DNA of 64,000 nt from Carnobacterium funditum DSM 5970 (GTDB taxonomy: Bacteria; Bacillota; Bacilli; Lactobacillales; Carnobacteriaceae), in NCBI RefSeq assembly GCF_000744185.1, contig NZ_JQLL01000001.1:2137001-2201000 (forward strand). Direction: 5' to 3'. Positions within the stretch are counted from its first letter, which is position 1; the number at the start of each line of letters is the position of its first letter. The position numbers and the translations under genes were made by a program. The notes beneath the pieces are model-generated. The model saw only the letters and a list, made by a program, of their open reading frames with translations. It was not told the DNA's origin and searched no databases. Shown piece by piece: positions 1-64,000 of this stretch.

Positions 1-2
1 CC

Positions 3-155
3 TTTGGCGACTGGGAGCCGACGCTTGAAAAAAGAGGTTTTGCACCACTAATCCGATTATTCTTGGCCGCTGTTGAGTCGGGTGAGAACCCAGTCTCGAC
101 TCAATCGACTTTAATATCCCATCAACTGTGTGATAAAATTGTTGAAAATAAATGA
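3..155 (+). CDS. Gfo/Idh/MocA-family oxidoreductase, C-terminal end (partial)
   Basis: This is the last 50 codons of a gene that begins before the window; it is open from base 3 to a TGA at 153-155. The peptide contains an LEKRGFAPLIRLFL stretch followed by a helix ending in HQLCDKIVENK. That layout resembles the C-terminal end of Gfo/Idh/MocA NAD(P)-dependent sugar oxidoreductases, where a last helix with a HELCE-like motif is common. The catalytic and nucleotide-binding parts lie outside the window, so substrate and reaction cannot be given. The family call rests on a short tail and is tentative. Confidence 0.5.
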   Translation, partial: FGDWEPTLEKRGFAPLIRLFLAAVESGENPVSTQSTLISHQLCDKIVENK

Positions 156-270
156 AGAAGGCCATCTAAGGAAATACAAAAAAACACCTTATTATTTAGT
201 AGAGAAATAACACAGAAAAAATAATTTTCAGTAGAATAGATTTTCTGTTATCATAAATTTAATAATAGGC

Positions 271-298
271 TTTACTTTTCATTTGATGAGTCTATAAT
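271..298 (+). promoter_or_regulatory. Putative sigma-A promoter for ktrBA
   Basis: TTTACT at 271-276 and TATAAT at 293-298 are separated by 16 bases. The likely transcript start is about 35 bases before the ktrB start codon. The leader is too short to hold a c-di-AMP riboswitch such as the one seen before ktrAB in Bacillus. Confidence 0.55.
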
Positions 299-339
299 AC
301 ATTTGTGCGTCTAAGTTTTTTGAGAAAGAGGTTGCCTTT

Positions 340-1725
340 ATGTTATCAGATAAATTTAGAAAACTATCGATATCAACCCGGATAGCTTTCAGTTTTGCTT
401 TAGTTATTTTCATTGGTTCATTATTATTGAGTTTGCCTATTAGTACGGCAGCGACTTCACAAAATACCTACTTTGATAACTTATTTACTGCTGTGTCCTT
501 AACGAGTGTTACAGGATTAGCTACTACTTCGGTGGCAGAATCGTATACTATTTTTGGGCAAGTAATTAGTATCATACTGATGCAAATAGGTGGACTAGGG
601 CTAATGACAATCATTGCTACTATTTTGATTAGATTTGGGAAAAAAATTAGTTATACAGATGCTATGGCCGTTAAAGAGGCTTTAAATCGAGATAAATTGG
701 GTGATTTCAAAACTTACGTATTGTCGATATTTAAATATACTTTAGTCATTGAAGGAGTAGGAATGTTTTTACTGTCGTTCCGTTTTGTTCCTGATTTTGG
801 GTGGGCTAAAGGCTTATTCACCTCTTTATTTTTAGCGGTTTCAGGTTTTTGTAATGCTGGATTTGATAATATGGGAGCAGTTAGCCTTCAGAATTATGTT
901 CAAGATCCTTTAGTAAACTTCGTTATTGCTACATTGATTATCTTAGGTGGAATTGGTTTTTCTGTTTGGTTCGATGTCACCTCTAATATGTATTCAGTTA
1001 TTAAAAATAAAAAAAAATTAGGATTTAAAAAAATGTACCGCTTGCTAAGACCTCATACGCGCTTAGCCGTTAATGTATCATCTATTTTGTTACTAACAGG
1101 AACAATCATGTTTATGGCAGTGGAATGGAATAATACTTCTTCAATTGGAAATTATACCATCCCTCAAAAAGTAATGGTTTCCTTTTTCCAATCTGTTACG
1201 ATGAGAACAGCTGGTTTTGCAACAATTGATTATGCGACTGTTCTACCATTTTCGTTATTATTCTCCATCTTTCTGATGTTTATCGGAGGTTCCCCAGGGG
1301 GGACAGCCGGTGGGATAAAAACAACAACATTTGCATTGGTAATCTTATTAGTCATAAATGAAATAAGAGGTCAGAATAGCATTAATTATGCAAGTCACTC
1401 TATCCCGGTCGAAACGATTCGTAGAGCAATCGTAGTGGTCTTCACTTTTTTTGCTTGTTTGATGACTGGCTTTAGTATTTTATTAATTGTTGAAGAGCAG
1501 TCCTTTATAATGTTGCTATTTGAGGCAGTCTCAGCATTGGGAACGGTTGGTATAAGCGCTAATTTAACGCCAGAATTATCGCGAATAGGTCAGACCGTTT
1601 TAATGGTATTTATGTTTATTGGACGGATAGGCCCAATTACGATTTTCTTAAGTCTTGTCAGAAGAAAACGAAAAGGAAAAGGAAAAGAAAGAGTCTACGC
1701 TAAAACAAATATTTTAATTGGATAG
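340..1725 (+). CDS. ktrB: KtrB potassium transporter membrane subunit
   Basis: This is the ion-conducting subunit of a Ktr-type potassium uptake system in the cytoplasmic membrane. The 461-residue length fits KtrB. Four pore-loop selectivity-filter segments are visible: SVTGLATT near residue 56, CNAGFDN near 171, RTAGFAT near 289 and GTVGISA near 401. The central gating loop appears as a Gly-rich GGSPGGTAGG segment near 316, as expected for TrkH/KtrB proteins. The start follows an AGAGG ribosome site. The gene overlaps or abuts the regulatory subunit ktrA, so the two make one operon. No riboswitch is visible in the leader. Confidence 0.95.
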   Translation: MLSDKFRKLSISTRIAFSFALVIFIGSLLLSLPISTAATSQNTYFDNLFTAVSLTSVTGLATTSVAESYTIFGQVISIILMQIGGLGLMTIIATILIRFGKKISYTDAMAVKEALNRDKLGDFKTYVLSIFKYTLVIEGVGMFLLSFRFVPDFGWAKGLFTSLFLAVSGFCNAGFDNMGAVSLQNYVQDPLVNFVIATLIILGGIGFSVWFDVTSNMYSVIKNKKKLGFKKMYRLLRPHTRLAVNVSSILLLTGTIMFMAVEWNNTSSIGNYTIPQKVMVSFFQSVTMRTAGFATIDYATVLPFSLLFSIFLMFIGGSPGGTAGGIKTTTFALVILLVINEIRGQNSINYASHSIPVETIRRAIVVVFTFFACLMTGFSILLIVEEQSFIMLLFEAVSALGTVGISANLTPELSRIGQTVLMVFMFIGRIGPITIFLSLVRRKRKGKGKERVYAKTNILIG

Positions 1726-1738
1726 GGGAGATCTTAAA

Positions 1739-2410
1739 ATGGCAACAAAAACAGTTGGTGTATTGGGTTTAGGTATATTTGGTTCTTCAATTGCTAAAGA
1801 ATTAAGTGAGTTTGATTGTGAAGTGATTGCTGTCGATTTAGATGTAAGCAATGTAGATCGAGTAGAGCCTTTTGTTACAGAAGCTATCCAAGGAGATATC
1901 ACAGACTTAGAGTTTCTAAAAAATATAGGACTTGAGAATTGTGATGTTGTCGTTGTAGCAACAGGAACTAGTCTTGAAGCTAGCGTCCTAGCAGTAATGA
2001 ATTGTAAAAAAATGAATATTGATAGGATTGTTGCTAAAGCAAAAAATAAAATGTTTATGGAAGTTTTAATGGCTGTCGGAGCAACAACAGTTGTTCGCCC
2101 AGAAAAAGAAATGGGAACAAGAGTAGCCAAAAACTTATTAAGACGTCATATAACTGACATTGTTGACTTAGATGATCAATATGCTGTAATTGAATTTTTC
2201 CCACCAATCAAATGGGTTGGCCATTCTTTAGAAGAACTAGATTTGCGTAAACGCTATGAAATGAATGTTATTGGCATCAGAAAAAAAATAGAAAGAAAGT
2301 TAGATGTTTCATTCGGACCAGATTACATTATGCAGAGTAATGACATTATAGTAGGGATAGCAGAGTCTGAAATATTTGAACGTTACGATTATCTTAATAA
2401 GTTAAAATAA
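1739..2410 (+). CDS. ktrA: KtrA cytosolic gating subunit (RCK domain)
   Basis: KtrA forms the cytosolic ring that binds nucleotide and gates KtrB. The N-terminal half is a Rossmann RCK_N domain with GLGIFG at residues 10-15 and an acidic residue at the end of beta-2. The C-terminal half is an RCK_C domain, the usual site for c-di-AMP binding in Firmicutes. An in-frame ATG lies further upstream within the end of ktrB. I chose the ATG at 1739 because an AGGGGAG ribosome site sits 8 bases before it and the resulting 223 residues match the family. It is the second gene of the ktrBA operon. Confidence 0.95.
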   Translation: MATKTVGVLGLGIFGSSIAKELSEFDCEVIAVDLDVSNVDRVEPFVTEAIQGDITDLEFLKNIGLENCDVVVVATGTSLEASVLAVMNCKKMNIDRIVAKAKNKMFMEVLMAVGATTVVRPEKEMGTRVAKNLLRRHITDIVDLDDQYAVIEFFPPIKWVGHSLEELDLRKRYEMNVIGIRKKIERKLDVSFGPDYIMQSNDIIVGIAESEIFERYDYLNKLK

Positions 2411-2575
2411 GCCTGAATAATCACCTTTATTCTCGAAACCGATACTAAATAGTTAGTGTGCCACTATTTTTTGATGGACTCGTTTAGGATGAGTTTGATA
2501 CTAGCATAAATCCCGAATCATTATTTGGTGAACAGTTGTGAAGCTTACAAGTCTCGGTAGTGTGTTCTTTCGGAT

Positions 2576-2624
2576 GGAGAAGTCGGTGTCATTTTGACCA
2601 CGATTTCTCCATGCTTGTTTTTTT
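2576..2624 (+). terminator. Hairpin with T-run, possible terminator or end of a small RNA
   Basis: GGAGAAGTCG at 2576-2585 pairs with CGATTTCTCC at 2601-2610 with one G-T pair, and GTC/GAC pair inside the loop. A T-rich tail with seven T follows. It lies 166 bases after ktrA, so it may end the ktrBA transcript or a separate small RNA. Confidence 0.4.
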
Positions 2625-2780
2625 AGACAAGTTTAGATGGAAACTATCTCAAGGTGTCTATTTTGATACTAGGATGGACAAGTTGGAAAGAATTTTTTTG
2701 AATCTTGTCTATTTTCTTGAATAAGATACAATAAGCGAATCGGCTATATCTAATTAGTGTCATAGCGAAGAAGGAAAAGC

Positions 2781-2807
2781 AGCATATACTCTATGTAAGT
2801 ATATGCT
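2781..2807. repeat. Perfect 10-bp inverted repeat
   Basis: AGCATATACT (2781-2790) and AGTATATGCT (2798-2807) are exact reverse complements around a 7-base loop. It could be a weak terminator or a protein-binding site. There is no clean T run directly behind it. Confidence 0.5.
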
Positions 2808-3040
2808 GAAATCCTATTTCTTTAATAAGAAGGTAAAAAAACTTATGTAAAAAAATACTCTGAATAGTTCAGGATAATACTGTGAAAAAAGCAATAAAAG
2901 AAAAGAAAGCTAAAGTTATTTTAATTAGTTGAGTTAAAAATCTGAAATTAGCGTGAGAATAGGCACAAAAGCTGTTCAAATGACTGGTTGGCATGTTAGA
3001 ATATTGAGTAGTAAATTAACTTTGAGAGGGTCATTATGCA

Positions 3041-3946
3041 ATGCTAATAACAAAAATGAAAGAACAGTTTCCTAATTCAATAATAAAAGAAAAAGAACCA
3101 TTGTCTCTTTACACTTATACAAAAACAGGCGGACCAGCAGATATATTAGTATTGCCTCAAGAAAAATCTGAGGTTGTTGAGTTAGTGGAATGGATTAACA
3201 AGAATGAGTTGGCATTAACAGTTTTAGGGAATGCTAGCAATTTAATTGTAAAAGATGGTGGCATCCATGGGGTGGTTATGGTCTTAACTGAAATGAATGA
3301 TATTTCTATTTCTAAAAATCGCATTATTGCGCAAAGTGGCGCACGTTTGATTGACACCTCCTATGCCGCATTAAATGCTGAATTAACAGGTTTAGAATTT
3401 GCTTGTGGTATTCCTGGTAGCATTGGGGGAGCCGTATTTATGAATGCTGGAGCTTACGGAGGCGAGGTTAGCGAAGTCATTCATGAGGTTACTATTTTGA
3501 CTCGTTTAGGAGAGGTAAAAGAATTAAAAAATAAAGACCTTGATTTCCGCTATCGCCACAGTTCGATACAAGATACGAGAGATATCGTTTTAGAAGTTGA
3601 GTTTCACTTAGAAAAAGGGGAAACTTCTGAAATAGAAGCACGTATGTTGGAATTAACTTTCTTACGAGAGTCTAAACAACCCTTAGAATACCCTTCTTGC
3701 GGAAGTGTATTTAAACGGCCAACAGGCTATTTTACAGGGAAATTAATCCAGGAGGCTGGATTACAAGGTAAAACTTGGGGAGGCGCTCAAATTTCAGAGA
3801 AGCACGCCGGTTTTATTGTAAACATCAATCAGGCTACAGCAACGGACTATATAGAATTAATCGCACATGTCCAAAAGATTATCTTAGAAAATTCGGGTGT
3901 TGAACTTATAACAGAGGTTCGAATCATTGGAGAAAATCTTATTTGA
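3041..3946 (+). CDS. murB: UDP-N-acetylenolpyruvoylglucosamine reductase MurB
   Basis: MurB reduces UDP-GlcNAc-enolpyruvate to UDP-MurNAc with FAD and NADPH, an early cytosolic step of peptidoglycan synthesis. The 301 residues show the FAD-binding YTKTGGPADI segment near residue 26, the GIPGSIGGAVFMNAGAYGGE region near 127, and YPSCGSVFKRP near 218, which holds the active-site serine. It ends with a conserved glutamate (TEVRIIGE). The start is the ATG at 3041, behind GAGAGGG; an ATG five bases earlier runs into a stop after three codons. The gene stands alone and is followed by a strong terminator. Confidence 0.95.
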   Translation: MLITKMKEQFPNSIIKEKEPLSLYTYTKTGGPADILVLPQEKSEVVELVEWINKNELALTVLGNASNLIVKDGGIHGVVMVLTEMNDISISKNRIIAQSGARLIDTSYAALNAELTGLEFACGIPGSIGGAVFMNAGAYGGEVSEVIHEVTILTRLGEVKELKNKDLDFRYRHSSIQDTRDIVLEVEFHLEKGETSEIEARMLELTFLRESKQPLEYPSCGSVFKRPTGYFTGKLIQEAGLQGKTWGGAQISEKHAGFIVNINQATATDYIELIAHVQKIILENSGVELITEVRIIGENLI

Positions 3947-3960
3947 TAAAAAATAGTTCG

Positions 3961-4003
3961 AAAAATCAAAAACAGAATTTATTTTCTGTTTTTGATTTTT
4001 TTA
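3961..4003 (+). terminator. Rho-independent terminator after murB
   Basis: A 17-bp perfect stem (AAAAATCAAAAACAGAA against its complement) with a 6-base loop is followed by a T run. The A-rich left arm makes it potentially bidirectional. Confidence 0.85.
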
Positions 4004-4042
4004 TTGCTTTTAGTCCGATAAAAATTATAATTAGAAGGTATG

Positions 4043-4061
4043 AGTAAACTTATTGTTTACT
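4043..4061. promoter_or_regulatory. Palindromic operator candidate before the pot operon
   Basis: AGTAAAC-TTATT-GTTTACT is a perfect 7-bp inverted repeat with a 5-base spacer, 62 bases before the Xre-cupin regulator start. It is a natural candidate binding site for that regulator. This is inference from position and symmetry only. Confidence 0.45.
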
Positions 4062-4123
4062 ATAGATGAACTTGTTGCTACATACTTAAATCTTTTAGAA
4101 ATAACTCTTAAGGAGCTATAAAA

Positions 4124-4666
4124 ATGGAAATCGGTAAGCGAATTAAAAATTTACGTATTCAAAAAAATTTTACTCAAGAAGAACTAGGCGAACGAACCGA
4201 TGTAAGTAAAGGTTATATTTCTCAACTGGAACGAGATCTTAGCATGCCTTCAATGGATGTTTTCTTTGATATTTTAGAAGTATTGGGATGTGACCCTAAA
4301 GACTTCTTTGATAAGCAAGACATGGAGCAACGGGTTGTGTACCGAAGAGATCATATTACTCGTTTTGAAGATTTAGAAAAAGGATATAAGATTGAATGGT
4401 TGGTTCCAGAGGCGAATGAAAATGAGATGGAGCCAATTTTTTTAACGCTTAACCAAGCAGGTGAATTTAAAGATTTTGGTCCCTCCCTTGCTGAAACGTT
4501 TGCTTTTGTTAAAGAAGGCGAAGTTTCTGTAGAAATTGGATCAAAAAGATACGTTGCAAAAAAAGGAGAATCTATTTACTTTCACGCTACTCAACAACAT
4601 AAAATAGTGAATAAATTCCAAGGGAAAAGTATGTTATTAATGGTCGTGACGGATTCTTATCTGTAA
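4124..4666 (+). CDS. Xre-family HTH regulator with cupin domain (polyamine operon regulator)
   Basis: The 180-residue protein has an N-terminal Xre-type helix-turn-helix (about residues 6-60, with TQEELGERTDVSKGYISQLE) and a C-terminal cupin domain (about 105-178). This layout is known from small-molecule-sensing regulators such as PuuR. It lies 53 bases before potA in the same direction and is most likely co-transcribed with potABCD. By context it probably controls polyamine uptake, but no effector can be read from the sequence. A good AAGGAG site precedes the ATG. The upstream palindrome at 4043-4061 may be its own operator. Confidence 0.85.
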   Translation: MEIGKRIKNLRIQKNFTQEELGERTDVSKGYISQLERDLSMPSMDVFFDILEVLGCDPKDFFDKQDMEQRVVYRRDHITRFEDLEKGYKIEWLVPEANENEMEPIFLTLNQAGEFKDFGPSLAETFAFVKEGEVSVEIGSKRYVAKKGESIYFHATQQHKIVNKFQGKSMLLMVVTDSYL

Positions 4667-4719
4667 TAGCTAAATCATTATAAAAAATAAGTCGATCAGA
4701 TGAAAGAGGAGTACCAAAA

Positions 4720-5814
4720 ATGACAGAAAATATAATTATCCGCTTTGAACAGGTAAAAAAACAATACGATAATGATGAGCCTGTTCTAAAAAATATAAAC
4801 TTTGAAATTGAACAAGGTAAATTTTATACATTATTAGGTCCGTCAGGTTGTGGAAAGACAACCATTTTACGCTTGATTGCTGGATTCACTGAAGCGAATG
4901 AAGGAACCATCACTTTAGATGGAAAAGTAGTAAACGATTTACCAGCCAATGAACGCAAAGTGAATACCGTTTTTCAAGATTATGCTTTGTTTCCGCATAT
5001 GAATGTTTATGAAAATATTGCTTTCGGATTACGTATTAAAAAGATGGACAAAAAGACCATCAAAGAAAAAGTAGGAAATGTATTGAAACTGGTCCGTTTG
5101 TCAAATTATGAAGATCGTGATATCAGTGAGATGTCAGGTGGCCAACGCCAACGTGTAGCGATTGCTCGTGCTTTGGTTAATGAACCAGAAGTATTATTGC
5201 TAGATGAACCTTTATCCGCATTGGACTTAAAGCTGAGAACAGATATGCAATATGAGTTGCGTGAATTGCAACGTCGATTAGGAATTACATTCGTTTTCGT
5301 AACACATGATCAAGAAGAAGCTTTAGCAATGAGTGATGAAATTTTTGTGATGAAAGACGGAGAAATTGTTCAAAGTGGGACACCTGTCGATGTATACGAT
5401 GAACCTATTAATCGATATGTGGCTGATTTCATCGGAAAAAGCAACATCGTTAAAGGGCAGATGCTTGAAGATTATAAAGTTTCTATTGTTGGCCATTCAC
5501 TCGAGTGTGTAGATGCAGGAATGAAACTTAATGAGAAGGTCGAAGTTGTTTTGCGTCCAGAAGATTTAGTGTTAACGACGGTTGAGCAAGGGAAAATTGC
5601 TATTAAAGTTGACACACAGCTCTTTAGGGGTGTCCATTATGAGATTATCGGACATGACTGTGAGCGAAATGAATGGATGGTACATTCAACCAAGAAAGCG
5701 AAAGTTGGAAGCGAAGTCGGGCTGTACTTTGAGCCTGAAGATATACACGTTATGCGTTTTGGAGAATCAGAGCAAGACTTTGATGCACGTCTGGAAAGTT
5801 ACGAAGAGGAGTAA
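4720..5814 (+). CDS. potA: Spermidine/putrescine ABC transporter ATPase PotA
   Basis: PotA is the cytosolic ATPase that powers polyamine import through PotB-PotC. The Walker A motif GPSGCGKTT lies near residue 39, the signature MSGGQRQRV near 138, and the Walker B with [11 protein letters not shown] near 160. A C-terminal TOBE-like domain covers roughly residues 240-345. The length of 364 residues is normal. An AGAGGAG ribosome site precedes the ATG. It is the first transport gene of the operon; the potB start codon follows after only 13 bases. Confidence 0.95.
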
Positions 5815-5827
5815 GGAGGATAATAAA

Positions 5828-6643
5828 GTGACGAAACAATCAAAATTTTTTTATTTTATACCCTATAGTTTGTGGCTACTATTTTTTGTCGCAGCTCCTT
5901 TACTGTTGATTTTTTATCAGTCATTTTTTACAGTTGGAGGTCAGTTCACGTTAACAAATTACCAAACTTTTTTTGAATCTGGCACTTACTTGAGGATGAC
6001 GTTGAATTCAGTATGGTACGCTTTTGTAATAACCATTTTAACATTGCTTATTAGCTACCCGACAGCTTATTTACTAAATAAAACGAAGCACAAGCAATTA
6101 TGGCTCTTGTTAATTATTTTGCCAACATGGATAAATTTGTTGCTAAAAGCTTATGCTTTCATTGGTATCTTTAGTATTAATGGTTCGGTAAATGATTTTT
6201 TAATGTTTATTGGAATTGGTAGGCAACAAATCTTATTTACGGATGTTAGTTTTCTGTTAGTGGCGACCTATATTGAAATTCCATTTATGATTTTGCCCAT
6301 ATTTAATGCATTGGAAAAATTAAATCCTTCGTATGAGCGTGCAAGTCGTGATTTAGGGGCAAATAGTATCGAAACTTTCCGAAGAGTGATTTTCCCTTTA
6401 ACATTAAATGGTGTTAAAAGTGGGGTTCAAGCAGTATTTATTCCATCGTTATCGTTATTTATGTTAACCCGTTTAATTGGTGGGAATCGAGTGATTACTT
6501 TAGGAACAGCTATCGAACAACATTTTCTTGTCACGCAAGATTGGGGTATGGGTTCAACAATCGGAGTTGTCTTGATTGTAGCCATGTTGCTTATTATGTT
6601 GCTGACAGGTGAAAAGAAAAAGAAAGTGAGGGTACATAAATGA
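5828..6643 (+). CDS. potB: Spermidine/putrescine ABC transporter permease PotB
   Basis: PotB is one of the two membrane permease subunits of the polyamine importer. The 271-residue protein has about six hydrophobic segments. It carries the EAA loop (ERASRDLGANSIETFRRV, near residue 175) that docks on the ATPase. The reading frame stays open far upstream inside potA, but the real start is the GTG at 5828: AAGGAGGA lies 7 bases before it, and the protein then begins just ahead of the first membrane helix. The 3' end overlaps the potC start by 4 bases (ATGA), which indicates translational coupling. Confidence 0.95.
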   Translation: MTKQSKFFYFIPYSLWLLFFVAAPLLLIFYQSFFTVGGQFTLTNYQTFFESGTYLRMTLNSVWYAFVITILTLLISYPTAYLLNKTKHKQLWLLLIILPTWINLLLKAYAFIGIFSINGSVNDFLMFIGIGRQQILFTDVSFLLVATYIEIPFMILPIFNALEKLNPSYERASRDLGANSIETFRRVIFPLTLNGVKSGVQAVFIPSLSLFMLTRLIGGNRVITLGTAIEQHFLVTQDWGMGSTIGVVLIVAMLLIMLLTGEKKKKVRVHK

Positions 6644-7473
6644 AAAAGAAGCGTTTTAAATGGTCTAATCTTTATTTGATAGCGGTCTTTATTGTTCTGT
6701 ACGCCCCTATTTTTTATCTTATTTTCTATTCATTTAATGCAGGAGGAACAATGACTAGTTTTGAAGGGTTTACGTGGGACAATTATCTAGCTGTATTTAA
6801 AGACACTCGTTTAATTACGATTGTTTTGAATACCTTGTTAGTTGCGTTACTTTCTTCATTGGTTGCAACGAGTATTGGAACATTTGGGGCGTTAGCTATT
6901 TATTATACAAAAAAAAGACAAACCCGCACGACATTACTTAGTTTAAACAACATTCTAATGGTATCACCAGATGTTATTATCGGTGCTAGTTTTCTAATTT
7001 TATTTACTTTTATTGGTTTCAGTTTAGGATTTGCCTCAGTTTTGCTTTCGCATATCGCGTTTAGTATCCCAATTGTTGTCTTGATGATCTTACCTAAGTT
7101 GAAAGAAATGAATGATACTATGATTATGGCAGCTCGTGATTTGGGAGCAAGTAACTGGCAAGTACTGAGCAAAGTTATTTTACCAAGTATTACTCCGGGT
7201 ATCCTAGCTGGCTTTTTCATGGCGTTTACCTATTCGCTAGACGATTTTGCAGTAACTTTTTTCGTAACAGGGAATGGATTTACAACCTTAGCCGTCGAGA
7301 TATACTCTAGAGCTCGTCAAGGGGTCAGTTTAGAAATCAATGCCTTAAGTGCTTTGATGTTTCTTTTCTCTCTGATATTGGTTGTCGGCTATTACTTTAT
7401 TCAACAACACAATGTATCAAAAAAACAAAAAAATAAAAAGCGACCTTTAACTGAGGCGGTGACGATAAGATGA
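6640..7473 (+). CDS. potC: Spermidine/putrescine ABC transporter permease PotC
   Basis: PotC is the second permease subunit of the polyamine importer. The 277 residues show about six membrane segments and an EAA loop (MIMAARDLGASNWQVLSKV, near residue 162). The protein ends in a lysine-rich cytosolic tail. It overlaps potB by 4 bases at the start and potD by 4 bases at the end. The whole operon is therefore tightly coupled. Confidence 0.95.
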   Translation: MKKKRFKWSNLYLIAVFIVLYAPIFYLIFYSFNAGGTMTSFEGFTWDNYLAVFKDTRLITIVLNTLLVALLSSLVATSIGTFGALAIYYTKKRQTRTTLLSLNNILMVSPDVIIGASFLILFTFIGFSLGFASVLLSHIAFSIPIVVLMILPKLKEMNDTMIMAARDLGASNWQVLSKVILPSITPGILAGFFMAFTYSLDDFAVTFFVTGNGFTTLAVEIYSRARQGVSLEINALSALMFLFSLILVVGYYFIQQHNVSKKQKNKKRPLTEAVTIR

Positions 7474-8543
7474 AAAGATTACTAGCTATCATCGTTTCTA
7501 TTTTAGTAGTCAGCGTAGGTTTATCTATTTCGATTGATCAGTTAAGCAAATCGCAAGGTATTACATCAGAGAATACCCTAAATCTTTACAATTGGGGAGA
7601 TTATATAGATCCTGATTTGATAACCAAATTTGAAAAAGAAACGGATTATCGTGTATCGTATGAAACGTTTGATTCTAACGAAGCGATGTATACTAAAATT
7701 GAGCAGGGTGGAACGGCCTATGATTTGGCTGTTCCGAGTGAATACATGATCCAACGAATGATAAAAGAAGACATGGTTTTTAAATTAGATCACAGTAAAA
7801 TTAAAGGCTTAGAAAATATAAACGACTTATTTTTAAATCAATCCTTCGATCCAAATAATGCTTATTCTATTCCGTATTTCTGGGGGACATTAGGAATTAT
7901 TTACAATGACAAGTTTGTAAACGAAAAAGACATCAGACATTGGGATGATCTTTGGAATCCGGAATTAAAAAATAATGTGATGTTAATTGATGGAGCTAGA
8001 GAAGTAATGGGCTTATCTTTAAATAGTTTAGGATATTCATTGAATTCAAAAAACATAGTGGAACTCGAAGAAGCAGTAAAAAAATTAAATCTGTTAACGC
8101 CTAACGTTAAGGCTATTGTGGCAGATGAAATCAAAATGTACATGATTCAAGAAGAAAGCTCCGTTGCGGTAACTTTTTCAGGAGAAGCTGCAGAAATGTT
8201 AGATGAAAACGAAAATCTTCATTATGTTATTCCAGAAGAAGGTTCAAATCTATGGTTTGATAATTTTGTGATTCCCAAAACGGCAAAAAATAAAGAAGCA
8301 GCGTATGCCTTTATCAACTTCATGCTTAAACCTGAAAATGCCGCTCAAAATGCTGAATACATTGGTTATTCGACACCAAATGAAGAAGCTAAAAAACAAT
8401 TGCCGGAAGAAATAATAGAGGATAAGCAATTTTATCCTGACTCACAAACGTTAAAAAATCTTGAAGTTTATGACGATTTAGGCAAAAACTATATCGGTAT
8501 CTACAATGATTTGTTTTTAGAATTTAAAATGCATCGTAAATAA
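7470..8543 (+). CDS. potD: Spermidine/putrescine-binding protein PotD
   Basis: PotD is the extracytoplasmic polyamine-binding component. After an N-terminal hydrophobic segment (about residues 4-22) the protein reads as a type 2 periplasmic-binding fold (NLYNWGDYIDPDLI near 38, then the family pattern through residue 350). The N-terminal segment has no cysteine, so the lipobox usual for Gram-positive binding proteins is missing. The protein is probably held by an uncleaved signal anchor, or is released. It is the last gene of the operon; I see no clear terminator hairpin behind it. Confidence 0.93.
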   Translation: MKRLLAIIVSILVVSVGLSISIDQLSKSQGITSENTLNLYNWGDYIDPDLITKFEKETDYRVSYETFDSNEAMYTKIEQGGTAYDLAVPSEYMIQRMIKEDMVFKLDHSKIKGLENINDLFLNQSFDPNNAYSIPYFWGTLGIIYNDKFVNEKDIRHWDDLWNPELKNNVMLIDGAREVMGLSLNSLGYSLNSKNIVELEEAVKKLNLLTPNVKAIVADEIKMYMIQEESSVAVTFSGEAAEMLDENENLHYVIPEEGSNLWFDNFVIPKTAKNKEAAYAFINFMLKPENAAQNAEYIGYSTPNEEAKKQLPEEIIEDKQFYPDSQTLKNLEVYDDLGKNYIGIYNDLFLEFKMHRK

Positions 8544-8713
8544 AAAGGATAAAAAAAGAGGGGATTCTAAACATTTTATATTTGCTTATGGTACACTTCA
8601 TTTTGATGTTACTTAACTAATCCAAATAAAAATCATTAAATAAATGAAAAAGGTATTTGAATAAACAGAATGTTGGCTTATTCAGAATATGGAACAGGAG
8701 TAAAGGTGAAGAA

Positions 8714-9172
8714 ATGATAAATGAGTCGGTAGAAAAATTATGGGAGAATTTTAAACTTCAAAATCCTACATTACCAGATTGTTATGAGTTGATGACTTTT
8801 GGAGATACTCAAGATAGAGCCGATCAATCTGCAGCACTAGTTTTAGAAGGCTTAAAAACTGTGAAGACGACGTTGTTATTAGAATATCAAAGAAAAGAGA
8901 AATATTTGCCTCAAGAAGGAAGCTACTCGATTATTTTAGATGTCAACAATCAAGCCATTGGAATAGTACAACTATTAAAAGTATTTATTGTGCCATTTGA
9001 TGAAGTGACAGATGAGTTGGCTTATCAAGAAGGCGAAGGAGACCGGACACTATCTGGTTGGCGAGAAATATACCAAACTTATTTTCAAGAACAATGTAAA
9101 AAGCAACATTGGAATTTTTCTGTGAAAACTGAAGTGGTGTGTATTCAATTTGAGTTAGTTTATGCAGCGTAA
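8714..9172 (+). CDS. ASCH domain protein
   Basis: The 152-residue protein is an ASCH domain along its whole length, with the GEGDRTLSGWREIYQTYF segment near residue 110 that is typical of this family. ASCH proteins share the PUA-like fold and are thought to bind RNA or modified nucleosides. E. coli YqfB, a related small ASCH protein, is an N4-acetylcytidine amidohydrolase. I chose the ATG at 8714, behind AAAGGTGAAG, over an upstream in-frame start that has no ribosome site. The next genes take up and deaminate cytosine, which suggests a role in pyrimidine salvage; that link is inference. Confidence 0.8.
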   Translation: MINESVEKLWENFKLQNPTLPDCYELMTFGDTQDRADQSAALVLEGLKTVKTTLLLEYQRKEKYLPQEGSYSIILDVNNQAIGIVQLLKVFIVPFDEVTDELAYQEGEGDRTLSGWREIYQTYFQEQCKKQHWNFSVKTEVVCIQFELVYAA

Positions 9173-9284
9173 ACATCTGGTTAAAGAGTAAGAGGATTTG
9201 AAAAAAATTTAAAATAAGAAAAAGGTTTAAGTTGACAGAGCTGGCTTAAACTGATAGTATTAAAAACAATAAAATATCGGTACC

Positions 9285-9395
9285 TTTAAAATCAGTCCAG
9301 AGAGGCTGACAAGGTTTGCACTGTCTTTAGAGACAGTGTTGTACTGCTGTACGTATGCGCAGACTCCTTGTCGTTTTTTGACAAGGGGTCTTTTT
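9285..9395 (+). promoter_or_regulatory. PyrR-type transcription attenuator before codBA
   Basis: The leader contains ATCAGTCCAGAGAGGCTGAC at 9291-9310, which matches the PyrR binding-loop pattern (UCCAGAGAGGCU) of pyrimidine operons. An inner hairpin (CTGTCTTTAGAGACAG) follows, then a terminator with stem 9363-9372/9380-9389 and a T run. With UMP-bound PyrR the terminator would form and switch off codBA. The known mechanism is from Bacillus pyr operons. Its use here is read from sequence similarity. Confidence 0.85.
9363..9395 (+). terminator. Attenuator terminator hairpin
   Basis: ACTCCTTGTC pairs with GACAAGGGGT (one G-T pair) around a 7-base loop, followed by CTTTTTG. It lies 39 bases before the codB start and is the off-switch of the PyrR attenuator. 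Confidence 0.85.
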
Positions 9396-9433
9396 GTATG
9401 TACAGGTACTGGTGAATAATAAGGAGGAGTACA

Positions 9434-10705
9434 ATGGAAAACACTCAGCAAGATAAGGATTATTCAATGGCAATAGTAAAGGATGAGGATAAAAAAGGTT
9501 TTTGGTCCATGCTTTTTATTATGTTAGGCTTCACATTTTTTTCTGCTAGTATGCTAACAGGTGGAGCTCTTGGAGCCGGATTATCATTTAAAGATTTTGC
9601 TATAGCTGTATTAATCGGAAATCTTATCCTAGGTATTTACACAGGTTTTCTTGCTTTCATCAGTTCAGGTACAGGATTATCAACACATTTGCTTGCAAAA
9701 TATTCTTTTGGAGAAAAAGGTTCTTACCTGGTTTCCTTTCTTTTAGGAGTCACACAAGTTGGCTGGTTTGGAGTAGGGATTGCTATGATTGCTCTTCCAG
9801 TCCATAAAGTGACAGGCATTAGCATACCTCTTTTAGTTGTTATTGCTGGGATCGCTATGACAACCTCAGCCTTTTTTGGAATGAAAACTCTTGCGATGAT
9901 TAGTTTCATTTCCGTACCAGCCATCGCTTTATTAGGTGGAAAATCCGTCTTAGAGGCCATTCAATCTGCAGGTGGGATGAAAGAAATTTTAGCTCTTACA
10001 CCAACCGCTCCGATAACAATGGGAACAGCTATATCACTAACAATTGGGTCATTTATTAGTGGGGGCTCAACAACAGCAGATTTCACTCGTTTTGCAAAAT
10101 CTCAAAAAATCAGTGTTTTTACAACGGTCTTAGCTTTCTTTGTCGGAAACTCACTCATGTTTTTATTCGGTGCAGTTGGAGCAATGGTTACAGGTTTATC
10201 AGATATTTCAGAAGTGATGTTTTCACAAGGGTTGATTATCCCAGCCATTGCTGTATTAGGATTAAACATCTGGACAACAAATGATAATGCCATATACACA
10301 GCAAGTCTTGGTTTTTCTAATATCACAAAGCACCCTAAGAAGAAAATTGTTCTTATCTTAGGTCTTCTTGGAACTCTATCTTCTCTATTCTTGTACAACA
10401 ACTTTCAAGTTTTTCTAGGGTCTCTTGGAACTTTTATTCCGCCAGTTGGAGGTATTTTAATTGCAGACTACTTCCTTTATGATAAAGAGAGATACAAGCA
10501 CTTCGATACACAAAAATTTAAAAGCATAAATATTCATGCATTGCTTGCAACTGCTATGGGTTCATTAGCAGCTCTTTATGTACCCGGTATTGCAGCTATT
10601 AACGGAATTATCATAGCAATAGCGAGCTATACAGTCTTAGTTAAAGTTATGAAACCATCTCAGGTTGTATTGAAAATGGACAATTTAACAAATGAAACGA
10701 TTTAA
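9434..10705 (+). CDS. codB: Cytosine permease CodB (NCS1 family)
   Basis: CodB is a membrane permease of the NCS1 family that imports cytosine. The 423-residue protein has about twelve hydrophobic segments and the family pattern through GAGLSFKDFAIAVLIGN (about residue 48) and FISGGSTTADFTRFAKS (about 203). It is followed after 17 bases by codA, so uptake and deamination are encoded together. A strong AAGGAGGAG site precedes the ATG. Regulation is most likely by the PyrR attenuator just upstream. Confidence 0.93.
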   Translation: MENTQQDKDYSMAIVKDEDKKGFWSMLFIMLGFTFFSASMLTGGALGAGLSFKDFAIAVLIGNLILGIYTGFLAFISSGTGLSTHLLAKYSFGEKGSYLVSFLLGVTQVGWFGVGIAMIALPVHKVTGISIPLLVVIAGIAMTTSAFFGMKTLAMISFISVPAIALLGGKSVLEAIQSAGGMKEILALTPTAPITMGTAISLTIGSFISGGSTTADFTRFAKSQKISVFTTVLAFFVGNSLMFLFGAVGAMVTGLSDISEVMFSQGLIIPAIAVLGLNIWTTNDNAIYTASLGFSNITKHPKKKIVLILGLLGTLSSLFLYNNFQVFLGSLGTFIPPVGGILIADYFLYDKERYKHFDTQKFKSINIHALLATAMGSLAALYVPGIAAINGIIIAIASYTVLVKVMKPSQVVLKMDNLTNETI

Positions 10706-10722
10706 AAAAAGGAGAATAACTA

Positions 10723-11994
10723 GTGTTAATAAAAAATGGATTACTTTACGATCAAAAGAAACAGCAAGATATTTTAATTGAAGAAGGAATGATTACACGT
10801 ATCGAAGATAGTATTGATGATAGCCAAGCTGAAGGGCACGATGTAGTGGATGCCAAAGGCAAACTTATTTCAGCTCCATTTATTGAACCACACATTCATT
10901 TAGATTCAGTTTTAACAGCGGGAGAGCCTCGTTGGAATGAAAGTGGAACATTATTTGAGGGCATCCAAACGTGGTCAGAAAGAAAACAATTTCTTACGAT
11001 TGAAGACGTGAAAACCAGAGCACGTAAAGCATTAAAGATGCAAATTGCCAACGGGATTCAATTCGTACGAACGCATGTAGATGTAACCGATCCTTCGTTG
11101 ACAGCACTGAAAGCACTGATTGAACTCCGTGAAGAAATGAAAGAATATGTGACAATCCAGCTTGTAGCCTTTCCACAAGAAGGAATTTTATCTTATCCTA
11201 ATGGACTTGGTTTACTAGAAGAAGCATTAAAATTAGGAGCTGACGTCGTAGGTGGGATCCCACATTATGAATTTACCCGTGAATATGGTGTCGAGTCTAT
11301 CAATCAAATTTTTGTACTAGCTAAAAAATATAATGTCTTAATCGATGTTCACTGTGATGAAATTGATGACGAGCAATCTCGTTTTCTTGAAGTTCTAGCT
11401 ACACGAGCCTATGAATATGGTATTGGAGATAAAGTTACTGCTAGCCATACAACTGCGATGGGCTCTTATAATGATGCGTATACCTCAAAGTTATTTCATA
11501 TTTTGAAACTATCCGGTATCCATTTCATCTCAAATCCACTAGTGAACATTCATCTTCAAGGACGATTTGATAGTTATCCGAAAAGAAGAGGACTAACTCG
11601 TGTGAAAGAATTACTAGCTGCTGGAATGAATGTCGCTTTTGGACATGATGATATTTTTGACCCTTGGTATCCTTTAGGAACTGGCAATATGTTACAAGTA
11701 GTGCACATGGGTCTGCATGTAGGTCAAATGATGGGGTATGATGAAATTAATGACTCGCTCAATTTGATTAGTACAAATAGTGCCAAAGCCATGCATATAC
11801 AAGATAAGTACGGTATTGAAGTTGGCAAACCAGGAAATTTAATTATTTTAGATGCAGATAGTGGTTATGAAGCAGTAAGAAGACAGGCTGTTGTCTTGCA
11901 TTCTATTCGTAACGGAAATAGTATTTCCCAGACTACACCAGCTGTTTCTGTTGTGGATATTGAAGGACTAGAAGAAATCACTTTTTCAAAATAA
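10723..11994 (+). CDS. codA: Cytosine deaminase CodA
   Basis: CodA hydrolyses cytosine to uracil and ammonia in the cytosol and so feeds pyrimidine salvage. The 423 residues show the metal-binding amidohydrolase pattern: HIHLDSV near residue 59, HVDVTD near 122, HCDEIDDEQ near 212, [12 protein letters not shown] near 244 and [13 protein letters not shown] near 307. It starts with GTG at 10723, 8 bases after AAGGAG. It is the second gene of the PyrR-controlled codBA operon. A terminator lies about 105 bases behind it. Confidence 0.95.
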
Positions 11995-12100
11995 AAAGAA
12001 AACAACTAGATTAGCAATACTAAAGATAAAGCAATAGAAGCTCTACTTATTCTGATGGGTAAGAAGGTTTGCTAATGCTATAGCCAGAAATCAAAAGAAT

Positions 12101-12146
12101 AAAACCTACAAGAAAACGACTTCAGTTTTTTTCTTGTAGGTTTTTT
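12101..12146 (+). terminator. Rho-independent terminator after codBA
   Basis: A 16-bp AT-rich stem built on CCTACAAGAAAA and its complement, with a short loop, is followed by TTTTTT. It closes the codBA transcript. Confidence 0.8.
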
Positions 12147-12584
12147 AAATTTTAACTTGAATGATTGATAGATTGTATCGGAATCTAGGAACAATCAATT
12201 AGGACCTTACTTTTCAGTTTCTCAATGGAGAAACTTGTTAATCACGGTACGCCCTTCTTTTAAATGGACAAGTCAGAGCGAAGAAAAAAAGAGTGGTTAA
12301 CCATCTATTTTATGAATTTGCACGCTAAAATTTTGTTTCCTCACAGTGATAGAAATGCTTCTAAAAAAAATACTATGAAAAATTCAGGTTTATAATAAAA
12401 GGATAAATAGTAATAATGAGGAAGATCAGTTCAAAGAAAATAAACGGATGACATTGCATTCTAACTAAAAAAAATGGTAAAATAACATAGAAGGTTTTTC
12501 TATAAATACTATTTCTCTAATTAAAATGCCTCTTTTCAAAAACAAAGTTGGACACAGTATTTTAAAAAAAATTGAGGCAGAAAA
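12147..12584. other. Gene-free stretch downstream of codBA
   Basis: About 440 bases with no supported gene. A segment near 12215-12290 resembles the gene-free stretch before murB in short motifs (ATGGAGAAAC, ATGGACAAGT). I see no recognised RNA and no insertion sequence. Confidence 0.4.
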
Positions 12585-12807
12585 GTGAAAAAAGTGAAAA
12601 AAAAAGAGAGTAAAAAAAGGTTTACTGTTCGTAGGAATCGATGCAACTGCCGGTTTAGCTACCCAATATGTCTGGCAACAGAATAGGCGCTTAATAGCCA
12701 TCTTAATTGGAACGATGATCTTTACCGTATGTTTATCTTTAGGAATTTTATCTACAAAAAATAAAACGCATAGAAAAGAGTATAATGTTGAACTCGCTAA
12801 AAGATGA
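12585..12807 (+). pseudogene. Small membrane protein ORF broken by a frameshift at a poly-A run
   Basis: A GTG at 12585, behind GAGG, starts a lysine-rich peptide that stops after about ten codons. A one-base shift in the nine-A run at 12597-12605 would join it to an open frame ending at TGA 12805-12807. The joined product would be about 70 residues with one clear membrane segment (RRLIAILIGTMIFTVCLSLG) and a charged tail. I do not recognise the family. The break could be real decay, phase variation or a sequencing error at the homopolymer. Confidence 0.45.
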
Positions 12808-12863
12808 TTGCTAGCGTGAGTATTTATAAGGGACTATTAGCTAGGTCATCTAGTATAGTTTCT

Positions 12864-12913
12864 ATTGAAAGCAATTGAAAGCAATTGAAAGCAATTGAAA
12901 GCAATTGAAAGCA
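12864..12913. repeat. Five tandem copies of a 10-bp unit upstream of rpiA
   Basis: ATTGAAAGCA is repeated five times without mismatch. Each unit carries TTGAAA, a passable -35 hexamer. The array ends 89 bases before the rpiA start. Copy-number change by slippage could alter promoter spacing; no effect can be shown from the sequence. Confidence 0.95.
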
Positions 12914-13002
12914 ATAATTTTGAATAAATAAAGAGTCTACCTATTTTTCAGATTAGTTTATTTTTTTGCAGAAAGAAATGACGAAATTGAGGAGGAAATA
13001 GA

Positions 13003-13674
13003 ATGAATGTTAAACAAATGGTTGGAGAAAAAGCTGCAGAGTATGTTAAAGACGGAATGGTTGTTGGGTTGGGGACAGGATCGACAGCTTACTATCTAGT
13101 TGAAGCACTTGGCAAAAGAGTTGAAAAAGGATTGACTATCACAGGAGTGACCACATCTACTCGTACTAAAGAGCAAGCAGAGACATTAAATATTCCGTTG
13201 GTCGACTTAAATGACGTAGCTAAAATTGATTTGACGATTGATGGTTCAGATGAAGTAAGTGAAAATTACCAAGGTATCAAAGGTGGCGGTGGAGCCTTAT
13301 TATTCGAAAAGTTAGTCGCAAATAATAGCGAAAAAGTTATCTGGATTGTTGATGATAGTAAAATGGTGAAAACACTTGGCACCTTTCCTTTACCGGTTGA
13401 AATTGTAGCGTTTGGTTACAAGCAACTTTTTCGTTTGTTTGAATCAAAAAATCTTCATCCAGAATTGCGTTTGAACGAATCAAAAAAAAATTATGTAACA
13501 GACGGTGGACATTACATTATTGACTTACATTTAGAGAGCATTGAAAATCCCCATGAGTTAGCTACATGGTTAGATGGACTGACAGGCGTTGTTGAACACG
13601 GTTTATTTTTAGATATGGTCAATACAGTCATTGTAGGACATGAAAATGCTGTAGAAGTTTTAGATGTTAGGTAA
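13003..13674 (+). CDS. rpiA: Ribose-5-phosphate isomerase A
   Basis: RpiA interconverts ribose 5-phosphate and ribulose 5-phosphate in the pentose phosphate pathway. The 223-residue protein shows the phosphate-binding GLGTGSTAYYLVEAL near residue 22, DLTIDGSDEV near 81 with catalytic aspartates, and KGGGGALLFEKLVA near 94 with the catalytic glutamate and lysine. A perfect GAGGAGG site precedes the ATG. It is followed after 122 bases by pdp. Together they let the cell turn nucleoside-derived ribose 1-phosphate into central metabolites, although the gap may hold a separate promoter. Confidence 0.95.
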   Translation: MNVKQMVGEKAAEYVKDGMVVGLGTGSTAYYLVEALGKRVEKGLTITGVTTSTRTKEQAETLNIPLVDLNDVAKIDLTIDGSDEVSENYQGIKGGGGALLFEKLVANNSEKVIWIVDDSKMVKTLGTFPLPVEIVAFGYKQLFRLFESKNLHPELRLNESKKNYVTDGGHYIIDLHLESIENPHELATWLDGLTGVVEHGLFLDMVNTVIVGHENAVEVLDVR

Positions 13675-13796
13675 GGATTATAAGGATTTGATGGTAAATT
13701 CCTGAGTGAGTTTGTCATTTTAGATTATTGAAACCGTTAACAAGGTAAAGTGTGGTAAAATAATAGAATAAAACGAATTAAAGGAGACAGACAGAT

Positions 13797-15098
13797 ATGC
13801 GGATAGTGGATTTAATCGCTAAGAAACAACATGGTAAATCATTAACAACAGAAGAAATTAACTTTATGATAGAAGGATTCACAACGGGTGAAATTCCTGA
13901 TTACCAAATGAGTGCTATGGCTATGGCCATTTATTTCCAAGGAATGGATGATCATGAACGAAGTGATTTAACGATGAGTATGGTAAATTCAGGTGAAAAA
14001 ATTGATTTATCTGCTATTCATGGTGTAAAAGTTGATAAGCATTCAACAGGCGGAGTGGGTGATACAACAACGTTAGTATTAGCACCGTTAGTAGCTAGTT
14101 TAGGAGTACCTATTGCGAAAATGAGTGGGCGCGGGTTAGGACATACTGGTGGAACAATTGATAAATTAGAAGCTATTCCAGGGTTTACTGTTGAATTGAC
14201 ACAAGAGAAATTTATTGATTTAGTAAACAAAAATAAAGTAGCAGTAGTGGGTCAATCTGGCAATTTAACCCCAGCTGATAAAAAATTATATGCTTTACGT
14301 GATGTTACAGGAACGGTGGAATCTATTCCGTTGATAGCAAGTTCAATTATGAGTAAAAAAATAGCAGCCGGAGCAGATGCGATTGTTTTAGACGTGAAAA
14401 TCGGTGCTGGTGCATTTATGAAGACAGAAGAAGATGCAAGAGAATTAGCGCATGCCATGGTAAAAATCGGAAATTTAGTTGGGCGTCAAACGATGGCTGT
14501 TATTTCTGATATGAGCCAACCTTTAGGATACGCTATCGGGAATGCATTAGAGGTAAAAGAAGCTATTGAAACATTAGAAGGACATGGACCAGAAGATTTA
14601 ATTGACTTGTGTTTGACATTAGGAAGCCAAATGGTTCATTTAGCAGGAATAGGAAATAACTTGGCTGAAGCAAGATTATTATTAGAAGAAAACTTAAATA
14701 ATGGTAAAGCATTGGAGAAATTCAAACTTTTTGTTGCTTCACAAGGTGGAGATACTTCAGTCATTGATCACCCTGAACGCCTTCCGCAAGCGGCTTATCA
14801 GAAAGAAGTAACAGCTAGCCGTGATGGTGTTGTTTCTCAGATCAATGCAGATGAAATTGGGATAGCAGCGATGATGTTAGGAGCTGGCAGAGCAAACAAA
14901 GAAAGCAAAATTGATTTAGCCGTTGGTCTAATGTTGCGCAAGAAAGTTGGAGAAAAAGTTAAAAAAGGAGACACATTAGTCACCATTTACAGTAATCAAT
15001 CAGAAACGACCCCAGTAGAAAATAAAATCCAAGAAAATATTACAATTTCAGATAAAGCTGAACCTATTCAACTGATTCATGAAGTCATTCTTGATTAG
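13797..15098 (+). CDS. pdp: Pyrimidine-nucleoside phosphorylase
   Basis: This enzyme splits uridine, thymidine and deoxyuridine with phosphate into base and (deoxy)ribose 1-phosphate. The 433 residues fit the family. Visible motifs are [20 protein letters not shown] near residue 81 (phosphate binding) and [16 protein letters not shown] near 110, the thymidine/pyrimidine-nucleoside phosphorylase signature. A C-terminal domain covers about residues 340-425. AAGGAGA precedes the ATG. The gene is followed by a very strong terminator. Confidence 0.95.
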
Positions 15099-15126
15099 AA
15101 CGTTGACTGTAATAGGATGTTAAATA

Positions 15127-15178
15127 AAAGACCAGTTGGTTAAACCATTTTTAAATGGTTTAACCAACTGGTCTTTTT
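15127..15178. terminator. Strong bidirectional terminator between pdp and the next gene
   Basis: A stem of more than 20 bp (AAAGACCAGTTGGTTAAACC and its complement) with a 4-5 base loop has T runs on both sides. It serves pdp on the plus strand and the small membrane gene on the minus strand. Confidence 0.9.
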
Positions 15179-15183
15179 ACCTT

Positions 15184-15381
15184 CTATTCAACAAATAAGT
15201 ACCGAAGAACTAAAACAGTAAATAAAAATAAACCTGTAAATAAAATAATGCTCATGAAAACATGAAAGTAGGCCCAAATTCCACCACTTAAAACAACTAA
15301 ACGAAACGTAGACGAAACAAGATAAATTATAAAATAAAGACAACTAGTAAAAAAAACACCAAATGTAAACCGTTTTATCAT
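15184..15381 (-). CDS. Small two-helix membrane protein, unknown function
   Basis: The 65-residue product is almost entirely two hydrophobic segments (about residues 7-30 and 36-62). The hinge between them contains SGGIW. An AGAGGG ribosome site lies 11 bases before the ATG on the minus strand, and the shared terminator at 15127-15178 closes it. I do not recognise a family. The ribosome site and terminator support a real gene, but it is not proven. Confidence 0.55.
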   Translation of the reverse strand: MIKRFTFGVFFTSCLYFIIYLVSSTFRLVVLSGGIWAYFHVFMSIILFTGLFLFTVLVLRYLFVE

Positions 15382-15569
15382 GATTGGGTCTAACCCTCTT
15401 TTTAGTTTGACTGTTTTATTACACTAAGCATAGCAAAATAGATTTAACAGTACAATATAATCTGTCAGATAACAAAAAAATTTTATCGTTAAATTAAAAA
15501 TAGAGGATAGAACGATGAGGTCTTATGGTATAATGCCCTTTACTATTTTTGACTTAAGGGGGATAAATA

Positions 15570-16273
15570 ATGAGAAGAAAAGATTGGCAAGATGGATTCA
15601 AAATCATTTTTCTTGTTATGTTAGGATACATACCTTTAGGATTAGCTTGTGGCATACTATTATTTGATTCAGGTTTTAGCATTCCAGCTCTAGTGTTAAT
15701 AAGTTTGGTCGTATTTGCAGGTGCCGCTCAATTCATGGCAGCTTCAATGATGGTAAGGGGTGCAACAGCATCAACATTCATCATAATGGTTTTTTTCTTG
15801 AACTTGAGACACTTATTAATGAGCTCTAGCTTAGCTAATTTTTTAATAAAAGTTCCATTCCTTTTATTTTGATTTTTAGTCATACCTTAGCAGATGAAGC
15901 ATAGGCTATAAATTATAATCAATTTAAAAATCATGAGTAGTCAGAGTATCAAGCACTAGCAACAAATGTATTAGCTTACTTAACATGGCGTATGAGTACC
16001 CTCATTGGAGGATGGCTAGGTAGCACCTTAGCAATCGATACAACGATTATGAATGATGTATTAATTGCACTATTTATAGCTTTGTTAATGAATCAATTTG
16101 TCTCAAAACTTTTTATTTTTGTCGGATTAGTAGCTGGAATTTTATCCGTGGTTTTAATGGGAATTTTGCACCACAATAGTGCATTAGTCATTGCTGCCAT
16201 AATAGCATCATTTTTTGGTTACCGGGTAGATAATTATAGGGATGGACGAAAAATAAAGGAGGCGGTAGAATAA
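15570..16273 (+). pseudogene. azlC: azlC, branched-chain amino acid exporter subunit (decayed)
   Basis: The intact protein would be the large subunit of the AzlCD branched-chain amino acid exporter. Codons 1-100 read as a normal AzlC N-terminus (GYIPLGLACGILLFDSG, then VVFAGAAQFMAASMM). A TGA ends that frame at 15870-15872. The remainder continues in another frame through HTLADEA, with two in-frame TAG codons at 15902 and 15938, and then reads cleanly through LIGGWLGSTLAID to 16273. One frameshift and two nonsense changes make it nonfunctional. The azlD start codon follows directly after its stop codon. Confidence 0.85.
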
Positions 16274-16584
16274 ATGAAATTAAATCCGTGGATGTTAATT
16301 TTTGGGATGGCCGTTGTGACTTACATACCGAGAATGCTGCCAATGCTTGTTTTAAGTAAACGAACTATTCCAGAAAAACTTGCCAAATGGATGTCATTTA
16401 TCCCTGTCTCTATTTTCTCAGCTTTAATTCTTTCTGGAATGGGAACTTAAACCCTAATCCCTTATCAAGTTTAAAATTAGTACCATCTATTCTAACAGCA
16501 CTTGTTGCCTATTATACTAAAAGCTTGCTATTGTCGATGATCATAGGAATTTTAAGCCTGACTTTTTTTATCTATCTTAGCTAA
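16274..16584 (+). pseudogene. azlD: azlD, branched-chain amino acid exporter small subunit (decayed)
   Basis: The gene starts with ATG directly after the azlC stop codon and reads as a small membrane protein (WMLIFGMAVVTYIPRMLP), typical of AzlD. A TAA at 16448-16450 interrupts it. The remaining 40 or so codons continue in another frame (LVPSILTALVAYYTKSLLLS) to a stop at 16582-16584. Together with the broken azlC this shows loss of the whole exporter. Confidence 0.8.
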
Positions 16585-16675
16585 ATTATTCTGCATGTTT
16601 CACCTAAAAGAAACATGTTATAATGAGATGCAATGGAGTCTAAAATAAATAAAACAGGTTTATTGGAGGAAAGAT

Positions 16676-17212
16676 ATGTCTGAATTTAAAAATCGTGTAA
16701 CTAAAAAATGCATTGAATCAAAAGTAATCCAAACACATCGGGTATTGCCATCTGACTTGAATCATCATCAAACCTTATTTGGGGGGAATCTGATGAGTTG
16801 GATTGATAATACAGCTTCTATTTCAGCTGCTCGTCATTCACGAGGGATAACAGTGACAGCATCAGTTGATTCCCTAGATTTTTTGCATCCACTGCCAAGC
16901 AATCATTCTGTTTGCATTGAAAGCTATGTATCAGGTGTAGGGAAATCATCTATGGAGGTTTTTTGTAAAATTATGGGAGAAGATCTTATGACCGGTGAAC
17001 GATATTTAGCAGCAACAAGTTTTAGTACGTTTGTTTCAATGAAAAGTGAAACAAACCCTACTGTTGTGGTTCCAATAATCGAACCAACAACTAAAGAAGA
17101 AAAATTGGTATGTAGTGGATACGAAAAGCGTCATGAAAAACGTCTTTTAAATCGTGAATTCAACGAACAATTTGCAAATGTCATTTCCTATTCAGCAGTA
17201 TGGGAAGAATAA
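16676..17212 (+). CDS. Acyl-CoA thioesterase, hotdog fold (YkhA-like)
   Basis: The 178-residue protein is a single hotdog-fold acyl-CoA hydrolase of the YkhA/YciA/Acot type. It has HHQTLFGGNLMSWIDNTASI near residue 26 and TASVDSLDFLHPL near 60. Enzymes of this group cleave acyl-CoA thioesters in the cytosol; chain-length preference cannot be read here. A TTGGAGGAAAG ribosome site precedes the ATG. The next gene begins 37 bases downstream in the same direction. Confidence 0.88.
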   Translation: MSEFKNRVTKKCIESKVIQTHRVLPSDLNHHQTLFGGNLMSWIDNTASISAARHSRGITVTASVDSLDFLHPLPSNHSVCIESYVSGVGKSSMEVFCKIMGEDLMTGERYLAATSFSTFVSMKSETNPTVVVPIIEPTTKEEKLVCSGYEKRHEKRLLNREFNEQFANVISYSAVWEE

Positions 17213-17249
17213 AATAGTAAGTGAAAAGATTTCATTAGGAGGCAGAATC

Positions 17250-18077
17250 TTGATATATAAATGTACTGAAAACCAGAGGGGCTTGATTCTCGATTTTCTA
17301 GCGGAGGACCCAATAACAAATTTATTTGTTGTTGCAGATATAGAAAAATACGGATTTGATTCTTTAGATCAAGATATTTGGGCGTATACGAATGAGCTTG
17401 AAGGAATTGAAGGAGTATTATTACGGTATAAAGATATTGCTATACCGGTTCATGGTGAAGAATTTTCTGGGTTTGATACATTCTTGCCCTTGTTACAAAG
17501 TTTAGACGAAATTAAAGTAATCAGTGGTGGGAAAATAGTAGTTGATCAATATATTGATTATTTCCCAGAATTAGAAGTGACTGAAACGGTTATCTCTGTC
17601 TGTAGAGAGTTACTAGGGCAACCGCAATCTATGACTCTTGTAGAGGAGTTAGAAAAAGCTGATATTCCAGCTTATGTTATCTGGCAAAATCAATGTTTTG
17701 AAGAACCTTCGGAATCAGAAATGGTGTTATCCGAAATGTTAGCAAGTAAAGATGTAATCATAAAAATAATTAAAAATGAACACAATCAAATTATTTCTTC
17801 AGGAAGAGTATCAGCAGAAAGTTCCCAAGCTGCAATGCTTACTCGCATAGGTACGGTGAAAACTGAAGAGGGCAAGGGATATGCTACAATAATCACAGCT
17901 TATCTTACGCAACATTGTTTAGAAAATGATAAAAAAGCTTGTTTATTTTACCATAATCCTACAGCTGGAAGCATTTATCACCGGTTAGGTTACCATGATA
18001 CAACCAAAAATTGGAGTATGCTAAAAGCAAAGAAAGAAGAGACTAAAAAAAATATTTTTCAAGAACTCATTAGCTAA
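17250..18077 (+). CDS. GNAT-family acetyltransferase-like protein
   Basis: The 275-residue product has a C-terminal GNAT fold. The acetyl-CoA-binding region is recognisable around residues 190-250, with TRIGTVKTEEGKGYATIITAYL followed by LFYHNPTAGSIYHRLGY. The N-terminal half (about 1-140) is less conserved and probably a degenerate second GNAT-like domain. The frame stays open upstream into the thioesterase gene. I chose the TTG at 17250 because TAGGAGG lies 7 bases before it. Substrate unknown. A terminator follows. Confidence 0.8.
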   Translation: MIYKCTENQRGLILDFLAEDPITNLFVVADIEKYGFDSLDQDIWAYTNELEGIEGVLLRYKDIAIPVHGEEFSGFDTFLPLLQSLDEIKVISGGKIVVDQYIDYFPELEVTETVISVCRELLGQPQSMTLVEELEKADIPAYVIWQNQCFEEPSESEMVLSEMLASKDVIIKIIKNEHNQIISSGRVSAESSQAAMLTRIGTVKTEEGKGYATIITAYLTQHCLENDKKACLFYHNPTAGSIYHRLGYHDTTKNWSMLKAKKEETKKNIFQELIS

Positions 18078-18114
18078 AGGAATAGATAGGGATTTAATTA
18101 ATTTGTGTGAATGT

Positions 18115-18150
18115 AAAAAAGATTGAGATATTTTTTTCTCAATCTTTTTT
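18115..18150. terminator. Bidirectional terminator between the GNAT gene and the YhdH-type gene
   Basis: AAAAAAGATTGAGA pairs with TCTCAATCTTTTTT around a T-rich loop, with T and A runs on the two sides. The two flanking genes converge on it. Confidence 0.8.
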
Positions 18151-18157
18151 ACGTTTT

Positions 18158-19153
18158 TTATTTTATTTTTACTAGAGTACGACCATTCATTTCACCGGCT
18201 AAAATTTTAGAAAAAGCTGCAGGTAAGTCAGTTAAATTAATTTGTTGATCAACCATATTAGCCAAACCATCAGGCTTCATATCTGTTGCAAGTCTTTGCC
18301 ATAGCTGTTTTCTTAACTCGGCAGGGCATTCAACAGAATCTATCCCAATTAATTTTACGCCACGTAAGATAAAAGGTAAAACAGTTGCTGCAAAATTTAG
18401 TCCCCCTGCATTGCCACTTAATGCAATAGCACCACTATAGTTCAATTGAGCTAATAAAGTGGCTAATTGAGGCCCACCAACTGGGTCAATAATGGCTGAC
18501 CAACGTGGTTTGGCTAATGGTTTTGGCTTTGGTAACTGAATATCAGCGACAGATAAAACGGATTTTGCACCCAGTTCATGTAAATAATTCGCTGATTTTT
18601 CTTTTTTACGAGAAACAGCGGCGACAGAATAACCAAGTTTAGTCAGCATAGAAATAGCCATACTTCCTAAACCACCAGTAGCTCCAGTAACTAAGACATC
18701 TCCTTGTCCAAGACAAAGACCCGCAGATTCTAATGCGTCAATAGACTGAGCAGCTGTGAAACCAGCAGTTCCGATAATCATCGCTTCTTTTAAGGTCAAT
18801 CCATCTGGCAAAGGAATAACCCAATCACTTGGAACTCGAGCATACTCACTATATCCGCCATCATGTGCGACTCCTAATTTATAGCTTGTGACAATAACAG
18901 GATCGCCTATTTTAAATTCCGGCACAGCTGATTCAACGACTATTCCGCTTAAATCGATACCTAAAGTAAGGGGATACTGTCTTACAACGCCGCTACCCAT
19001 TTTTGCTGCCAATGCATCTTTATAATTGACACCGGAATAATGAACTTCAATTAGAACATCTCCTGCAGGTAAATCTTCTTTATTAATCATTTGAATATCA
19101 GAAACAATCGTGTTGTTTTCTTCTTTTGCAATAAAAGCTGGAAAAGATTTCAT
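18158..19153 (-). CDS. YhdH/AcuI-type NADPH-dependent quinone/acryloyl-CoA oxidoreductase
   Basis: The 331-residue protein belongs to the zinc-free medium-chain dehydrogenase/reductase group that includes E. coli YhdH and AcuI (acryloyl-CoA reductase). It has HYSGVNYKDALAA near residue 34, LGIDLSGIVVES near 65, and the NADPH site VTGATGGLGSMAISMLTKLGY near 155. A GAGGT ribosome site precedes the ATG. It shares its terminator with the convergent GNAT gene. The true substrate is uncertain; detoxification of reactive enones is a common role for the family. Confidence 0.88.
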   Translation of the reverse strand: MKSFPAFIAKEENNTIVSDIQMINKEDLPAGDVLIEVHYSGVNYKDALAAKMGSGVVRQYPLTLGIDLSGIVVESAVPEFKIGDPVIVTSYKLGVAHDGGYSEYARVPSDWVIPLPDGLTLKEAMIIGTAGFTAAQSIDALESAGLCLGQGDVLVTGATGGLGSMAISMLTKLGYSVAAVSRKKEKSANYLHELGAKSVLSVADIQLPKPKPLAKPRWSAIIDPVGGPQLATLLAQLNYSGAIALSGNAGGLNFAATVLPFILRGVKLIGIDSVECPAELRKQLWQRLATDMKPDGLANMVDQQINLTDLPAAFSKILAGEMNGRTLVKIK

Positions 19154-19228
19154 AGATTAAACCTCATTTCATTTATTTAGATACTTACATGTTACAGGAC
19201 TTCCAGTGGAAATCCAAATAAAAAAAGC

Positions 19229-19276
19229 AAAAAACTTGATACAAAGAATCAAAATGATTGTATCAAGTTTTTTGAT
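19229..19276 (-). terminator. Terminator of the mevalonate operon
   Basis: AAAAAACTTGATACA pairs with TGTATCAAGTTTTTT around a 15-base loop. On the minus strand the stem starts inside the last codons of fni, and a T run follows it. Confidence 0.75.
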
Positions 19277-20342
19277 TCTTTGTTGTCGAACGAACAGCAA
19301 AGCGAGTGTAATCTATCCCACGTGCCAAACACCAGTCTTTTGCTTCTCCAGTGATAATTAGATCACTTTGTTGTAAATCAGAAATACTATTTTTTCCTAA
19401 CATAGTCATAATAGACTTTAGGTTATCTTTCCAGTCATTGATTTGGTTGATTGTCCCCCCAACACCCTCTTTAATGACCATATTTAAGATCAATGAAGAG
19501 ATACCAACCGCTTTAGATCCTAGAGAAAGAGCCTTTATGATATCTAACGGATGACGAATTCCACCTGAAGCCAGAATGTTGGCTTTTGCCAAGTAATCTT
19601 GTGCTTCAAGTAATGAGATAACAGAGGATTGACCCCAATTTTCTAAGTAATCAATTTTATTTGTTGTACGACGGTAATTTTCAATTTGAGCAAAATTTGT
19701 TCCGCCTTTACCACTGATATCAATCGTTTTCACACCAGTGGACAAAATTAATTCGATGGTTTCACGACTCATACCAAAGCCGACTTCTTTAGCAATAATT
19801 GGAACATCTAAAGCAGAAGAGATGGCAGACAACTGGTCTAACCAATTAGAAAAATCACGGTCGCCCTCAGGCATAATCAATTCTTGTGGAGCATTAATAT
19901 GGATTTGTAAGGCATCGGCATTTAATAAGTCTACAGCTTTTTTTGCATTCTCAACTGATTGACCGGTTCCTAGATTAGCAAATACAAGACCAGATGGGTT
20001 AGCTTCTCTTATAATCGTGAAGCTATCTTTAACAGTAGGATCTTTTAAAGCTGCACTGACTGAACCTGTAGACATAGCAATTCCGGTTTCGTGGGCAACG
20101 GTAGCTAGCTTTTTATTGATTTTTTTTGTCCAATCACTGCCACCGGTCATGGCATTGATGTAAAAAGGGAAATCTAGTTGGAATGTTGCAAAAGAGGTTG
20201 AAAGATCAACTTCTTCAACAGACATTTGAGGGAAAGAATGATGAACATAATGGAGTGCATCAAAATCTGATTTAGCGGATTCTTGAAAAAAATTCATTGC
20301 TAACGAAACATGTTCATTTTTTCGGTTATTTGCAGGTTTCAT
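19263..20342 (-). CDS. fni: Isopentenyl-diphosphate delta-isomerase, type 2 (FMN-dependent)
   Basis: This enzyme isomerises isopentenyl diphosphate to dimethylallyl diphosphate with FMN and NADPH. It shows NAMTGGSDW near residue 66, KEVGFGMS near 186, ISGKGGTNFAQIE near 210 and ASGGIRHPLDIIKALSLGS near 260, all typical of type 2 isomerases. I take the ATG at 20342, behind AAAGGA, over a GTG 24 bases earlier that has no ribosome site; this gives 359 residues. It is the last gene of the mevalonate operon and directly follows mvaK2. Confidence 0.93.
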   Translation of the reverse strand: MKPANNRKNEHVSLAMNFFQESAKSDFDALHYVHHSFPQMSVEEVDLSTSFATFQLDFPFYINAMTGGSDWTKKINKKLATVAHETGIAMSTGSVSAALKDPTVKDSFTIIREANPSGLVFANLGTGQSVENAKKAVDLLNADALQIHINAPQELIMPEGDRDFSNWLDQLSAISSALDVPIIAKEVGFGMSRETIELILSTGVKTIDISGKGGTNFAQIENYRRTTNKIDYLENWGQSSVISLLEAQDYLAKANILASGGIRHPLDIIKALSLGSKAVGISSLILNMVIKEGVGGTINQINDWKDNLKSIMTMLGKNSISDLQQSDLIITGEAKDWCLARGIDYTRFAVRSTTKNQKT

Positions 20343-20369
20343 GAGGATCATCCTTTCTTTTTTCACTAG

Positions 20370-21446
20370 TTATTTATTGTTGTAAACGTGTAATGGCAAA
20401 TTGGTGATGCCTTCTTCCTCCCAAGCGGTCATCAATGGCAATAGACCTTCTTTGCGATTAAATAACACAATGCCACAATCGCCTCCACCTGCACCAGAAG
20501 ATTTTGCCGCCCCGTGGTACAATTCGGCAACAGTGCATAATCGAGTTAAGGCAGGCGTTTCAATGACTACACCAGTGTCTTTACTCATTTTGATCAATAG
20601 TTCACGATTTGTTCTGATTTGTTCTTGGATAAGGCCAATGTTATTATTTTGGAATCCTTGAACCATTAGATTAACACACTGTTTACTTTCTTTTAAAAAC
20701 TGTTCATATGCGTTTTGATCTCGGCTTCTTTGATTAGTCACTTCATCGACTAAATCTGAAGTAGAAGCGGGAGAACCTGTCCAACCAATGACTAAACGTA
20801 GGTCACGAGGAGGGGTTAAAGGTGTAATAGAAAGCAGTGGCCAATCTTTATCAATTAACTCTTTGATAGAAGACTTTCGCTCGTTTTGTTGGGCTGTAAC
20901 CCACTCACGATCAAAAGTAGTGAAAGCTATCCAACCTCCATAAACACTTGCAGCCACATCGCCACAAGAACCGTTACTTTTAACAGAAAGATGAGCTAAT
21001 GCTGCAAGTTTAAAAACCAATTCGTCTGTATCTTCTAATTCATAAAATTGACACAACGCTTTAACGGTAGCAACGGTTACAGCTGCACTCGAACCCAGTC
21101 CGTACTTTCGACCGTTGGAACTATCCAACTCGCTATCAATAGTCAAACTAAATAAAGAAAGTTCTTTATTTAGTTCTTTAGCATATTTTTCTGTTACTGT
21201 GATAGCGGCTAAAATATAATGAAAAGGATTTTCTCGTTTATCTAATACCAATTGGTCATGATGTCTTCTCCACAAAATAGGGAGGTTTCCATATTGAAAG
21301 GACGTAATACTGCCAACGTTTTTTGTTTGTTCAAGTGAGACAGTAATAAATTGATCAACTGCTACGATGATAGCTGGATGACCAGGTTCGACCACTGCAT
21401 ATTCACCCGCAATATAAAGCTTACCAGGTGCTGAAACTTCTATCAT
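20370..21446 (-). CDS. mvaK2: Phosphomevalonate kinase
   Basis: This GHMP kinase phosphorylates phosphomevalonate to mevalonate diphosphate. The 358 residues show the N-terminal APGKLYIAGEYAVVEPGHPA, the ATP loop KYGLGSSAAVTVATVKAL near residue 114, and the C-terminal SSGAGGGDCGIVL near 317. AAAGGAGGA precedes the ATG. It is the third gene of the operon mvaK1-mvaD-mvaK2-fni. Confidence 0.95.
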   Translation of the reverse strand: MIEVSAPGKLYIAGEYAVVEPGHPAIIVAVDQFITVSLEQTKNVGSITSFQYGNLPILWRRHHDQLVLDKRENPFHYILAAITVTEKYAKELNKELSLFSLTIDSELDSSNGRKYGLGSSAAVTVATVKALCQFYELEDTDELVFKLAALAHLSVKSNGSCGDVAASVYGGWIAFTTFDREWVTAQQNERKSSIKELIDKDWPLLSITPLTPPRDLRLVIGWTGSPASTSDLVDEVTNQRSRDQNAYEQFLKESKQCVNLMVQGFQNNNIGLIQEQIRTNRELLIKMSKDTGVVIETPALTRLCTVAELYHGAAKSSGAGGGDCGIVLFNRKEGLLPLMTAWEEEGITNLPLHVYNNK

Positions 21447-21480
21447 TTAGTCTTCCTCCTTTGAAAGTTAATACTCATCA

Positions 21481-22455
21481 TTACTCTGATAGAATTTTAA
21501 GTCCTTCACCAGGCTTAGCAACAATTAATTGATTAGGGTTAAAAAAATCTGCAAATCTTTTTTTTATTTTCTCACTATCTGTTAAGCGACAAAGAACTTT
21601 CACATTAGGACCAGCATCCATTGTAAAGTAACAAGGCATACCCTCTTGACGTAACTGACGGACTAACTGCATCGCAACCACACTATCTGGTTCCCAATAA
21701 GAAAGAGGAGGGTTAGCGCCTAACATCGTCCCATGCATTTTCATGCCATTACTTTCGGTTATTTCGCCCATTTTTTGGAAATCACGTGAGCGGATGGCTT
21801 CTTTTATTTCACTTAAATCTTTGGTTGTACTCTCTAACCATCCTGAATAAAAAGGAGAGGTTTCTACTGTACTTTTCATTCCTTCGCGACTAGATAGTTC
21901 TTTTTGTCTGCTATTAACAACAACGACTAGCATTCCAATATCCCAATCAGCGTCATCAATTGGAACTGCATACGAGTCAGCTGAAGAAGTGCCCATCTGC
22001 CACTCAACAAATCCTCCATAAATACTGCGGGTAGCTGATCCAGACCCTCTACGTGCATACAGAGATAATTCGCGATTAGTTAAATGGAGACCACTCGCTA
22101 AGTTAGCAGCTCCAGCTAAAGCAGCCATACCGGATGCTGAAGAAGCTAAACCAGCGGCTGTAGGGACAAAATTAGTACTTTTAATCAACGCAGGAGAATG
22201 GATGCCGGCAGTTTCTCTAAATAAATCTAAAAATTGACTAACTTTTTTTGTGGCTATTTCATTTTGCAAGACATCATTTAAGTAGAAAGTATCTTTTTGA
22301 CAAGCATCATCAAATACAACCGAAGTATCTGTGTAAAAAGCATCCAACGTCAGAGAAAGGCTGCTGCTAGCTGGCAAAATAAGCTTTTCATCACGTTTTC
22401 CCCAATATTTTATTAAAGCAATATTCGTATGTGCTCGAACTTTTTTTTCAGTCAT
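21481..22455 (-). CDS. mvaD: Mevalonate diphosphate decarboxylase
   Basis: MvaD converts mevalonate diphosphate to isopentenyl diphosphate with ATP. The 324 residues begin with the family segment AHTNIALIKYWGKRDEKLILP. It shows PTAAGLASSASGMAALAGAA near residue 100, RRGSGSATRSIYGGFVEW near 135 and TMDAGPNVKVLC near 279. AAGGACGAG precedes the ATG. Its start codon lies one base after the mvaK1 stop codon, so translation is coupled. Confidence 0.96.
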   Translation of the reverse strand: MTEKKVRAHTNIALIKYWGKRDEKLILPASSSLSLTLDAFYTDTSVVFDDACQKDTFYLNDVLQNEIATKKVSQFLDLFRETAGIHSPALIKSTNFVPTAAGLASSASGMAALAGAANLASGLHLTNRELSLYARRGSGSATRSIYGGFVEWQMGTSSADSYAVPIDDADWDIGMLVVVVNSRQKELSSREGMKSTVETSPFYSGWLESTTKDLSEIKEAIRSRDFQKMGEITESNGMKMHGTMLGANPPLSYWEPDSVVAMQLVRQLRQEGMPCYFTMDAGPNVKVLCRLTDSEKIKKRFADFFNPNQLIVAKPGEGLKILSE

Positions 22456-22456
22456 C

Positions 22457-23389
22457 TCACTCGTCCTTTCTCATGTTATAAATCCATGTATGGTTAGCTC
22501 CTGCTTGTAACAAAGCTTTGGATAACTGAATAGCATTATCTTCATTTTTGGCTAAGGCAATCATACAACCACCACGTCCACCGCCTGTTAATTTTGCACC
22601 TATAGCTCCTGAATCTAGTGCAGTATGAACAAGGTGGTTTAATTCTTGATTGCTGATGCCTAAAGAGTCGAGTTGTTCATGAGCTTGGGTCATAAACGTT
22701 CCTAATTCAATTGGTTGGTCTTGTTCAATAGCCCATTTAGCTTGATTAGCTAATAGCCCTAATTTTTTTATAGCTAAATCTGTTTCTCTGGGAGCAGATT
22801 GATACAATTCTGCAATGTTTTCGACAGCTTCTTTTGTTTGACTGGTAATACCAGTATCGGCTACGACTAAGTAAGCTGTGACTCTAAGTGGGAAAAACTG
22901 AAAATCTTGCCCCTTAATGTAATAAAGAGGGGATTGACCACTAGTCATGGCAGCATCCAAACCGCTCGGATTATTATGTGCGATTGTTTCAGAGATATTC
23001 GTTAGTTGTAGCAATACTGAATTAGATAATGACTCGTCAAAGTAATGAAACAAGGCACGTATTGTCGCGACAGCAACTGCGGCACTAGATCCCATTCCTC
23101 TTTCAGCAGGGATTGTACTCGTGATAGTAATATCAAAGTTTTCGAGGGGTTTATTTAACTTTTTAACCGTTTCAACAATCACAGTCACCAAATTTAATAA
23201 GCGCTCAGGAGCTGTAGATAGCGGTCCTTTATAAAAAAAACAATCTAACGTAACCGGTCCATTCGTCGTTTCAATCGTCGTTTCAATCGCTGTAGCAAGA
23301 AACGGGATCGCTATAGCAGGTTCACCATAAACTACAGAATGTTCTCCCATTAAAATAATTTTTCCGTTCGATATACCAGTTGCTCTCAT
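22457..23389 (-). CDS. mvaK1: Mevalonate kinase
   Basis: Mevalonate kinase phosphorylates mevalonate at C5, the first step encoded by this operon. The protein shows GKIILMGEHSVVYGEPAIAIP near residue 8 and the GHMP ATP loop ERGMGSSAAVAVATIRALF near 93. It also has NPSGLDAAMTSG near 133 and the C-terminal KLTGGGRGGCMIAL near 267. I chose the ATG at 23389, 4 bases after a very strong AAAAGGAGGTG site, over an earlier in-frame start; this gives 310 residues. HMG-CoA synthase and reductase are not in the window. Confidence 0.95.
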   Translation of the reverse strand: MRATGISNGKIILMGEHSVVYGEPAIAIPFLATAIETTIETTNGPVTLDCFFYKGPLSTAPERLLNLVTVIVETVKKLNKPLENFDITITSTIPAERGMGSSAAVAVATIRALFHYFDESLSNSVLLQLTNISETIAHNNPSGLDAAMTSGQSPLYYIKGQDFQFFPLRVTAYLVVADTGITSQTKEAVENIAELYQSAPRETDLAIKKLGLLANQAKWAIEQDQPIELGTFMTQAHEQLDSLGISNQELNHLVHTALDSGAIGAKLTGGGRGGCMIALAKNEDNAIQLSKALLQAGANHTWIYNMRKDE

Positions 23390-23429
23390 AAGACACCTCC
23401 TTTTCTGATATTTTTTTAGTTTTTTCATT

Positions 23430-24300
23430 TTTATCGATAAGTTCGCTAATTTTTCAATAATCTATGGTGCAGTATCCTATAGAGGCATACCTTGTATACC
23501 ATAACGAACAGCTAACTTATGTAATGAACCACAGATGATTCCAATTAATAAAATCCTGGAAATATGGATAAGACTTTCATCCACATAAGCCAATAATAAA
23601 ATAAATGAGATGAATAGTCCAAGAACAGCTTCGTGAGATACTTTAGTTCACACAAAATGAGAAATTGCGTTAGCGTAATTGGAATAATAAAGTCAAAAGG
23701 ATAATACTTAACAAAGCTAAACGTTCATTTTTACCAATTAAAGATAAAAATAGAGCGTCAACAATAAATAATAGAGCAGCATAAGGCTGGACAATAGCAG
23801 CAAAATTTGCCTAGCAAGTAGCAAGTAGCAAGTAGCAATCAAAAGTAATCTAGGGCTAGAGATAGCCGTTCTGATTAAGGAACCAGCCGCCATTTTTTTG
23901 GTAGTCATGACAGATAGGCCTCTGTTCTTCAAGAAAAGAGCATGCTCAATCATTGGATTAGATAAAACACTACCTGGCAAACCAACTAATGCAGTTGGCA
24001 TAGCAGTCTTTAAATTTAAGGTTATAATAGTTGAAACGAAAAAAGTTGAAATAATGATAAGCTGTGTCCCTATTAAAACTAGTGCTAACGACACAGGGAA
24101 AAGAACCGGCGTTTCATTCGTTCCGGGAATAAATTCAATAAAAGGACACAACAAAAAGACTAATCAGGAAGCAAGAACCATTTGAGCTAATAAAAAAGCA
24201 ACCACTGTTTTGAACTTTGAGAATAAAATGGCTAAAACTAAACTGCGTATAGCTGTGATATCTCCCCAGATTTCAATCAGTTTTTTTCTCCTACTCGGTT
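23430..24300 (-). pseudogene. Decayed multi-pass membrane protein gene
   Basis: The minus strand from about 24300 to 23480 encodes hydrophobic stretches in changing frames: TVVAFLLAQMVLAS, then LFPVSLALVLIGTQLIIIST, then AVLGLFISFILLLAYVDE and GIICGSLHKLAVRYGIQGMP. At least one stop (near 24162) and several frame changes break it. The longest intact piece, about 138 codons, ends at 23738. The original protein probably had eight or more membrane segments. I do not recognise the transporter family. A 7-bp tandem repeat lies inside it. Confidence 0.65.
23813..23838. repeat. Tandem repeat of AGCAAGT, 3.7 copies
   Basis: Three full perfect copies of AGCAAGT plus AGCAA lie inside the decayed membrane-protein gene. 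Seven is not a multiple of three, so gain or loss of a unit shifts the frame. This may be one of the lesions. Confidence 0.9.
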
Positions 24301-24470
24301 AAACCTCCAATTGATACTAATAAATGAATCTTTTGAAAAATAAAAAGAATAAGACTCCTAACAATCTCATATTACACTAAATAAGTTTGCATTGACTAGT
24401 TAAGATTCCTTAAAGATAACATGTTCAATAAAAAGGATTTAAGAGATTGCTATAATTAGTACAGATTATT

Positions 24471-24479
24471 TGTTATAAT
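24471..24479 (+). promoter_or_regulatory. Extended -10 promoter element before coaA
   Basis: TGTTATAAT at 24471-24479 is a TGn extended -10 hexamer, 37 bases before the coaA start codon. No strong -35 is seen at the right distance. Confidence 0.5.
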
Positions 24480-24515
24480 CATACAGAAGTTTAAAAGAAC
24501 TTGGAGGTCCACTGC

Positions 24516-25439
24516 ATGAAAGAATCAGCAACATTTCATATTATCGAACGGGATGAATGGAAAGAATTAAATAAGAATACTGCTGCGCCATTGAGTCATC
24601 AAGAATTAGCAGAGTTAACGGGTCTAAATGACCGCATTTCTTTATTAGATGTCGAAGAAGTTTATGTACCAATCATCCAATTACTGGATGTCTATATTCG
24701 TCAATATGAGCATTTACAAGCAAAAAAGAACGATTTTTTAGGGCAAAAGATTGTAAAAAAACCTTATATTATTGGGATAGCAGGAAGTGTTGCAGTTGGA
24801 AAGAGTACCGTTGCACGCTTGCTACAGACGTTGCTTTCTCGTGTATATAAAAATAAAACCGTCGACATGATTACTACAGATGGGTTCCTTTATCCCAATG
24901 AACGATTACGAAAAGACAATATACTAAATCGCAAAGGCTTTCCTGAAAGCTATGATATGGCTCGATTGATCACCTTTTTAGGGGATGTGAAAAACGGAAA
25001 AGAAAATGTTTTTTCTCCGGTTTATTCACATCAAATATACGATATCATTGAAAATAAGTTTCATGTATTAAATCAACCGGATATTCTAATAGTAGAAGGC
25101 ATCAACATACTTCAATTGCCAGCGAATGAGCAAATTTACATCAGTGATTTTTTTGATTTCTCTATCTATGTTGATGCTGAGCCTGCACAGATTGAAAAAT
25201 GGTATTTAGAGCGATTTGGTACATTAATGGATACTGCATTTACAGATCCAAGCAACTATTATTACCCTTATGCTCAAGGTGATCGAGAAGATGCGTTTGT
25301 AATGGCTCGAGGCATCTGGGAAAAAGTGAATTTAAAAAATTTAACTGAATTTATTATGCCAACCCGAAATCGGGCAGATTTAATCTTGCATAAAAGTGGA
25401 AATCATTTTATTGACCGTTTATTACTTCGGAAATATTAA
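24516..25439 (+). CDS. coaA: Pantothenate kinase, type I
   Basis: CoaA phosphorylates pantothenate, the committed step of coenzyme A synthesis. The P-loop GSVAVGKSTVARLL lies near residue 90, followed by DMITTDGFLYPNERL and the CoaA pattern DFSIYVDAEPAQIEKWYLERF near 224. I chose the ATG at 24516 because GGAGG lies 8 bases before it; a TTG at 24501 overlaps that ribosome site. The product is 307 residues, normal for type I enzymes. It stands alone. Confidence 0.95.
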   Translation: MKESATFHIIERDEWKELNKNTAAPLSHQELAELTGLNDRISLLDVEEVYVPIIQLLDVYIRQYEHLQAKKNDFLGQKIVKKPYIIGIAGSVAVGKSTVARLLQTLLSRVYKNKTVDMITTDGFLYPNERLRKDNILNRKGFPESYDMARLITFLGDVKNGKENVFSPVYSHQIYDIIENKFHVLNQPDILIVEGINILQLPANEQIYISDFFDFSIYVDAEPAQIEKWYLERFGTLMDTAFTDPSNYYYPYAQGDREDAFVMARGIWEKVNLKNLTEFIMPTRNRADLILHKSGNHFIDRLLLRKY

Positions 25440-25570
25440 AAAAAGTCAGAAAAGCGTTTTCGACATATTGATTTGTCTACTCAGAGTCGATACAATGAAG
25501 CGTAACAGAGAATTATACTTAAAATAGATAACGAACTGTAAAAAAAAGAAAAATAGATGGGGTGAACTGC

Positions 25571-27127
25571 GTGGCAATAACGACTGATTTAACAAATGTT
25601 GAAAAGATTGTAGTGCTTGATTTTGGAAGTCAATACAATCAATTAATTACACGTCGTATTAGAGAATTCGGTGTGTTTTCTGAACTGATTTCTCACAAAG
25701 TAACAGCAAAAGAGCTAAGCAATATGAATGCAAAAGGCATTATTTTCTCAGGTGGACCGATGAGTGTATACGATGACGGTGCTTATTCTGTTGATCCTGC
25801 TATCTTTGAACTGGGAATTCCTATCTTAGGCATTTGTTATGGCATGCAGCTGATGACAACTGCACTAGGTGGAAAAGTAGAAGCCAGTTCAAATCGTGAA
25901 TATGGAAAAGCTGGTATTCAAATAACGAATGCTCAGGCCCCTTTATTTAAAGGTTTAGCAAAAGAAGAGACCGTTTGGATGAGTCATGGCGATTTAGTCA
26001 CTCAAGTTCCGACAGGTTTTGAAGTTGCAGCAACGAGTCCACATTGCCCAATTGCATCGATGGTTGATTCGAAAAGGAATTTTCATGCGGTTCAATTCCA
26101 TCCAGAAGTACGTCACACGGAACAAGGAAATGCAATGCTAAAAAACTTTGCTTTTTCTGTTTGTGATTGCAAAGGAACGTGGAGCATCAGTAACTTTATC
26201 GATATTGAAATTGCAAAAATTCGTGAAACAGTTGGGACTAAAAATGTCTTATTAGCCTTATCTGGCGGAGTAGACTCAAGTGTTGTAGGAGTCTTATTGC
26301 AAAAAGCTATTGGAGAGCAATTGACGTGTATTTTTGTTGATCACGGCCTATTGCGTAAAAATGAAGGCGATCAAGTTATGGATAGTTTAGAAGGTAAATT
26401 TGGTTTAAATGTCATCAGAGTAGACGCTAAAAAACGCTTCATGGATAAACTAATTGGTGTTAGTGACCCAGAACAAAAACGTAAAATTATCGGAAATGAA
26501 TTTATTTATGTTTTTGATGATGAAGCAACAAAACTAAAAGGGATTGAATTCTTAGCGCAAGGCACCCTTTATACGGATGTGATTGAAAGTGGAACAGATA
26601 CAGCTCAAACCATCAAATCACACCATAACGTTGGCGGACTTCCTGAAGACATGCAATTCAAATTAATTGAACCATTGAACACGTTATTTAAAGATGAAGT
26701 ACGTGAATTAGGAATTGAATTAGGTATGCCAGAAAGCTTAGTATGGCGTCAACCATTCCCAGGTCCTGGATTAGGTATTCGTGTACTTGGCGAACTAACT
26801 GAAGAAAAAATAGAAATCGTACGTGAAAGTGATGCTATTCTACGTGAAGAAATCGCATTAGCTGGACTTGATCGTGACGTGTGGCAATACTTTACCGTTT
26901 TACCTGGTATCCGTAGTGTTGGTGTGATGGGCGACGGACGGACGTATGATTACACTGTTGGTGTTCGTGCGGTTACTTCAATCGACGGTATGACAAGTGA
27001 TTTTGCTCGTATCCCATGGGATGTCTTGCAAAAAATATCTGTCCGTATCGTAAACGAAGTTGCTCACGTTAACCGTATCGTGTACGACATAACGAGCAAA
27101 CCACCTTCTACTATCGAGTGGGAATGA
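25571..27127 (+). CDS. guaA: GMP synthase (glutamine-hydrolysing)
   Basis: GuaA converts XMP to GMP with glutamine and ATP. An N-terminal class I glutamine amidotransferase holds GICYGMQLM with the catalytic cysteine near residue 87, and HPEV near 178. The ATP-pyrophosphatase P-loop [13 protein letters not shown] lies near 232. The C-terminal dimerisation domain has [14 protein letters not shown] and ends in PPSTIEWE. The GTG at 25571, with GGGGTGA about 8 bases upstream, gives 518 residues; another GTG nine bases earlier is possible. No purine riboswitch is recognisable upstream. Confidence 0.95.
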
Positions 27128-27134
27128 AAATAGA

Positions 27135-27180
27135 AAACCTGTTAGACGTTGGTAATTCAACGTTCTAACAGGTTTTTTTA
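27135..27180 (+). terminator. Terminator after guaA
   Basis: AACCTGTTAGACGTTG pairs with CAACGTTCTAACAGGTT (one bulge) around a 6-base loop, followed by seven T. Confidence 0.88.
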
Positions 27181-27415
27181 TTGCACTGGACTTAAATGGG
27201 ACGTAATTTGTAAATCGTTTAATTGTTTGGCCATATCTTGTTTTTTTATAGATAACTATATCCTGAATAATTCATACTTTTTATGAAATGCTCTAGAAAA
27301 ACTGTTCTAATGCTAGTTTTCGTTAATTTTCGCAGCACCCTTTGGGAGAGCAAAAAGAACCTGAATCTGCTAGGGTTAAAGCGACTAAACATAACCAAAG
27401 AAAGGGGTTCTCTTT

Positions 27416-28190
27416 ATGGAAACTTTGCATAAAAATCGTTTGCCTTTCAATTCAAACATTACGGTATTTCACTCTGGTGGTAATTTATCCTCAGATTCTG
27501 GGTTGATATTAGTTAAGGAGTTCATGCACAACATTAATTTTTCTAACTTTTTGAAACAAAACCTCACTATTAATGAGAATTGACTTTACTATAATCATGC
27601 TAATCATTCAATCATTGAACAAATCATTTTCCAATTAATTGCTGGATATCAAACGGATTCTTCGGCTGACGTTTTATCAAAAGATCCCATTTTTCAGAAC
27701 TTATTAGCTAAAGAGCAGCTTGCTTCACAACCGTTTATTTCTCGTTTATAGGATTGGTTAAGTCAGAAAAATATTTCTCGATTATAAGAAGTCAATCAAA
27801 TCCTGATGGATAAAGCACATACTGCGCGTAATACAACTGAAATGATTTTCGATCTAGACTCAACACATTCGGATACCTTTGGCAATCAGGAAACATCGGG
27901 GTATAACGCCCATTACCAAACGAATGGCTATCATCCGCTTGTTGCTTTTGAAGGTCTGACCGGTGACTTTTTGAAAGCAGAACTTCGTTCTTGTAACGTT
28001 TACACAGTCAATGGTGTTGCAGATTTTGTCCGGCCACTTTTTGACCATTATCAAGAAATCGTACCTGTAAGCTCTATTCTAGTACGTGCAGATAGTGGTT
28101 TTGTAACTCCTGAATGATATAAGCTGTGTGAAGAATATCAAAAATTTTATGCTGTTCAAACGTTTAAAAAAAAAGCTAATTTCAAAGGGT
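27416..28190 (+). pseudogene. IS1380-family transposase remnant
   Basis: From the ATG at 27416, behind AAAGGGG, one frame reads as the N-terminal and central part of an IS1380-type DDE transposase. It has SDSGLILVKEF near residue 25, then IIEQIIFQLIAGYQTDSSADVLSKDP, then FDLDSTHSDTFGNQE, a likely first catalytic aspartate segment, and VRADSGFVTPE. Four in-frame stops interrupt it (27581, 27749, 27785, 28115) without any frame change. About 40% of the C-terminus is missing; the 96-bp inverted-repeat copy starts about 45 bases further on. Confidence 0.82.
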
Positions 28191-28236
28191 CAGTGTGTCT
28201 AAAATTCTTGATTTCCCGACAAAAAAATTGATGACT

Positions 28237-28332
28237 TGGAAATTTGAAGTAAAATAAGTGAATCTAACAAACGAATGACCTGAAAGAAGTGGAAAATACA
28301 CGAATTATTATTTTTTGAAGAAGTATGAATCA
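28237..28332. repeat. Left copy of a 96-bp inverted repeat
   Basis: This segment matches the reverse complement of 32791-32886 at about 90 of 96 positions by hand alignment. The two copies enclose the cytochrome b5/flavocytochrome/two-component module. Outside both copies the sequences diverge. The left copy abuts the IS1380 remnant. Confidence 0.9.
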
Positions 28333-28350
28333 ATCAGGACTGATAGTATT

Positions 28351-28408
28351 AATAAAAGTAGCCACCGACCAATTCATATCACAGAATTGACCAACGGCTA
28401 CTTTTATT
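28351..28408. terminator. Terminator downstream of the cytochrome b5 lipoprotein gene
   Basis: AATAAAAGTAGCC pairs with GGCTACTTTTATT, and GACCAATTC with GAATTGACC (partly offset), forming a long two-part stem. A and T runs lie at its ends. On the minus strand it ends the lipoprotein transcript. Confidence 0.75.
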
Positions 28409-28437
28409 ATCATGCAGTTTCATGAATGCTTGTTAGA

Positions 28438-28860
28438 TCATTCAACCAATGTTCCAACAATCAGCAGACCATTTAACACGGAGCTGCCGTGCGGAGAACT
28501 GTTGATGGCGGTTGTGCAGTCGGTACCCGCTTGTACGCCATAATGATTTCCGTTCTGCCATTTATCCACATGGGTGACATCGTAGACGTTGCCGTCAACG
28601 GTGACATAGGCATCATTCCCGTTCTTTCCATCATATTGCGATAATTCATCAAGGGTAAAGTTTTTTGTATTCGATTGGGTACCAGAAGATGAAGCAATGT
28701 CGGATGAAGGTGTAGCTTCCGAGGATGAAACAACTGAACTGGCAGCACTACTGGTAGAAGCCTTCTCAATAGTAGTTTTCTGAGTCGTCCCGCATCCCAC
28801 GAAAAGTAAGGATGCACCTAGTAAGAAGATAATCATTTTTAATTTATTGTTATTTTTCAT
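28438..28860 (-). CDS. Surface lipoprotein with cytochrome b5-like heme-binding domain
   Basis: The 140-residue protein starts with a lipoprotein signal (LLFVGCG, lipid cysteine at about residue 23). A Ser/Thr/Ala-rich linker follows (about 30-66), then a cytochrome b5-like domain (about 68-140). FTLDELSQYDG opens the domain. The two likely heme histidines are in NGNHYGVQAGTD and SSPHGSSVL. It is therefore likely an outer-face heme protein tethered to the membrane. It lies 34 bases after the flavocytochrome gene in the same direction, behind AAAGGAGA. The pair would move electrons outward; that role is inference. Confidence 0.85.
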   Translation of the reverse strand: MKNNNKLKMIIFLLGASLLFVGCGTTQKTTIEKASTSSAASSVVSSSEATPSSDIASSSGTQSNTKNFTLDELSQYDGKNGNDAYVTVDGNVYDVTHVDKWQNGNHYGVQAGTDCTTAINSSPHGSSVLNGLLIVGTLVE

Positions 28861-28894
28861 TTTTGGTTCTCCTTTTTTTGATTCTTATCATTTT

Positions 28895-30226
28895 TTATAA
28901 TCCAAATGATTCGAAGTGAATTTTTTGTTTTGAAACATTTTTGGAAACTAGCGCTGATTCAATGGTATGCATAAACTTTTTGGGACCGCAGAGAACAAAC
29001 TCGCTAGTCGAACAGGGAACTTTAGTCGCTTCGAAAATAGTTTCCGTTTTTTCTGCATTCAAGTAACCGTTCTTGGTTGAATAAAAAGGAACGAATATGA
29101 AATTGGGCATATCTTTCTGGAAAGAAGCTAGTTCCGCTGCATAGGCAAGTTCATTCTCGTTGCGCAAACTCCAGATGAGTACTGTTTTATTTTTGAATTT
29201 TTTTTGGCGAAGGCTTTCCAAGATGCTCAACATAGGTGTAACACCAACACCTCCAGCAATCAGCACTAAGCTTTTTTCCGTTTTTTGGATGTCTTCCAGT
29301 GGCTGCCATAACCCACCATAAGGACCTTCGACGGTCACTTTCGTTCCAACCTTGATATGTTGGATGATATGCGTGTAATCCCCGGAATTTTTGATGGATA
29401 CGGAAAGAACATGCGGATTTTCGGGTGCGGAAGTCAGAGAAAAAGGGTGTTCTTCAAAAGTGTATTTTTCATCCTTGACCCTTAAATAGATGAACTGTCC
29501 GGCGTTGTAATCAAAAATCTGTCCGTTTTCGGCTTCCAGCGTCAAGCTGACAAGCTGGTCAGTTTCATTCACTGCACTGGTTATGGTATAAATATTTTTA
29601 TTTAATAGAAAACGTCTGATTAGCTTATGGTACACATAGAAGCTCAAAGATACGATGAAATAAAGGGCGTACATCATAGTCAACGTCATATCGGCCCGAA
29701 CAACATAGGCGATGGTGATGACATGTACAGATAGTGAGATAATGGCAACAATAGTAAAATTATGCAGAAATTTCATAGTTCCGTATTTAGCGAATGCGAA
29801 ATTTCCCAATGTATCCAACACTACGTTTATTATTTTGATTCTTCGTAGCCAGCCAGTCATGAAAAGCACAGATAAGACGGTCAACAGTAAGAATAGCATG
29901 ATGGCAAAATCTCCAAAGACAGTCGAAAATTCGAACTCTCCCCAAGCAAGACTGGCCCATTCTTTATGCAACATGCCAAGCGCCAAAGCGACGATGGCCA
30001 TGATGCCGTGGAAACGATGGAATTTATCCAGACTAAAATGTTTTTCGATGAATTTAGGTCTTGCGGCCGTTATCAGTTCAGACAACAACCAAGTGTAGCT
30101 GATGATTCCAATAAAAGCGGGTGCTGCGATACTGAAGTTTAGACCCTTTAGCGAGATGAAGGCAATGGGCAAGGGGCTCAAGAAATAAACAGCGAGAATC
30201 ATAATTTGGATTACTTTTCTTTTCAT
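28895..30226 (-). CDS. Ferric reductase/NOX-like membrane flavocytochrome
   Basis: The 443-residue protein has an N-terminal ferric-reductase-like transmembrane domain with about six helices (residues 5-210). Its histidines (for example FHRFHG near 69, HK near 86, LHNF near 154 and SVHVI near 165) could hold b-type heme. A ferredoxin-reductase FAD domain follows with HPFSLTSAP near 263, then an NAD(P)-binding domain with AGGVGVTPMLSIL near 323 and FVLCGPKKFMH near 413. It should carry electrons from cytosolic NAD(P)H across the membrane. The acceptor may be the adjacent cytochrome b5 lipoprotein, ferric iron or oxygen. Confidence 0.87.
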   Translation of the reverse strand: MKRKVIQIMILAVYFLSPLPIAFISLKGLNFSIAAPAFIGIISYTWLLSELITAARPKFIEKHFSLDKFHRFHGIMAIVALALGMLHKEWASLAWGEFEFSTVFGDFAIMLFLLLTVLSVLFMTGWLRRIKIINVVLDTLGNFAFAKYGTMKFLHNFTIVAIISLSVHVITIAYVVRADMTLTMMYALYFIVSLSFYVYHKLIRRFLLNKNIYTITSAVNETDQLVSLTLEAENGQIFDYNAGQFIYLRVKDEKYTFEEHPFSLTSAPENPHVLSVSIKNSGDYTHIIQHIKVGTKVTVEGPYGGLWQPLEDIQKTEKSLVLIAGGVGVTPMLSILESLRQKKFKNKTVLIWSLRNENELAYAAELASFQKDMPNFIFVPFYSTKNGYLNAEKTETIFEATKVPCSTSEFVLCGPKKFMHTIESALVSKNVSKQKIHFESFGL

Positions 30227-30375
30227 AAGTATTTCCTCCGTTTTTCTTATTTATATTCAGTATAGATAAGAAAGTTTAGGGCAGCATGAAGGTTAGCTGA
30301 AAGTTAGCTGAAGATGACATTTCCGTTCAATCAGGAAGTTAAAACGTGATATAATAAAATAAAGAGGTGGACACA

Positions 30376-31059
30376 ATGAACGGGAAACAAACGCGTGTTT
30401 TGGTGGTGGATGACGAACAGAACATCCGTGATTTTTTAACGATGGGCTTGGAAGACGAAGGGTACAGTGTCGAAACCGCAAAAGATGGCTTGTCAGCATT
30501 GACGAAAATGCATCAAAATCCTTGCGACATCGTCATTTTGGATGTTATGATGCCAGGCATGGATGGCTACGAATGTTGTCGCATGCTGAAGCAGAAATAC
30601 GAGGTCGTCGTTATTATGCTGACCGCGAAGGGCCAAGCGGAAGATACCGTAAAAGGGCTGAAAATCGGGGCGGACGATTATCTGGCCAAACCCTTCAGTT
30701 TTATGGAGTTGCTGATGCGGATGGAGGTCCGCTTGAATAGTCGCTTTCCGCAAAAGAACTCAGTTATCTGCAAAGGTCCCTTTTCCGTCGATGATGGCCG
30801 CCATGAGATTATGTTTAAAGATAAAAAACTCGATTTGACACCCACGGAGTATAAACTAATGTGTTTGCTGTTTGATAACGTGAACATCGTCATCTCAAAA
30901 GAAACAATCATGAATCAAGTCTGGGGTTATGATTATTTCAGCAGTTCGAATGTAGTAGAGGTGTATGTCCGCAACTTAAGAGAAAAACTGCAGGATACAG
31001 AGCACTGTTACATAAAAACTGAGCGCGGATTCGGTTATAAATTGGATGTGGAAGGATGA
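30376..31059 (+). CDS. OmpR-family response regulator
   Basis: The 227-residue regulator has a receiver domain (about residues 5-118) with VLVVDDE at the start, the phosphoacceptor aspartate in VILDVMMPG near 54, and conserved Lys in DDYLAKPFSF near 103. A winged-helix DNA-binding domain occupies about 130-225. I chose the ATG at 30376, behind AGAGGTGG; a GTG nine bases earlier overlaps the ribosome site. It overlaps the histidine kinase by 4 bases and is divergent from the flavocytochrome gene, so it probably controls that operon. Confidence 0.9.
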   Translation: MNGKQTRVLVVDDEQNIRDFLTMGLEDEGYSVETAKDGLSALTKMHQNPCDIVILDVMMPGMDGYECCRMLKQKYEVVVIMLTAKGQAEDTVKGLKIGADDYLAKPFSFMELLMRMEVRLNSRFPQKNSVICKGPFSVDDGRHEIMFKDKKLDLTPTEYKLMCLLFDNVNIVISKETIMNQVWGYDYFSSSNVVEVYVRNLREKLQDTEHCYIKTERGFGYKLDVEG

Positions 31060-32396
31060 AAATGAAAAACTTGAGCAAGCAACTGTTCCAGAGGAGTATG
31101 CTGCTGTTGCTGTTGTTTTTGGTGATTATTGGTTTTTTGCAGACGAGCTTAATCTATCTCTATAGGGAAAATCAGAGGAAATCGGAAGTGACCAGCTACT
31201 TGCATGCCCTACAGCAAACCAAAAATCTGTTCGGTGAAGGAGAGCCGTTGGCTGAAAAGGCGACAGAGCTTGCCGAGGATATGATTTCAGATGCGAACAT
31301 CATTTTTTATGCAAGCTCCGGGGAAAAGCAAATGATTCACATCAATCGAGTATTTTTAAAGGACAAACAGACCGCGACGTACACTGAACCTGTTTATTAT
31401 GAAGGGAAAGCAATCGGGACGATTGAAGTCATCTATTCCATCCATGAGTCGTTGGAGTTGATGTTTACGCAGTTGATTATTTATGTAATTGCCAGCATTA
31501 TTATCCTTTTGCTAGCCTGGCTAGTCTATAAACGTATGTTGCGGAAAACGTTGGATCCCTTGGATCGCGTCATTGCATCGGTTTCTGAAGTTGTCGTCAG
31601 CAATTTGGATGAGCCCATTGTTATCGCTGATGCTCAAGCGGATATAGCCAAACTAGTTGATTCGACTAATGAGTTGAAAGCAAGGTTACATGATTCTTTT
31701 CAAACTATTGAAGAGAATCAGCGTAAGTTACAACAATTCGTTTCCGATGCTTCACATGAACTAAAGACGCCGCTAACGACAATCCGAGGCTATTCAGAAA
31801 TTCTGTTGCGAGGTAAACTGGATAACCCCGAGAGGATACGCTATTCTCTAGAAAGTATGCTTGATCAGACGAAACGCTTGACGAATATTGTGAACGAACT
31901 GCTGGAATTATCAAAGTTGGATCGAAAGGTAGAGATGGGTAAAACCGAATTGAACCTGAATGATGTTCTAGAAGAACTTTTTCCCTTGTTGAAGATGATT
32001 CAAGAAGGCCGGGAAATCAAACTGAGGTTAGGCGAGGTACCGAATGTTTTGATGAACCGCAACAAAATAGAACAGGTCATTTTAAATATCGTCCAGAATG
32101 CTATTTTCCATTCCGATAAAAAGACTCCGATTCTGATGCGTACCTACTATGAAAATGAAAAAGTTATCATGGCGATTACTGATTACGGGGAGGGTATTGC
32201 CGAGGAACATCTGCCGCTCATCTTTGACCGGTTTTACCGCATCGATACTGATCGCTCACGCGAAATTGGAGGGACTGGTTTAGGCTTGGCCATCTGTCAA
32301 GATATCATGCATGCACATAACGGAGAAATCAAACTACAAAGTATTCTAGGAAAAGAAACGACATTCTTTATCCTGTTCCCGAGGATGAATGATTGA
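31056..32396 (+). CDS. Membrane sensor histidine kinase
   Basis: The 446-residue kinase has two membrane segments (about 12-34 and 138-160) that bracket a roughly 100-residue outer sensing domain. A linker of about 50 residues, possibly a HAMP domain, follows. The H box SDASHELKTPLTTIRGYSE holds the phosphorylated histidine near 232, with the N box VILNIVQNAIFHS near 343 and G boxes DYGEGIAE and GGTGLGLAIC near 374 and 402. It overlaps the regulator gene (ATGA). The signal is unknown; redox or metal state would fit the neighbouring flavocytochrome. The codon use is GC-richer than the window average. Confidence 0.9.
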   Translation: MKMKNLSKQLFQRSMLLLLLFLVIIGFLQTSLIYLYRENQRKSEVTSYLHALQQTKNLFGEGEPLAEKATELAEDMISDANIIFYASSGEKQMIHINRVFLKDKQTATYTEPVYYEGKAIGTIEVIYSIHESLELMFTQLIIYVIASIIILLLAWLVYKRMLRKTLDPLDRVIASVSEVVVSNLDEPIVIADAQADIAKLVDSTNELKARLHDSFQTIEENQRKLQQFVSDASHELKTPLTTIRGYSEILLRGKLDNPERIRYSLESMLDQTKRLTNIVNELLELSKLDRKVEMGKTELNLNDVLEELFPLLKMIQEGREIKLRLGEVPNVLMNRNKIEQVILNIVQNAIFHSDKKTPILMRTYYENEKVIMAITDYGEGIAEEHLPLIFDRFYRIDTDRSREIGGTGLGLAICQDIMHAHNGEIKLQSILGKETTFFILFPRMND

Positions 32397-32451
32397 CCAA
32401 TTTTGTGAAGTAGGCAGTGTACTTTATTCCACAGTGCGAATCAACTATAAA

Positions 32452-32490
32452 AAAACGGGGCTGCCTTATTTGATACAGCCCTGTGTTCTA
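32452..32490 (+). terminator. Terminator after the two-component genes
   Basis: GGGGCTG pairs with CAGCCCT around a 12-base loop, with a T-rich tail. The Cas9 remnant on the minus strand ends at its edge. Confidence 0.6.
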
Positions 32491-32790
32491 TTTGTAAGAT
32501 TGATTGGGTTCAGGGTCAATTTTATGTGAATACTTAATTTGGTTTCCATAATTTCTTAATTGGCTGGTAAATATTAACGATTTATTATCAAACATGTGGT
32601 CTTTATCCAGAATTTCACCAGTATCGGAATCAACTGTAAGGCCTTCGGTGCTAAAAGAAGTGTGGTTCAAATTACTTAAATAATGGTATCTGACCAATAG
32701 CCATAACGATCAAAGCGTCAATAGCATGATGTCGATGGACATCATCTTTAACCAACACTAGAAAAATTAATATTTAAACCTAAATCTGAA
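32488..32790 (-). pseudogene. Cas9 C-terminal fragment (RuvC-III region), decayed
   Basis: On the minus strand, KDDVHRHHAIDALIVMAIG (about 32690-32750) matches the Cas9 RuvC-III motif, in which HHA-DA is the hallmark. After one frame change, a piece with TVDSDTGEILDKDHMFDN and then IKYSHKIDPEPNQ follows and stops at 32488. It lines up with the small Cas9 type of Staphylococcus aureus, which has KHHAEDALIIA and later KYSHRVDKKPN at a similar distance. The rest of Cas9, cas1/cas2 and any repeat-spacer array are absent. It is a relic, not a working nuclease. Confidence 0.72.
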
Positions 32791-32886
32791 TGATTCATAC
32801 TTCTTCAAAAAATAATAATTTGTGTATTTTTTACTTCGTTCAGGTTATTCGTTTGTTAGATTCTCTTATTTTACTTCAAATTTCCA
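32791..32886. repeat. Right copy of the 96-bp inverted repeat
   Basis: This is the inverted partner of 28237-28332, with about six mismatches in 96. Its outer edge lies where the DUF4352-like gene is cut off. Its inner edge lies where recognisable Cas9 sequence begins. Confidence 0.9.
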
Positions 32887-32899
32887 AATCACTAATTTA

Positions 32900-33200
32900 T
32901 TGGTTTAGAGCTTCTTCACCACGTACGACATTAGAAATTTTAGTGGTGACTGTTCCTGCTACAGAACTAGAGTCATTATCGTAATATATAACATCCCACG
33001 CTGCAGATTCTCCAATAGGAACAGGGTACTTCTCTATTTTGGTATGCTAGCCTTTTTTATTGATTCTGCCTCACTAGAAACTTCTTCAGTAGTAGCAGAA
33101 TTAGCATTGATACTTTTTACGGTAACGTCTGAAGATTTCCCATATGCGACTAAAAAGAGACTTGAAATCCTAATAAAATCATATATTTAAATTTATTCAT
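32900..33200 (-). pseudogene. Secreted DUF4352-like protein gene, truncated and frameshifted
   Basis: The ATG at 33200 overlaps the stop of the preceding lipoprotein gene (TAATG). The frame starts MNKFKYMILLGFQVSF, then breaks. Later segments read SSDVTVKSINANSATTEEVS and, after another shift, KYPVPIGESAAWDVIYYDND followed by TKISNVVRGEEALNQ. This resembles secreted DUF4352/DUF5067-type proteins. The gene is cut at the right inverted repeat and has at least two frameshifts. The family call is tentative. Confidence 0.65.
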
Positions 33201-33751
33201 TATTCTGTATCCTCCATTTTAATGAAATCTGTTGCATCTGAAATAATATGATCTTCATCATCTTTAATTATGATAGTCGGGTGAGTAGTTCCATCATAAA
33301 AATCTGAGTTTAAGTATAATTGTCTACTAAAACTATCCATAATAAGAGTGAAGAAGCCATTTGTTATTTCACTCATTTCAGATTTATCTGAGTTACTAAT
33401 GACCAATTCGATAGTGTTATCATCAGTCATTAACGATGAAACAATTTTAGGAGAATCTTCGCTATCTACATTATTACCAACTTCTCGTTCATCCAAAGAT
33501 TCTATGTATTCTTTAAACTGACGCTTGTTAAGATTTATTTTTTCCCAATCAATTTCTTCTACACTTCCAATTTTAGCAAACTCATCAGTCGTTGATTGAT
33601 CTAATTTATCTAATCCATCTTCTTTGGGGGTAATGGATTCGCTTTCTACTACCTCCGGGTAAGAATCATTATTACTAGTTTCTTCAGTACCACAAGCTCC
33701 TAAAATAAAGATGCACGCAATGGTGAGTGCTGACATTTTGAATACATTCAA
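33200..33751 (-). CDS. Lipoprotein of unknown function
   Basis: The 183-residue product has a lipoprotein signal (SALTIACIFILGACG, lipid cysteine near residue 19) followed by an acidic, low-complexity stretch and a possible small folded domain (about 115-175). I start it at the TTG at 33751, 8 bases after AAGGAGGA on the minus strand. The frame is open further upstream but without a ribosome site. It is translationally coupled to the broken DUF4352-like gene, so its partner has probably been lost. I do not recognise a family. Confidence 0.7.
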   Translation of the reverse strand: MNVFKMSALTIACIFILGACGTEETSNNDSYPEVVESESITPKEDGLDKLDQSTTDEFAKIGSVEEIDWEKINLNKRQFKEYIESLDEREVGNNVDSEDSPKIVSSLMTDDNTIELVISNSDKSEMSEITNGFFTLIMDSFSRQLYLNSDFYDGTTHPTIIIKDDEDHIISDATDFIKMEDTE

Positions 33752-33871
33752 TTTATACTCCTCCTTAGATAGCGCAATTTTTTTATAGAATCTTACTTTC
33801 CGTAATAAATTTAGCATGTTATAATTCAATTTACAAAGATAATAATCTTATAATTGCTCTCTCATTAATTA

Positions 33872-34051
33872 TTAGTACTTTTTTTCCCCGCAAACTGTAC
33901 TTGATTTATAGCGCTCCATAATAGTAGAATAATTTAAATTAACCGTTAAAAAAATGAAGCTGTAGTTCCATCCTAAATCTAGTTGTTGATTTTCATATAA
34001 AATAATAGAGTTTTTTTGTTTTAGTGTATGAAATAATTCGCGAAAACTCAT
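33872..34051 (-). CDS. Short hypothetical ORF
   Basis: A 59-codon frame starts MSFRELFHTLKQKNSIILYE on the minus strand. Only a weak GAAGAA ribosome site precedes it. It may be the tail or a piece of a longer decayed gene. No family is recognised. Confidence 0.25.
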   Translation of the reverse strand: MSFRELFHTLKQKNSIILYENQQLDLGWNYSFIFLTVNLNYSTIMERYKSSTVCGEKKY

Positions 34052-34374
34052 TTTTTTAATTCTTCTTCGAAAATCTTCAATAATTAGTTTTTGTTTTTAA
34101 ACAATAATAAGTACCCTACAATAGCAGAGGATAACAGGTTCTATTTTTATTTAGCCTTATCCAAAACCTATTAAAGGCACTAGAACTTGTAAAAATACTA
34201 GAATCTGTAGAACAAGTACCTATTAATGAAAAATTGACGATACCATTAAATCTATTTTTTTGGTGTTGCTGGAGTGCTGCCTGCAATAAATGACAGAGTA
34301 CATTCTCTCCACCCGTTTGATTTTGGTGGGAATGTAGATAATAAGAATTTTTATAGATAGAAAAACAGAGATAA

Positions 34375-34422
34375 ACCCTAATTCGTTTTCATTTGGAATA
34401 GGGATTATTTTTTTTATTAGTT
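34375..34422 (+). terminator. Terminator behind gene debris
   Basis: AAACCCTAATTC pairs with GAATAGGGATT (partly) around a 10-base loop and is followed by eight T. It suggests that an active gene once ended just before it. Confidence 0.6.
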
Positions 34423-34531
34423 TGCTTTAAAGGGGAGGCACATAGCCTATTTAAGATTCTATAATTATAGCTAAATAGATTGGCTTTAAGTTATTGAAGC
34501 CTCCTTATAAGATAGAATGAAATCCGTACGG

Positions 34532-34560
34532 TTGACATTATTACGAATTCGTAATAATAT
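34532..34560 (+). promoter_or_regulatory. Promoter of the mhq-like operon with embedded MarR-type operator
   Basis: TTGACA (34532-34537) and TAATAT (34555-34560) are 17 bases apart. The spacer is filled by a perfect 22-bp palindrome, 34537-34558, with core TACGAATTCGTA. Its symmetry and CGAATTCG centre resemble the MhqR operator of Bacillus subtilis. Binding there would block RNA polymerase directly. The MarR gene 1.2 kb downstream is the obvious repressor. Confidence 0.85.
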
Positions 34561-34735
34561 GTAGTTACTTTGAATGAACGCTTAAAATCGACAAGTTAGT
34601 TAAATAAATTCCAAAGTAAGGGATGAATGTTTAAAAAGACGATAAATTTGACTATCTGATTCTTTAATCGTTAGGAAGCTGTAAAAGAAGTACGATGAAT
34701 CGAACAATAAGAAATAAATAGGGGGCAACTTAATC

Positions 34736-35734
34736 ATGAATGAATTAAAACCATTTAAAGGAATACACCACGTAACTGCGATAACAAGTAGTGCAGAAAA
34801 GATATACAAATTTTTTACCTATAATTTAGGTTTGCGTTTAGTAAAGAAGAATGTGAATCAAGATGATCTTTCAACTTATCATTTATTTTTCGCCGATGAT
34901 CGTGGCAATCCAGGAACGGATATGACGTTTTTTGATTTTAGTGGAATTGCTGCTCATCAACAAGGAACAAATGATATTTCGAGAACTAGTTTTAGAGTAG
35001 CTAGTGATGATGCACTTAGTTATTGGGAAAAAAGACTAACGCACTATGAAATTAAACATGACCAAATGATTGAGCAATTTGGTAAGCAAGTTCTCTATTT
35101 TGAAGATTTTGATAAGCAGCAATATGCTATTTTTTCAGATGAAAAAAATGTTGGGATAGCATCCGGAGAGCCTTGGCATAAAGGACCTGTACCAGATGAA
35201 TACGCAATTACTGGGTTAGGCCCCATTTTTTTGAGAGTCCAATCTGAAGAAATGATGGATCAAGCTTTAGTTCAAGTTATGAAGATGCGAAAAATAGCAC
35301 GTGAAGATAATTTTACGCTTTATGAAATGGGTGAAGGTGGTAACGGAGCTTCAGTTATTGTGGAAAAAGAGGATACTTTAGAAAGTGCAAGACAAGGTTA
35401 TGGCGGCGTTCATCATGTTGCTTTTAGAGTTGAAGATAAAGAACAGCTTGATGCTTGGGTAAGACATTTCAAACAATTAGGTCTCCAAAATTCAGGTCTT
35501 GTTGATCGTTTTTATTTTAAAGCTGTCTATACTCGCTTGTATCCTAACATATTGTTTGAATTATCAACAGAAGGACCGGGATTTATTGATGATGAAGAAG
35601 CCTATGAAGTACTTGGTGAAACATTGACTCTTCCACCACACTTAAGAGATAAGCGAGAATACGTTGAATCTCAACTGCCAGACTTTGATACAGTAAGAAG
35701 TACAAAAAAATTTAAAAAGGAGTACTTTGAATAA
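34736..35734 (+). CDS. Ring-cleaving dioxygenase of the glyoxalase/VOC family (MhqO-like)
   Basis: The 332-residue protein consists of two vicinal-oxygen-chelate modules (about 5-130 and 150-285). Metal-ligand candidates are in GIHHVTAITS near residue 8 and GGVHHVAFRVED near 223, with a glutamate in NILFELSTEGPG near 265. The family includes Bacillus MhqA, MhqE and MhqO, linked to resistance to hydroquinones. The product probably cleaves aromatic rings or handles quinone adducts in the cytosol. It is the first gene of a four-gene operon and overlaps the MarR gene by one base. Confidence 0.88.
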   Translation: MNELKPFKGIHHVTAITSSAEKIYKFFTYNLGLRLVKKNVNQDDLSTYHLFFADDRGNPGTDMTFFDFSGIAAHQQGTNDISRTSFRVASDDALSYWEKRLTHYEIKHDQMIEQFGKQVLYFEDFDKQQYAIFSDEKNVGIASGEPWHKGPVPDEYAITGLGPIFLRVQSEEMMDQALVQVMKMRKIAREDNFTLYEMGEGGNGASVIVEKEDTLESARQGYGGVHHVAFRVEDKEQLDAWVRHFKQLGLQNSGLVDRFYFKAVYTRLYPNILFELSTEGPGFIDDEEAYEVLGETLTLPPHLRDKREYVESQLPDFDTVRSTKKFKKEYFE

Positions 35735-36162
35735 TGAGGGATGAACTTAAAAGTTTAATTATTCTATTTAAAGCTTACAATAGTATTGAAAAAAACGTAA
35801 AACAGTCACTTGCTAATACAGAAATCAATGTTAATGAATTTACCGCTATGGAAGCTTTATATGTGAAGGGATCGCTCACGACAAAAGAACTAATTAATAC
35901 CGTGCTCATTCCCAATAGCAGTATGACTTATGTGCTAGAAATACTAAGCAAGAAAAAATACCTTACAAAAGAAAAGAACAAAAACGATAAAAGAATTCAA
36001 ATTATTGCGCTGACAGAACTTGGAACAAAGGTATTTGAAGAGATATACGAAAAACATTTTTCTTACATGCGTTCTATCTTCAATGTCTTAAATAAAGACG
36101 AAGAGCTACAGCTGCAATCCTTGTTGAAAAAATTGGGTAAACAAGCAGAGGAGGTTGTATGA
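35734..36162 (+). CDS. MarR-family repressor (MhqR-like)
   Basis: The 142-residue protein is a winged-helix MarR regulator, with the DNA-recognition region TTKELINTVLIPNSSMTYVLEILSKKKYL near residues 48-76 and the wing around DKRIQIIALTELG near 89. In Bacillus the MhqR relative represses quinone-detoxification genes of the same kinds. Its likely operator is the palindrome in the operon promoter. It has no cysteine that I can see, so thiol sensing seems unlikely and ligand binding more likely. Confidence 0.88.
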   Translation: MRDELKSLIILFKAYNSIEKNVKQSLANTEINVNEFTAMEALYVKGSLTTKELINTVLIPNSSMTYVLEILSKKKYLTKEKNKNDKRIQIIALTELGTKVFEEIYEKHFSYMRSIFNVLNKDEELQLQSLLKKLGKQAEEVV

Positions 36163-36776
36163 TGCAAGAGACAATAAGCAAAGGTAGTAATAATCATGTG
36201 ATTATTACCCTTCATGGAACTGGCGGTCATGCGACAAGTTTGTTTGAAATTGCGCATATCCTCGACCCTGAGGCAACGAAAATTGGTTTCCAAGGAGAAG
36301 TCAACGAAAAAGGGATGAGTCGCTATTTTGGACGCTATCCAGATGGCAATTTTGATCTTGTAAGTTTGGCTAACGCAACGCAAAATCTCTATGATTCAAT
36401 TTATGAAGTGATTGGAAAATACAACTTGAAAAATCATAGAATAACACTATCAGGTTATTCTAACGGAGCCAACCTAATCAAAAATCTGTTAAAGGAATTT
36501 ACGGATTTGCCGGTTGCGAACGTTCTTTTATTTCATCCTTCACCAATCACTCCAGCTAAGGAATTTCAAAAGCAAGGAGGCCTTAACGTTTTAATGACAG
36601 CTGGAAAGAATGATTCTTACATCACAGACAATCAATTCAAAGAAATTGAAAAGAAGATGTTAACTGCCTCAATAAAAGTAGCAACTTTCACCCATAACCA
36701 AGGACATCAACTAACCCAAGAAGAAGGAGAGTATGCTAAAAACTTTCTTTCAGAAAAAAGGGAGGATATTCAATGA
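36159..36776 (+). CDS. Alpha/beta hydrolase, MhqD-like carboxylesterase/phospholipase
   Basis: The 205-residue protein has the alpha/beta hydrolase pattern: HGTGGHATSL near residue 20 (oxyanion loop), LSGYSNGANLIKNLL near 102 with the nucleophile serine, LLFHPSP near 128, and a late GHQL near 186 with the catalytic histidine. It matches the MhqD type found in quinone-stress operons. It overlaps the MarR gene by 4 bases and the flavin reductase gene by 4 bases. Confidence 0.87.
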   Translation: MMQETISKGSNNHVIITLHGTGGHATSLFEIAHILDPEATKIGFQGEVNEKGMSRYFGRYPDGNFDLVSLANATQNLYDSIYEVIGKYNLKNHRITLSGYSNGANLIKNLLKEFTDLPVANVLLFHPSPITPAKEFQKQGGLNVLMTAGKNDSYITDNQFKEIEKKMLTASIKVATFTHNQGHQLTQEEGEYAKNFLSEKREDIQ

Positions 36777-37390
36777 CTAAATTAAAAATAGATTTTGACA
36801 CAATCGATGAAAAGAGCCGAATGAAGTTGGTTAAAGGCAGTATTATTCCACGCCCGATAGCTTGGATTACTAGTCTGAATGAAAATGGGAGTGTTAACTT
36901 AGCACCTTTTAGTTATTTTAATGTGGTATCGCCAACGCTAGTAGTCGTATCTTTTCAAAGGAACGGAGACAAACAAAAAGATACTTTTGTAAATATCTTT
37001 AGAGAAAAAGAAGCTGTTATCCACATTGTCGATGAATCATTAATTGATGCAATGGATAAGTCATCTACACCATTAGAGAGAAATAAAAGCGAAGTGGAAT
37101 TAACAAATTTAACGCTAAGTTCAAGTATGAAAATTAAAACACCAGGAATAGAAGAAGCACTCATTCGTTTCGAAGTAGTCCTAGAAGAATCGATTACGCT
37201 TAAAAATTATCAGAAAGACGATGAGGAAGCAGATTTAGTTATTCTTCGAGTTATTGGTTCTATTGTGGATGAAAAAGTCTACGATTCGAAGCAAGGCTAC
37301 GTGTTGTCTGATGTCTTACGTCCAATAGCTCGCTTAGGTGGAACAGACTATGCTAGTATTAAAACTATCCCTTTCAAGCGCCAATTTTGA
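36773..37390 (+). CDS. Flavin reductase-like FMN-binding protein
   Basis: The 205-residue protein belongs to the flavin reductase-like split-barrel family, with KGSIIPRPIAWITSLNENG near residue 22 and NLAPFSYFNVVSPTLVVVSF near 42. Such proteins bind FMN and reduce flavins or act as oxidoreductases. As the last gene of the mhq-like operon it may reduce quinones or supply reduced flavin. A terminator follows at 37415. Confidence 0.86.
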   Translation: MTKLKIDFDTIDEKSRMKLVKGSIIPRPIAWITSLNENGSVNLAPFSYFNVVSPTLVVVSFQRNGDKQKDTFVNIFREKEAVIHIVDESLIDAMDKSSTPLERNKSEVELTNLTLSSSMKIKTPGIEEALIRFEVVLEESITLKNYQKDDEEADLVILRVIGSIVDEKVYDSKQGYVLSDVLRPIARLGGTDYASIKTIPFKRQF

Positions 37391-37414
37391 TTTAAAGGGA
37401 AAAATAATGAATAA

Positions 37415-37451
37415 GAAACACTCTGATTTGAATAAAATCAGAGTGTTTTTT
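37415..37451. terminator. Terminator after the mhq-like operon
   Basis: AAACACTCTGATTT pairs with AAATCAGAGTGTTT around a 5-base loop and is followed by six T. It may also serve the convergent small lipoprotein gene. Confidence 0.85.
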
Positions 37452-37455
37452 GTAA

Positions 37456-37611
37456 TTAAGTAGCATTTCCAGGGTCATTTATTTCAGTCATTAGTTTGTC
37501 ATCAAAAAGCGCAAAGGCTGTCTTTATAACTGATTCTATGGCTTCTTTATTTGGATCGCTTTTAGAAGAACAGGCCACAACAAAAACAAGAAGGAAACCA
37601 AATAAAATCAT
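37456..37611 (-). CDS. Small lipoprotein, possibly truncated
   Basis: A 51-codon frame on the minus strand encodes MILFGFLLVFVVACSSKSDP, a lipoprotein signal with the lipid cysteine near residue 14, followed by about 36 residues. An AGGAGG lies about 50 bases before the ATG, with an open frame between, so the start may be a rarer codon further up. The short mature part suggests the product has lost its C-terminal domain. Confidence 0.5.
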   Translation of the reverse strand: MILFGFLLVFVVACSSKSDPNKEAIESVIKTAFALFDDKLMTEINDPGNAT

Positions 37612-37718
37612 TAAGGACAGATAATTCTTTGCATTTTTTTCGGAAATAAATCCTCCTATTGAAACCGATAATAATAGTTTTCGGTTGAAAAATAATAGTT
37701 TTATTTAATAAGCCAGTC

Positions 37719-38969
37719 TTAAAAATAAAAATAATAACTAGTTATTAAGTAATCATTGTTGTATTTAATAGCCAGTTTTAAAAGCATCCCCTTTATAGCA
37801 TTGATGGAATAGGTTCCTTTTTTAAAGGATTCAATATAGGAAGCATATTTTTTTCGTTCTTTTTCTGTAGCGACGTTCTTAAAATACCCCCAGACATGCG
37901 AGGCAGCATTAATCGTTGTTCCTTCAGTTGGTTCTGTTGCTAAGGCTTGGTCGATTAAGGCATAGAATTCTATTAGGGGGTAAGAAACTTTATCTTTTAA
38001 AAGCATTCTAATTTCTTCGTATACGTTCGGATTATGTTCAAGGATATTGTATTTGTATTTAGCCCATTCCTTTTCTAAATCAGAGATTTTCTTGTCATTT
38101 GAAGTTAAGTTAACTGCTTTAACAGCAGATAAGTTTTTGTCTTTTACTTCCAACATGATATCTACATCAGGAATACTCTTCAGGAACTCATTAAAGATTT
38201 CTAAATCAATTGTTTTAGAATGGCTGCCAGCTCTTTTTAATTTAGCTCCTTGCGAGTAGTGGATTTTTTGAACCCCATCTTCAGCAGTCCAAGTTTTATT
38301 TGCTAGCAAGATATAATAGCGGTCATCTTTAGCAACATCAAATGGCAAAACTTGGTTGTGCAAATTATCGTAAACAACAGGAATATGGTTCGTTAGTCCA
38401 ATAGCTAAAACGTCGCCTATATTGTAAGACTTATCATCATTTTCAATAATCAAACGATCTTTTATACCTTGACTTAAAAGGTGATAATTTTTTTCGAATC
38501 TTGTAATAGCTGCTTCTTTATCTCCGTATACTCCACCAATATGAAGAATAATTTTACTGGATTTAGCTGTTTCTAGTGCACTTAAAAAACGAGTATGATA
38601 CGTAAGATCTTCGACAGCTCTTTTTACAACCTCTTCATTTGGTGAATTTAGGACAGTATATTGTCCAGGATGCATAGAAACTCTCACATTATGAGCTTTT
38701 AATTTTTCAGCGATCAAGTGGAATTCTCTTTTGAAGATATCATCCCAGTTAAGATCGTTAATCGGACTTGAGCCAAAAGGAATGATATCTGAACTAATTC
38801 TAAAATGGGTAATTCCCATACTAATATTGTAATCAATAATTCGATCTAACGTATCTAAGTTGTGTTTAATCAGTATAAGTAAATGGTCGGGTGTGGCTGT
38901 TTTAAGAGTACACGTTTTAAAGGTCGTATTGTATACACCAAGAGTTAAGCATGCGTAACCAATTTTCAT
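37719..38969 (-). CDS. uvsE: UV damage endonuclease UvsE (UVDE family)
   Basis: UVDE enzymes nick DNA 5' of UV photoproducts and start an alternative excision repair path. The 416-residue protein begins with KIGYACLTLGV. It shows HFRISSDIIPFGS near residue 55, MHPGQYTVLNSPNEEV near 100, LHIGGVYGDKEAAI near 142, VYDNLHNQVLPF near 199 and MLEVKDKNLSAVKA near 275, the metal-binding pattern of this TIM-barrel family. A C-terminal extension of about 110 residues is lysine-rich. AAAAGGAG precedes the ATG. It stands alone. Confidence 0.93.
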   Translation of the reverse strand: MKIGYACLTLGVYNTTFKTCTLKTATPDHLLILIKHNLDTLDRIIDYNISMGITHFRISSDIIPFGSSPINDLNWDDIFKREFHLIAEKLKAHNVRVSMHPGQYTVLNSPNEEVVKRAVEDLTYHTRFLSALETAKSSKIILHIGGVYGDKEAAITRFEKNYHLLSQGIKDRLIIENDDKSYNIGDVLAIGLTNHIPVVYDNLHNQVLPFDVAKDDRYYILLANKTWTAEDGVQKIHYSQGAKLKRAGSHSKTIDLEIFNEFLKSIPDVDIMLEVKDKNLSAVKAVNLTSNDKKISDLEKEWAKYKYNILEHNPNVYEEIRMLLKDKVSYPLIEFYALIDQALATEPTEGTTINAASHVWGYFKNVATEKERKKYASYIESFKKGTYSINAIKGMLLKLAIKYNNDYLITSYYFYF

Positions 38970-39132
38970 AGAAGGCTCCTTTTATTGACAGTTTATTTTA
39001 ATCTATATTGTATCATAACCGAGCTATAGAATAAGAAATGAAAGAGGATTGAATTTAAAAGATAGATATAAAAAAGGGGATTTTAGTTGGGAGAAATGAG
39101 ATGACTCCCTAAATCATTTTAATCGAATAGAG

Positions 39133-39172
39133 TAAAAAACTGCCGAGTTTTTTAAACTCAGCAGTTTTTTTA
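39133..39172 (-). terminator. Terminator after ndk
   Basis: AAAAAACTGCCGAGTTT pairs with AAACTCAGCAGTTTTTT (one mismatch) around a 3-base loop, with a T run on either strand. Confidence 0.85.
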
Positions 39173-39177
39173 TGCAT

Positions 39178-39579
39178 TTATTCGAACCAAATCGCATACT
39201 CTCTTTCAGCACTTTCTTTTGAATCTGATGAGTGAACGGTGTTTTCTGACAAACTAAGACCGTAAAGAGCACGGATAGTGTTGTCTCCAGAGTCTGCTGG
39301 ATTAGTTGTCCCGTTTAGTGCTCGAACTCGACTAATAGCATTTTCTCCTTCTATTACAAGTACAACTATGGGACTTCTTGTCAAATAAGCAACCAATCTT
39401 TCAAAAAAAGGTTTGCCTTTGTGCTCAGCATAATGTGCTTCTGTTGTCTCTTTAGAAGCAGTCATTAAGTTCATATCACTAATCTTTAAATCATTTCTTT
39501 CATATTCTGATAAGATTTTCCCAATCAAATTTCGTTCTACCGCATCCGGTTTTATCAAGACTACTGTTTTTTCATACAT
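39178..39579 (-). CDS. ndk: Nucleoside-diphosphate kinase
   Basis: Ndk balances nucleoside triphosphates by phosphate transfer through a histidine. The 133 residues start with TVVLIKPDAVERNLIG. They contain RALNGTTNPADSGDNTIRALYG near 87 and the active-site NTVHSSDSKESAERE near 113 with the phosphorylated histidine. GGGAGGG precedes the ATG. Many lactic acid bacteria lack ndk, so its presence is useful for placing the organism. Confidence 0.95.
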   Translation of the reverse strand: MYEKTVVLIKPDAVERNLIGKILSEYERNDLKISDMNLMTASKETTEAHYAEHKGKPFFERLVAYLTRSPIVVLVIEGENAISRVRALNGTTNPADSGDNTIRALYGLSLSENTVHSSDSKESAEREYAIWFE

Positions 39580-39756
39580 ATTGAAAACCCTCCCAAACCT
39601 ATATTAATAAGATTCTAACATGTTTAAGCTTTTTTGTGTAGGAGATACTAATCGTTTATGGAAAAAAATGCACAATGGTTTTCATAGCACCAAGGGTAGT
39701 TGGTAGCAAATTTGGTTAGTCTATGGTAAAACGTAACTAAAGAGGAGGTTTTATAA

Positions 39757-41094
39757 ATGGAAAAAATATTTGATGTAATTGTTATCGGCAGTGGCGTTGG
39801 AGGTATGGCAGCAGCAAACGGCTTAGCAGCTGGGAAAAAAGTAGCCATTGTAGAAAACGACTTATGGGGAGGAACGTGTCCTAACCGAGGATGTGACCCT
39901 AAGAAAGTATTGTATTCAGTAGTTGAAGCTAAAGATGCAGTCACTCAATTGGCGGGCAAAGGTTTTTCTGTTCTTCCTCAAGTGGATTGGCCTGAGTTAA
40001 TGTCGTTTAAAGAAAGCATTATAAATCCAATGTCAAAAGGATCTAAAGACAGCTTACAAAGAGCTGGAATCGAAACCATTATAGGAAAAGCTAAATTTAT
40101 CAACAAAAATACAATTCAAGTAAATGAAGATACTTTAACAGCTGAAAAATTCATTGTTGCGACTGGTGCTAGGCCTTCGATATTACCAATCGAAGGAAAA
40201 GAACATTTGCTAACAAGTGCAGATTTTTTATCCTTATCTGATATGCCTAAAACAGTAACGTTTATCGGTGGAGGTTATGTCGCTTTTGAATTAGCAACGA
40301 TTGCAAATGCAGCTGGAGCAGAGGTTCATATCGTGCATCATAATGATAGACCCCTAAAAGCTTTTGACTCAGAACTGGTTAAAGATATCGTTCATCAACT
40401 GGAATCAAAAGGCATAACATTTCATTTCAATATGGATACTAAAAAAATTGAAAAAACCAACGATGCTTTTATTTTAACAGCTGAAAATAAAGACCCTTTA
40501 TTAACTGATTTAGTATTTTGTGCGACAGGACGAGGCCCTAACATTGAAGAATTAGATCTCGAAAAAGCGGGAGTTGCCTATGATAAAAAGGGCATTCAAA
40601 TCAATGATTATCTTCAAACAAGCAATAAAGATATTTTTGCTTGTGGAGATGTGTTGTCAAAAAGTAAGGAGAAATTAACACCTGTAGCGAGCTTTGAAGG
40701 GGCTTATTTAGCACAATATTTGGCTAAAGAAACAACTGAAAGAATAAAGTATCCTTGTATTCCTACTGTAATCTATTCGAGTCCTAAATTAGCTCAGACA
40801 GGGATAACTGCACAACAAGCAGCTGAACAAGAGAATAAGTACAAAGTATCTACAATTGATGCAACTTCTTGGTTTAGCTATCATCGGGTAAATGAACCCA
40901 TTTCAAAAATAAAAATTATCACAAATCTGGAGACAGGATTATTAGTTGGAGCAACTTGTTTAAATGAAAAAGCTGATGAGTTGATAAATTTTATGAGTCT
41001 TTTGATTAATCAAAGCATGACAGCAGAAGAGACCGCGCAGCTGATAATGGCTTATCCATCGATTGCTAGTGATCTAGGTTCCCTATATAAATAA
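39757..41094 (+). CDS. Pyridine nucleotide-disulfide oxidoreductase-like flavoprotein, atypical
   Basis: The 445-residue protein has the FAD motif GSGVGGMAAANGLAAGKKVAI near residue 10, the redox CxxxxC in GGTCPNRGCDPKK near 40-52, an NAD(P) motif GGGYVAFELATIA near 170 and the second FAD motif IFACGDVL near 286. The C-terminal dimerisation domain is present, but the catalytic HPTxxE segment of glutathione reductase and lipoamide dehydrogenase is replaced by AYPSIASDLG. The usual proton-donating histidine is therefore missing. Substrate unknown. AAGAGGAGG precedes the ATG. Confidence 0.82.
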   Translation: MEKIFDVIVIGSGVGGMAAANGLAAGKKVAIVENDLWGGTCPNRGCDPKKVLYSVVEAKDAVTQLAGKGFSVLPQVDWPELMSFKESIINPMSKGSKDSLQRAGIETIIGKAKFINKNTIQVNEDTLTAEKFIVATGARPSILPIEGKEHLLTSADFLSLSDMPKTVTFIGGGYVAFELATIANAAGAEVHIVHHNDRPLKAFDSELVKDIVHQLESKGITFHFNMDTKKIEKTNDAFILTAENKDPLLTDLVFCATGRGPNIEELDLEKAGVAYDKKGIQINDYLQTSNKDIFACGDVLSKSKEKLTPVASFEGAYLAQYLAKETTERIKYPCIPTVIYSSPKLAQTGITAQQAAEQENKYKVSTIDATSWFSYHRVNEPISKIKIITNLETGLLVGATCLNEKADELINFMSLLINQSMTAEETAQLIMAYPSIASDLGSLYK

Positions 41095-41235
41095 ACGTCA
41101 GTCCAACTAGTATACTGCAAAATTGTTACAAGGTATCAACTTTAATTGATAGCAAACCAATCGTTTCGTCTGCAATCAATAGATACCGAGCTGTACAATA
41201 ATAAGTGAAAGAATCAAGTGGGAGCGGGGATCAAT

Positions 41236-41922
41236 ATGACAAGGATTGTATTTGTTCGTCATGGACAAAGTGAATGGAATGCATTAAATAAGTTTACTGG
41301 GTGGGTTGACGTTGGTTTAAGTGATGCGGGACTAAAAGAAGCTCATGAAGCAGGGAAAAAAATAAAAGAAGCTGGAATTGAATTTGACAGAGCATTTACA
41401 TCTGTTTTAAAAAGAGCGATTAAAACGTGCCACATTGTGTTAGAGGAATCCGATCAACTTTGGGTGCCAGAAGTTAAAACATGGCGCTTGAATGAACGCC
41501 ACTATGGAGCTTTGCAAGGACTGAATAAAAAAGCGACAGCTGATAAATATGGCGTCGAACAAGTTCAATTGTGGCGACGCTCGTATGATACTTTACCACC
41601 TTTATTAAAACCAGATGACCCTAATTCAGCACTAAATGATCGACGTTACTCAAATTTACAAAAACGAGTTGTCCCAATGGGAGAAAACTTAGAAACGACA
41701 TTGGAAAGAGTTATTCCGTTCTGGGAAGATCATATTGCGCCAGCTGTATTAGAAGGAAAGACGGTTTTGGTAGCCGCTCATGGCAACTCTTTACGTGCGC
41801 TAGCTAAATACATTGAAGAAATTTCTGACGAAGACATTATGGAATTAGAAATTCCAACTGGCCAACCGCTAGTTTATGAATTAAACAGTGAATTAGCCGT
41901 TATCAGAAAATATTACCTTTAG
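41236..41922 (+). CDS. gpmA: 2,3-bisphosphoglycerate-dependent phosphoglycerate mutase
   Basis: GpmA interconverts 3- and 2-phosphoglycerate in glycolysis. The [16 protein letters not shown] segment near residue 9 carries the phosphohistidine, [15 protein letters not shown] near 86 is the substrate loop, and [15 protein letters not shown] near 180 has the second histidine. I chose the ATG at 41236, behind GGAGCGGGGA, which gives 228 residues as usual for the family. It stands alone and is followed by a strong terminator. Confidence 0.95.
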
Positions 41923-41978
41923 GAAAGAATAAGAATAAAAGGTCCATCCTTTTATTCTTATTCTTTCGTTTTTTTGAG
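41923..41978 (+). terminator. Terminator after gpmA
   Basis: GAAAGAATAAGAATAAAAGG pairs perfectly with its complement around a 5-base loop and is followed by a T run. The stem starts just behind the gpmA stop codon. Confidence 0.88.
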
Positions 41979-42150
41979 ATTTTACGGAAATGTTAAAAAG
42001 TAGAATAGACGATTATATTTTAAAAGGTTATACTAATACCAACGTGGAATGAAAAAGCTGAAAGATTACATTATTTTTAGTAACTAGTTAGAAATGGTTA
42101 AAGTCGTAAATTTCAAGTCGTAAAAGATGAAAGTGGTGCAAGTTAATTAT

Positions 42151-42558
42151 ATGTCAACATTAAAAAAACTTTATGAAAAAAATGAAGAAATCATTCGCTA
42201 TTTGGTTTTTGGAGGATTAACAACACTAGTTAATTTTGTCGTGTTCTTTGCATTTGATACGGTATTTGATGTTCAGTACTTGATTGCTAATGCTATATCT
42301 ATTGGAGCATCCATTATTTTTGCTTTTTTTACGAATAAAAAATATGTGTTTAAATCTGAGACAGTGACTAGTTGTGCTTGGGTAAAAGAATTTTTTTTAT
42401 TTTGTAGTTTCCGATTAATTTCAGCCGGATTTGATATGGTAAGTATGTTTATTTTAATTGGTTTACTTCAATGGGATTCTAATATCTCTAAGTTAGTTAC
42501 TCAGTTAATTGTTGTGTTTTTAAATTATTTTTTCAGTAAGTGGTTTATTTTCAAATAA
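42151..42558 (+). CDS. GtrA-family membrane protein
   Basis: The 135-residue product has four membrane segments and the family opening IIRYLVFGGLTTLVNFVVFF near residue 12, with TNKKYVFKSE near 60 and the closing FFSKWFIFK. GtrA-like proteins are thought to help move lipid-linked sugars across the membrane for cell-surface glycosylation. I start it at the ATG at 42151; an in-frame ATG 24 bases upstream is possible but lacks a better ribosome site. No glycosyltransferase gene is adjacent. Confidence 0.85.
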   Translation: MSTLKKLYEKNEEIIRYLVFGGLTTLVNFVVFFAFDTVFDVQYLIANAISIGASIIFAFFTNKKYVFKSETVTSCAWVKEFFLFCSFRLISAGFDMVSMFILIGLLQWDSNISKLVTQLIVVFLNYFFSKWFIFK

Positions 42559-42610
42559 GCAGATTGCATTAGTTACTAGGAACGAATCTTTGTTTCAAAT
42601 AAAAAAAGTG

Positions 42611-42655
42611 AACTCAAAAAGAGGTTGGAAATATTCCAATCTCTTTTTGAGTTTA
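42611..42655. terminator. Bidirectional terminator between gtrA-like and mgtC-like genes
   Basis: ACTCAAAAAGAGGTTGGAA pairs with TTCCAATCTCTTTTTGAGT (one G-T pair) around a short loop. The two flanking genes converge on it. Confidence 0.88.
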
Positions 42656-43360
42656 AAAATCTTTAATTGTACGAATTCCGATGACTGAATCCAATTCAGA
42701 TAAGTCTCCCACAATTCTTGTAGAACCTAATTTATCAGGGATACTCAATGTATAAACAATAAGATAAACAGCTTTATCTTCTTTATAGGAATCAACTAAG
42801 TAATCCATATCCATTACGAGAATTTTTTGCCGATCAAAATAGTCTTGAATGGCTTTCTTCGTTTCTTTTCTTTTGTAATAACTGATTTCAAGAGTTTTAT
42901 AATCTTGTACACGAAAAACTTTTCTGATAGCCATTAAAACTAATAAAATAATAAGACAACCAGAGAAAGCGATGAAGTAATAGCCCATCCCAACAGCGAT
43001 TCCCAGACTAGCAGTTGCCCAGATAGAAGCAGCAGTTGTTAATCCAGTTACACTTCGTTTAGTCACAATAATTGTACCAGCACCCAAGAAACCAATGCCG
43101 CTAACAATTTGAGCAGGTAAACGTGTAATGTCAGTATTTAAAACTTGAAATAAATTAGGACTTTCCATTGCTAGTTTAATGGTTGTGTAAGTGGCTTGAA
43201 TCTGAACTAAAGAAAAAAGAGTGGCTCCAACACAGACTAAAATATGAGTTCGTAAACCAGCATTGTGCCCTTTTATCTCTCGTTCATATCCAATGACACC
43301 TCCAAATAAGATAGCAGCAAGTAATCGACCGGTAATTTCTAAATAGTCTAATTCAAACAT
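42653..43360 (-). CDS. MgtC/SapB-family membrane protein
   Basis: The protein has the MgtC N-terminal domain (about residues 1-145, five membrane segments) with [11 protein letters not shown] near 18, [13 protein letters not shown] near 33 and [13 protein letters not shown] near 85. A cytosolic C-terminal domain of about 80 residues follows. MgtC proteins affect magnesium or acid adaptation; some act on the F-type ATPase. I take the ATG at 43360 (235 residues) over a TTG 21 bases earlier. No magnesium riboswitch is apparent. Confidence 0.88.
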
Positions 43361-43519
43361 GGTTAGACACCGACCTTTCAAATTTGAATAAAAAAAGGGA
43401 ATGTGAAACTTTTTTAATTGATTGATAGGCTTATTCTAGAACGTTTGATAGTTTTCAAAAAGTAAAAAATATTAAAATGTTGATAGAAAAGAGTGCCAAA
43501 GAAAAAATCATCTAATAGG

Positions 43520-43948
43520 TTAAAGATTTTTTTCTAAAAGAACACAAGGAACGTTATTTTCGTAGAATTCATCGGACACGATTCTATAATCCAATTCTTC
43601 ATAAAATGAAGTAGCCGTTTGCTCAGAATGAATGGATGCTTTTTTACAACCTTTTTCACGCCCGATTTCTTCTAGTGCGTGGATAATAGAGCGACTTAAT
43701 TTTTGCCCACGATATTCTTTTAATGTCGCAATGCGGCCAATTCGAATGGTTTCACTATCTGGTAGCTCGTATCTTCCTGTGGATACAGGTTTTTCGTGGT
43801 CATACATGACGGCATAATCAATGTTCGAGTCGTCCAAATTATCAAATTCTTCAGAAAGTTCCATCTGCCTTTCTAGTACAAAAACAGACATCCGGACGTA
43901 AAAAGCACCGGCTTTATTCCAAATGTCATTACCAATATAAAGTTTCAT
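43520..43948 (-). CDS. GNAT-family N-acetyltransferase
   Basis: The 142-residue protein shows the GNAT acetyl-CoA site IGRIATLKEYRGQKLSRSIIHALEE near residue 70 and the typical late HSEQTATSFYEELDYRIVSDEF. It resembles the ElaA/YjcF type of small acetyltransferase. The frame is open upstream, but AAGGAGG sits 10 bases before the ATG at 43948. Substrate unknown. Confidence 0.85.
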   Translation of the reverse strand: MKLYIGNDIWNKAGAFYVRMSVFVLERQMELSEEFDNLDDSNIDYAVMYDHEKPVSTGRYELPDSETIRIGRIATLKEYRGQKLSRSIIHALEEIGREKGCKKASIHSEQTATSFYEELDYRIVSDEFYENNVPCVLLEKNL

Positions 43949-44150
43949 GTAGTTTATTCCTCCTTGTATCATGTAAGTCAATATTAGTCTGACAAAATTA
44001 TGAAAAGATGTCAATTGATATGAAGGTCTGTAGAAATAGTTAAGGTCTAGTGAATCAGTTCTCTTAATGATTATTCTTGTATTTAACGATTTTACAAAGT
44101 ATAGTGAATATGAAAAAAAGGATGTATTTATTTAAAGGGAGGATGTAATC

Positions 44151-44687
44151 ATGTCTATTTATTTTAGTGATTGGGGCACGGTTTTTAAAATTCTTGTTGT
44201 TGGGACTATAGCTTATTTGTTATTAATAATTGTTTTACGGATATTTGGAAAAAGGACTTTAGCCAAAATGAACGCTTTCGACTTTGTTGTTACAGTAGCC
44301 TTTGGTTCTATCTTGGCTACAATATTAACTAGTCGAGATTTGACTTTATTCGATGGAACATTAGCTTTTACACTATTAGTGGTATTGCAGTTTATTCTGA
44401 CAAAACTGACAATCTATTTTAAACTAGCCAATAAAATAGTGAAATCCAAACCAACATTATTATTTTATAAGGATGAATTTGATGTTAATGCTATGCAAAA
44501 AGAAAGAGTCTCAAAAGAAGAAATTTTACAAGCTGTTCGTTCAGCTGGATTTGCTTCACTAAAGGATATATTGGGAGTTGTGTTAGAAACGACAGGTGAA
44601 TTTTCTGTCCTTAGAGGAGATTCAGATTACCCAGAAAGTAGTACGCTGGAGAACATAGACAAAAGTTGTTTTTTATCAGTAAAATAA
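44151..44687 (+). CDS. DUF421 (YetF-like) membrane protein
   Basis: The 178-residue protein has three N-terminal membrane segments and the DUF421 core AKMNAFDFVVTVAFGSILATILTS near residue 37. A cytosolic C-terminal domain with EILQAVRSAGFASLKDILGVVLETTGEFSVL near 123 follows. The function of the family is not established. GGGAGGATG precedes the ATG, and a terminator lies directly behind the stop. Confidence 0.88.
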   Translation: MSIYFSDWGTVFKILVVGTIAYLLLIIVLRIFGKRTLAKMNAFDFVVTVAFGSILATILTSRDLTLFDGTLAFTLLVVLQFILTKLTIYFKLANKIVKSKPTLLFYKDEFDVNAMQKERVSKEEILQAVRSAGFASLKDILGVVLETTGEFSVLRGDSDYPESSTLENIDKSCFLSVK

Positions 44688-44689
44688 CT

Positions 44690-44733
44690 AAAGCAGCTTT
44701 TTTATCTCATGGATTAAAAAGCTGCTTTAGTTG
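44690..44733. terminator. Bidirectional terminator between DUF421 and chrA genes
   Basis: AACTAAAGCAGCTTTTTT pairs with TTAAAAAGCTGCTTTAGTT around a 9-base loop. It ends the DUF421 gene and, on the other strand, the chrA pair. Confidence 0.88.
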
Positions 44734-45306
44734 TCAAGCAAATGGAGTGAAAAAGTGAAGCATGATTCCTATAACTCCTGCAAATAACATAATATAAATA
44801 GGATTTAATTTGAATGTTCTTAAAATAAATAAGCTTAGTATGAATATTCCAACTGAAACCCAACTTAAGTCAATTAATTGAACAGGAAAGCTATCTTTAT
44901 TAAAAAAAGCCGTTAATAAAATAGATAATCCAGCAGAAGCAATTAAAGCGACAACAGCGGGTCTTAAACCTTTGATAACTCCTTGTACCAGGCTTATTCC
45001 TTTGTACTTATAGTATAACGTAGCTAAGGTTAATACTATGATAGCAGAAGGTGTTACACATCCTAGTGTAGCAACGATGGCTCCTGGTAGACCGGCAACT
45101 TTTGTTCCAACAAAAGTTGAAGTGTTAATGGCAATTGGGCCAGGAGTCATTTGTGAAATCGTTAAAATATCAATGAATTCTGTTGGTGTTAGCCATGGAT
45201 GAACTTCAAGTACTTGTTCTTGAATAAGCGGTAACGCAGCATAACCGCCACCGAAACTAAATAACCCAACTTGGAAAAAACTCCAGTATAATTGTAAATA
45301 AAGCAA
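44734..45306 (-). CDS. chrA: Chromate transporter-family protein, second half-size subunit
   Basis: The 190-residue protein is a single CHR domain, with VGLFSFGGGYAALPLIQEQV near residue 13 and TISQMTPGPIAINTSTFVG near 49, followed by about five membrane segments. In half-size CHR systems two homologous proteins form the working transporter. It starts with TTG at 45306, behind GGAGGGGG, one base after the stop of the first subunit. Chromate export is the known role of some members; the physiological substrate here is unknown. Confidence 0.87.
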   Translation of the reverse strand: MLYLQLYWSFFQVGLFSFGGGYAALPLIQEQVLEVHPWLTPTEFIDILTISQMTPGPIAINTSTFVGTKVAGLPGAIVATLGCVTPSAIIVLTLATLYYKYKGISLVQGVIKGLRPAVVALIASAGLSILLTAFFNKDSFPVQLIDLSWVSVGIFILSLFILRTFKLNPIYIMLFAGVIGIMLHFFTPFA

Positions 45307-45307
45307 G

Positions 45308-45883
45308 TTAATCCCCCTCCTTTTTCTTTAGAAGATTAACTCGATACGTAGTGTATGCTCCAATTGTTCCAGATATAAATAGAATCATAACAATATTAAC
45401 ATCAAAAATAGCTGTTGCAATAAAAGCTAAGATCATCACGATAATAGGCAATACCTTTTTATCAACTACAATAGACATTCCCATGTTGATTACAACGTCA
45501 ACAATTACTGCAGCTACTCCGGCTTGCATACCAAACAACAAAGCATTTATAACGGCATTTTCTCGAAAAGCGATATAAAAATAAGAAATAGCTGTTATGA
45601 TAAATAAAGGCGGCAAGACAGTTCCTAAAGTAGTTAAAAGTGCTCCTGGAATGCCAGCCATTCTATATCCTACAATAATAGACGCATTTACAGCGATAGG
45701 CCCTGGAGCAGACTGACCGATAGCAACTAGATCCAACATTTCTTCTTCCTCAATCCATTTTAAGTCCTTAACAAATCGTTTTTGCATTAAAGGGACAATG
45801 ACATACCCGCCTCCAAATGTAAAAGCACTTAATGTAAAGGTAGAAAAAAATAAAGTCCAATAAAATTTCTTATCTTTCTTCAA
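45308..45883 (-). CDS. chrA: Chromate transporter-family protein, first half-size subunit
   Basis: This is the paired CHR half protein, with FTLSAFTFGGGYVIVPLMQ near residue 13 and AIGQSAPGPIAVNASIIVG near 58. The FGGGY and PGP-A-N motifs match those of its partner. I prefer the TTG at 45883, 6 bases after GGGGGAGAG, which gives 191 residues; a GTG at 45910 is an alternative. The two genes are separated by one base and are surely co-translated. Confidence 0.85.
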   Translation of the reverse strand: MKKDKKFYWTLFFSTFTLSAFTFGGGYVIVPLMQKRFVKDLKWIEEEEMLDLVAIGQSAPGPIAVNASIIVGYRMAGIPGALLTTLGTVLPPLFIITAISYFYIAFRENAVINALLFGMQAGVAAVIVDVVINMGMSIVVDKKVLPIIVMILAFIATAIFDVNIVMILFISGTIGAYTTYRVNLLKKKEGD

Positions 45884-46113
45884 TAAAACTCTCCCCCAGT
45901 TGATGTTCACTTATTTTCTTGTTTTCAGTATACCTTAAAAATTTGCCGATTAAGAAAAATTTGCTGTTTTAAAATAAAATTCCTTTTTAATCAGTACCTG
46001 TTGGTTACACATAAGGTTTCTAACTTGCAAAAAAAAAGCGGGTGCTTAATAATAGAAAAGCATATGAGTAAACCAATCAACTAAATTGAAAACTTAGCGA
46101 GGGTATGCACCAA

Positions 46114-46743
46114 ATGAGTAAAATGGAGAGTGAAAATGTGGGAACGTGGGAAGTGTTTTTAATTGTTGGCACTATTTCATTCTCGCTTCAAGGCAGTTTA
46201 ATTGCTATGGAGAAAAAGTATGATTTATTTGGCGTTTATTTATTTGGCATTTTAACTGCTTTTGGCGGTGGAGCCGTTCGAAATACATTAATCGATGCTC
46301 CTGATTATGAATTGTGGCAACAAGGGTCGCTTTTTTATAGTGCGATGATTGCTATCACATTGATTTTACTGTTCCCTAAACCTTTTCTCGCAAGCAGAAA
46401 ATTATGGGAAAACTTTTTAGATAGTCTTGGTTTGATTGCTTTTTCAATTCATGGTGCAACAGTTGCCGTGAAATTAGGTTTGCCAGTGAGTGCCGTGGTG
46501 GTATCTGCTTTGTTAACAGCTACTGGTGGTGGAATCATTCGAGACTTGCTTTCGCAAAGACAGCCAATCGTATTAGGAGAAGTGGTTTACAGGTTGTGGG
46601 TGTGTCTGATTGGGTTGATTATTGGGATGGGATGGACGACGGAAACCTGGCATTTGTATCTGTTGTTTATTGTTTTTACGCTATTGCGAGTGTTGTCTTT
46701 TCTTTATGACTGGAAAGTTCCAGTCCGTAGATATTCCGAATAA
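46114..46743 (+). CDS. TRIC-like/UPF0126 family membrane protein
   Basis: The 209-residue protein has seven likely membrane segments and two copies of the family motif: FGILTAFGGGAVRNTLID near residue 46 and VVSALLTATGGGIIRDLLS near 129. The two-repeat layout is that of bacterial trimeric intracellular cation (TRIC) channels. The ATG at 46114 has AGCGAGGG at a normal distance, whereas the one at 46105 is too close to it. Confidence 0.85.
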   Translation: MSKMESENVGTWEVFLIVGTISFSLQGSLIAMEKKYDLFGVYLFGILTAFGGGAVRNTLIDAPDYELWQQGSLFYSAMIAITLILLFPKPFLASRKLWENFLDSLGLIAFSIHGATVAVKLGLPVSAVVVSALLTATGGGIIRDLLSQRQPIVLGEVVYRLWVCLIGLIIGMGWTTETWHLYLLFIVFTLLRVLSFLYDWKVPVRRYSE

Positions 46744-46844
46744 GTTGGATTTCCAACGGGATTTTTCATAAGATGCAGATTCTTTAGAAGAATACTATAA
46801 ATAAAATCAAAAAAAGCGGGCCTCTTTTGTGTATTTTTAAGTTC

Positions 46845-46872
46845 TTACTTTAAGTAACGACTGTGTTAGAAT
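46845..46872 (+). promoter_or_regulatory. Putative promoter of the lic operon
   Basis: TTACTT and TAGAAT are 16 bases apart, about 115 bases before the licD start. The -10 is followed by an A run. This is a moderate match only. Confidence 0.4.
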
Positions 46873-46985
46873 TTGCAAAAAAAAAAATATAGAATAATAA
46901 GAAGAAAACCCATCATCAGTTAAATGAAAATAGATAGTGTGAAAAATGATACAGCAAGTAAATCATCCACTAAGGCGGGATTTTA

Positions 46986-47849
46986 ATGCAAAAGAACGAA
47001 CTCAAATTTCCTGGATTAAATGTGCGAATAGAAGAGGCCCAAAGAGTACAATTAGAAATATTATTAGAGTTTGATCGGTTATGTAAAAAACACGCAATAC
47101 ACTATCAACTTTTCTCAGGGACTTTAATTGGAGCTATCAGGCACAAGGGCTTTATTCCTTGGGATGATGATATAGACGTATGCATGTTAAGAGAAGAATA
47201 CAAGCGATTTCTAGCTGTCAGTGCAAAAGAATTAAGCGAAAATTTTTTTTTGCAAAACTATCAGACAGATGAAAAATTTCAAACTCAGTATACAAAAATC
47301 AGAAAAAACAAAACACGTTATGTTGAAAACCTTGTTCAAGATGTAAAGATGCACCATGGATTTTTTATAGACGTATTTCCATATGATCAGGTGAGACCCG
47401 ATAGTTTAAAAGGTGAAATACAAAGAATAGCGATAGATCAATTAAAGATCATAAATTACTGTAGAGTTATGAGAGTAAACAATAGTGAAAAAAAAACGGG
47501 TTTAAGAATAGCTAAAAAGGCGGCCTATTATTTTTTGAAAGTTATACCTAAAAATAAAATAGATCGACTCATTACACGACTTGCGTGTCTTTTTAACGAA
47601 AAGGATGAAGAATACGTAGGGGAATTGAGTATTTCTACTGGTAAAAAAATGTACGACTCTTTTGTCTTAAAGGAAGAATTTTTTTACGATTCAATTGACT
47701 GGGATTTCGAAGGGCACAAGTTTCCAGTACCTAGAGCATACGATGAGATTCTAAGAAAAAATTATGGCAATTACATGGATTTGCCTCCCTTAAAAGAACA
47801 AGAACCCCATCATGGAATTGTTGAAATAAATTTTAATACAGAAAAATAA
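46986..47849 (+). CDS. licD: LicD-family phosphocholine transferase
   Basis: LicD proteins transfer phosphocholine from CDP-choline to sugar residues of teichoic acids or capsule. The 287 residues show the family core HYQLFSGTLIGAIRHKGFIPWDDDIDVCM near residue 37 with the nucleotidyltransferase-like DDDID cluster, and DVFPYDQV near 122. It is the first gene of licD-licA-licC-licB, all in the same direction with short gaps, so the complete activation and transfer path is in one operon. AAGGCGGGA precedes the ATG. Confidence 0.92.
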   Translation: MQKNELKFPGLNVRIEEAQRVQLEILLEFDRLCKKHAIHYQLFSGTLIGAIRHKGFIPWDDDIDVCMLREEYKRFLAVSAKELSENFFLQNYQTDEKFQTQYTKIRKNKTRYVENLVQDVKMHHGFFIDVFPYDQVRPDSLKGEIQRIAIDQLKIINYCRVMRVNNSEKKTGLRIAKKAAYYFLKVIPKNKIDRLITRLACLFNEKDEEYVGELSISTGKKMYDSFVLKEEFFYDSIDWDFEGHKFPVPRAYDEILRKNYGNYMDLPPLKEQEPHHGIVEINFNTEK

Positions 47850-47895
47850 AAAGGAAGTGCGAGAATTTTTTGCACTATGAGAAGGGAATAAAAAA

Positions 47896-48828
47896 ATGGG
47901 CAATCAAAATAAGGCACTAAAAGAAAAAGTTTTAGATTCAACCGTTGTTTCTGTGATTGTTTCTGTGATGAACATTGAATCAAATGATATAAAGAACATA
48001 ACATACTTGAAAAAAGGGATGACAAACGATTCCTTTAAGTTTGAAGTTAAAGATAAAAGTTACATCATTCGTGTACCTGGAGCAGGCACGGATAAGTTAA
48101 TCAATAGAGCAAATGAATACGATGTATATGAAGTGCTAAAAGGAAAAAACATAAGCGATAAGATTATCTACATTTCAAATGAAAGCGGAATCAAGATAAC
48201 GGAATTTTGGGAAACAGCAAGAGTGAGTGACCCTTTTGATAAAAATGATATTCAACTGTGCATGGAAAAATTAAGAGAATTTCATAACAGTGATTTAGAA
48301 GTTTCTCATTTTTTTAATCCTTTTAAAGAAATTGAATTTTATGAAAGCTTATGGAAGGGCAAGCCATCGATGTTTAAAGATTACATTGAAGTGAAGGATC
48401 ACGTTATGTCTTTGGAAAAACTAATTGATCAACTGCCTAAAAAGCTTGTCTTGGCTCATGTAGATTCTGTTTCAGATAACTTCTTATTTGTAGAAGATGA
48501 AGTATTTGTCATTGATTGGGAGTACGCTGCAATGCAAGATCCACACTTTGATGTAGCCATGTTTGCAATCTATTCTTTATATGATAGAGAACAAACGGAC
48601 TTTCTAATTGATAAATATTTTGCTGACGAGTGCACAAATGAAACACGAATGAAGATTTATTGTTACATGACAATAGGTGGATTGCTTTGGAGTAATTGGT
48701 GTGAATACAAGAGTGCATTAGGAGTAGATTTTGGAGAGTATGCATTAAAACAATACGATTATGCGAAAGACTATTATTCCATTATTGTAAAAGAACTTCT
48801 TCCAAAGACAAAACTTAACTTTGGATAA
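47896..48828 (+). CDS. licA: Choline kinase LicA-like
   Basis: LicA phosphorylates imported choline. The 310-residue protein has the choline/aminoglycoside kinase fold. It has an N-terminal lobe with LKKGMTNDSFKFEV near residue 37, the catalytic loop LAHVDSVSDNFLFVEDEVFVIDWEYA near 187, and DPHFDVAMFAIYSL near 216. The start follows GAGAAGGG. It overlaps the frame of the next gene slightly at its end. Membership of the lic operon supports choline as the substrate. Confidence 0.9.
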   Translation: MGNQNKALKEKVLDSTVVSVIVSVMNIESNDIKNITYLKKGMTNDSFKFEVKDKSYIIRVPGAGTDKLINRANEYDVYEVLKGKNISDKIIYISNESGIKITEFWETARVSDPFDKNDIQLCMEKLREFHNSDLEVSHFFNPFKEIEFYESLWKGKPSMFKDYIEVKDHVMSLEKLIDQLPKKLVLAHVDSVSDNFLFVEDEVFVIDWEYAAMQDPHFDVAMFAIYSLYDREQTDFLIDKYFADECTNETRMKIYCYMTIGGLLWSNWCEYKSALGVDFGEYALKQYDYAKDYYSIIVKELLPKTKLNFG

Positions 48829-48865
48829 GCGCCCATGTAAGATAGAAAATAAGGGGATAATTGAG

Positions 48866-49756
48866 ATGAAGGTAAAAGATAAAACAGTACTTGAAGTTGA
48901 GAATGCGATTATTATGGCTGCGGGGCTGTCTTCTCGATTTGCACCAATTTCTTATGAATATCCAAAGTCATTAGTAAAAGTTAAAGGCCAAATTTTGATA
49001 GAAAGACAAATACTACAATTAAAAGAAGTTGGAATTAATGACATTACAGTTGTTGTAGGGTATAAAAAAGAATTGTTTCAATACTTAGTAGATAAATTCC
49101 AAGTTAAGTTAGTTGAAAATTCTGATTACAACACTCGTAATAATCACTCAACGCTCTATGCAGTAAGAGAAAAACTTGGTAATACGTTTATCTGTTCAGC
49201 AGACAATTATTTTACGCAAAATGTATTTGAACCTTATGTTAAAAGAGCCTACTATTCATCTGTTTATGAAGAGGGAGCAACGGGTGAATGGTGCATAAAA
49301 ACGGATGGAAATGGGTTGATAACGGATTTGAAAATAGGTGGCGGGAACAGTTGGGTGATGCTGGGGCACGTATTTTTTTCTAGTGAGTTTTCAAAGAAAT
49401 TTGTGGAGATTCTAGAAGACGTTTATGATAATCCAGAAACAGCTAATTTGTTGTGGGAAAGCATTTATCTTAATCATATTAAAGAGTTAAATCTTTATAT
49501 TCGTCAATACTCAAAAGAAACTATATTTGAATTTGATACCTTAGATGAATTGAGAACGTTTGACCAACAATACATCACGTCAACAGGTTCAATGATATTA
49601 AAAGATATTTGTGAACAGTCAAATTGCAAAGAAAGGGACATCACTCGTATCACTCCAATAAAAAAGGACGGAGAAACCGTTGGCTTTTTTTGTTTCATTA
49701 GAGAAGAAAAATATACCTATATTTATAAAACGAAAGAATTAGCAACGTATAAATAG
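48866..49756 (+). CDS. licC: Phosphocholine cytidylyltransferase LicC-like, with C-terminal extension
   Basis: LicC makes CDP-choline from phosphocholine and CTP. The nucleotidyltransferase opening AIIMAAGLSSRF lies near residue 14 with YEYPKSLVKVKGQILIERQI behind it. SADNYFTQN near 115 holds the metal-binding aspartate, and GHVFFSSEF near 171 follows. I start it at the ATG at 48866, behind AAGGGG, which gives 296 residues; an earlier in-frame ATG lies inside the end of licA. LicC of Streptococcus pneumoniae is about 230 residues, so there is an extra domain of some 60 residues at the C-terminus, of unknown role. Confidence 0.88.
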   Translation: MKVKDKTVLEVENAIIMAAGLSSRFAPISYEYPKSLVKVKGQILIERQILQLKEVGINDITVVVGYKKELFQYLVDKFQVKLVENSDYNTRNNHSTLYAVREKLGNTFICSADNYFTQNVFEPYVKRAYYSSVYEEGATGEWCIKTDGNGLITDLKIGGGNSWVMLGHVFFSSEFSKKFVEILEDVYDNPETANLLWESIYLNHIKELNLYIRQYSKETIFEFDTLDELRTFDQQYITSTGSMILKDICEQSNCKERDITRITPIKKDGETVGFFCFIREEKYTYIYKTKELATYK

Positions 49757-49783
49757 TGATAAAAACGTATAGGAGAATGATCT

Positions 49784-50728
49784 ATGGCTTATGGCTTATT
49801 AGCAGGTTTTTTTTGGGGATTAGACACAGTTATACTAGGGATTGCTTTAGTCATGTCACCATTTTTATCAACGGAACAAGCAATTTTATTAGCACCGTTT
49901 ATCAGCACATTTATCCATGATTTTTGTTCTTCGCTATGGATGCTTTTTTATATGGGCATCAAAAAAGAGTCGAAAAAAATTTTTGCTGCTTTAAAAACAA
50001 GAAGTGGTAAAGTAATTATTTTGGCAGCTTTACTTGGCGGCCCTATTGGAATGACAGGCTACGTTTTATCCATAAATTATATTGGTGCTGCCTATACCGC
50101 TATTATATCTGCTCTGTTTCCAGGAGTGGGAGCGCTATTGTCTTATATCTTTTTAAAAGAAAAAATGAAAGGATATCAAATAGCTGGATTAACTATCAGT
50201 ATTTTAGGTGTTATTGCGTTAGGCTATACGCCTGGCGGTAGTGAAGCCAATCATATGATTATAGGAATTTTATTTGCTTTAATGTGCGTCATTGGCTGGG
50301 CATCAGAAGCGGTTATTATAGCCTACGGATTAAAAAATCAAGAAATTAGCGATCACCTTGCTCTTCAGATAAGACAGCTAACGTCTGCTGTCTTTTATGG
50401 AGCTATTATTATTCCGTTTGTTAGAGGATGGTCATTTACATTATCCCTGATACCTACAAAGACAGCAGCGATTATTTTGTTAGCTGCGTTATTTGGTACA
50501 ACTTCTTATTTGTTTTATTACAAGGCCATTAATAAAATAGGAGCCTCTAAGGCGATGGCTTTAAATATCACTTATTGTGCATGGTCGATTGTATTTGGAG
50601 CGATTTTATTGAATGAAGAAGTTTCTTTAAAAAGTATTATTTTGGCATTGGTTATTGTTGGCGGTTCTATTACTGCAGCAACAGATGTGGAAGAAATGGT
50701 TAGCTTAAAAAAAGAATCAATTAGTTAA
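49784..50728 (+). CDS. licB: LicB-like choline permease (DMT/EamA family)
   Basis: The 314-residue protein has ten membrane segments in two EamA repeats, with YGLLAGFFWGLDTVILG at the N-terminus, TAIISALFPGVGALLSYIFL near residue 105 and the second repeat ending near 305. In the lic operon it is the expected high-affinity choline importer. It is the last gene of the operon. Confidence 0.88.
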   Translation: MAYGLLAGFFWGLDTVILGIALVMSPFLSTEQAILLAPFISTFIHDFCSSLWMLFYMGIKKESKKIFAALKTRSGKVIILAALLGGPIGMTGYVLSINYIGAAYTAIISALFPGVGALLSYIFLKEKMKGYQIAGLTISILGVIALGYTPGGSEANHMIIGILFALMCVIGWASEAVIIAYGLKNQEISDHLALQIRQLTSAVFYGAIIIPFVRGWSFTLSLIPTKTAAIILLAALFGTTSYLFYYKAINKIGASKAMALNITYCAWSIVFGAILLNEEVSLKSIILALVIVGGSITAATDVEEMVSLKKESIS

Positions 50729-50864
50729 ACTGAAACTTATCTCAAGGAAGGCTTAATGGTTGGAAAAGTGTTTTTTGATTGAGTGAATAAAACTCAATAC
50801 AGTTAAATTAGTAATAAACAAATCATACTAATCGATTAATAAAGTGAAAGAAAGGAATGACGTA

Positions 50865-51326
50865 ATGGATAAATTTATGGACAGAGCAGTTACATTAGCA
50901 AAGAAAAATGTTCGAAGTGGAGGGACACCTTTTGGGGCCGTACTAGTAAAAAATGGTGAGATTATTTCTGAAGGAGTCAATGAATTGCACCACACATATG
51001 ATAGCAGTGGACATGCAGAAATGTTGGCTATACGTAAAGCACAAACAGCACTTAAGACACTTGATTTATCAGATTATATAATGTATGCCAGCGGTGAACC
51101 CTGTCCGATGTGCTTATCAGTGATGTATTTATCAGGGATAAAAAAAGGGTACTATTGTGCATCAATTGAAGAAACAGCAGAAATTGGTTTGGGTGTCTCT
51201 AAAGTTATATACGAGGATTTAAAAAAAGATAAATCAGAACGAAAACTGTTGATGAAACAAATACCTTTAGCAGTAGGGCAAGAAAACCCAATGGATATAT
51301 GGGTAGATAGGAAAACTAAAGAGTGA
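50865..51326 (+). CDS. Guanine deaminase/nucleoside deaminase family protein
   Basis: The 153-residue zinc deaminase shows GTPFGAVLVKNGEIISEGVN near residue 20, the catalytic HAEMLAIRKA near 50 and PCPMCLSVMYLSGI near 80, which give one His and two Cys zinc ligands. The overall pattern, including the C-terminal PMDIWV, is closest to bacterial guanine deaminase of the cytidine deaminase fold, but substrate assignment within this family is risky. I start it at the ATG at 50865, behind AAAGGA. A purine-type permease lies 4 kb downstream. Confidence 0.82.
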   Translation: MDKFMDRAVTLAKKNVRSGGTPFGAVLVKNGEIISEGVNELHHTYDSSGHAEMLAIRKAQTALKTLDLSDYIMYASGEPCPMCLSVMYLSGIKKGYYCASIEETAEIGLGVSKVIYEDLKKDKSERKLLMKQIPLAVGQENPMDIWVDRKTKE

Positions 51327-51345
51327 ACAACGTCTGAAATTAAAA

Positions 51346-51398
51346 AAACTTAATGCACTGCAAAGTGATTGGTTGTAGTTCATTAAGTTTATTTTTTT
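51346..51398 (+). terminator. Terminator after the deaminase gene
   Basis: AAACTTAATGCACT pairs with AGTTCATTAAGTTT (imperfect middle) around a 17-base loop and is followed by a T-rich run. Confidence 0.65.
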
Positions 51399-51482
51399 GT
51401 GTAAGATGAAATAATCCGTTTAGTCAGAAGCAACTTTAATAAACAAAGGCAGTTCTTTAAAATAGTCCGTTAACTCTTACTA

Positions 51483-51491
51483 TGTTATAAT
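51483..51491 (+). promoter_or_regulatory. Extended -10 promoter element before the glycosyltransferase pair
   Basis: TGTTATAAT is a TGn extended -10, 112 bases before the first glycosyltransferase start. The -35 region is poor. Confidence 0.45.
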
Positions 51492-51603
51492 TTTGGTTAC
51501 TAGTTTGTTTTAAAATTTTTTTTTAAAAACAAATGAACTATGAAAAAAATGATGGTTAAATAAAATAAAATGAATACAATTTTCTTTAGAAAGGTGGTCT
51601 ATC

Positions 51604-53649
51604 ATGAATAAATTTACTGAATTGAGAAACGATTATTTTGATAAAGATAATCTACGTTCCTTTCCTTCACTTTTTTTAGAAAAGTATGAAGAAAAGAACG
51701 TTGTTTGGGAAAAAAAAGAAAAAATAGTCTTGAATCAGTTTAAAGATATCTTGCAGCTCGCTACAAAGAAGGAGATAAATGAGACCGAAATTATCGGAAC
51801 ACTCTCTTATTTGGGCCAAGATGCTTACTTAGATCGGTATATAGTAAATATCATTATAAAAAACCATCTACTCCTTACTAAAGAAGGTTTCGATAAAGAA
51901 GTAACCTCGTCTTTATCGCAAAAAAATAAAAATGATTCAATAGTGTATGCGTTAATAGATACCTGTATTGAATGTGATAGAAATATATTGAGTAAAGAGA
52001 TAGTAATGGACCTACTAACAGTTCACCAAAAAAAATTAGATGTATTTTCGATAGCCATAGACTACCTCTATCATTTCAAAGTAGACGGATTTGAACAGGA
52101 TATTTATGAATGGTTAAAAGAAGACTACCCAATAAATATCAAGATGCAACTCATAGATTTATTGGTGGAACTTTATTCATTAGAAAAGCTGAATCATGCT
52201 ACTATTAAAAATCTAATTCCTTTTCAAGAAAACAAAAAATTATTTACCGACTATATGGCGATTCTTAATAAGGAACAGTTAGTTAAGCATAATGGATTAA
52301 CGATTTTGCAATCGATGTTTTATGGAGATTTTGAAAACAGCGGTAAAGGAAATAATGGTGGAATGGCTGTTTTTTTGAAAAATTTAGGAAATGAATTATC
52401 TAAATCAGAAGAAGTTTCGTTAGTTGTAACACTAACAATCACAAATGAATGGTCTCATAATCAGTCACTCATGAATTTTTACTCAGACAACCATTTATTT
52501 TTAAGAGCCCCTATCTATATGGATGCAGCAAATAAAGACCCCTTTTTAAAAAAAGAACGTTTTATAAAAAGAGCAATCGATAGGTTTCTAAAAAAAATAG
52601 AAATTGAACCAGATGTTTTTCATGTTCGTTATTTAGATAATGCATCTAAGGCAATAGCACTTTTAAGTAAAGAATTAGAGAAAAAGTTTGTTTTTACATT
52701 GACACCAGATCCTCATCGTAACATGGCCAATAATGATGGAACGTTAAAAGTATTTAGTTTTAATGAGTATGTTCAAAAATTAAATAAAATTATGATAGGC
52801 GACGAATTAATTTTTGAAAGTGATCAAATAATAGGAATAGGCAATCACACAGTAAAAAAAGAATTAGAGCTGTACTTCCCACAGTTGCTAAAAGAGCATA
52901 AGAAAGAGACGTTTTGGATGATTAGTGAAGGGATACAAGCTGACTGGGATCTTAAAAAAACTGATGGACAATTAAAGCAGCATCAAGAGTTAAAACAGAT
53001 TAAATTTAAAGAAGAATTCTTTGATAGACCGATTATTTTAAATGTAGGAAGATTAGAGCAACAAAAAGCTCAAGATGAATTGCTAAAAGCATGGGGAAAT
53101 TCGAGTATTTCGGATGTGTATAATCTATTGGTAATAGGTGGAGATGTAGAAAACCCAAATACAGATGAAAAGAAAATGATGCATTCTTTTGAAGAGTACC
53201 TTTCTATACATGATCATCTAAAAGATAACTTTCAACATATAGGTGCGCTACCAAACGAAACGATAAGAATGATTGAAAAAAAGATCATGGAACTTCAAAA
53301 ACAGTATCCGCAAATTTATCTTTGTTCTAGTAAAAAAGAAGAATTTGGGATAGCGATTTTAGAAGCCCTATCACAGAAGTTCTTAGTATTAGGACCTGAA
53401 AGAGGGGGCGTGAAAAGTTATTTGGAAGATGATACCAACGGATTCTTAATTGACACATCTAATTGGGAAACGATTTCTGAAGAAACAGAAAAAATTATCC
53501 AGCGCTTAAAAAATAAGCAGGTAGTATTTGAAAAAATTCAAGATGCTGGACAAAAAACAGTTAGAGACCGTTTTTCTATGGAAGAAATTTCTAAAGAATT
53601 CTTATTGTTTTATTTATCTTTAAAAAGGAGCAAAGTGAATGAACGCTAA
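51604..53649 (+). CDS. Large GT4-type glycosyltransferase with unrecognised N-terminal domain
   Basis: The C-terminal part of the 681 residues is a GT-B fold retaining glycosyltransferase. It has GGMAVFLKNLGNELS near residue 258 (acceptor-side Gly loop), LNVGRLEQQKAQDELLKAWG near 480 and EEFGIAILEALSQKFLVLGPERGGVKSYLED near 580, the GT4 E-x7-E region. The layout, with a long insert, recalls sucrose-phosphate-synthase-like enzymes. The first 230 residues are helical, rich in Lys, Glu and Leu, and may form a HEAT-like scaffold. No signal peptide is seen. It overlaps the next glycosyltransferase gene by 11 bases. Donor and acceptor are unknown. Confidence 0.82.
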   Translation: MNKFTELRNDYFDKDNLRSFPSLFLEKYEEKNVVWEKKEKIVLNQFKDILQLATKKEINETEIIGTLSYLGQDAYLDRYIVNIIIKNHLLLTKEGFDKEVTSSLSQKNKNDSIVYALIDTCIECDRNILSKEIVMDLLTVHQKKLDVFSIAIDYLYHFKVDGFEQDIYEWLKEDYPINIKMQLIDLLVELYSLEKLNHATIKNLIPFQENKKLFTDYMAILNKEQLVKHNGLTILQSMFYGDFENSGKGNNGGMAVFLKNLGNELSKSEEVSLVVTLTITNEWSHNQSLMNFYSDNHLFLRAPIYMDAANKDPFLKKERFIKRAIDRFLKKIEIEPDVFHVRYLDNASKAIALLSKELEKKFVFTLTPDPHRNMANNDGTLKVFSFNEYVQKLNKIMIGDELIFESDQIIGIGNHTVKKELELYFPQLLKEHKKETFWMISEGIQADWDLKKTDGQLKQHQELKQIKFKEEFFDRPIILNVGRLEQQKAQDELLKAWGNSSISDVYNLLVIGGDVENPNTDEKKMMHSFEEYLSIHDHLKDNFQHIGALPNETIRMIEKKIMELQKQYPQIYLCSSKKEEFGIAILEALSQKFLVLGPERGGVKSYLEDDTNGFLIDTSNWETISEETEKIIQRLKNKQVVFEKIQDAGQKTVRDRFSMEEISKEFLLFYLSLKRSKVNER

Positions 53650-54943
53650 TCATATATTTTTAATTAGTCCACCATTTTATTCTCATTTTACTCCGCTCTT
53701 AGTCCTTGCAAAGAGTTTCAAGAAGCTCGGGAAAGAAGTTACTTTTGGATGCAGCAATGAGTTTAAAGAACAAGTAGAGCAAGGCAACTTAACTTTCTAT
53801 GAAATTGACATTAGTAAAAATAAAAATGTAGGGAAAGCTAAAATAACCAACCAACCTGATTCAGAAAAAGACCGACTGGATGAATTTTTTGAAGCAACAA
53901 GAAAAGGAGCTGTCGAAACGCTCATTACACAATCTAAGCACAGAGAAAAAGACATGCTTTACAAACCAGAAGAACTCATTTCTAAAATAGAAAAAATAGA
54001 TAAATCTTTAGCTGTCGATTTATATGTTGTAGATATCCTTTCTTATGGTGTTACGCTTGGGTTGTATTCTTTAAATCTTCCTTTTGTAACATTTTGTCCA
54101 CCACATCCACGAACCATTCCGATGGAGAATGAGAATTATGGTGTTCCCAAGAATTGGCCTTCTGCAATACCTGTTGAAAACAAGCAACTGGAAGAATTAA
54201 AACAAGTCTCGAAAAAAACACAAAATGAATTTACAAGTATTTTTAATAAAATGATAGAAGAAAGTACGAGTAATTGTAAAAAAATAGAAAATGCTTTCAG
54301 TTTGGTTTCAGAAAAAGCGATTCTTTATAATTACTTTGATTTTGATTCTATTGAAGACAAACAACAGTTACCAAATAGGATTTTTATGGGCAATTGTTTT
54401 GAAGGAAAATCATTGGATAAAGAATGGCTAGAAAAAATAAAAGGAACAAATAGTAAAATTTTAATCACATTGGGTACTTTCCTATCCAATCGAGTCGATG
54501 TACTTGAAAAGCTTATAGTAGGATGTGAAAAATACAATCCTGGGTCTCTTTTGATTGTTTCAGCTGGAGACAACGCCGAAAAATTAAAACAATATCGCTC
54601 TTCTTCTGTAATCATTGAAGCATTTATTCCTCAAAAAGCCTTAATGCCTTATATGGATAACGTTATTTTTCACGGAGGCTGTAATACTTTTACAGAGGCA
54701 ATGTATTATGGTAAACCGATGATTATTTTGCCTTTTTCAAGTGATCAGTTTAATATCGCCTATGATTGTGAAAAAAAAGAATTAGCTGAAATACTAAATC
54801 CTAATACATTCGAAGAAAAAGAATTACTAACAGCCCTTGAAAAAATAAACAATCAGTCAAAAAGAAAGTTAACGCATTGGAGTGATATTTCTAAAAAAAG
54901 AGGACCCGATTATGCTGTTAAACAGCTATTAGATAGCCATTAA
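53639..54943 (+). CDS. GT1 (UGT/MGT-like) glycosyltransferase
   Basis: The 434-residue protein is a GT-B fold family 1 glycosyltransferase. Its N-terminus FLISPPFYSHFTPLLVLAKSF is the acceptor-side opening of macrolide and sterol glycosyltransferases. The donor-binding signature VIFHGGCNTFTEAMYYGKPMIILPFSSDQFNIA lies near residue 341. Such enzymes add a sugar from a UDP-sugar to a small hydrophobic acceptor. Here the acceptor is unknown. Its start lies inside the end of the GT4 gene, so the two act on a common pathway. Confidence 0.85.
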   Translation: MNANHIFLISPPFYSHFTPLLVLAKSFKKLGKEVTFGCSNEFKEQVEQGNLTFYEIDISKNKNVGKAKITNQPDSEKDRLDEFFEATRKGAVETLITQSKHREKDMLYKPEELISKIEKIDKSLAVDLYVVDILSYGVTLGLYSLNLPFVTFCPPHPRTIPMENENYGVPKNWPSAIPVENKQLEELKQVSKKTQNEFTSIFNKMIEESTSNCKKIENAFSLVSEKAILYNYFDFDSIEDKQQLPNRIFMGNCFEGKSLDKEWLEKIKGTNSKILITLGTFLSNRVDVLEKLIVGCEKYNPGSLLIVSAGDNAEKLKQYRSSSVIIEAFIPQKALMPYMDNVIFHGGCNTFTEAMYYGKPMIILPFSSDQFNIAYDCEKKELAEILNPNTFEEKELLTALEKINNQSKRKLTHWSDISKKRGPDYAVKQLLDSH

Positions 54944-55019
54944 AAATAAAAATGTTAGATTTATTTAATCGAATTAATCGTTAAAAACGCATTATTAGTA
55001 TAAATTAGGAGCTGATTTA

Positions 55020-56378
55020 GTGAATTTTTTTTCTATGAATAGAAATGAACCAGTTAATAGAAGTAAGTATGATGTAGATGGTGTTCCTCCCTTAAGAGAA
55101 GCTGTTCCACTAGGATTACAGCACATTTTCGCTATGTTTCTAAGTAATATAGCTGTTCCAATAATCGTAGCAAGAGTAGTTGGGATTTCAGGAAAAGATT
55201 TAACTGTATTAGTACAAAGTGCCATGATTATGGCTGGAGTAGCTACTCTGATACAATGTTATCCAATATGGAGAGTTGGAGCCAAACTTCCTATTGTAAT
55301 GGGAAGTAGTTTTGGTTTTTTACCGACCAATATTTCCATAGCTAGCGGATATGGAATTTCTGGATTATTAGGAGCGACATTTGTTGGTGGGCTCTTTTGT
55401 GCAGGGTTGGGTTTCTTTATCAAACCGTTGAGACGTTTTTTTCCAAAAGTTGTAACAGGAACCGTTGTACTGACAATTGGCTTATCTTTACTGCCAACAG
55501 GTATAACAGCGATGGCTGGCGGAAGTGGTTCTGAAACATTTGGCTCAGCGAAAAATTGGTTGGTTTCATTATTTGTCATGTTTTTGGTGTTGCTTTTAAA
55601 TCAATACGGAAAAGGAATGACTAAAACCTCGTCTATTTTAATTGCTATTATTATAGGTTACCTGTTAGCGCTCGTGTTAAATATGGTTGAATTTGGAGCT
55701 GTCAGAGAAGCCTCTTGGTTTTCATTACCTCAGCCTTTTTATTTCCCATTGGTGTTTAAATGGGGGGCAATAGCACCCATGTTAATTATGTTCATCGTTA
55801 CAGCTGTAGAAACCGTTGGAGATGTTACAGCGATAACAATGGGAGGGTCAGATAGAGAACCAACGAATAAAGAATTGTCTGGAGCTATTTTAGCAAACGG
55901 AATTACCTCTTCTTTAGCGTCCATGTTTAACTCTTTACCGAATACATCTTTTAGCCAGAATGTTGGAATGATTTCCTTTACTAAAATGATGAGCCGTTAT
56001 ATCGTTGCTGTTGGCTCTTTCTTTTTAATTGCAGCTGGATTAATTCCTAAATTTGGTGCGACGCTCTCTAGTTTGCCTCAATCTGTTATCGGGGGAGCGT
56101 CCATTATTATCTTTTCTCAAATTACTTTGACAGGAATCGGAATATTAACATCAGAACCTTTAACGGATCGTTCAAAAGTGATTATTGGTCTTTCATTAGT
56201 ATTTGGATTGGGATTAACCCAAGTCCCTGAAGCAATGGTAAGCTTGCCAGATTTCTTAGCAACGTTGTTCGGAGAATCGGCTATTGTGATTGCTTGTATC
56301 GTCGCATTAGTATTGAATATTATTATCCCGGCAGAAGAAAAAGACTCTGGAAAATTAAATGAAGAAAAGGCAGAATGA
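55020..56378 (+). CDS. NCS2-family nucleobase permease (xanthine/uracil type)
   Basis: The 452-residue protein has about twelve to fourteen membrane segments and NCS2 features: PPLREAVPLGLQHIFAMFLSN near residue 22, LPIVMGSSFGFLP near 89, and FIVTAVETVGDVTAITMGG near 258 with the conserved glutamate of the substrate site. The closest type is the xanthine/uric acid branch, but substrate cannot be fixed by eye. The GTG at 55020 follows AGGAG by 8 bases. It is 76 bases after the GT1 gene and may be part of the same transcript. Confidence 0.88.
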   Translation: MNFFSMNRNEPVNRSKYDVDGVPPLREAVPLGLQHIFAMFLSNIAVPIIVARVVGISGKDLTVLVQSAMIMAGVATLIQCYPIWRVGAKLPIVMGSSFGFLPTNISIASGYGISGLLGATFVGGLFCAGLGFFIKPLRRFFPKVVTGTVVLTIGLSLLPTGITAMAGGSGSETFGSAKNWLVSLFVMFLVLLLNQYGKGMTKTSSILIAIIIGYLLALVLNMVEFGAVREASWFSLPQPFYFPLVFKWGAIAPMLIMFIVTAVETVGDVTAITMGGSDREPTNKELSGAILANGITSSLASMFNSLPNTSFSQNVGMISFTKMMSRYIVAVGSFFLIAAGLIPKFGATLSSLPQSVIGGASIIIFSQITLTGIGILTSEPLTDRSKVIIGLSLVFGLGLTQVPEAMVSLPDFLATLFGESAIVIACIVALVLNIIIPAEEKDSGKLNEEKAE

Positions 56379-56523
56379 TTTTGAAAGATGAAAAAATAAG
56401 TTTCGCAAACTTTCTTTGCAACGATAAATGAAAATTTATGAAACCTTATGAAACCTTCTTCTTTCTTTTTATCAGTAAACTACCTATACTTGAATGAGTA
56501 TAAGAAAGAAAGTGGGAGATAAA

Positions 56524-57876
56524 ATGGTTGAAAAGTATGATTATATTGCTATCGGTGGCGGAAGCGGTGGAATAGCTTCTATCAATCGTGCAGGAATGCA
56601 CGGGGCTAAAGGTGCATTAATCGAAGGAAATGCTATCGGCGGAACATGTGTAAATGTAGGGTGTGTCCCTAAAAAAATCATGTGGCATGGAGCTCAAATG
56701 ATGGATGAAATGAATTTGTATGCTTCCGGCTATGGTATTGATATTCCTTCGAAAAAATTAAACTTTGCTAAATTAGTCAAAAATAGAGAATCTTTTATCC
56801 AAAGACTACATGGGAGTTACAAAAATGGTTTAAATAATAATTGTGTTGATTTAATAAACGGCTATGCTAAATTTGTTGACAACAAAACGGTTGAAGTAAA
56901 TGGGAAACAGTATACTGCAGACCATATAGTGATTGCGACAGGTGGAAGACCGGAATTGCCAGATATTCCAGGTGCTGAATATGGATTAGATTCAGATGGC
57001 TTTTTTGAACTAACAGAATTACCAGAACGAACGGCCGTAGTAGGTGGCGGTTACATTGCTGTGGAATTAGCAGGTGTATTGCATGGATTAGGATCCAATA
57101 CGCATTTATTTGTTCGCCAACATGCACCTTTACGAAACTTTGATTCGATTATAGTTGAAGGATTATTAGACACAATGGCGCATGAAGGTGCCACTCTGCA
57201 TACGTATGCTACACCTGAAAAGGTTGAAAAGAATGAGGATGGCAGTCTGACTCTTTACTTAGAGGACGGAACAACGCATGAAACAGATGCCCTTATTTGG
57301 GCGATAGGACGTCAACCAAATACAAGGAATTTGAATTTAGCAGCAACAGATGTGATAGTAAATGATGGTGGATACATTACAGTTGATGAATTTCAAAATA
57401 CAACAGCAGAAGGTATCTATGCTATTGGAGATGTGACAGGTCATATTGAGTTGACTCCCGTGGCTATTGCAGCTGGGCGGCATTTATCCGAACGATTGTT
57501 TAATCATAAACCATTAGAGTATTTGGATTATGATAATGTTCCAACAGTTGTTTTTAGTCACCCTCCAATTGGAACGGTGGGCATGACAGAAGAGCAAGCA
57601 ATTGACAAGTTTGGTGCAGCACAAATAAAAGTATACGAAACACGTTTTACTGCTATGCACAGTTCGATTACTGAAAATAGACAAAAAACGTATATGAAAT
57701 TAGTCTGTTGTGGACTAGAAGAAAAAGTTGTCGGGCTTCATGGGATGGGTTCAGGAATGGATGAAATGCTGCAAGGTTTCGCTGTCGCTATCAAGATGGG
57801 AGCAACTAAAGCAGACTTTGATGCTACTGTAGCGATTCACCCAACTGGTGCTGAAGAATTTGTTACAATGAAATAA
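56524..57876 (+). CDS. gor: Glutathione-disulfide reductase
   Basis: Gor reduces glutathione disulfide with NADPH. The 450-residue protein has the FAD motif [14 protein letters not shown] near residue 9, the redox site [16 protein letters not shown] near 39, an NADP motif [17 protein letters not shown] near 174 and the catalytic C-terminal IHPTGAEEF near 438. The CVNVGC and HPTGAEE segments together mark true glutathione reductases. I chose the ATG at 56524, behind GTGGGAG, over an ATG 30 bases upstream. It stands alone and ends in a strong terminator. Confidence 0.92.
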
Positions 57877-57907
57877 GTAGCTACGATAACAATAAATAAG
57901 GTTAACT

Positions 57908-57957
57908 AAAAAAACTCCACTCTTAAACCATAGCGGTTTAAGAGTGGAGTTTTTTTA
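57908..57957. terminator. Bidirectional terminator between gor and the EEP-family gene
   Basis: AAAAAACTCCACTCTTAAACC pairs with GGTTTAAGAGTGGAGTTTTTT (perfect) around a 6-base loop, with T runs on both strands. Confidence 0.92.
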
Positions 57958-58788
57958 ATGAATAACTAGTGGTTCTTTGACCAATTCTACGCTAACACCG
58001 TAATGATCTGAGATAACTGGGTAGTTTAGCCCATTAAAAATAACTTTAGACTGTTTAATAGAAACAACTTTATTTGTAAAAATAAAATCTAACCTTAGCT
58101 TTTCTTTATTTTTAGACCAGCCGTCTATATTACTTTCGACAGTATGCCCTATATCTCGTTCAGTTGCCAATACAAAAGTATCAAACCATTCTTTGTTTAC
58201 TAAATCATAGCCTTCATTAGATGACTGTGAAGGATTATTGAAATCTCCCATTAAATAGATCGAACCAGATAATGGTTTAAAAAAGGCAGAACACACAGCC
58301 CATTGTTCCTTAAAGGTATCTTCTTTATCATTCCACCAACCCAAATGAAGATTAAAATACCAACTGTCCTCGATTTGTATACCAATAACAGAGCGGGTTT
58401 TATGATTATCGTAAGCGATACTTTTTGAAGCATGGAACGCTTTAATTTGTTGAATAGGATGAAGGCTCAAAAAAGCTAAGCCTTCATCATAAATGTCGTA
58501 TCCGATATGGGAAGGTAACCAAGTCCAAGAATACCGTAAGCCCGCTTGTTCTAATTTTTGTTGTACTTGGAAAGCAAAGTTATTTTGTTTGATTTGAATA
58601 GAAGGATCAGCAGCTTGATAAGTAAAGAAATCTGATAAATCTATTGTAGGTTCGCTAATAGACTGATTGACTTCTTGGAAAGCTATAATATCGAATTGAT
58701 TGAATAGAATCGTTTCAACAAGTGTAGCCAACTTATCCTGCGGCTGTTCTTCTAACCAACTATGTGTATTTAATGTTAATAGTTTCAA
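57955..58788 (-). CDS. Endonuclease/exonuclease/phosphatase (EEP) family hydrolase
   Basis: The 277-residue protein has the EEP fold: LLTLNTHSW at the start, the metal-binding glutamate in DIIAFQEVNQS near residue 37, NLHLGWWNDKEDTF near 147, MGDFNNPS near 180 with catalytic Asp and Asn, LDFIFTNK near 236 and SDHYGVSVEL near 259. No signal peptide is seen, so it acts in the cytosol. It lies only 4 bases after the maltose/glucose PTS gene, which suggests a role tied to sugar uptake, perhaps dephosphorylation. The substrate is unknown. Confidence 0.84.
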   Translation of the reverse strand: MKLLTLNTHSWLEEQPQDKLATLVETILFNQFDIIAFQEVNQSISEPTIDLSDFFTYQAADPSIQIKQNNFAFQVQQKLEQAGLRYSWTWLPSHIGYDIYDEGLAFLSLHPIQQIKAFHASKSIAYDNHKTRSVIGIQIEDSWYFNLHLGWWNDKEDTFKEQWAVCSAFFKPLSGSIYLMGDFNNPSQSSNEGYDLVNKEWFDTFVLATERDIGHTVESNIDGWSKNKEKLRLDFIFTNKVVSIKQSKVIFNGLNYPVISDHYGVSVELVKEPLVIH

Positions 58789-58792
58789 TAAA

Positions 58793-60460
58793 TTACACTC
58801 CTAATGCATCTTGAATGTCTGATTTTAAAACATCAGCTTTTGGTCCATAAACAGCTTGTACTCCTTGGCCTTTTTTAATTAGACCTAAAGCTCCAACTTT
58901 TTTCCAGGCTGCTTCATCACCAACCATATCAGCATCTTTTACGCTAACACGAAGACGAGTCATACATGCATCGACATCAGTGATATTTAATGGTCCACCT
59001 AATAAGGCAATAATATCATTTACTTGTCTACTCATTGCAGGGACAGCTTTTCCAGAACTATCTGAAACAGTATCTGTTTCTTCTTCAAGAATAGAGGCTT
59101 CATCAATGTAATTTCCTAGACGTCCAGGGGTAGCGAATTTGAAACGACCAATCATATAATAAGAAATAAAATAGGCTATAGCGAAGAAAGCAATACTGCT
59201 TAATAGGAAATTAATGACATCCCATAGTAATCCTGCATTTATAGACATTGGAATACGAGTTAAAAACTCTAAATTTCCAAAGGAATGAACACGTAATGGA
59301 ATCAAATCAGCTAATGCAAACGAGAAACCTTGAATAACAGCATAAACAACATAAAGTAATGGCGCAGCGAACATAAACATAAATTCAAGAGGCTCAGTTA
59401 CACCGGTTAAGAAAACGGCGATAGCTGCAGAAAAGAAAATAGATTTGTATTTTTTGCGTTTTTCCACATCTGTTCTACGATACATAGCATAGGCAACACC
59501 TAAAAGTGTTCCACTTGCACCGATCATTTGTCCAACTTTGAAACGAGCAGGGGTAATACTTGTCAACAAAGCTTGATATCCAGCTGTATCACCAGATTGT
59601 TTTAAATTGACTAAATCACTAACCCAAGCTAACCACAGTGGATCTTGTCCAAAAACTTGAGTACCTACATTTGCTCCGGTTAATATGCTATAGGTTCCTC
59701 CAAGAGCAGTGTAATTGATTGGAATTGTTAACATGTGATGCAATCCAAATGGTAGCAATAAACGCTCTAAGGTACCGTAAACAAACGGCGCTAGTACTGG
59801 AGCTGTATCAGCTGAAGTAGCAATCCATTGGCCAAAATTATTGATACCCGTTTGAATGATTGGCCAAAAAATAGCTAAAATAAGAGAAACAACAACAGAC
59901 CATAAAATAACTACGAATGGTACAAAGCGTTTTCCGTTAAAGAAAGAAAGAGCTTCAGGCAATTTACGATAATTATAATATTTATTGAATATAATTGCTC
60001 CTACAAAACCAGAAATAATTCCGACAAATACGCCCATATTTAAAGCTGGTGCTCCAAGAACAGAAGTGAAATAACCGTTTACTAAAATTTCTGAACCAAA
60101 TAAAGTTTTAGTCGTTGCACCTTCCGTTAATAACATTTCAGAAGAAACTCCGAAGATAGAACCGGTTGTTACGTTAATTAATATAAAAGCTAAAATAGCA
60201 GCAAAAGCTCCGCCAGCACGTTCTTTAGCCCAAGATCCTCCGATTGCCGCAGCAAATAGAATATGTAGATTTCCTATTACGCCCCAACCTAAACTTTCCA
60301 TTACACTACCGATAACAGATAACAATTGAATGTCTCCGCCGAACATGACAATCATTTTACCGATACTAATCATTAAACCAGCTGCAGGCATGACAGCGAT
60401 GACGACCATTAAAGCTTTTCCCAGTTTTTGCCAAAAATCAAATGAAAATGTTTTCTTCAT
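58793..60460 (-). CDS. PTS maltose/glucose-type permease, EIICB
   Basis: The 555-residue protein has an N-terminal EIIC domain (about 1-435, ten or so membrane segments, with GTLERLLLPFGLHHMLTIP near 236 and FLTGVTEPLEFMFMFAAP near 344). A C-terminal EIIB domain (about 475-555) holds the phosphorylated cysteine near 499 in DVDACMTRLRVSVKD. There is no EIIA domain, so a separate EIIA must serve it. Divergence from maltose phosphorylase and shared LacI-type operators make maltose the most likely substrate (MalT type). Note that maltose phosphorylase acts on unphosphorylated maltose, so a phosphatase step may be needed. Confidence 0.88.
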   Translation of the reverse strand: MKKTFSFDFWQKLGKALMVVIAVMPAAGLMISIGKMIVMFGGDIQLLSVIGSVMESLGWGVIGNLHILFAAAIGGSWAKERAGGAFAAILAFILINVTTGSIFGVSSEMLLTEGATTKTLFGSEILVNGYFTSVLGAPALNMGVFVGIISGFVGAIIFNKYYNYRKLPEALSFFNGKRFVPFVVILWSVVVSLILAIFWPIIQTGINNFGQWIATSADTAPVLAPFVYGTLERLLLPFGLHHMLTIPINYTALGGTYSILTGANVGTQVFGQDPLWLAWVSDLVNLKQSGDTAGYQALLTSITPARFKVGQMIGASGTLLGVAYAMYRRTDVEKRKKYKSIFFSAAIAVFLTGVTEPLEFMFMFAAPLLYVVYAVIQGFSFALADLIPLRVHSFGNLEFLTRIPMSINAGLLWDVINFLLSSIAFFAIAYFISYYMIGRFKFATPGRLGNYIDEASILEEETDTVSDSSGKAVPAMSRQVNDIIALLGGPLNITDVDACMTRLRVSVKDADMVGDEAAWKKVGALGLIKKGQGVQAVYGPKADVLKSDIQDALGV

Positions 60461-60496
60461 TTCTTATTCCAACTCCCTATAGTTTATTGTTTGAAT

Positions 60497-60543
60497 ACGC
60501 AAACGCTTGCTCTTAGTATAATTAGATGCCAAGTAAAATGCAA
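60497..60543 (-). promoter_or_regulatory. Promoter and LacI-type operator of the PTS operon
   Basis: On the minus strand TTGCAT (60543-60538) and TATACT (60520-60515) are 17 bases apart. A near-palindrome, ACGCAAACGCTTGCTC at 60497-60512, overlaps the start of transcription. A related half-site, GCAAGCG, covers the -35. These fit repression by a LacI/MalR-type regulator, with CcpA as an alternative. Confidence 0.7.
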
Positions 60544-60660
60544 GCGATTCCTTTAAAGAAAAACGAGAAAAAAGCTGTTACCGTTAACAAGAATAAGAAA
60601 TAGCTTTTTCTTCTATATAACAATAAATACAACTAGATGAAAATATAATAAAAAATGAAT

Positions 60661-60689
60661 TTGACAACGCAAACGTTTGCGTTTAAGAT
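60661..60689 (+). promoter_or_regulatory. Promoter and perfect LacI-type operator of the maltose phosphorylase operon
   Basis: TTGACA (60661-60666) and TAAGAT (60684-60689) are 17 bases apart. The spacer is a perfect 16-bp palindrome, ACGCAAACGTTTGCGT at 60667-60682, a typical MalR/LacI-family site. The same core occurs in the divergent PTS promoter about 160 bases away. Confidence 0.85.
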
Positions 60690-60746
60690 TACAGTATAAA
60701 ATTGAATAGCTGGGAACAATGTGCGGCTTGAGGAGGAAGTAAAAAG

Positions 60747-63026
60747 ATGAAACGATTATTTGAATTAGATGAATGGAAAGTACAAACAAACCTATTGGAT
60801 AAAAAAGACCGACGCTTACAAGAGAGTTTAATGAGTATAGGAAATGGATATATGGGGATGCGAGGTAATTTTGAAGAACATTATTCAGGAGATCATCACC
60901 AAGGAAGCTATCTTGCAGGTGTTTGGTACCCAGATAAAACGCGTGTTGGGTGGTGGAAAAATGGGTATCCTGAATACTTTGGTAAAGTGATTAATTCAAT
61001 GAACTTTATTAAGCTAAATCTTTATATAGATGGAGAACAAGTAGATTTATATAAAGATTCAATATCTGAATTTAACATGTCGTTGGATATGCAAAAAGGG
61101 ATCTTATCTCGTAGCTACATAGTGAAAAAAATGGACAAGCAAATTCACGTTGAAGTTGAACGGTTTGTAAGTTTAGCTCAAAAAGAACTATGTGCCATTC
61201 GTATGAAAGTTACTAGTTTAACAGGAGATGCGACCATTCGTTTTGTCCCTACGCTAGATAGTAATGTAACGAATGAAGATTCAAATTACGAAGAAAAATT
61301 TTGGTTACCAGTTTCTGCTACAGAAGACAGCCTAACAGTAGAAACTAAACCAAATAATTTTGGGATAGAGCAATATACGGTAGCTGCTACAATGCTGAAC
61401 CGTGTTGAAAATGTTGAACATACTCAAACTAGTTTAAGTGACATGTCTGTTGTCCAAGAATTCACTGGGCAGCTGAAAGCTGGAGAATCAGCAACGATTG
61501 AAAAACTGATTACTTTAACAACTTCTCGTGACAGCTCAAAAGCAGAAGTTTCTTATAGAAGCAAAGAAATAAGTGAAGCAGTTGCACCGTTTTCGTTTGC
61601 ACAATTGCGTCAGGAGCATATGGATCTTTGGCAAGACCGTTGGGATAAAGCTGACGTAATTATTGGTGGAGATAGCGCAGCGCAACAAGGCATTCGTTAT
61701 AATCTATTCCAACTTTTTGCAACGTACTATGGGGAAGATGACCGTTTAAATATTGGTCCTAAAGGTTTCACGGGTGAAAAATACGGAGGAGCGACTTATT
61801 GGGACACAGAAGCCTACGCGATCCCATTATATTTGGCTTTGACAGATCAAAAAGTTTCGAAAAATCTATTAAATTACCGACACAACCAATTGCCACAAGC
61901 TGAGCACAATGCACGTCAGCAAGGGTTAAAAGGTGCGCTATATCCAATGGTGACTTTTACTGGCGTAGAATGCCATAATGAATGGGAAATTACTTTTGAA
62001 GAAATTCATCGTAATGGATCAATGGCTTATGCCATCTATAATTACACCAATTATACTGGCGATGAAAGTTATCTATTGGATAAAGGCTTAGATGTTTTAG
62101 TTGGTATTAGTCGTTTCTGGGCTGATCGAGTTCATTACAATCAAGACAAAGACCAATACATGATGCATGGTGTAACAGGTCCAAATGAATATGAAAACAA
62201 TGTGAACAACAATTGGTACACGAATAAAATGGCTGTTTGGACACTGGAATATACACTATCCTCATTAGAAAAATCTGAAAACAAAAAAATAGCATTAAAT
62301 GTAGAGGTAAAAGAAATTGAAAAATGGCAAACCATTATTGAAAAAATGTATTTCCCATACGATGAAAAAAGAGGAATCTTTGTTCAACATGATACATTCT
62401 TAGATAAAGAGTTACGTCCTGTTTCAGAATTGAACCCGACAGAGTTGCCTTTAAGTCAAAATTGGTCGTGGGATAAAATTTTACGTTCTCCTTATATTAA
62501 ACAAGCGGATGTGCTCCAAGGAATCTATTTCTTTAAAGAAGATTTTACAGAAGAAGAAAAACGTCGAAACTTTGATTTTTATGAACCGTTGACTGTTCAC
62601 GAATCGAGCCTTTCTCCAAGTATTCATGCTATTTTAGCAGCTGATTTGCAAAAAACAGACAAAGCAGTTGAATTGTATAGCCGGACAGCTCGTTTAGATT
62701 TGGATAATTACAACAACGACACACAAGATGGATTGCATATTACTTCAATGACAGGTAGCTGGCTCACTATTGTTGAAGGGTTTGCTGGAATGCGTACTGC
62801 AAATGAAACACTGTCGTTTGCACCTATATTGCCTGATAATTGGACAAATTATGAATTCCACATCAATTATCGTGGCCGTCTATTAAAAATTACAGTAGAT
62901 GCAAATGGCTTAACCCTTACTCTAATTAAAGGCGCAGCCATTGAAGTGATATTATATGATCAACTGATTATGCTAACAGATGAATACAACGGTTTAATAA
63001 AAACAACAAAAGTTGGAACAATATAA
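60747..63026 (+). CDS. mapA: Maltose phosphorylase (GH65)
   Basis: This enzyme splits maltose with phosphate into glucose and beta-glucose 1-phosphate. The 759-residue length is typical of GH65. It has the N-terminal beta-sandwich domain, the (alpha/alpha)6 barrel with [21 protein letters not shown] near residue 345, and [20 protein letters not shown] near 473, which holds the general acid glutamate. A late phosphate-binding [17 protein letters not shown] lies near 617. GAGGAGGAAG precedes the ATG. The next gene turns its product into glucose 6-phosphate. Confidence 0.93.
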
Positions 63027-63043
63027 AATAAGGGGGCAAAAAG

Positions 63044-63715
63044 ATGAAAGCTGTATTATTTGATTTAGACGGAATTATAACGGACACGGCAGGTTATCAT
63101 TTTTTAGCTTGGAAAGCCATGGCTAAAAAACTAGGAATTGAAATCAATAACGAATTTAATGAACAACTAAAAGGGATTAGCCGGATAGAATCATTAGAGC
63201 TCATCTTAAAGAAAGGAGAGTTGGAAAATAAATTTAGCATGGCTGAAAAAGAAGAATTAGCTACTAATAAGAATGAAGAATATAAAAAAATGATTGAACA
63301 AATGAGCTCAGTTGATATTCTACCGGGTATTGAGTTAGTGTTGAATGAGCTGAAAAGTAAAAATATCTTACTAGGTTTAGCATCTGCTAGTCAAAATGGA
63401 CCATTTATCTTAAAAAAGCTTGGTTTAATAGATTTATTTGATACGATTGTAAACCCAGCTGAATTGTCTGCTGGAAAACCTGCTCCTGAAATTTTTCAAA
63501 AAGCTGCTGAACAATTAGATTTACCAGTTAAAGAGTGTGTCGGAATTGAAGATGCTGCTGCAGGTGTTGAATCAATCAACAATGCTAGTATGGTCTCGAT
63601 AGCAGTTGGAGACAGAGCGGTGTTAAGTGCTGCAGATAAAGTGGTGGCCTCAACAAACCAATTAACTGCAGATTTAATAAAAAAGGTTTGGATTGATTGC
63701 AGTGAAACTAACTAA
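63044..63715 (+). CDS. pgmB: Beta-phosphoglucomutase
   Basis: PgmB converts beta-glucose 1-phosphate to glucose 6-phosphate. The 223-residue HAD enzyme shows the nucleophile in LFDLDGIITDTAGYHFLAWK (Asp 8), the substrate loop KGISRIESL near 45, LASASQNG near 113, the conserved lysine in SAGKPAPEIF near 145, and GIEDAAAGVESI near 167. It lies 17 bases behind mapA with GGGGGCA as ribosome site. It completes the phosphorolytic maltose path. Confidence 0.95.
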   Translation: MKAVLFDLDGIITDTAGYHFLAWKAMAKKLGIEINNEFNEQLKGISRIESLELILKKGELENKFSMAEKEELATNKNEEYKKMIEQMSSVDILPGIELVLNELKSKNILLGLASASQNGPFILKKLGLIDLFDTIVNPAELSAGKPAPEIFQKAAEQLDLPVKECVGIEDAAAGVESINNASMVSIAVGDRAVLSAADKVVASTNQLTADLIKKVWIDCSETN

Positions 63716-64000
63716 GCGTCATTATGGGTGGGTAGAGGAAAAAGAAGTTATCGAATATCAACTGGTTAATGATCAAGGAGCTATTTTCCAGTGCTTGAAC
63801 TATGGTGCAGTCGTTAACGCTATTCTAGTTCCAGATCATGATGGATGCTTGGAGAATGTAGTACTAGGTTTTGATAAACTATCTGATTATATGGCTCATC
63901 CTGCCTATTTTGGAGCGTTAGTTGGACGTGTAGCCGGACGAATCCGAAAGGGCCAATGGTTAAATCATCAATTGACACTAAATGAAAAAGACAATCATAT
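63702..64000 (+). CDS. galM: Aldose 1-epimerase, N-terminal part (cut by window end)
   Basis: Starting with GTG at 63702, inside the end of pgmB (14 bases overlap), about 99 codons read as the N-terminus of a mutarotase. It has NYGAVVNAILVPD near residue 34, VVLGFDKLSDYMAHPAYFGALVGRVAGRI near 52-80, the family opening with the ligand-binding arginine. GalM would interconvert the alpha and beta anomers of glucose released from maltose. No strong ribosome site is seen, so coupling to pgmB translation is likely. Confidence 0.88.
   Translation, partial: MKLTKRHYGWVEEKEVIEYQLVNDQGAIFQCLNYGAVVNAILVPDHDGCLENVVLGFDKLSDYMAHPAYFGALVGRVAGRIRKGQWLNHQLTLNEKDNH

Follow-up and report, generated by a model that had tools for sequence, protein, structure and literature searches.

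A foreign four-gene redox block in Carnobacterium funditum, probably the cargo of an IS1380 composite transposon that has since decayed

The inverted repeats on either side of the 4.45 kb block that follows guaA in Carnobacterium funditum DSM 5970 are the right ends of two oppositely oriented copies of an IS1380-family insertion sequence (IS), with their tips facing inward. The segment is probably (at a probability of roughly 0.6) what is left of an IS1380 composite transposon after decay. The block is imported and encodes a cytochrome-b5 lipoprotein, a NOX/ferric-reductase-type flavocytochrome and a two-component system. The segment is a relic and not a working transposon, as the right IS keeps its inner 120 bp only. 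The following features were annotated in the window, the whole 64,000-nucleotide stretch of DNA that was analysed:

25562-27127, plus strand: guaA, left neighbour (protein 95% in G004 and 94% in G001; DNA synteny)
27262-28338, plus strand: left IS1380-family copy with both ends kept (90% over IS positions 1-896, 88% over 1492-1669)
28219-28338, plus strand: left repeat, the right end of the left IS, tip at 28338 toward the module (sequence comparison)
28339-32784, no strand: imported block, filling the interval from one IS tip to the other (BLAST and alignments)
28356-28403, minus strand: hairpin terminator behind the cytochrome-b5 gene, common to G013 (20-pair stem; G013 alignment)
28438-28860, minus strand: cytochrome-b5-like lipoprotein, 140 aa (PF00173, E-value 2.4e-08; PDB 6vz6/6nzx, E-value 2e-13; lipobox by reading)
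28895-30226, minus strand: NOX/ferric-reductase-type membrane flavocytochrome, 443 aa (FAD and NAD domains by Pfam; PDB 8qt6 over residues 30-439, E-value 7.2e-21)
30367-31059, plus strand: OmpR-type response regulator (PF00072, PF00486)
31056-32396, plus strand: sensor histidine kinase (PF00512, PF02518)
32480-32784, minus strand: type II cas9 remnant (profile hits, E-values 4.6e-21 and 5.7e-6)
32785-32904, minus strand: right repeat, 120 bp remaining from the right end of an inverted IS1380 copy, whose tip at 32785 points toward the module (sequence comparison)
32905-33200, minus strand: 5' part of a lipoprotein-like gene, frameshifted and cut at the IS remnant (intact relative in G015)

G013 is one genome of another genus in the host family, G015 belongs to the same genus as G013, and G001-G004 belong to the window's genus.

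A direct comparison of bases 28237-28332 with the reverse complement of 32791-32886 found 90 of 96 positions identical, the same count as in the preliminary description. The full arms (28219-28337 and 32786-32904) are 119 nt in length, 90% complementary and 4.4 kb apart; a search of the genome against itself gave an E-value of 9.6e-41, and the match is therefore not due to chance. The repeat pair is the 3' (right) ends of two dead, inverted copies of a single 1669-bp IS1380-family IS, an intact copy of which lies elsewhere in the genome (C1:1132580-1134248). The transposase of this intact copy (L021:735-2051) matches NF033539 (384.4 bits against a cut-off of 180, E-value: 5.4e-115) as well as PF13701, and the IS termini are terminal inverted repeats with the ends CCTGAATRATTCATAC. 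A 5-bp target duplication is present at 6 of the 8 IS copies judged (seven in G013 and one in this genome) and absent at the copies in L021 and L025. Flank comparison of the intact copy in this genome found no duplication, an observation that counts against a composite. The transposase family, the terminal inverted repeats and the 5-bp duplications are shared with other IS1380-family elements (NF033539), while here both flanking copies are dead. Among the 30 plasmid matches listed there is no close named relative of the IS: the best is an Enterococcus faecium "IS1380 family transposase" (75% DNA identity over 85%), and an ISSsu5-like match stands at 66%.

The left copy had been described as lying beside a dead IS1380 transposase; it does, but the left repeat is the right end of that very IS. 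Nor is a transposase for the repeat missing, as had been thought, since in addition to the intact one on C1 there is a broken one in the window, its frames disrupted from 27416 onward. The left IS has lost about 595 bp of its interior (IS positions 897-1491) and contains stop codons, and its flanks (tatat/actga) do not form a 5-bp duplication. Because the outer end of the right IS is gone, no target duplication is visible around the unit as a whole, which counts against a composite, and for the same reason neither mobility nor target duplication of the unit is demonstrable. With 13 mismatches in 120 positions, the two IS ends are not a fresh identical pair; this unlikeness is also a point against a composite.

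Both edges of the block coincide with IS tips in this genome (CCTGAA at 28338 and 32785, each pointing into the module), such that the foreign cargo is enclosed by a pair of copies of a single IS. No other stretch of about 4 kb in the window is as rich in G+C as the module, which has a value of 0.413 for its coding part; sliding stretches of 3960 bases have a mean of 0.351 (sd 0.019) and a maximum of 0.412 at 28501. The count of 33 G+C among the 60 bases at 30601-30660 given previously is correct. The earlier suggestion of a transposed unit holds to the extent that a foreign, G+C-richer block is bracketed by repeats, but with their tips facing inward these repeats are not the termini of a unit of their own.

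The module core is found in 7 of 395 genomes of the order: G000, G013 and five of the genus Trichococcus (g33). The genus was assigned because the loci from three of these five have alignment statistics identical to those of named Trichococcus records. It is absent from the same-genus genomes G001-G004. Positions 28355-32784 match G013 at 90% by BLAST; a three-way alignment of the block extends to about the left IS tip, and the match to G013 stops at the right IS tip. In an unrooted tree, the copies from the window and G013 are sisters (support 1.000) and are then joined by that of T. palustris (0.998). G+C content of the module is 0.467 in T. palustris, 0.413 here and 0.410 in G013, whose copy retains the tail of an MFS gene that adjoins the module in T. 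palustris. The right end of this IS is unmatched within the fetched flanks of G013 and ten Trichococcus-type loci. The lack of an IS1380 match near the G013 block counts against a composite, as does the finding that an intact IS-block-IS arrangement is present in none of the compared genomes. A location on a known plasmid was considered and rejected, as the plasmid matches obtained were no more than two short ones, covering 4% and 2% of the query. According to the preliminary description, relatives with the module and without the repeats would speak against a transposed unit. Taken literally, such relatives exist (G013 and 6 of 13 Trichococcus-type genomes), but theirs are donor-side copies, and the edges here are IS tips.

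The cas9 remnant at the right edge of the block gives a hint of the route. In it, about the first 17 codons of the gene, of which those from about codon 5 onward are present here, are joined to about residues 718-814, and the Cas9 matched by its fragments scores 655.6 bits on TIGR01865. The same fusion, with the same internal deletion, occurs in G013, the sole genome among the 395 besides this one to match the remnant along all 305 bases (82% identity); similarity to the intact cas9 of G015 is 78% over 249 bp. In G013 this scrap is in place at the CRISPR locus, colinear with G015, whereas here it is displaced. A cas9 scrap in this genome thus carries the deletion of G013 and belongs at the CRISPR locus of G013, hence the path that we propose: from a Trichococcus-like donor to a G013-like chromosome and from there to this genome.

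At the insertion site, the cut lipoprotein-like gene reaches about residue 103 of 210. Its intact relative (L123:2046-2678) lies beside guaA in G015, where the target locus is uninterrupted and the module is absent, as had been anticipated for a relative without the module. The gene is cut at the right repeat as first described, though the label "DUF4352-like" is not supported, because the G015 relative hits no Pfam family at an E-value ≤ 0.01. The left flank (27183-27261, 79 bp) is unmatched in the guaA loci compared, an observation that counts against a composite. We considered whether the left outer flank is the missing 3' end of the cut gene and rejected this, as 691 of 1000 shuffles score equally well. 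On the right, the lipoprotein gene at 33200-33829 has a close relative (69%) in G015 only and none in G001-G004. That its nearest relative is from the genus of G013 rather than from the window's own genus likewise counts against a composite, and on sequence comparison the right flank is not proven to be native to this genome.

Classical composite transposons such as Tn5 and Tn10 are laid out as inverted IS copies. The arrangement here is alike in that inverted IS copies bracket cargo, but differs in that one IS is without its outer end and the cargo is a redox unit rather than drug resistance. An alternative that we judge unlikely is that the DNA, already framed by IS copies, entered by transformation or on a plasmid and that homologous recombination, acting through IS copies or through flanking genes, placed it at this locus, with no transposition of the whole unit. 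Such IS copies do occur both in this genome and in G013, the locus beside guaA varies among relatives, and the close relative of the right-flank lipoprotein comes from the genus of G013. Recombination through IS copies would need prior resident copies at guaA, however, and none were seen at the loci of G015 or G001-G004; the block in G013 also sits at a different locus. Quite unlikely, too, is a one-ended capture in which the left IS1380 copy alone carried the DNA 3' of it and inserted against the tip of a resident IS1380. In PMC9330008, ISPme1 is described as mobilizing DNA at its 3' side, and the IS1380-family modules ISEcp1 and ISPme1 resemble the present case in IS family and in having cargo on that side, which is where the module lies relative to the left IS. 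Here, however, the block also ends at an IS on its other side, in inverted orientation. This route would require insertion exactly at the tip of the resident IS, and no outward IS-end-like sequence was seen in G013 at the far block end, which lies in cas9 (by eye on the alignment, without statistics).

It is improbable that a larger imported island was cut down by deletions adjacent to two IS1380 copies that had inserted later and independently. The deletions in both IS copies and the cut gene would fit such a history, but two separate trims would each have to end at an IS tip, and beyond either IS no match to the donor loci of T. palustris or G013 was obtained. Least probable is that the repeats themselves delimit a miniature element or an invertible segment. 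The inverted pair 4.4 kb apart is what such an element would present, but the third full repeat copy in this genome belongs to a complete IS, as do the copies examined in G013, and a miniature element ended by the 96-bp repeats was rejected on the inward orientation of the tips at 28338 and 32785. Nothing was found in favour of a recombination flip between the repeats, an inversion that would leave little trace at this locus. The repeat as a scattered intergenic element was likewise rejected: the left arm finds three places in this genome, one of them the intact IS. The right arm finds one further place, a weak 33-base match.

Under the composite transposon reading, the four-gene redox unit would have passed from a Trichococcus palustris-like chromosome into the cas9 locus of a G013-like bacterium, where two IS1380 copies would then have inserted on either side of it, one of them within cas9, near codon 5. 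As a unit, IS-module-IS would next have moved into the guaA-lipoprotein interval of this lineage. Later, the left IS would have lost 595 bp, and a deletion would have taken away the 3' half of the lipoprotein gene along with most of the right IS, such that the unit would no longer be mobile as such. This is an event of a known kind, with an unusually well-marked provenance.

PMC5676040 filters for NOX/FRE proteins on four heme histidines, an FAD motif and an NAD(P) motif, and the flavocytochrome possesses all of these (His73/87, His155/168, HPFSL and GVGVTP). It resembles the SpNOX-like bacterial NOX/FRE proteins of that source in its four spaced histidines, in HPFSL and GVGVTP, and in having FAD and NAD domains after a membrane part, but differs in being encoded beside a cytochrome-b5 lipoprotein and a two-component system. 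Judging from its sequence, the unit probably takes electrons from NAD(P)H and conveys them, by way of flavin and hemes in the membrane, to an outside cytochrome b5, under the control of its own two-component system. The dN/dS values of the cargo against G013 are 0.06-0.45, and the genes look maintained, also after the inferred changes of host genus. Among the literature matches listed (titles and abstract openings; in one listing 15 of 153 papers), none was found to describe a unit of NOX and cytochrome b5 in Trichococcus or lactic acid bacteria.

More broadly, and tentatively, a self-contained electron-export island may be spreading from genus to genus among lactic acid bacteria through ordinary IS1380 copies, with scraps at its edges (the MFS tail, then cas9) recording the order of its hosts. 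If so, a NOX-type enzyme and an outside cytochrome b5 would together form an electron outlet in Gram-positive bacteria, of a sort not found in those titles and abstract openings. A puzzling repeat thereby becomes a case of directional gene transfer: the IS copies account for where the block was cut, and the MFS and cas9 scraps point to the chromosomes that it would have passed through. The case also draws attention to a putative four-gene redox unit carried by 6 of 13 Trichococcus-type genomes.

The inverted 96-bp repeat reported in the preliminary description was borne out (identity at 90 of 96 positions), and its full arms are 119 nt long (28219-28337 and 32786-32904) and 90% complementary. 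With the left arm as query, three places were found in the C. funditum genome at E ≤ 0.001, namely both arms and C1:1134129-1134247; the right arm added one 33-base match at C1:1821704. The right-arm search gave matches at E ≤ 0.001 in 10 of 59 genomes (C. funditum included), with 14 places in G013, a genome from another genus of the family, and mostly short or weaker matches in the others. At the third C. funditum place and in the examined G013 copies, the same terminal 119-120 bp belong to a single element of about 1669 bp, the ends of which are CCTGAATRATTCATAC in inverted orientation. The 438 aa transposase of the intact C. funditum copy (L021) matches NF033539 (384.4 bits, cut-off 180) and PF13701, placing the element in the IS1380 family. 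Perfect 5-bp duplications flank six of the eight copies judged (L022, L023, L024, L026, L027 and L028; a ninth fetched copy, L029, whose start coincides with the edge of the fetched stretch, is omitted from this count), and none was found at L021 or L025. The intact C. funditum copy is 98.9-99.8% identical to the G013 copies (eight of the 14 places were fetched) despite the distance between the genera, and this IS has therefore also moved between genera recently. Among the best 30 of 204 plasmid records, the best matches are about 75% identical and come from Enterococcus faecium. Elsewhere in the two genomes, the first 20 kb of C. funditum contig C2 and of G013 contig C5 resemble plasmids of Carnobacterium, Desemzia, Enterococcus and other genera, which points to the Carnobacteriaceae.

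The IS copies and the gene remnant on which the following depends are:

27262-28338, left IS copy, retaining IS positions 1-896 and 1492-1669
32480-32784, type II cas9 remnant, approximately codons 1-17 joined to approximately residues 718-814
32785-32904, right IS copy, only the last 120 bp of the IS, inverted
L021:581-2249 (C1:1132580-1134248), intact IS1380 copy of the same genome

The left copy lacks about 595 bp, has stops in its reading frame and is without a target duplication (flanks tatat versus actga). Because the tips of both IS ends are oriented toward the module, the repeats are not the outer termini of a small transposon, one of the readings suggested earlier. The two ends differ from each other at 13 of 120 positions and from the intact copy at 13 and 17; in a small tree based on only some 120 bp, they group together with support of 0.831. 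Both dead copies represent an older version of the IS, differing by about 10%. A different IS1380-type element (70-86% identity, in pieces) lies about 0.75 kb from the module of Trichococcus pasteurii, near a contig end (L061:10548-11937).

Between the IS tips, window positions 28355-32784 match G013 over 4.4 kb at 90% identity. The match ends at the IS tip on the right; on the left, the alignment of the window, G013 and T. palustris reaches the IS tip, weakly over the final 15 or so bases. The block encodes a cytochrome-b5-like lipoprotein, a NOX/FRE-type flavocytochrome, a response regulator and a histidine kinase. The flavocytochrome matches PDB entry 8qt6 (record title "FAD-binding FR-type domain-containing protein"), which we take to be SpNOX. 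Its histidines 73/87 and 155/168 and its motifs HPFSL and GVGVTP are consistent with the filters for recognising NOX proteins in PMC5676040. With respect to G013, dN/dS is 0.11 for the flavocytochrome, 0.06 for the regulator, 0.07 for the kinase and 0.45 for cytochrome b5, the last being a weak sign of constraint. Module G+C is 0.467 in T. palustris, 0.413 in C. funditum and 0.410 in G013, compared with 0.351 for the window as a whole and 0.369 for a 20-kb G013 stretch.

Module-core DNA was found in seven of 395 genomes of the order: C. funditum, G013 and five of a genus identified as Trichococcus by loci from three of its genomes, whose alignment statistics are identical to those of the records named T. 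palustris, T. ilyis and T. pasteurii. Within that genus the core is present in 6 of 13 genomes, a sample including two that are only 63% and 51% complete; it is absent from all four other Carnobacterium genomes examined. Both module flanks are common to T. ilyis and T. pasteurii, T. paludicola has one of them and T. palustris neither. In an unrooted FastTree tree of eight module sequences (two of them without difference), the window and G013 are sisters (1.000) and T. palustris is next (0.998). G013 retains the 3' tail of an MFS transporter gene that neighbours the module in T. palustris; just left of this tail is a gene that reads as an IS3-like transposase (L065:6810-8135).

On the right side of the kinase gene, the window and G013 share 335 bp (32450-32784) that were not found in the 10 Trichococcus-type loci examined, a set in which some genomes appear under two handles. 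This segment holds the cas9 remnant, with the same internal deletion in both genomes; the IS tip (32785) corresponds to approximately codon 5 of cas9. G015, from the genus of G013, carries an intact cas9 of the same kind (1096 aa, TIGR01865 655.6 bits) upstream of a peptidoglycan-hydrolase-like gene, and the G013 scrap occupies the same, colinear place. Where G013 has the redox module, G015 has an apparently complete type II CRISPR-Cas locus (L109:199-7374); its Cas9 was identified by profile, and its Cas1-, Cas2- and Csn2-like ORFs and its repeat array were recognised solely by reading the sequence. In four further genomes of this genus (G006, G011, G016 and G017), about 0.1-1.7 kb separates the two flanks of the site, and at the DNA level no convincing cas9 was found; a very weak protein match to cas9 inside this gap in G006 (E 0.0012, G006:C7:9038-9250, L118) may be a further relic of the same CRISPR locus. 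Among the 395 genomes, the scrap was matched at E ≤ 0.001 in 14 (C. funditum included), and along all 305 bases only in C. funditum and G013 (82%). Partial matches occur in G015 (78% over 249 bases) and in G008 and the Carnobacterium genome G004 (71% over about 230); the remainder are weak and include 44-57-base matches in three Trichococcus-type genomes, one of which (G388) has the module, but on a different contig. No further piece of this cas9 was found in the C. funditum genome, only a distant Cas9-like gene (C1:1830922, 31%). On these comparisons the scrap is native to the genus of G013 and displaced in C. funditum, which indicates the direction of transfer.

The preliminary description had read the right-hand neighbour as a cut gene, and its intact counterpart was found in G015, where guaA to a 210-aa lipoprotein-like gene is uninterrupted. 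Window positions 26903-27182 and 32895-33826 match both sides of this site, 322 bp apart in G015. In the window, the lipoprotein-like gene (32905-33200) is frameshifted and breaks off near residue 103, where the IS remnant lies. As G015 belongs to another genus and the region beside guaA (25562-27127) differs in the four Carnobacterium relatives, the uninterrupted site comes from a relative and not from a sister strain. The spot is a variable one: in G004 it is occupied by some 12 kb of different genes (L092:3314-15467), including glycosyltransferase-like and IS21-like ORFs by reading. For positions 27183-27261, the 79 bp that separate the guaA terminator from the left IS copy, no match was found in the loci compared. 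A mixed origin is also possible for the right flank: among 59 genomes, the one close relative of the adjacent lipoprotein (33200-33829) is in G015 (69%), followed by a 38% relative in G035, all other matches being weak.

The simplest reading is that the block moved from a G013-like chromosome by IS1380 composite transposition, after which the IS-block-IS unit would have decayed; the loss of 1.5 kb from the outer side of the right IS and that of the 3' half of the lipoprotein gene could be due to a single deletion. Over these short stretches, the identities of the scrap between the window and G013 (82%) and of the two IS ends (89%) are compatible with this. A single IS1380 copy could instead have captured adjacent DNA one-endedly, a known habit of the family on the 3' side of the IS according to PMC9330008, but this leaves the second, inverted tip at the far edge of the block unexplained. 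Recombination is another possible route of arrival.

The segment is an IS-bracketed import, now dead and ordinary in kind; its marks of provenance are unusually clear for such an import, and its cargo is a predicted redox unit.
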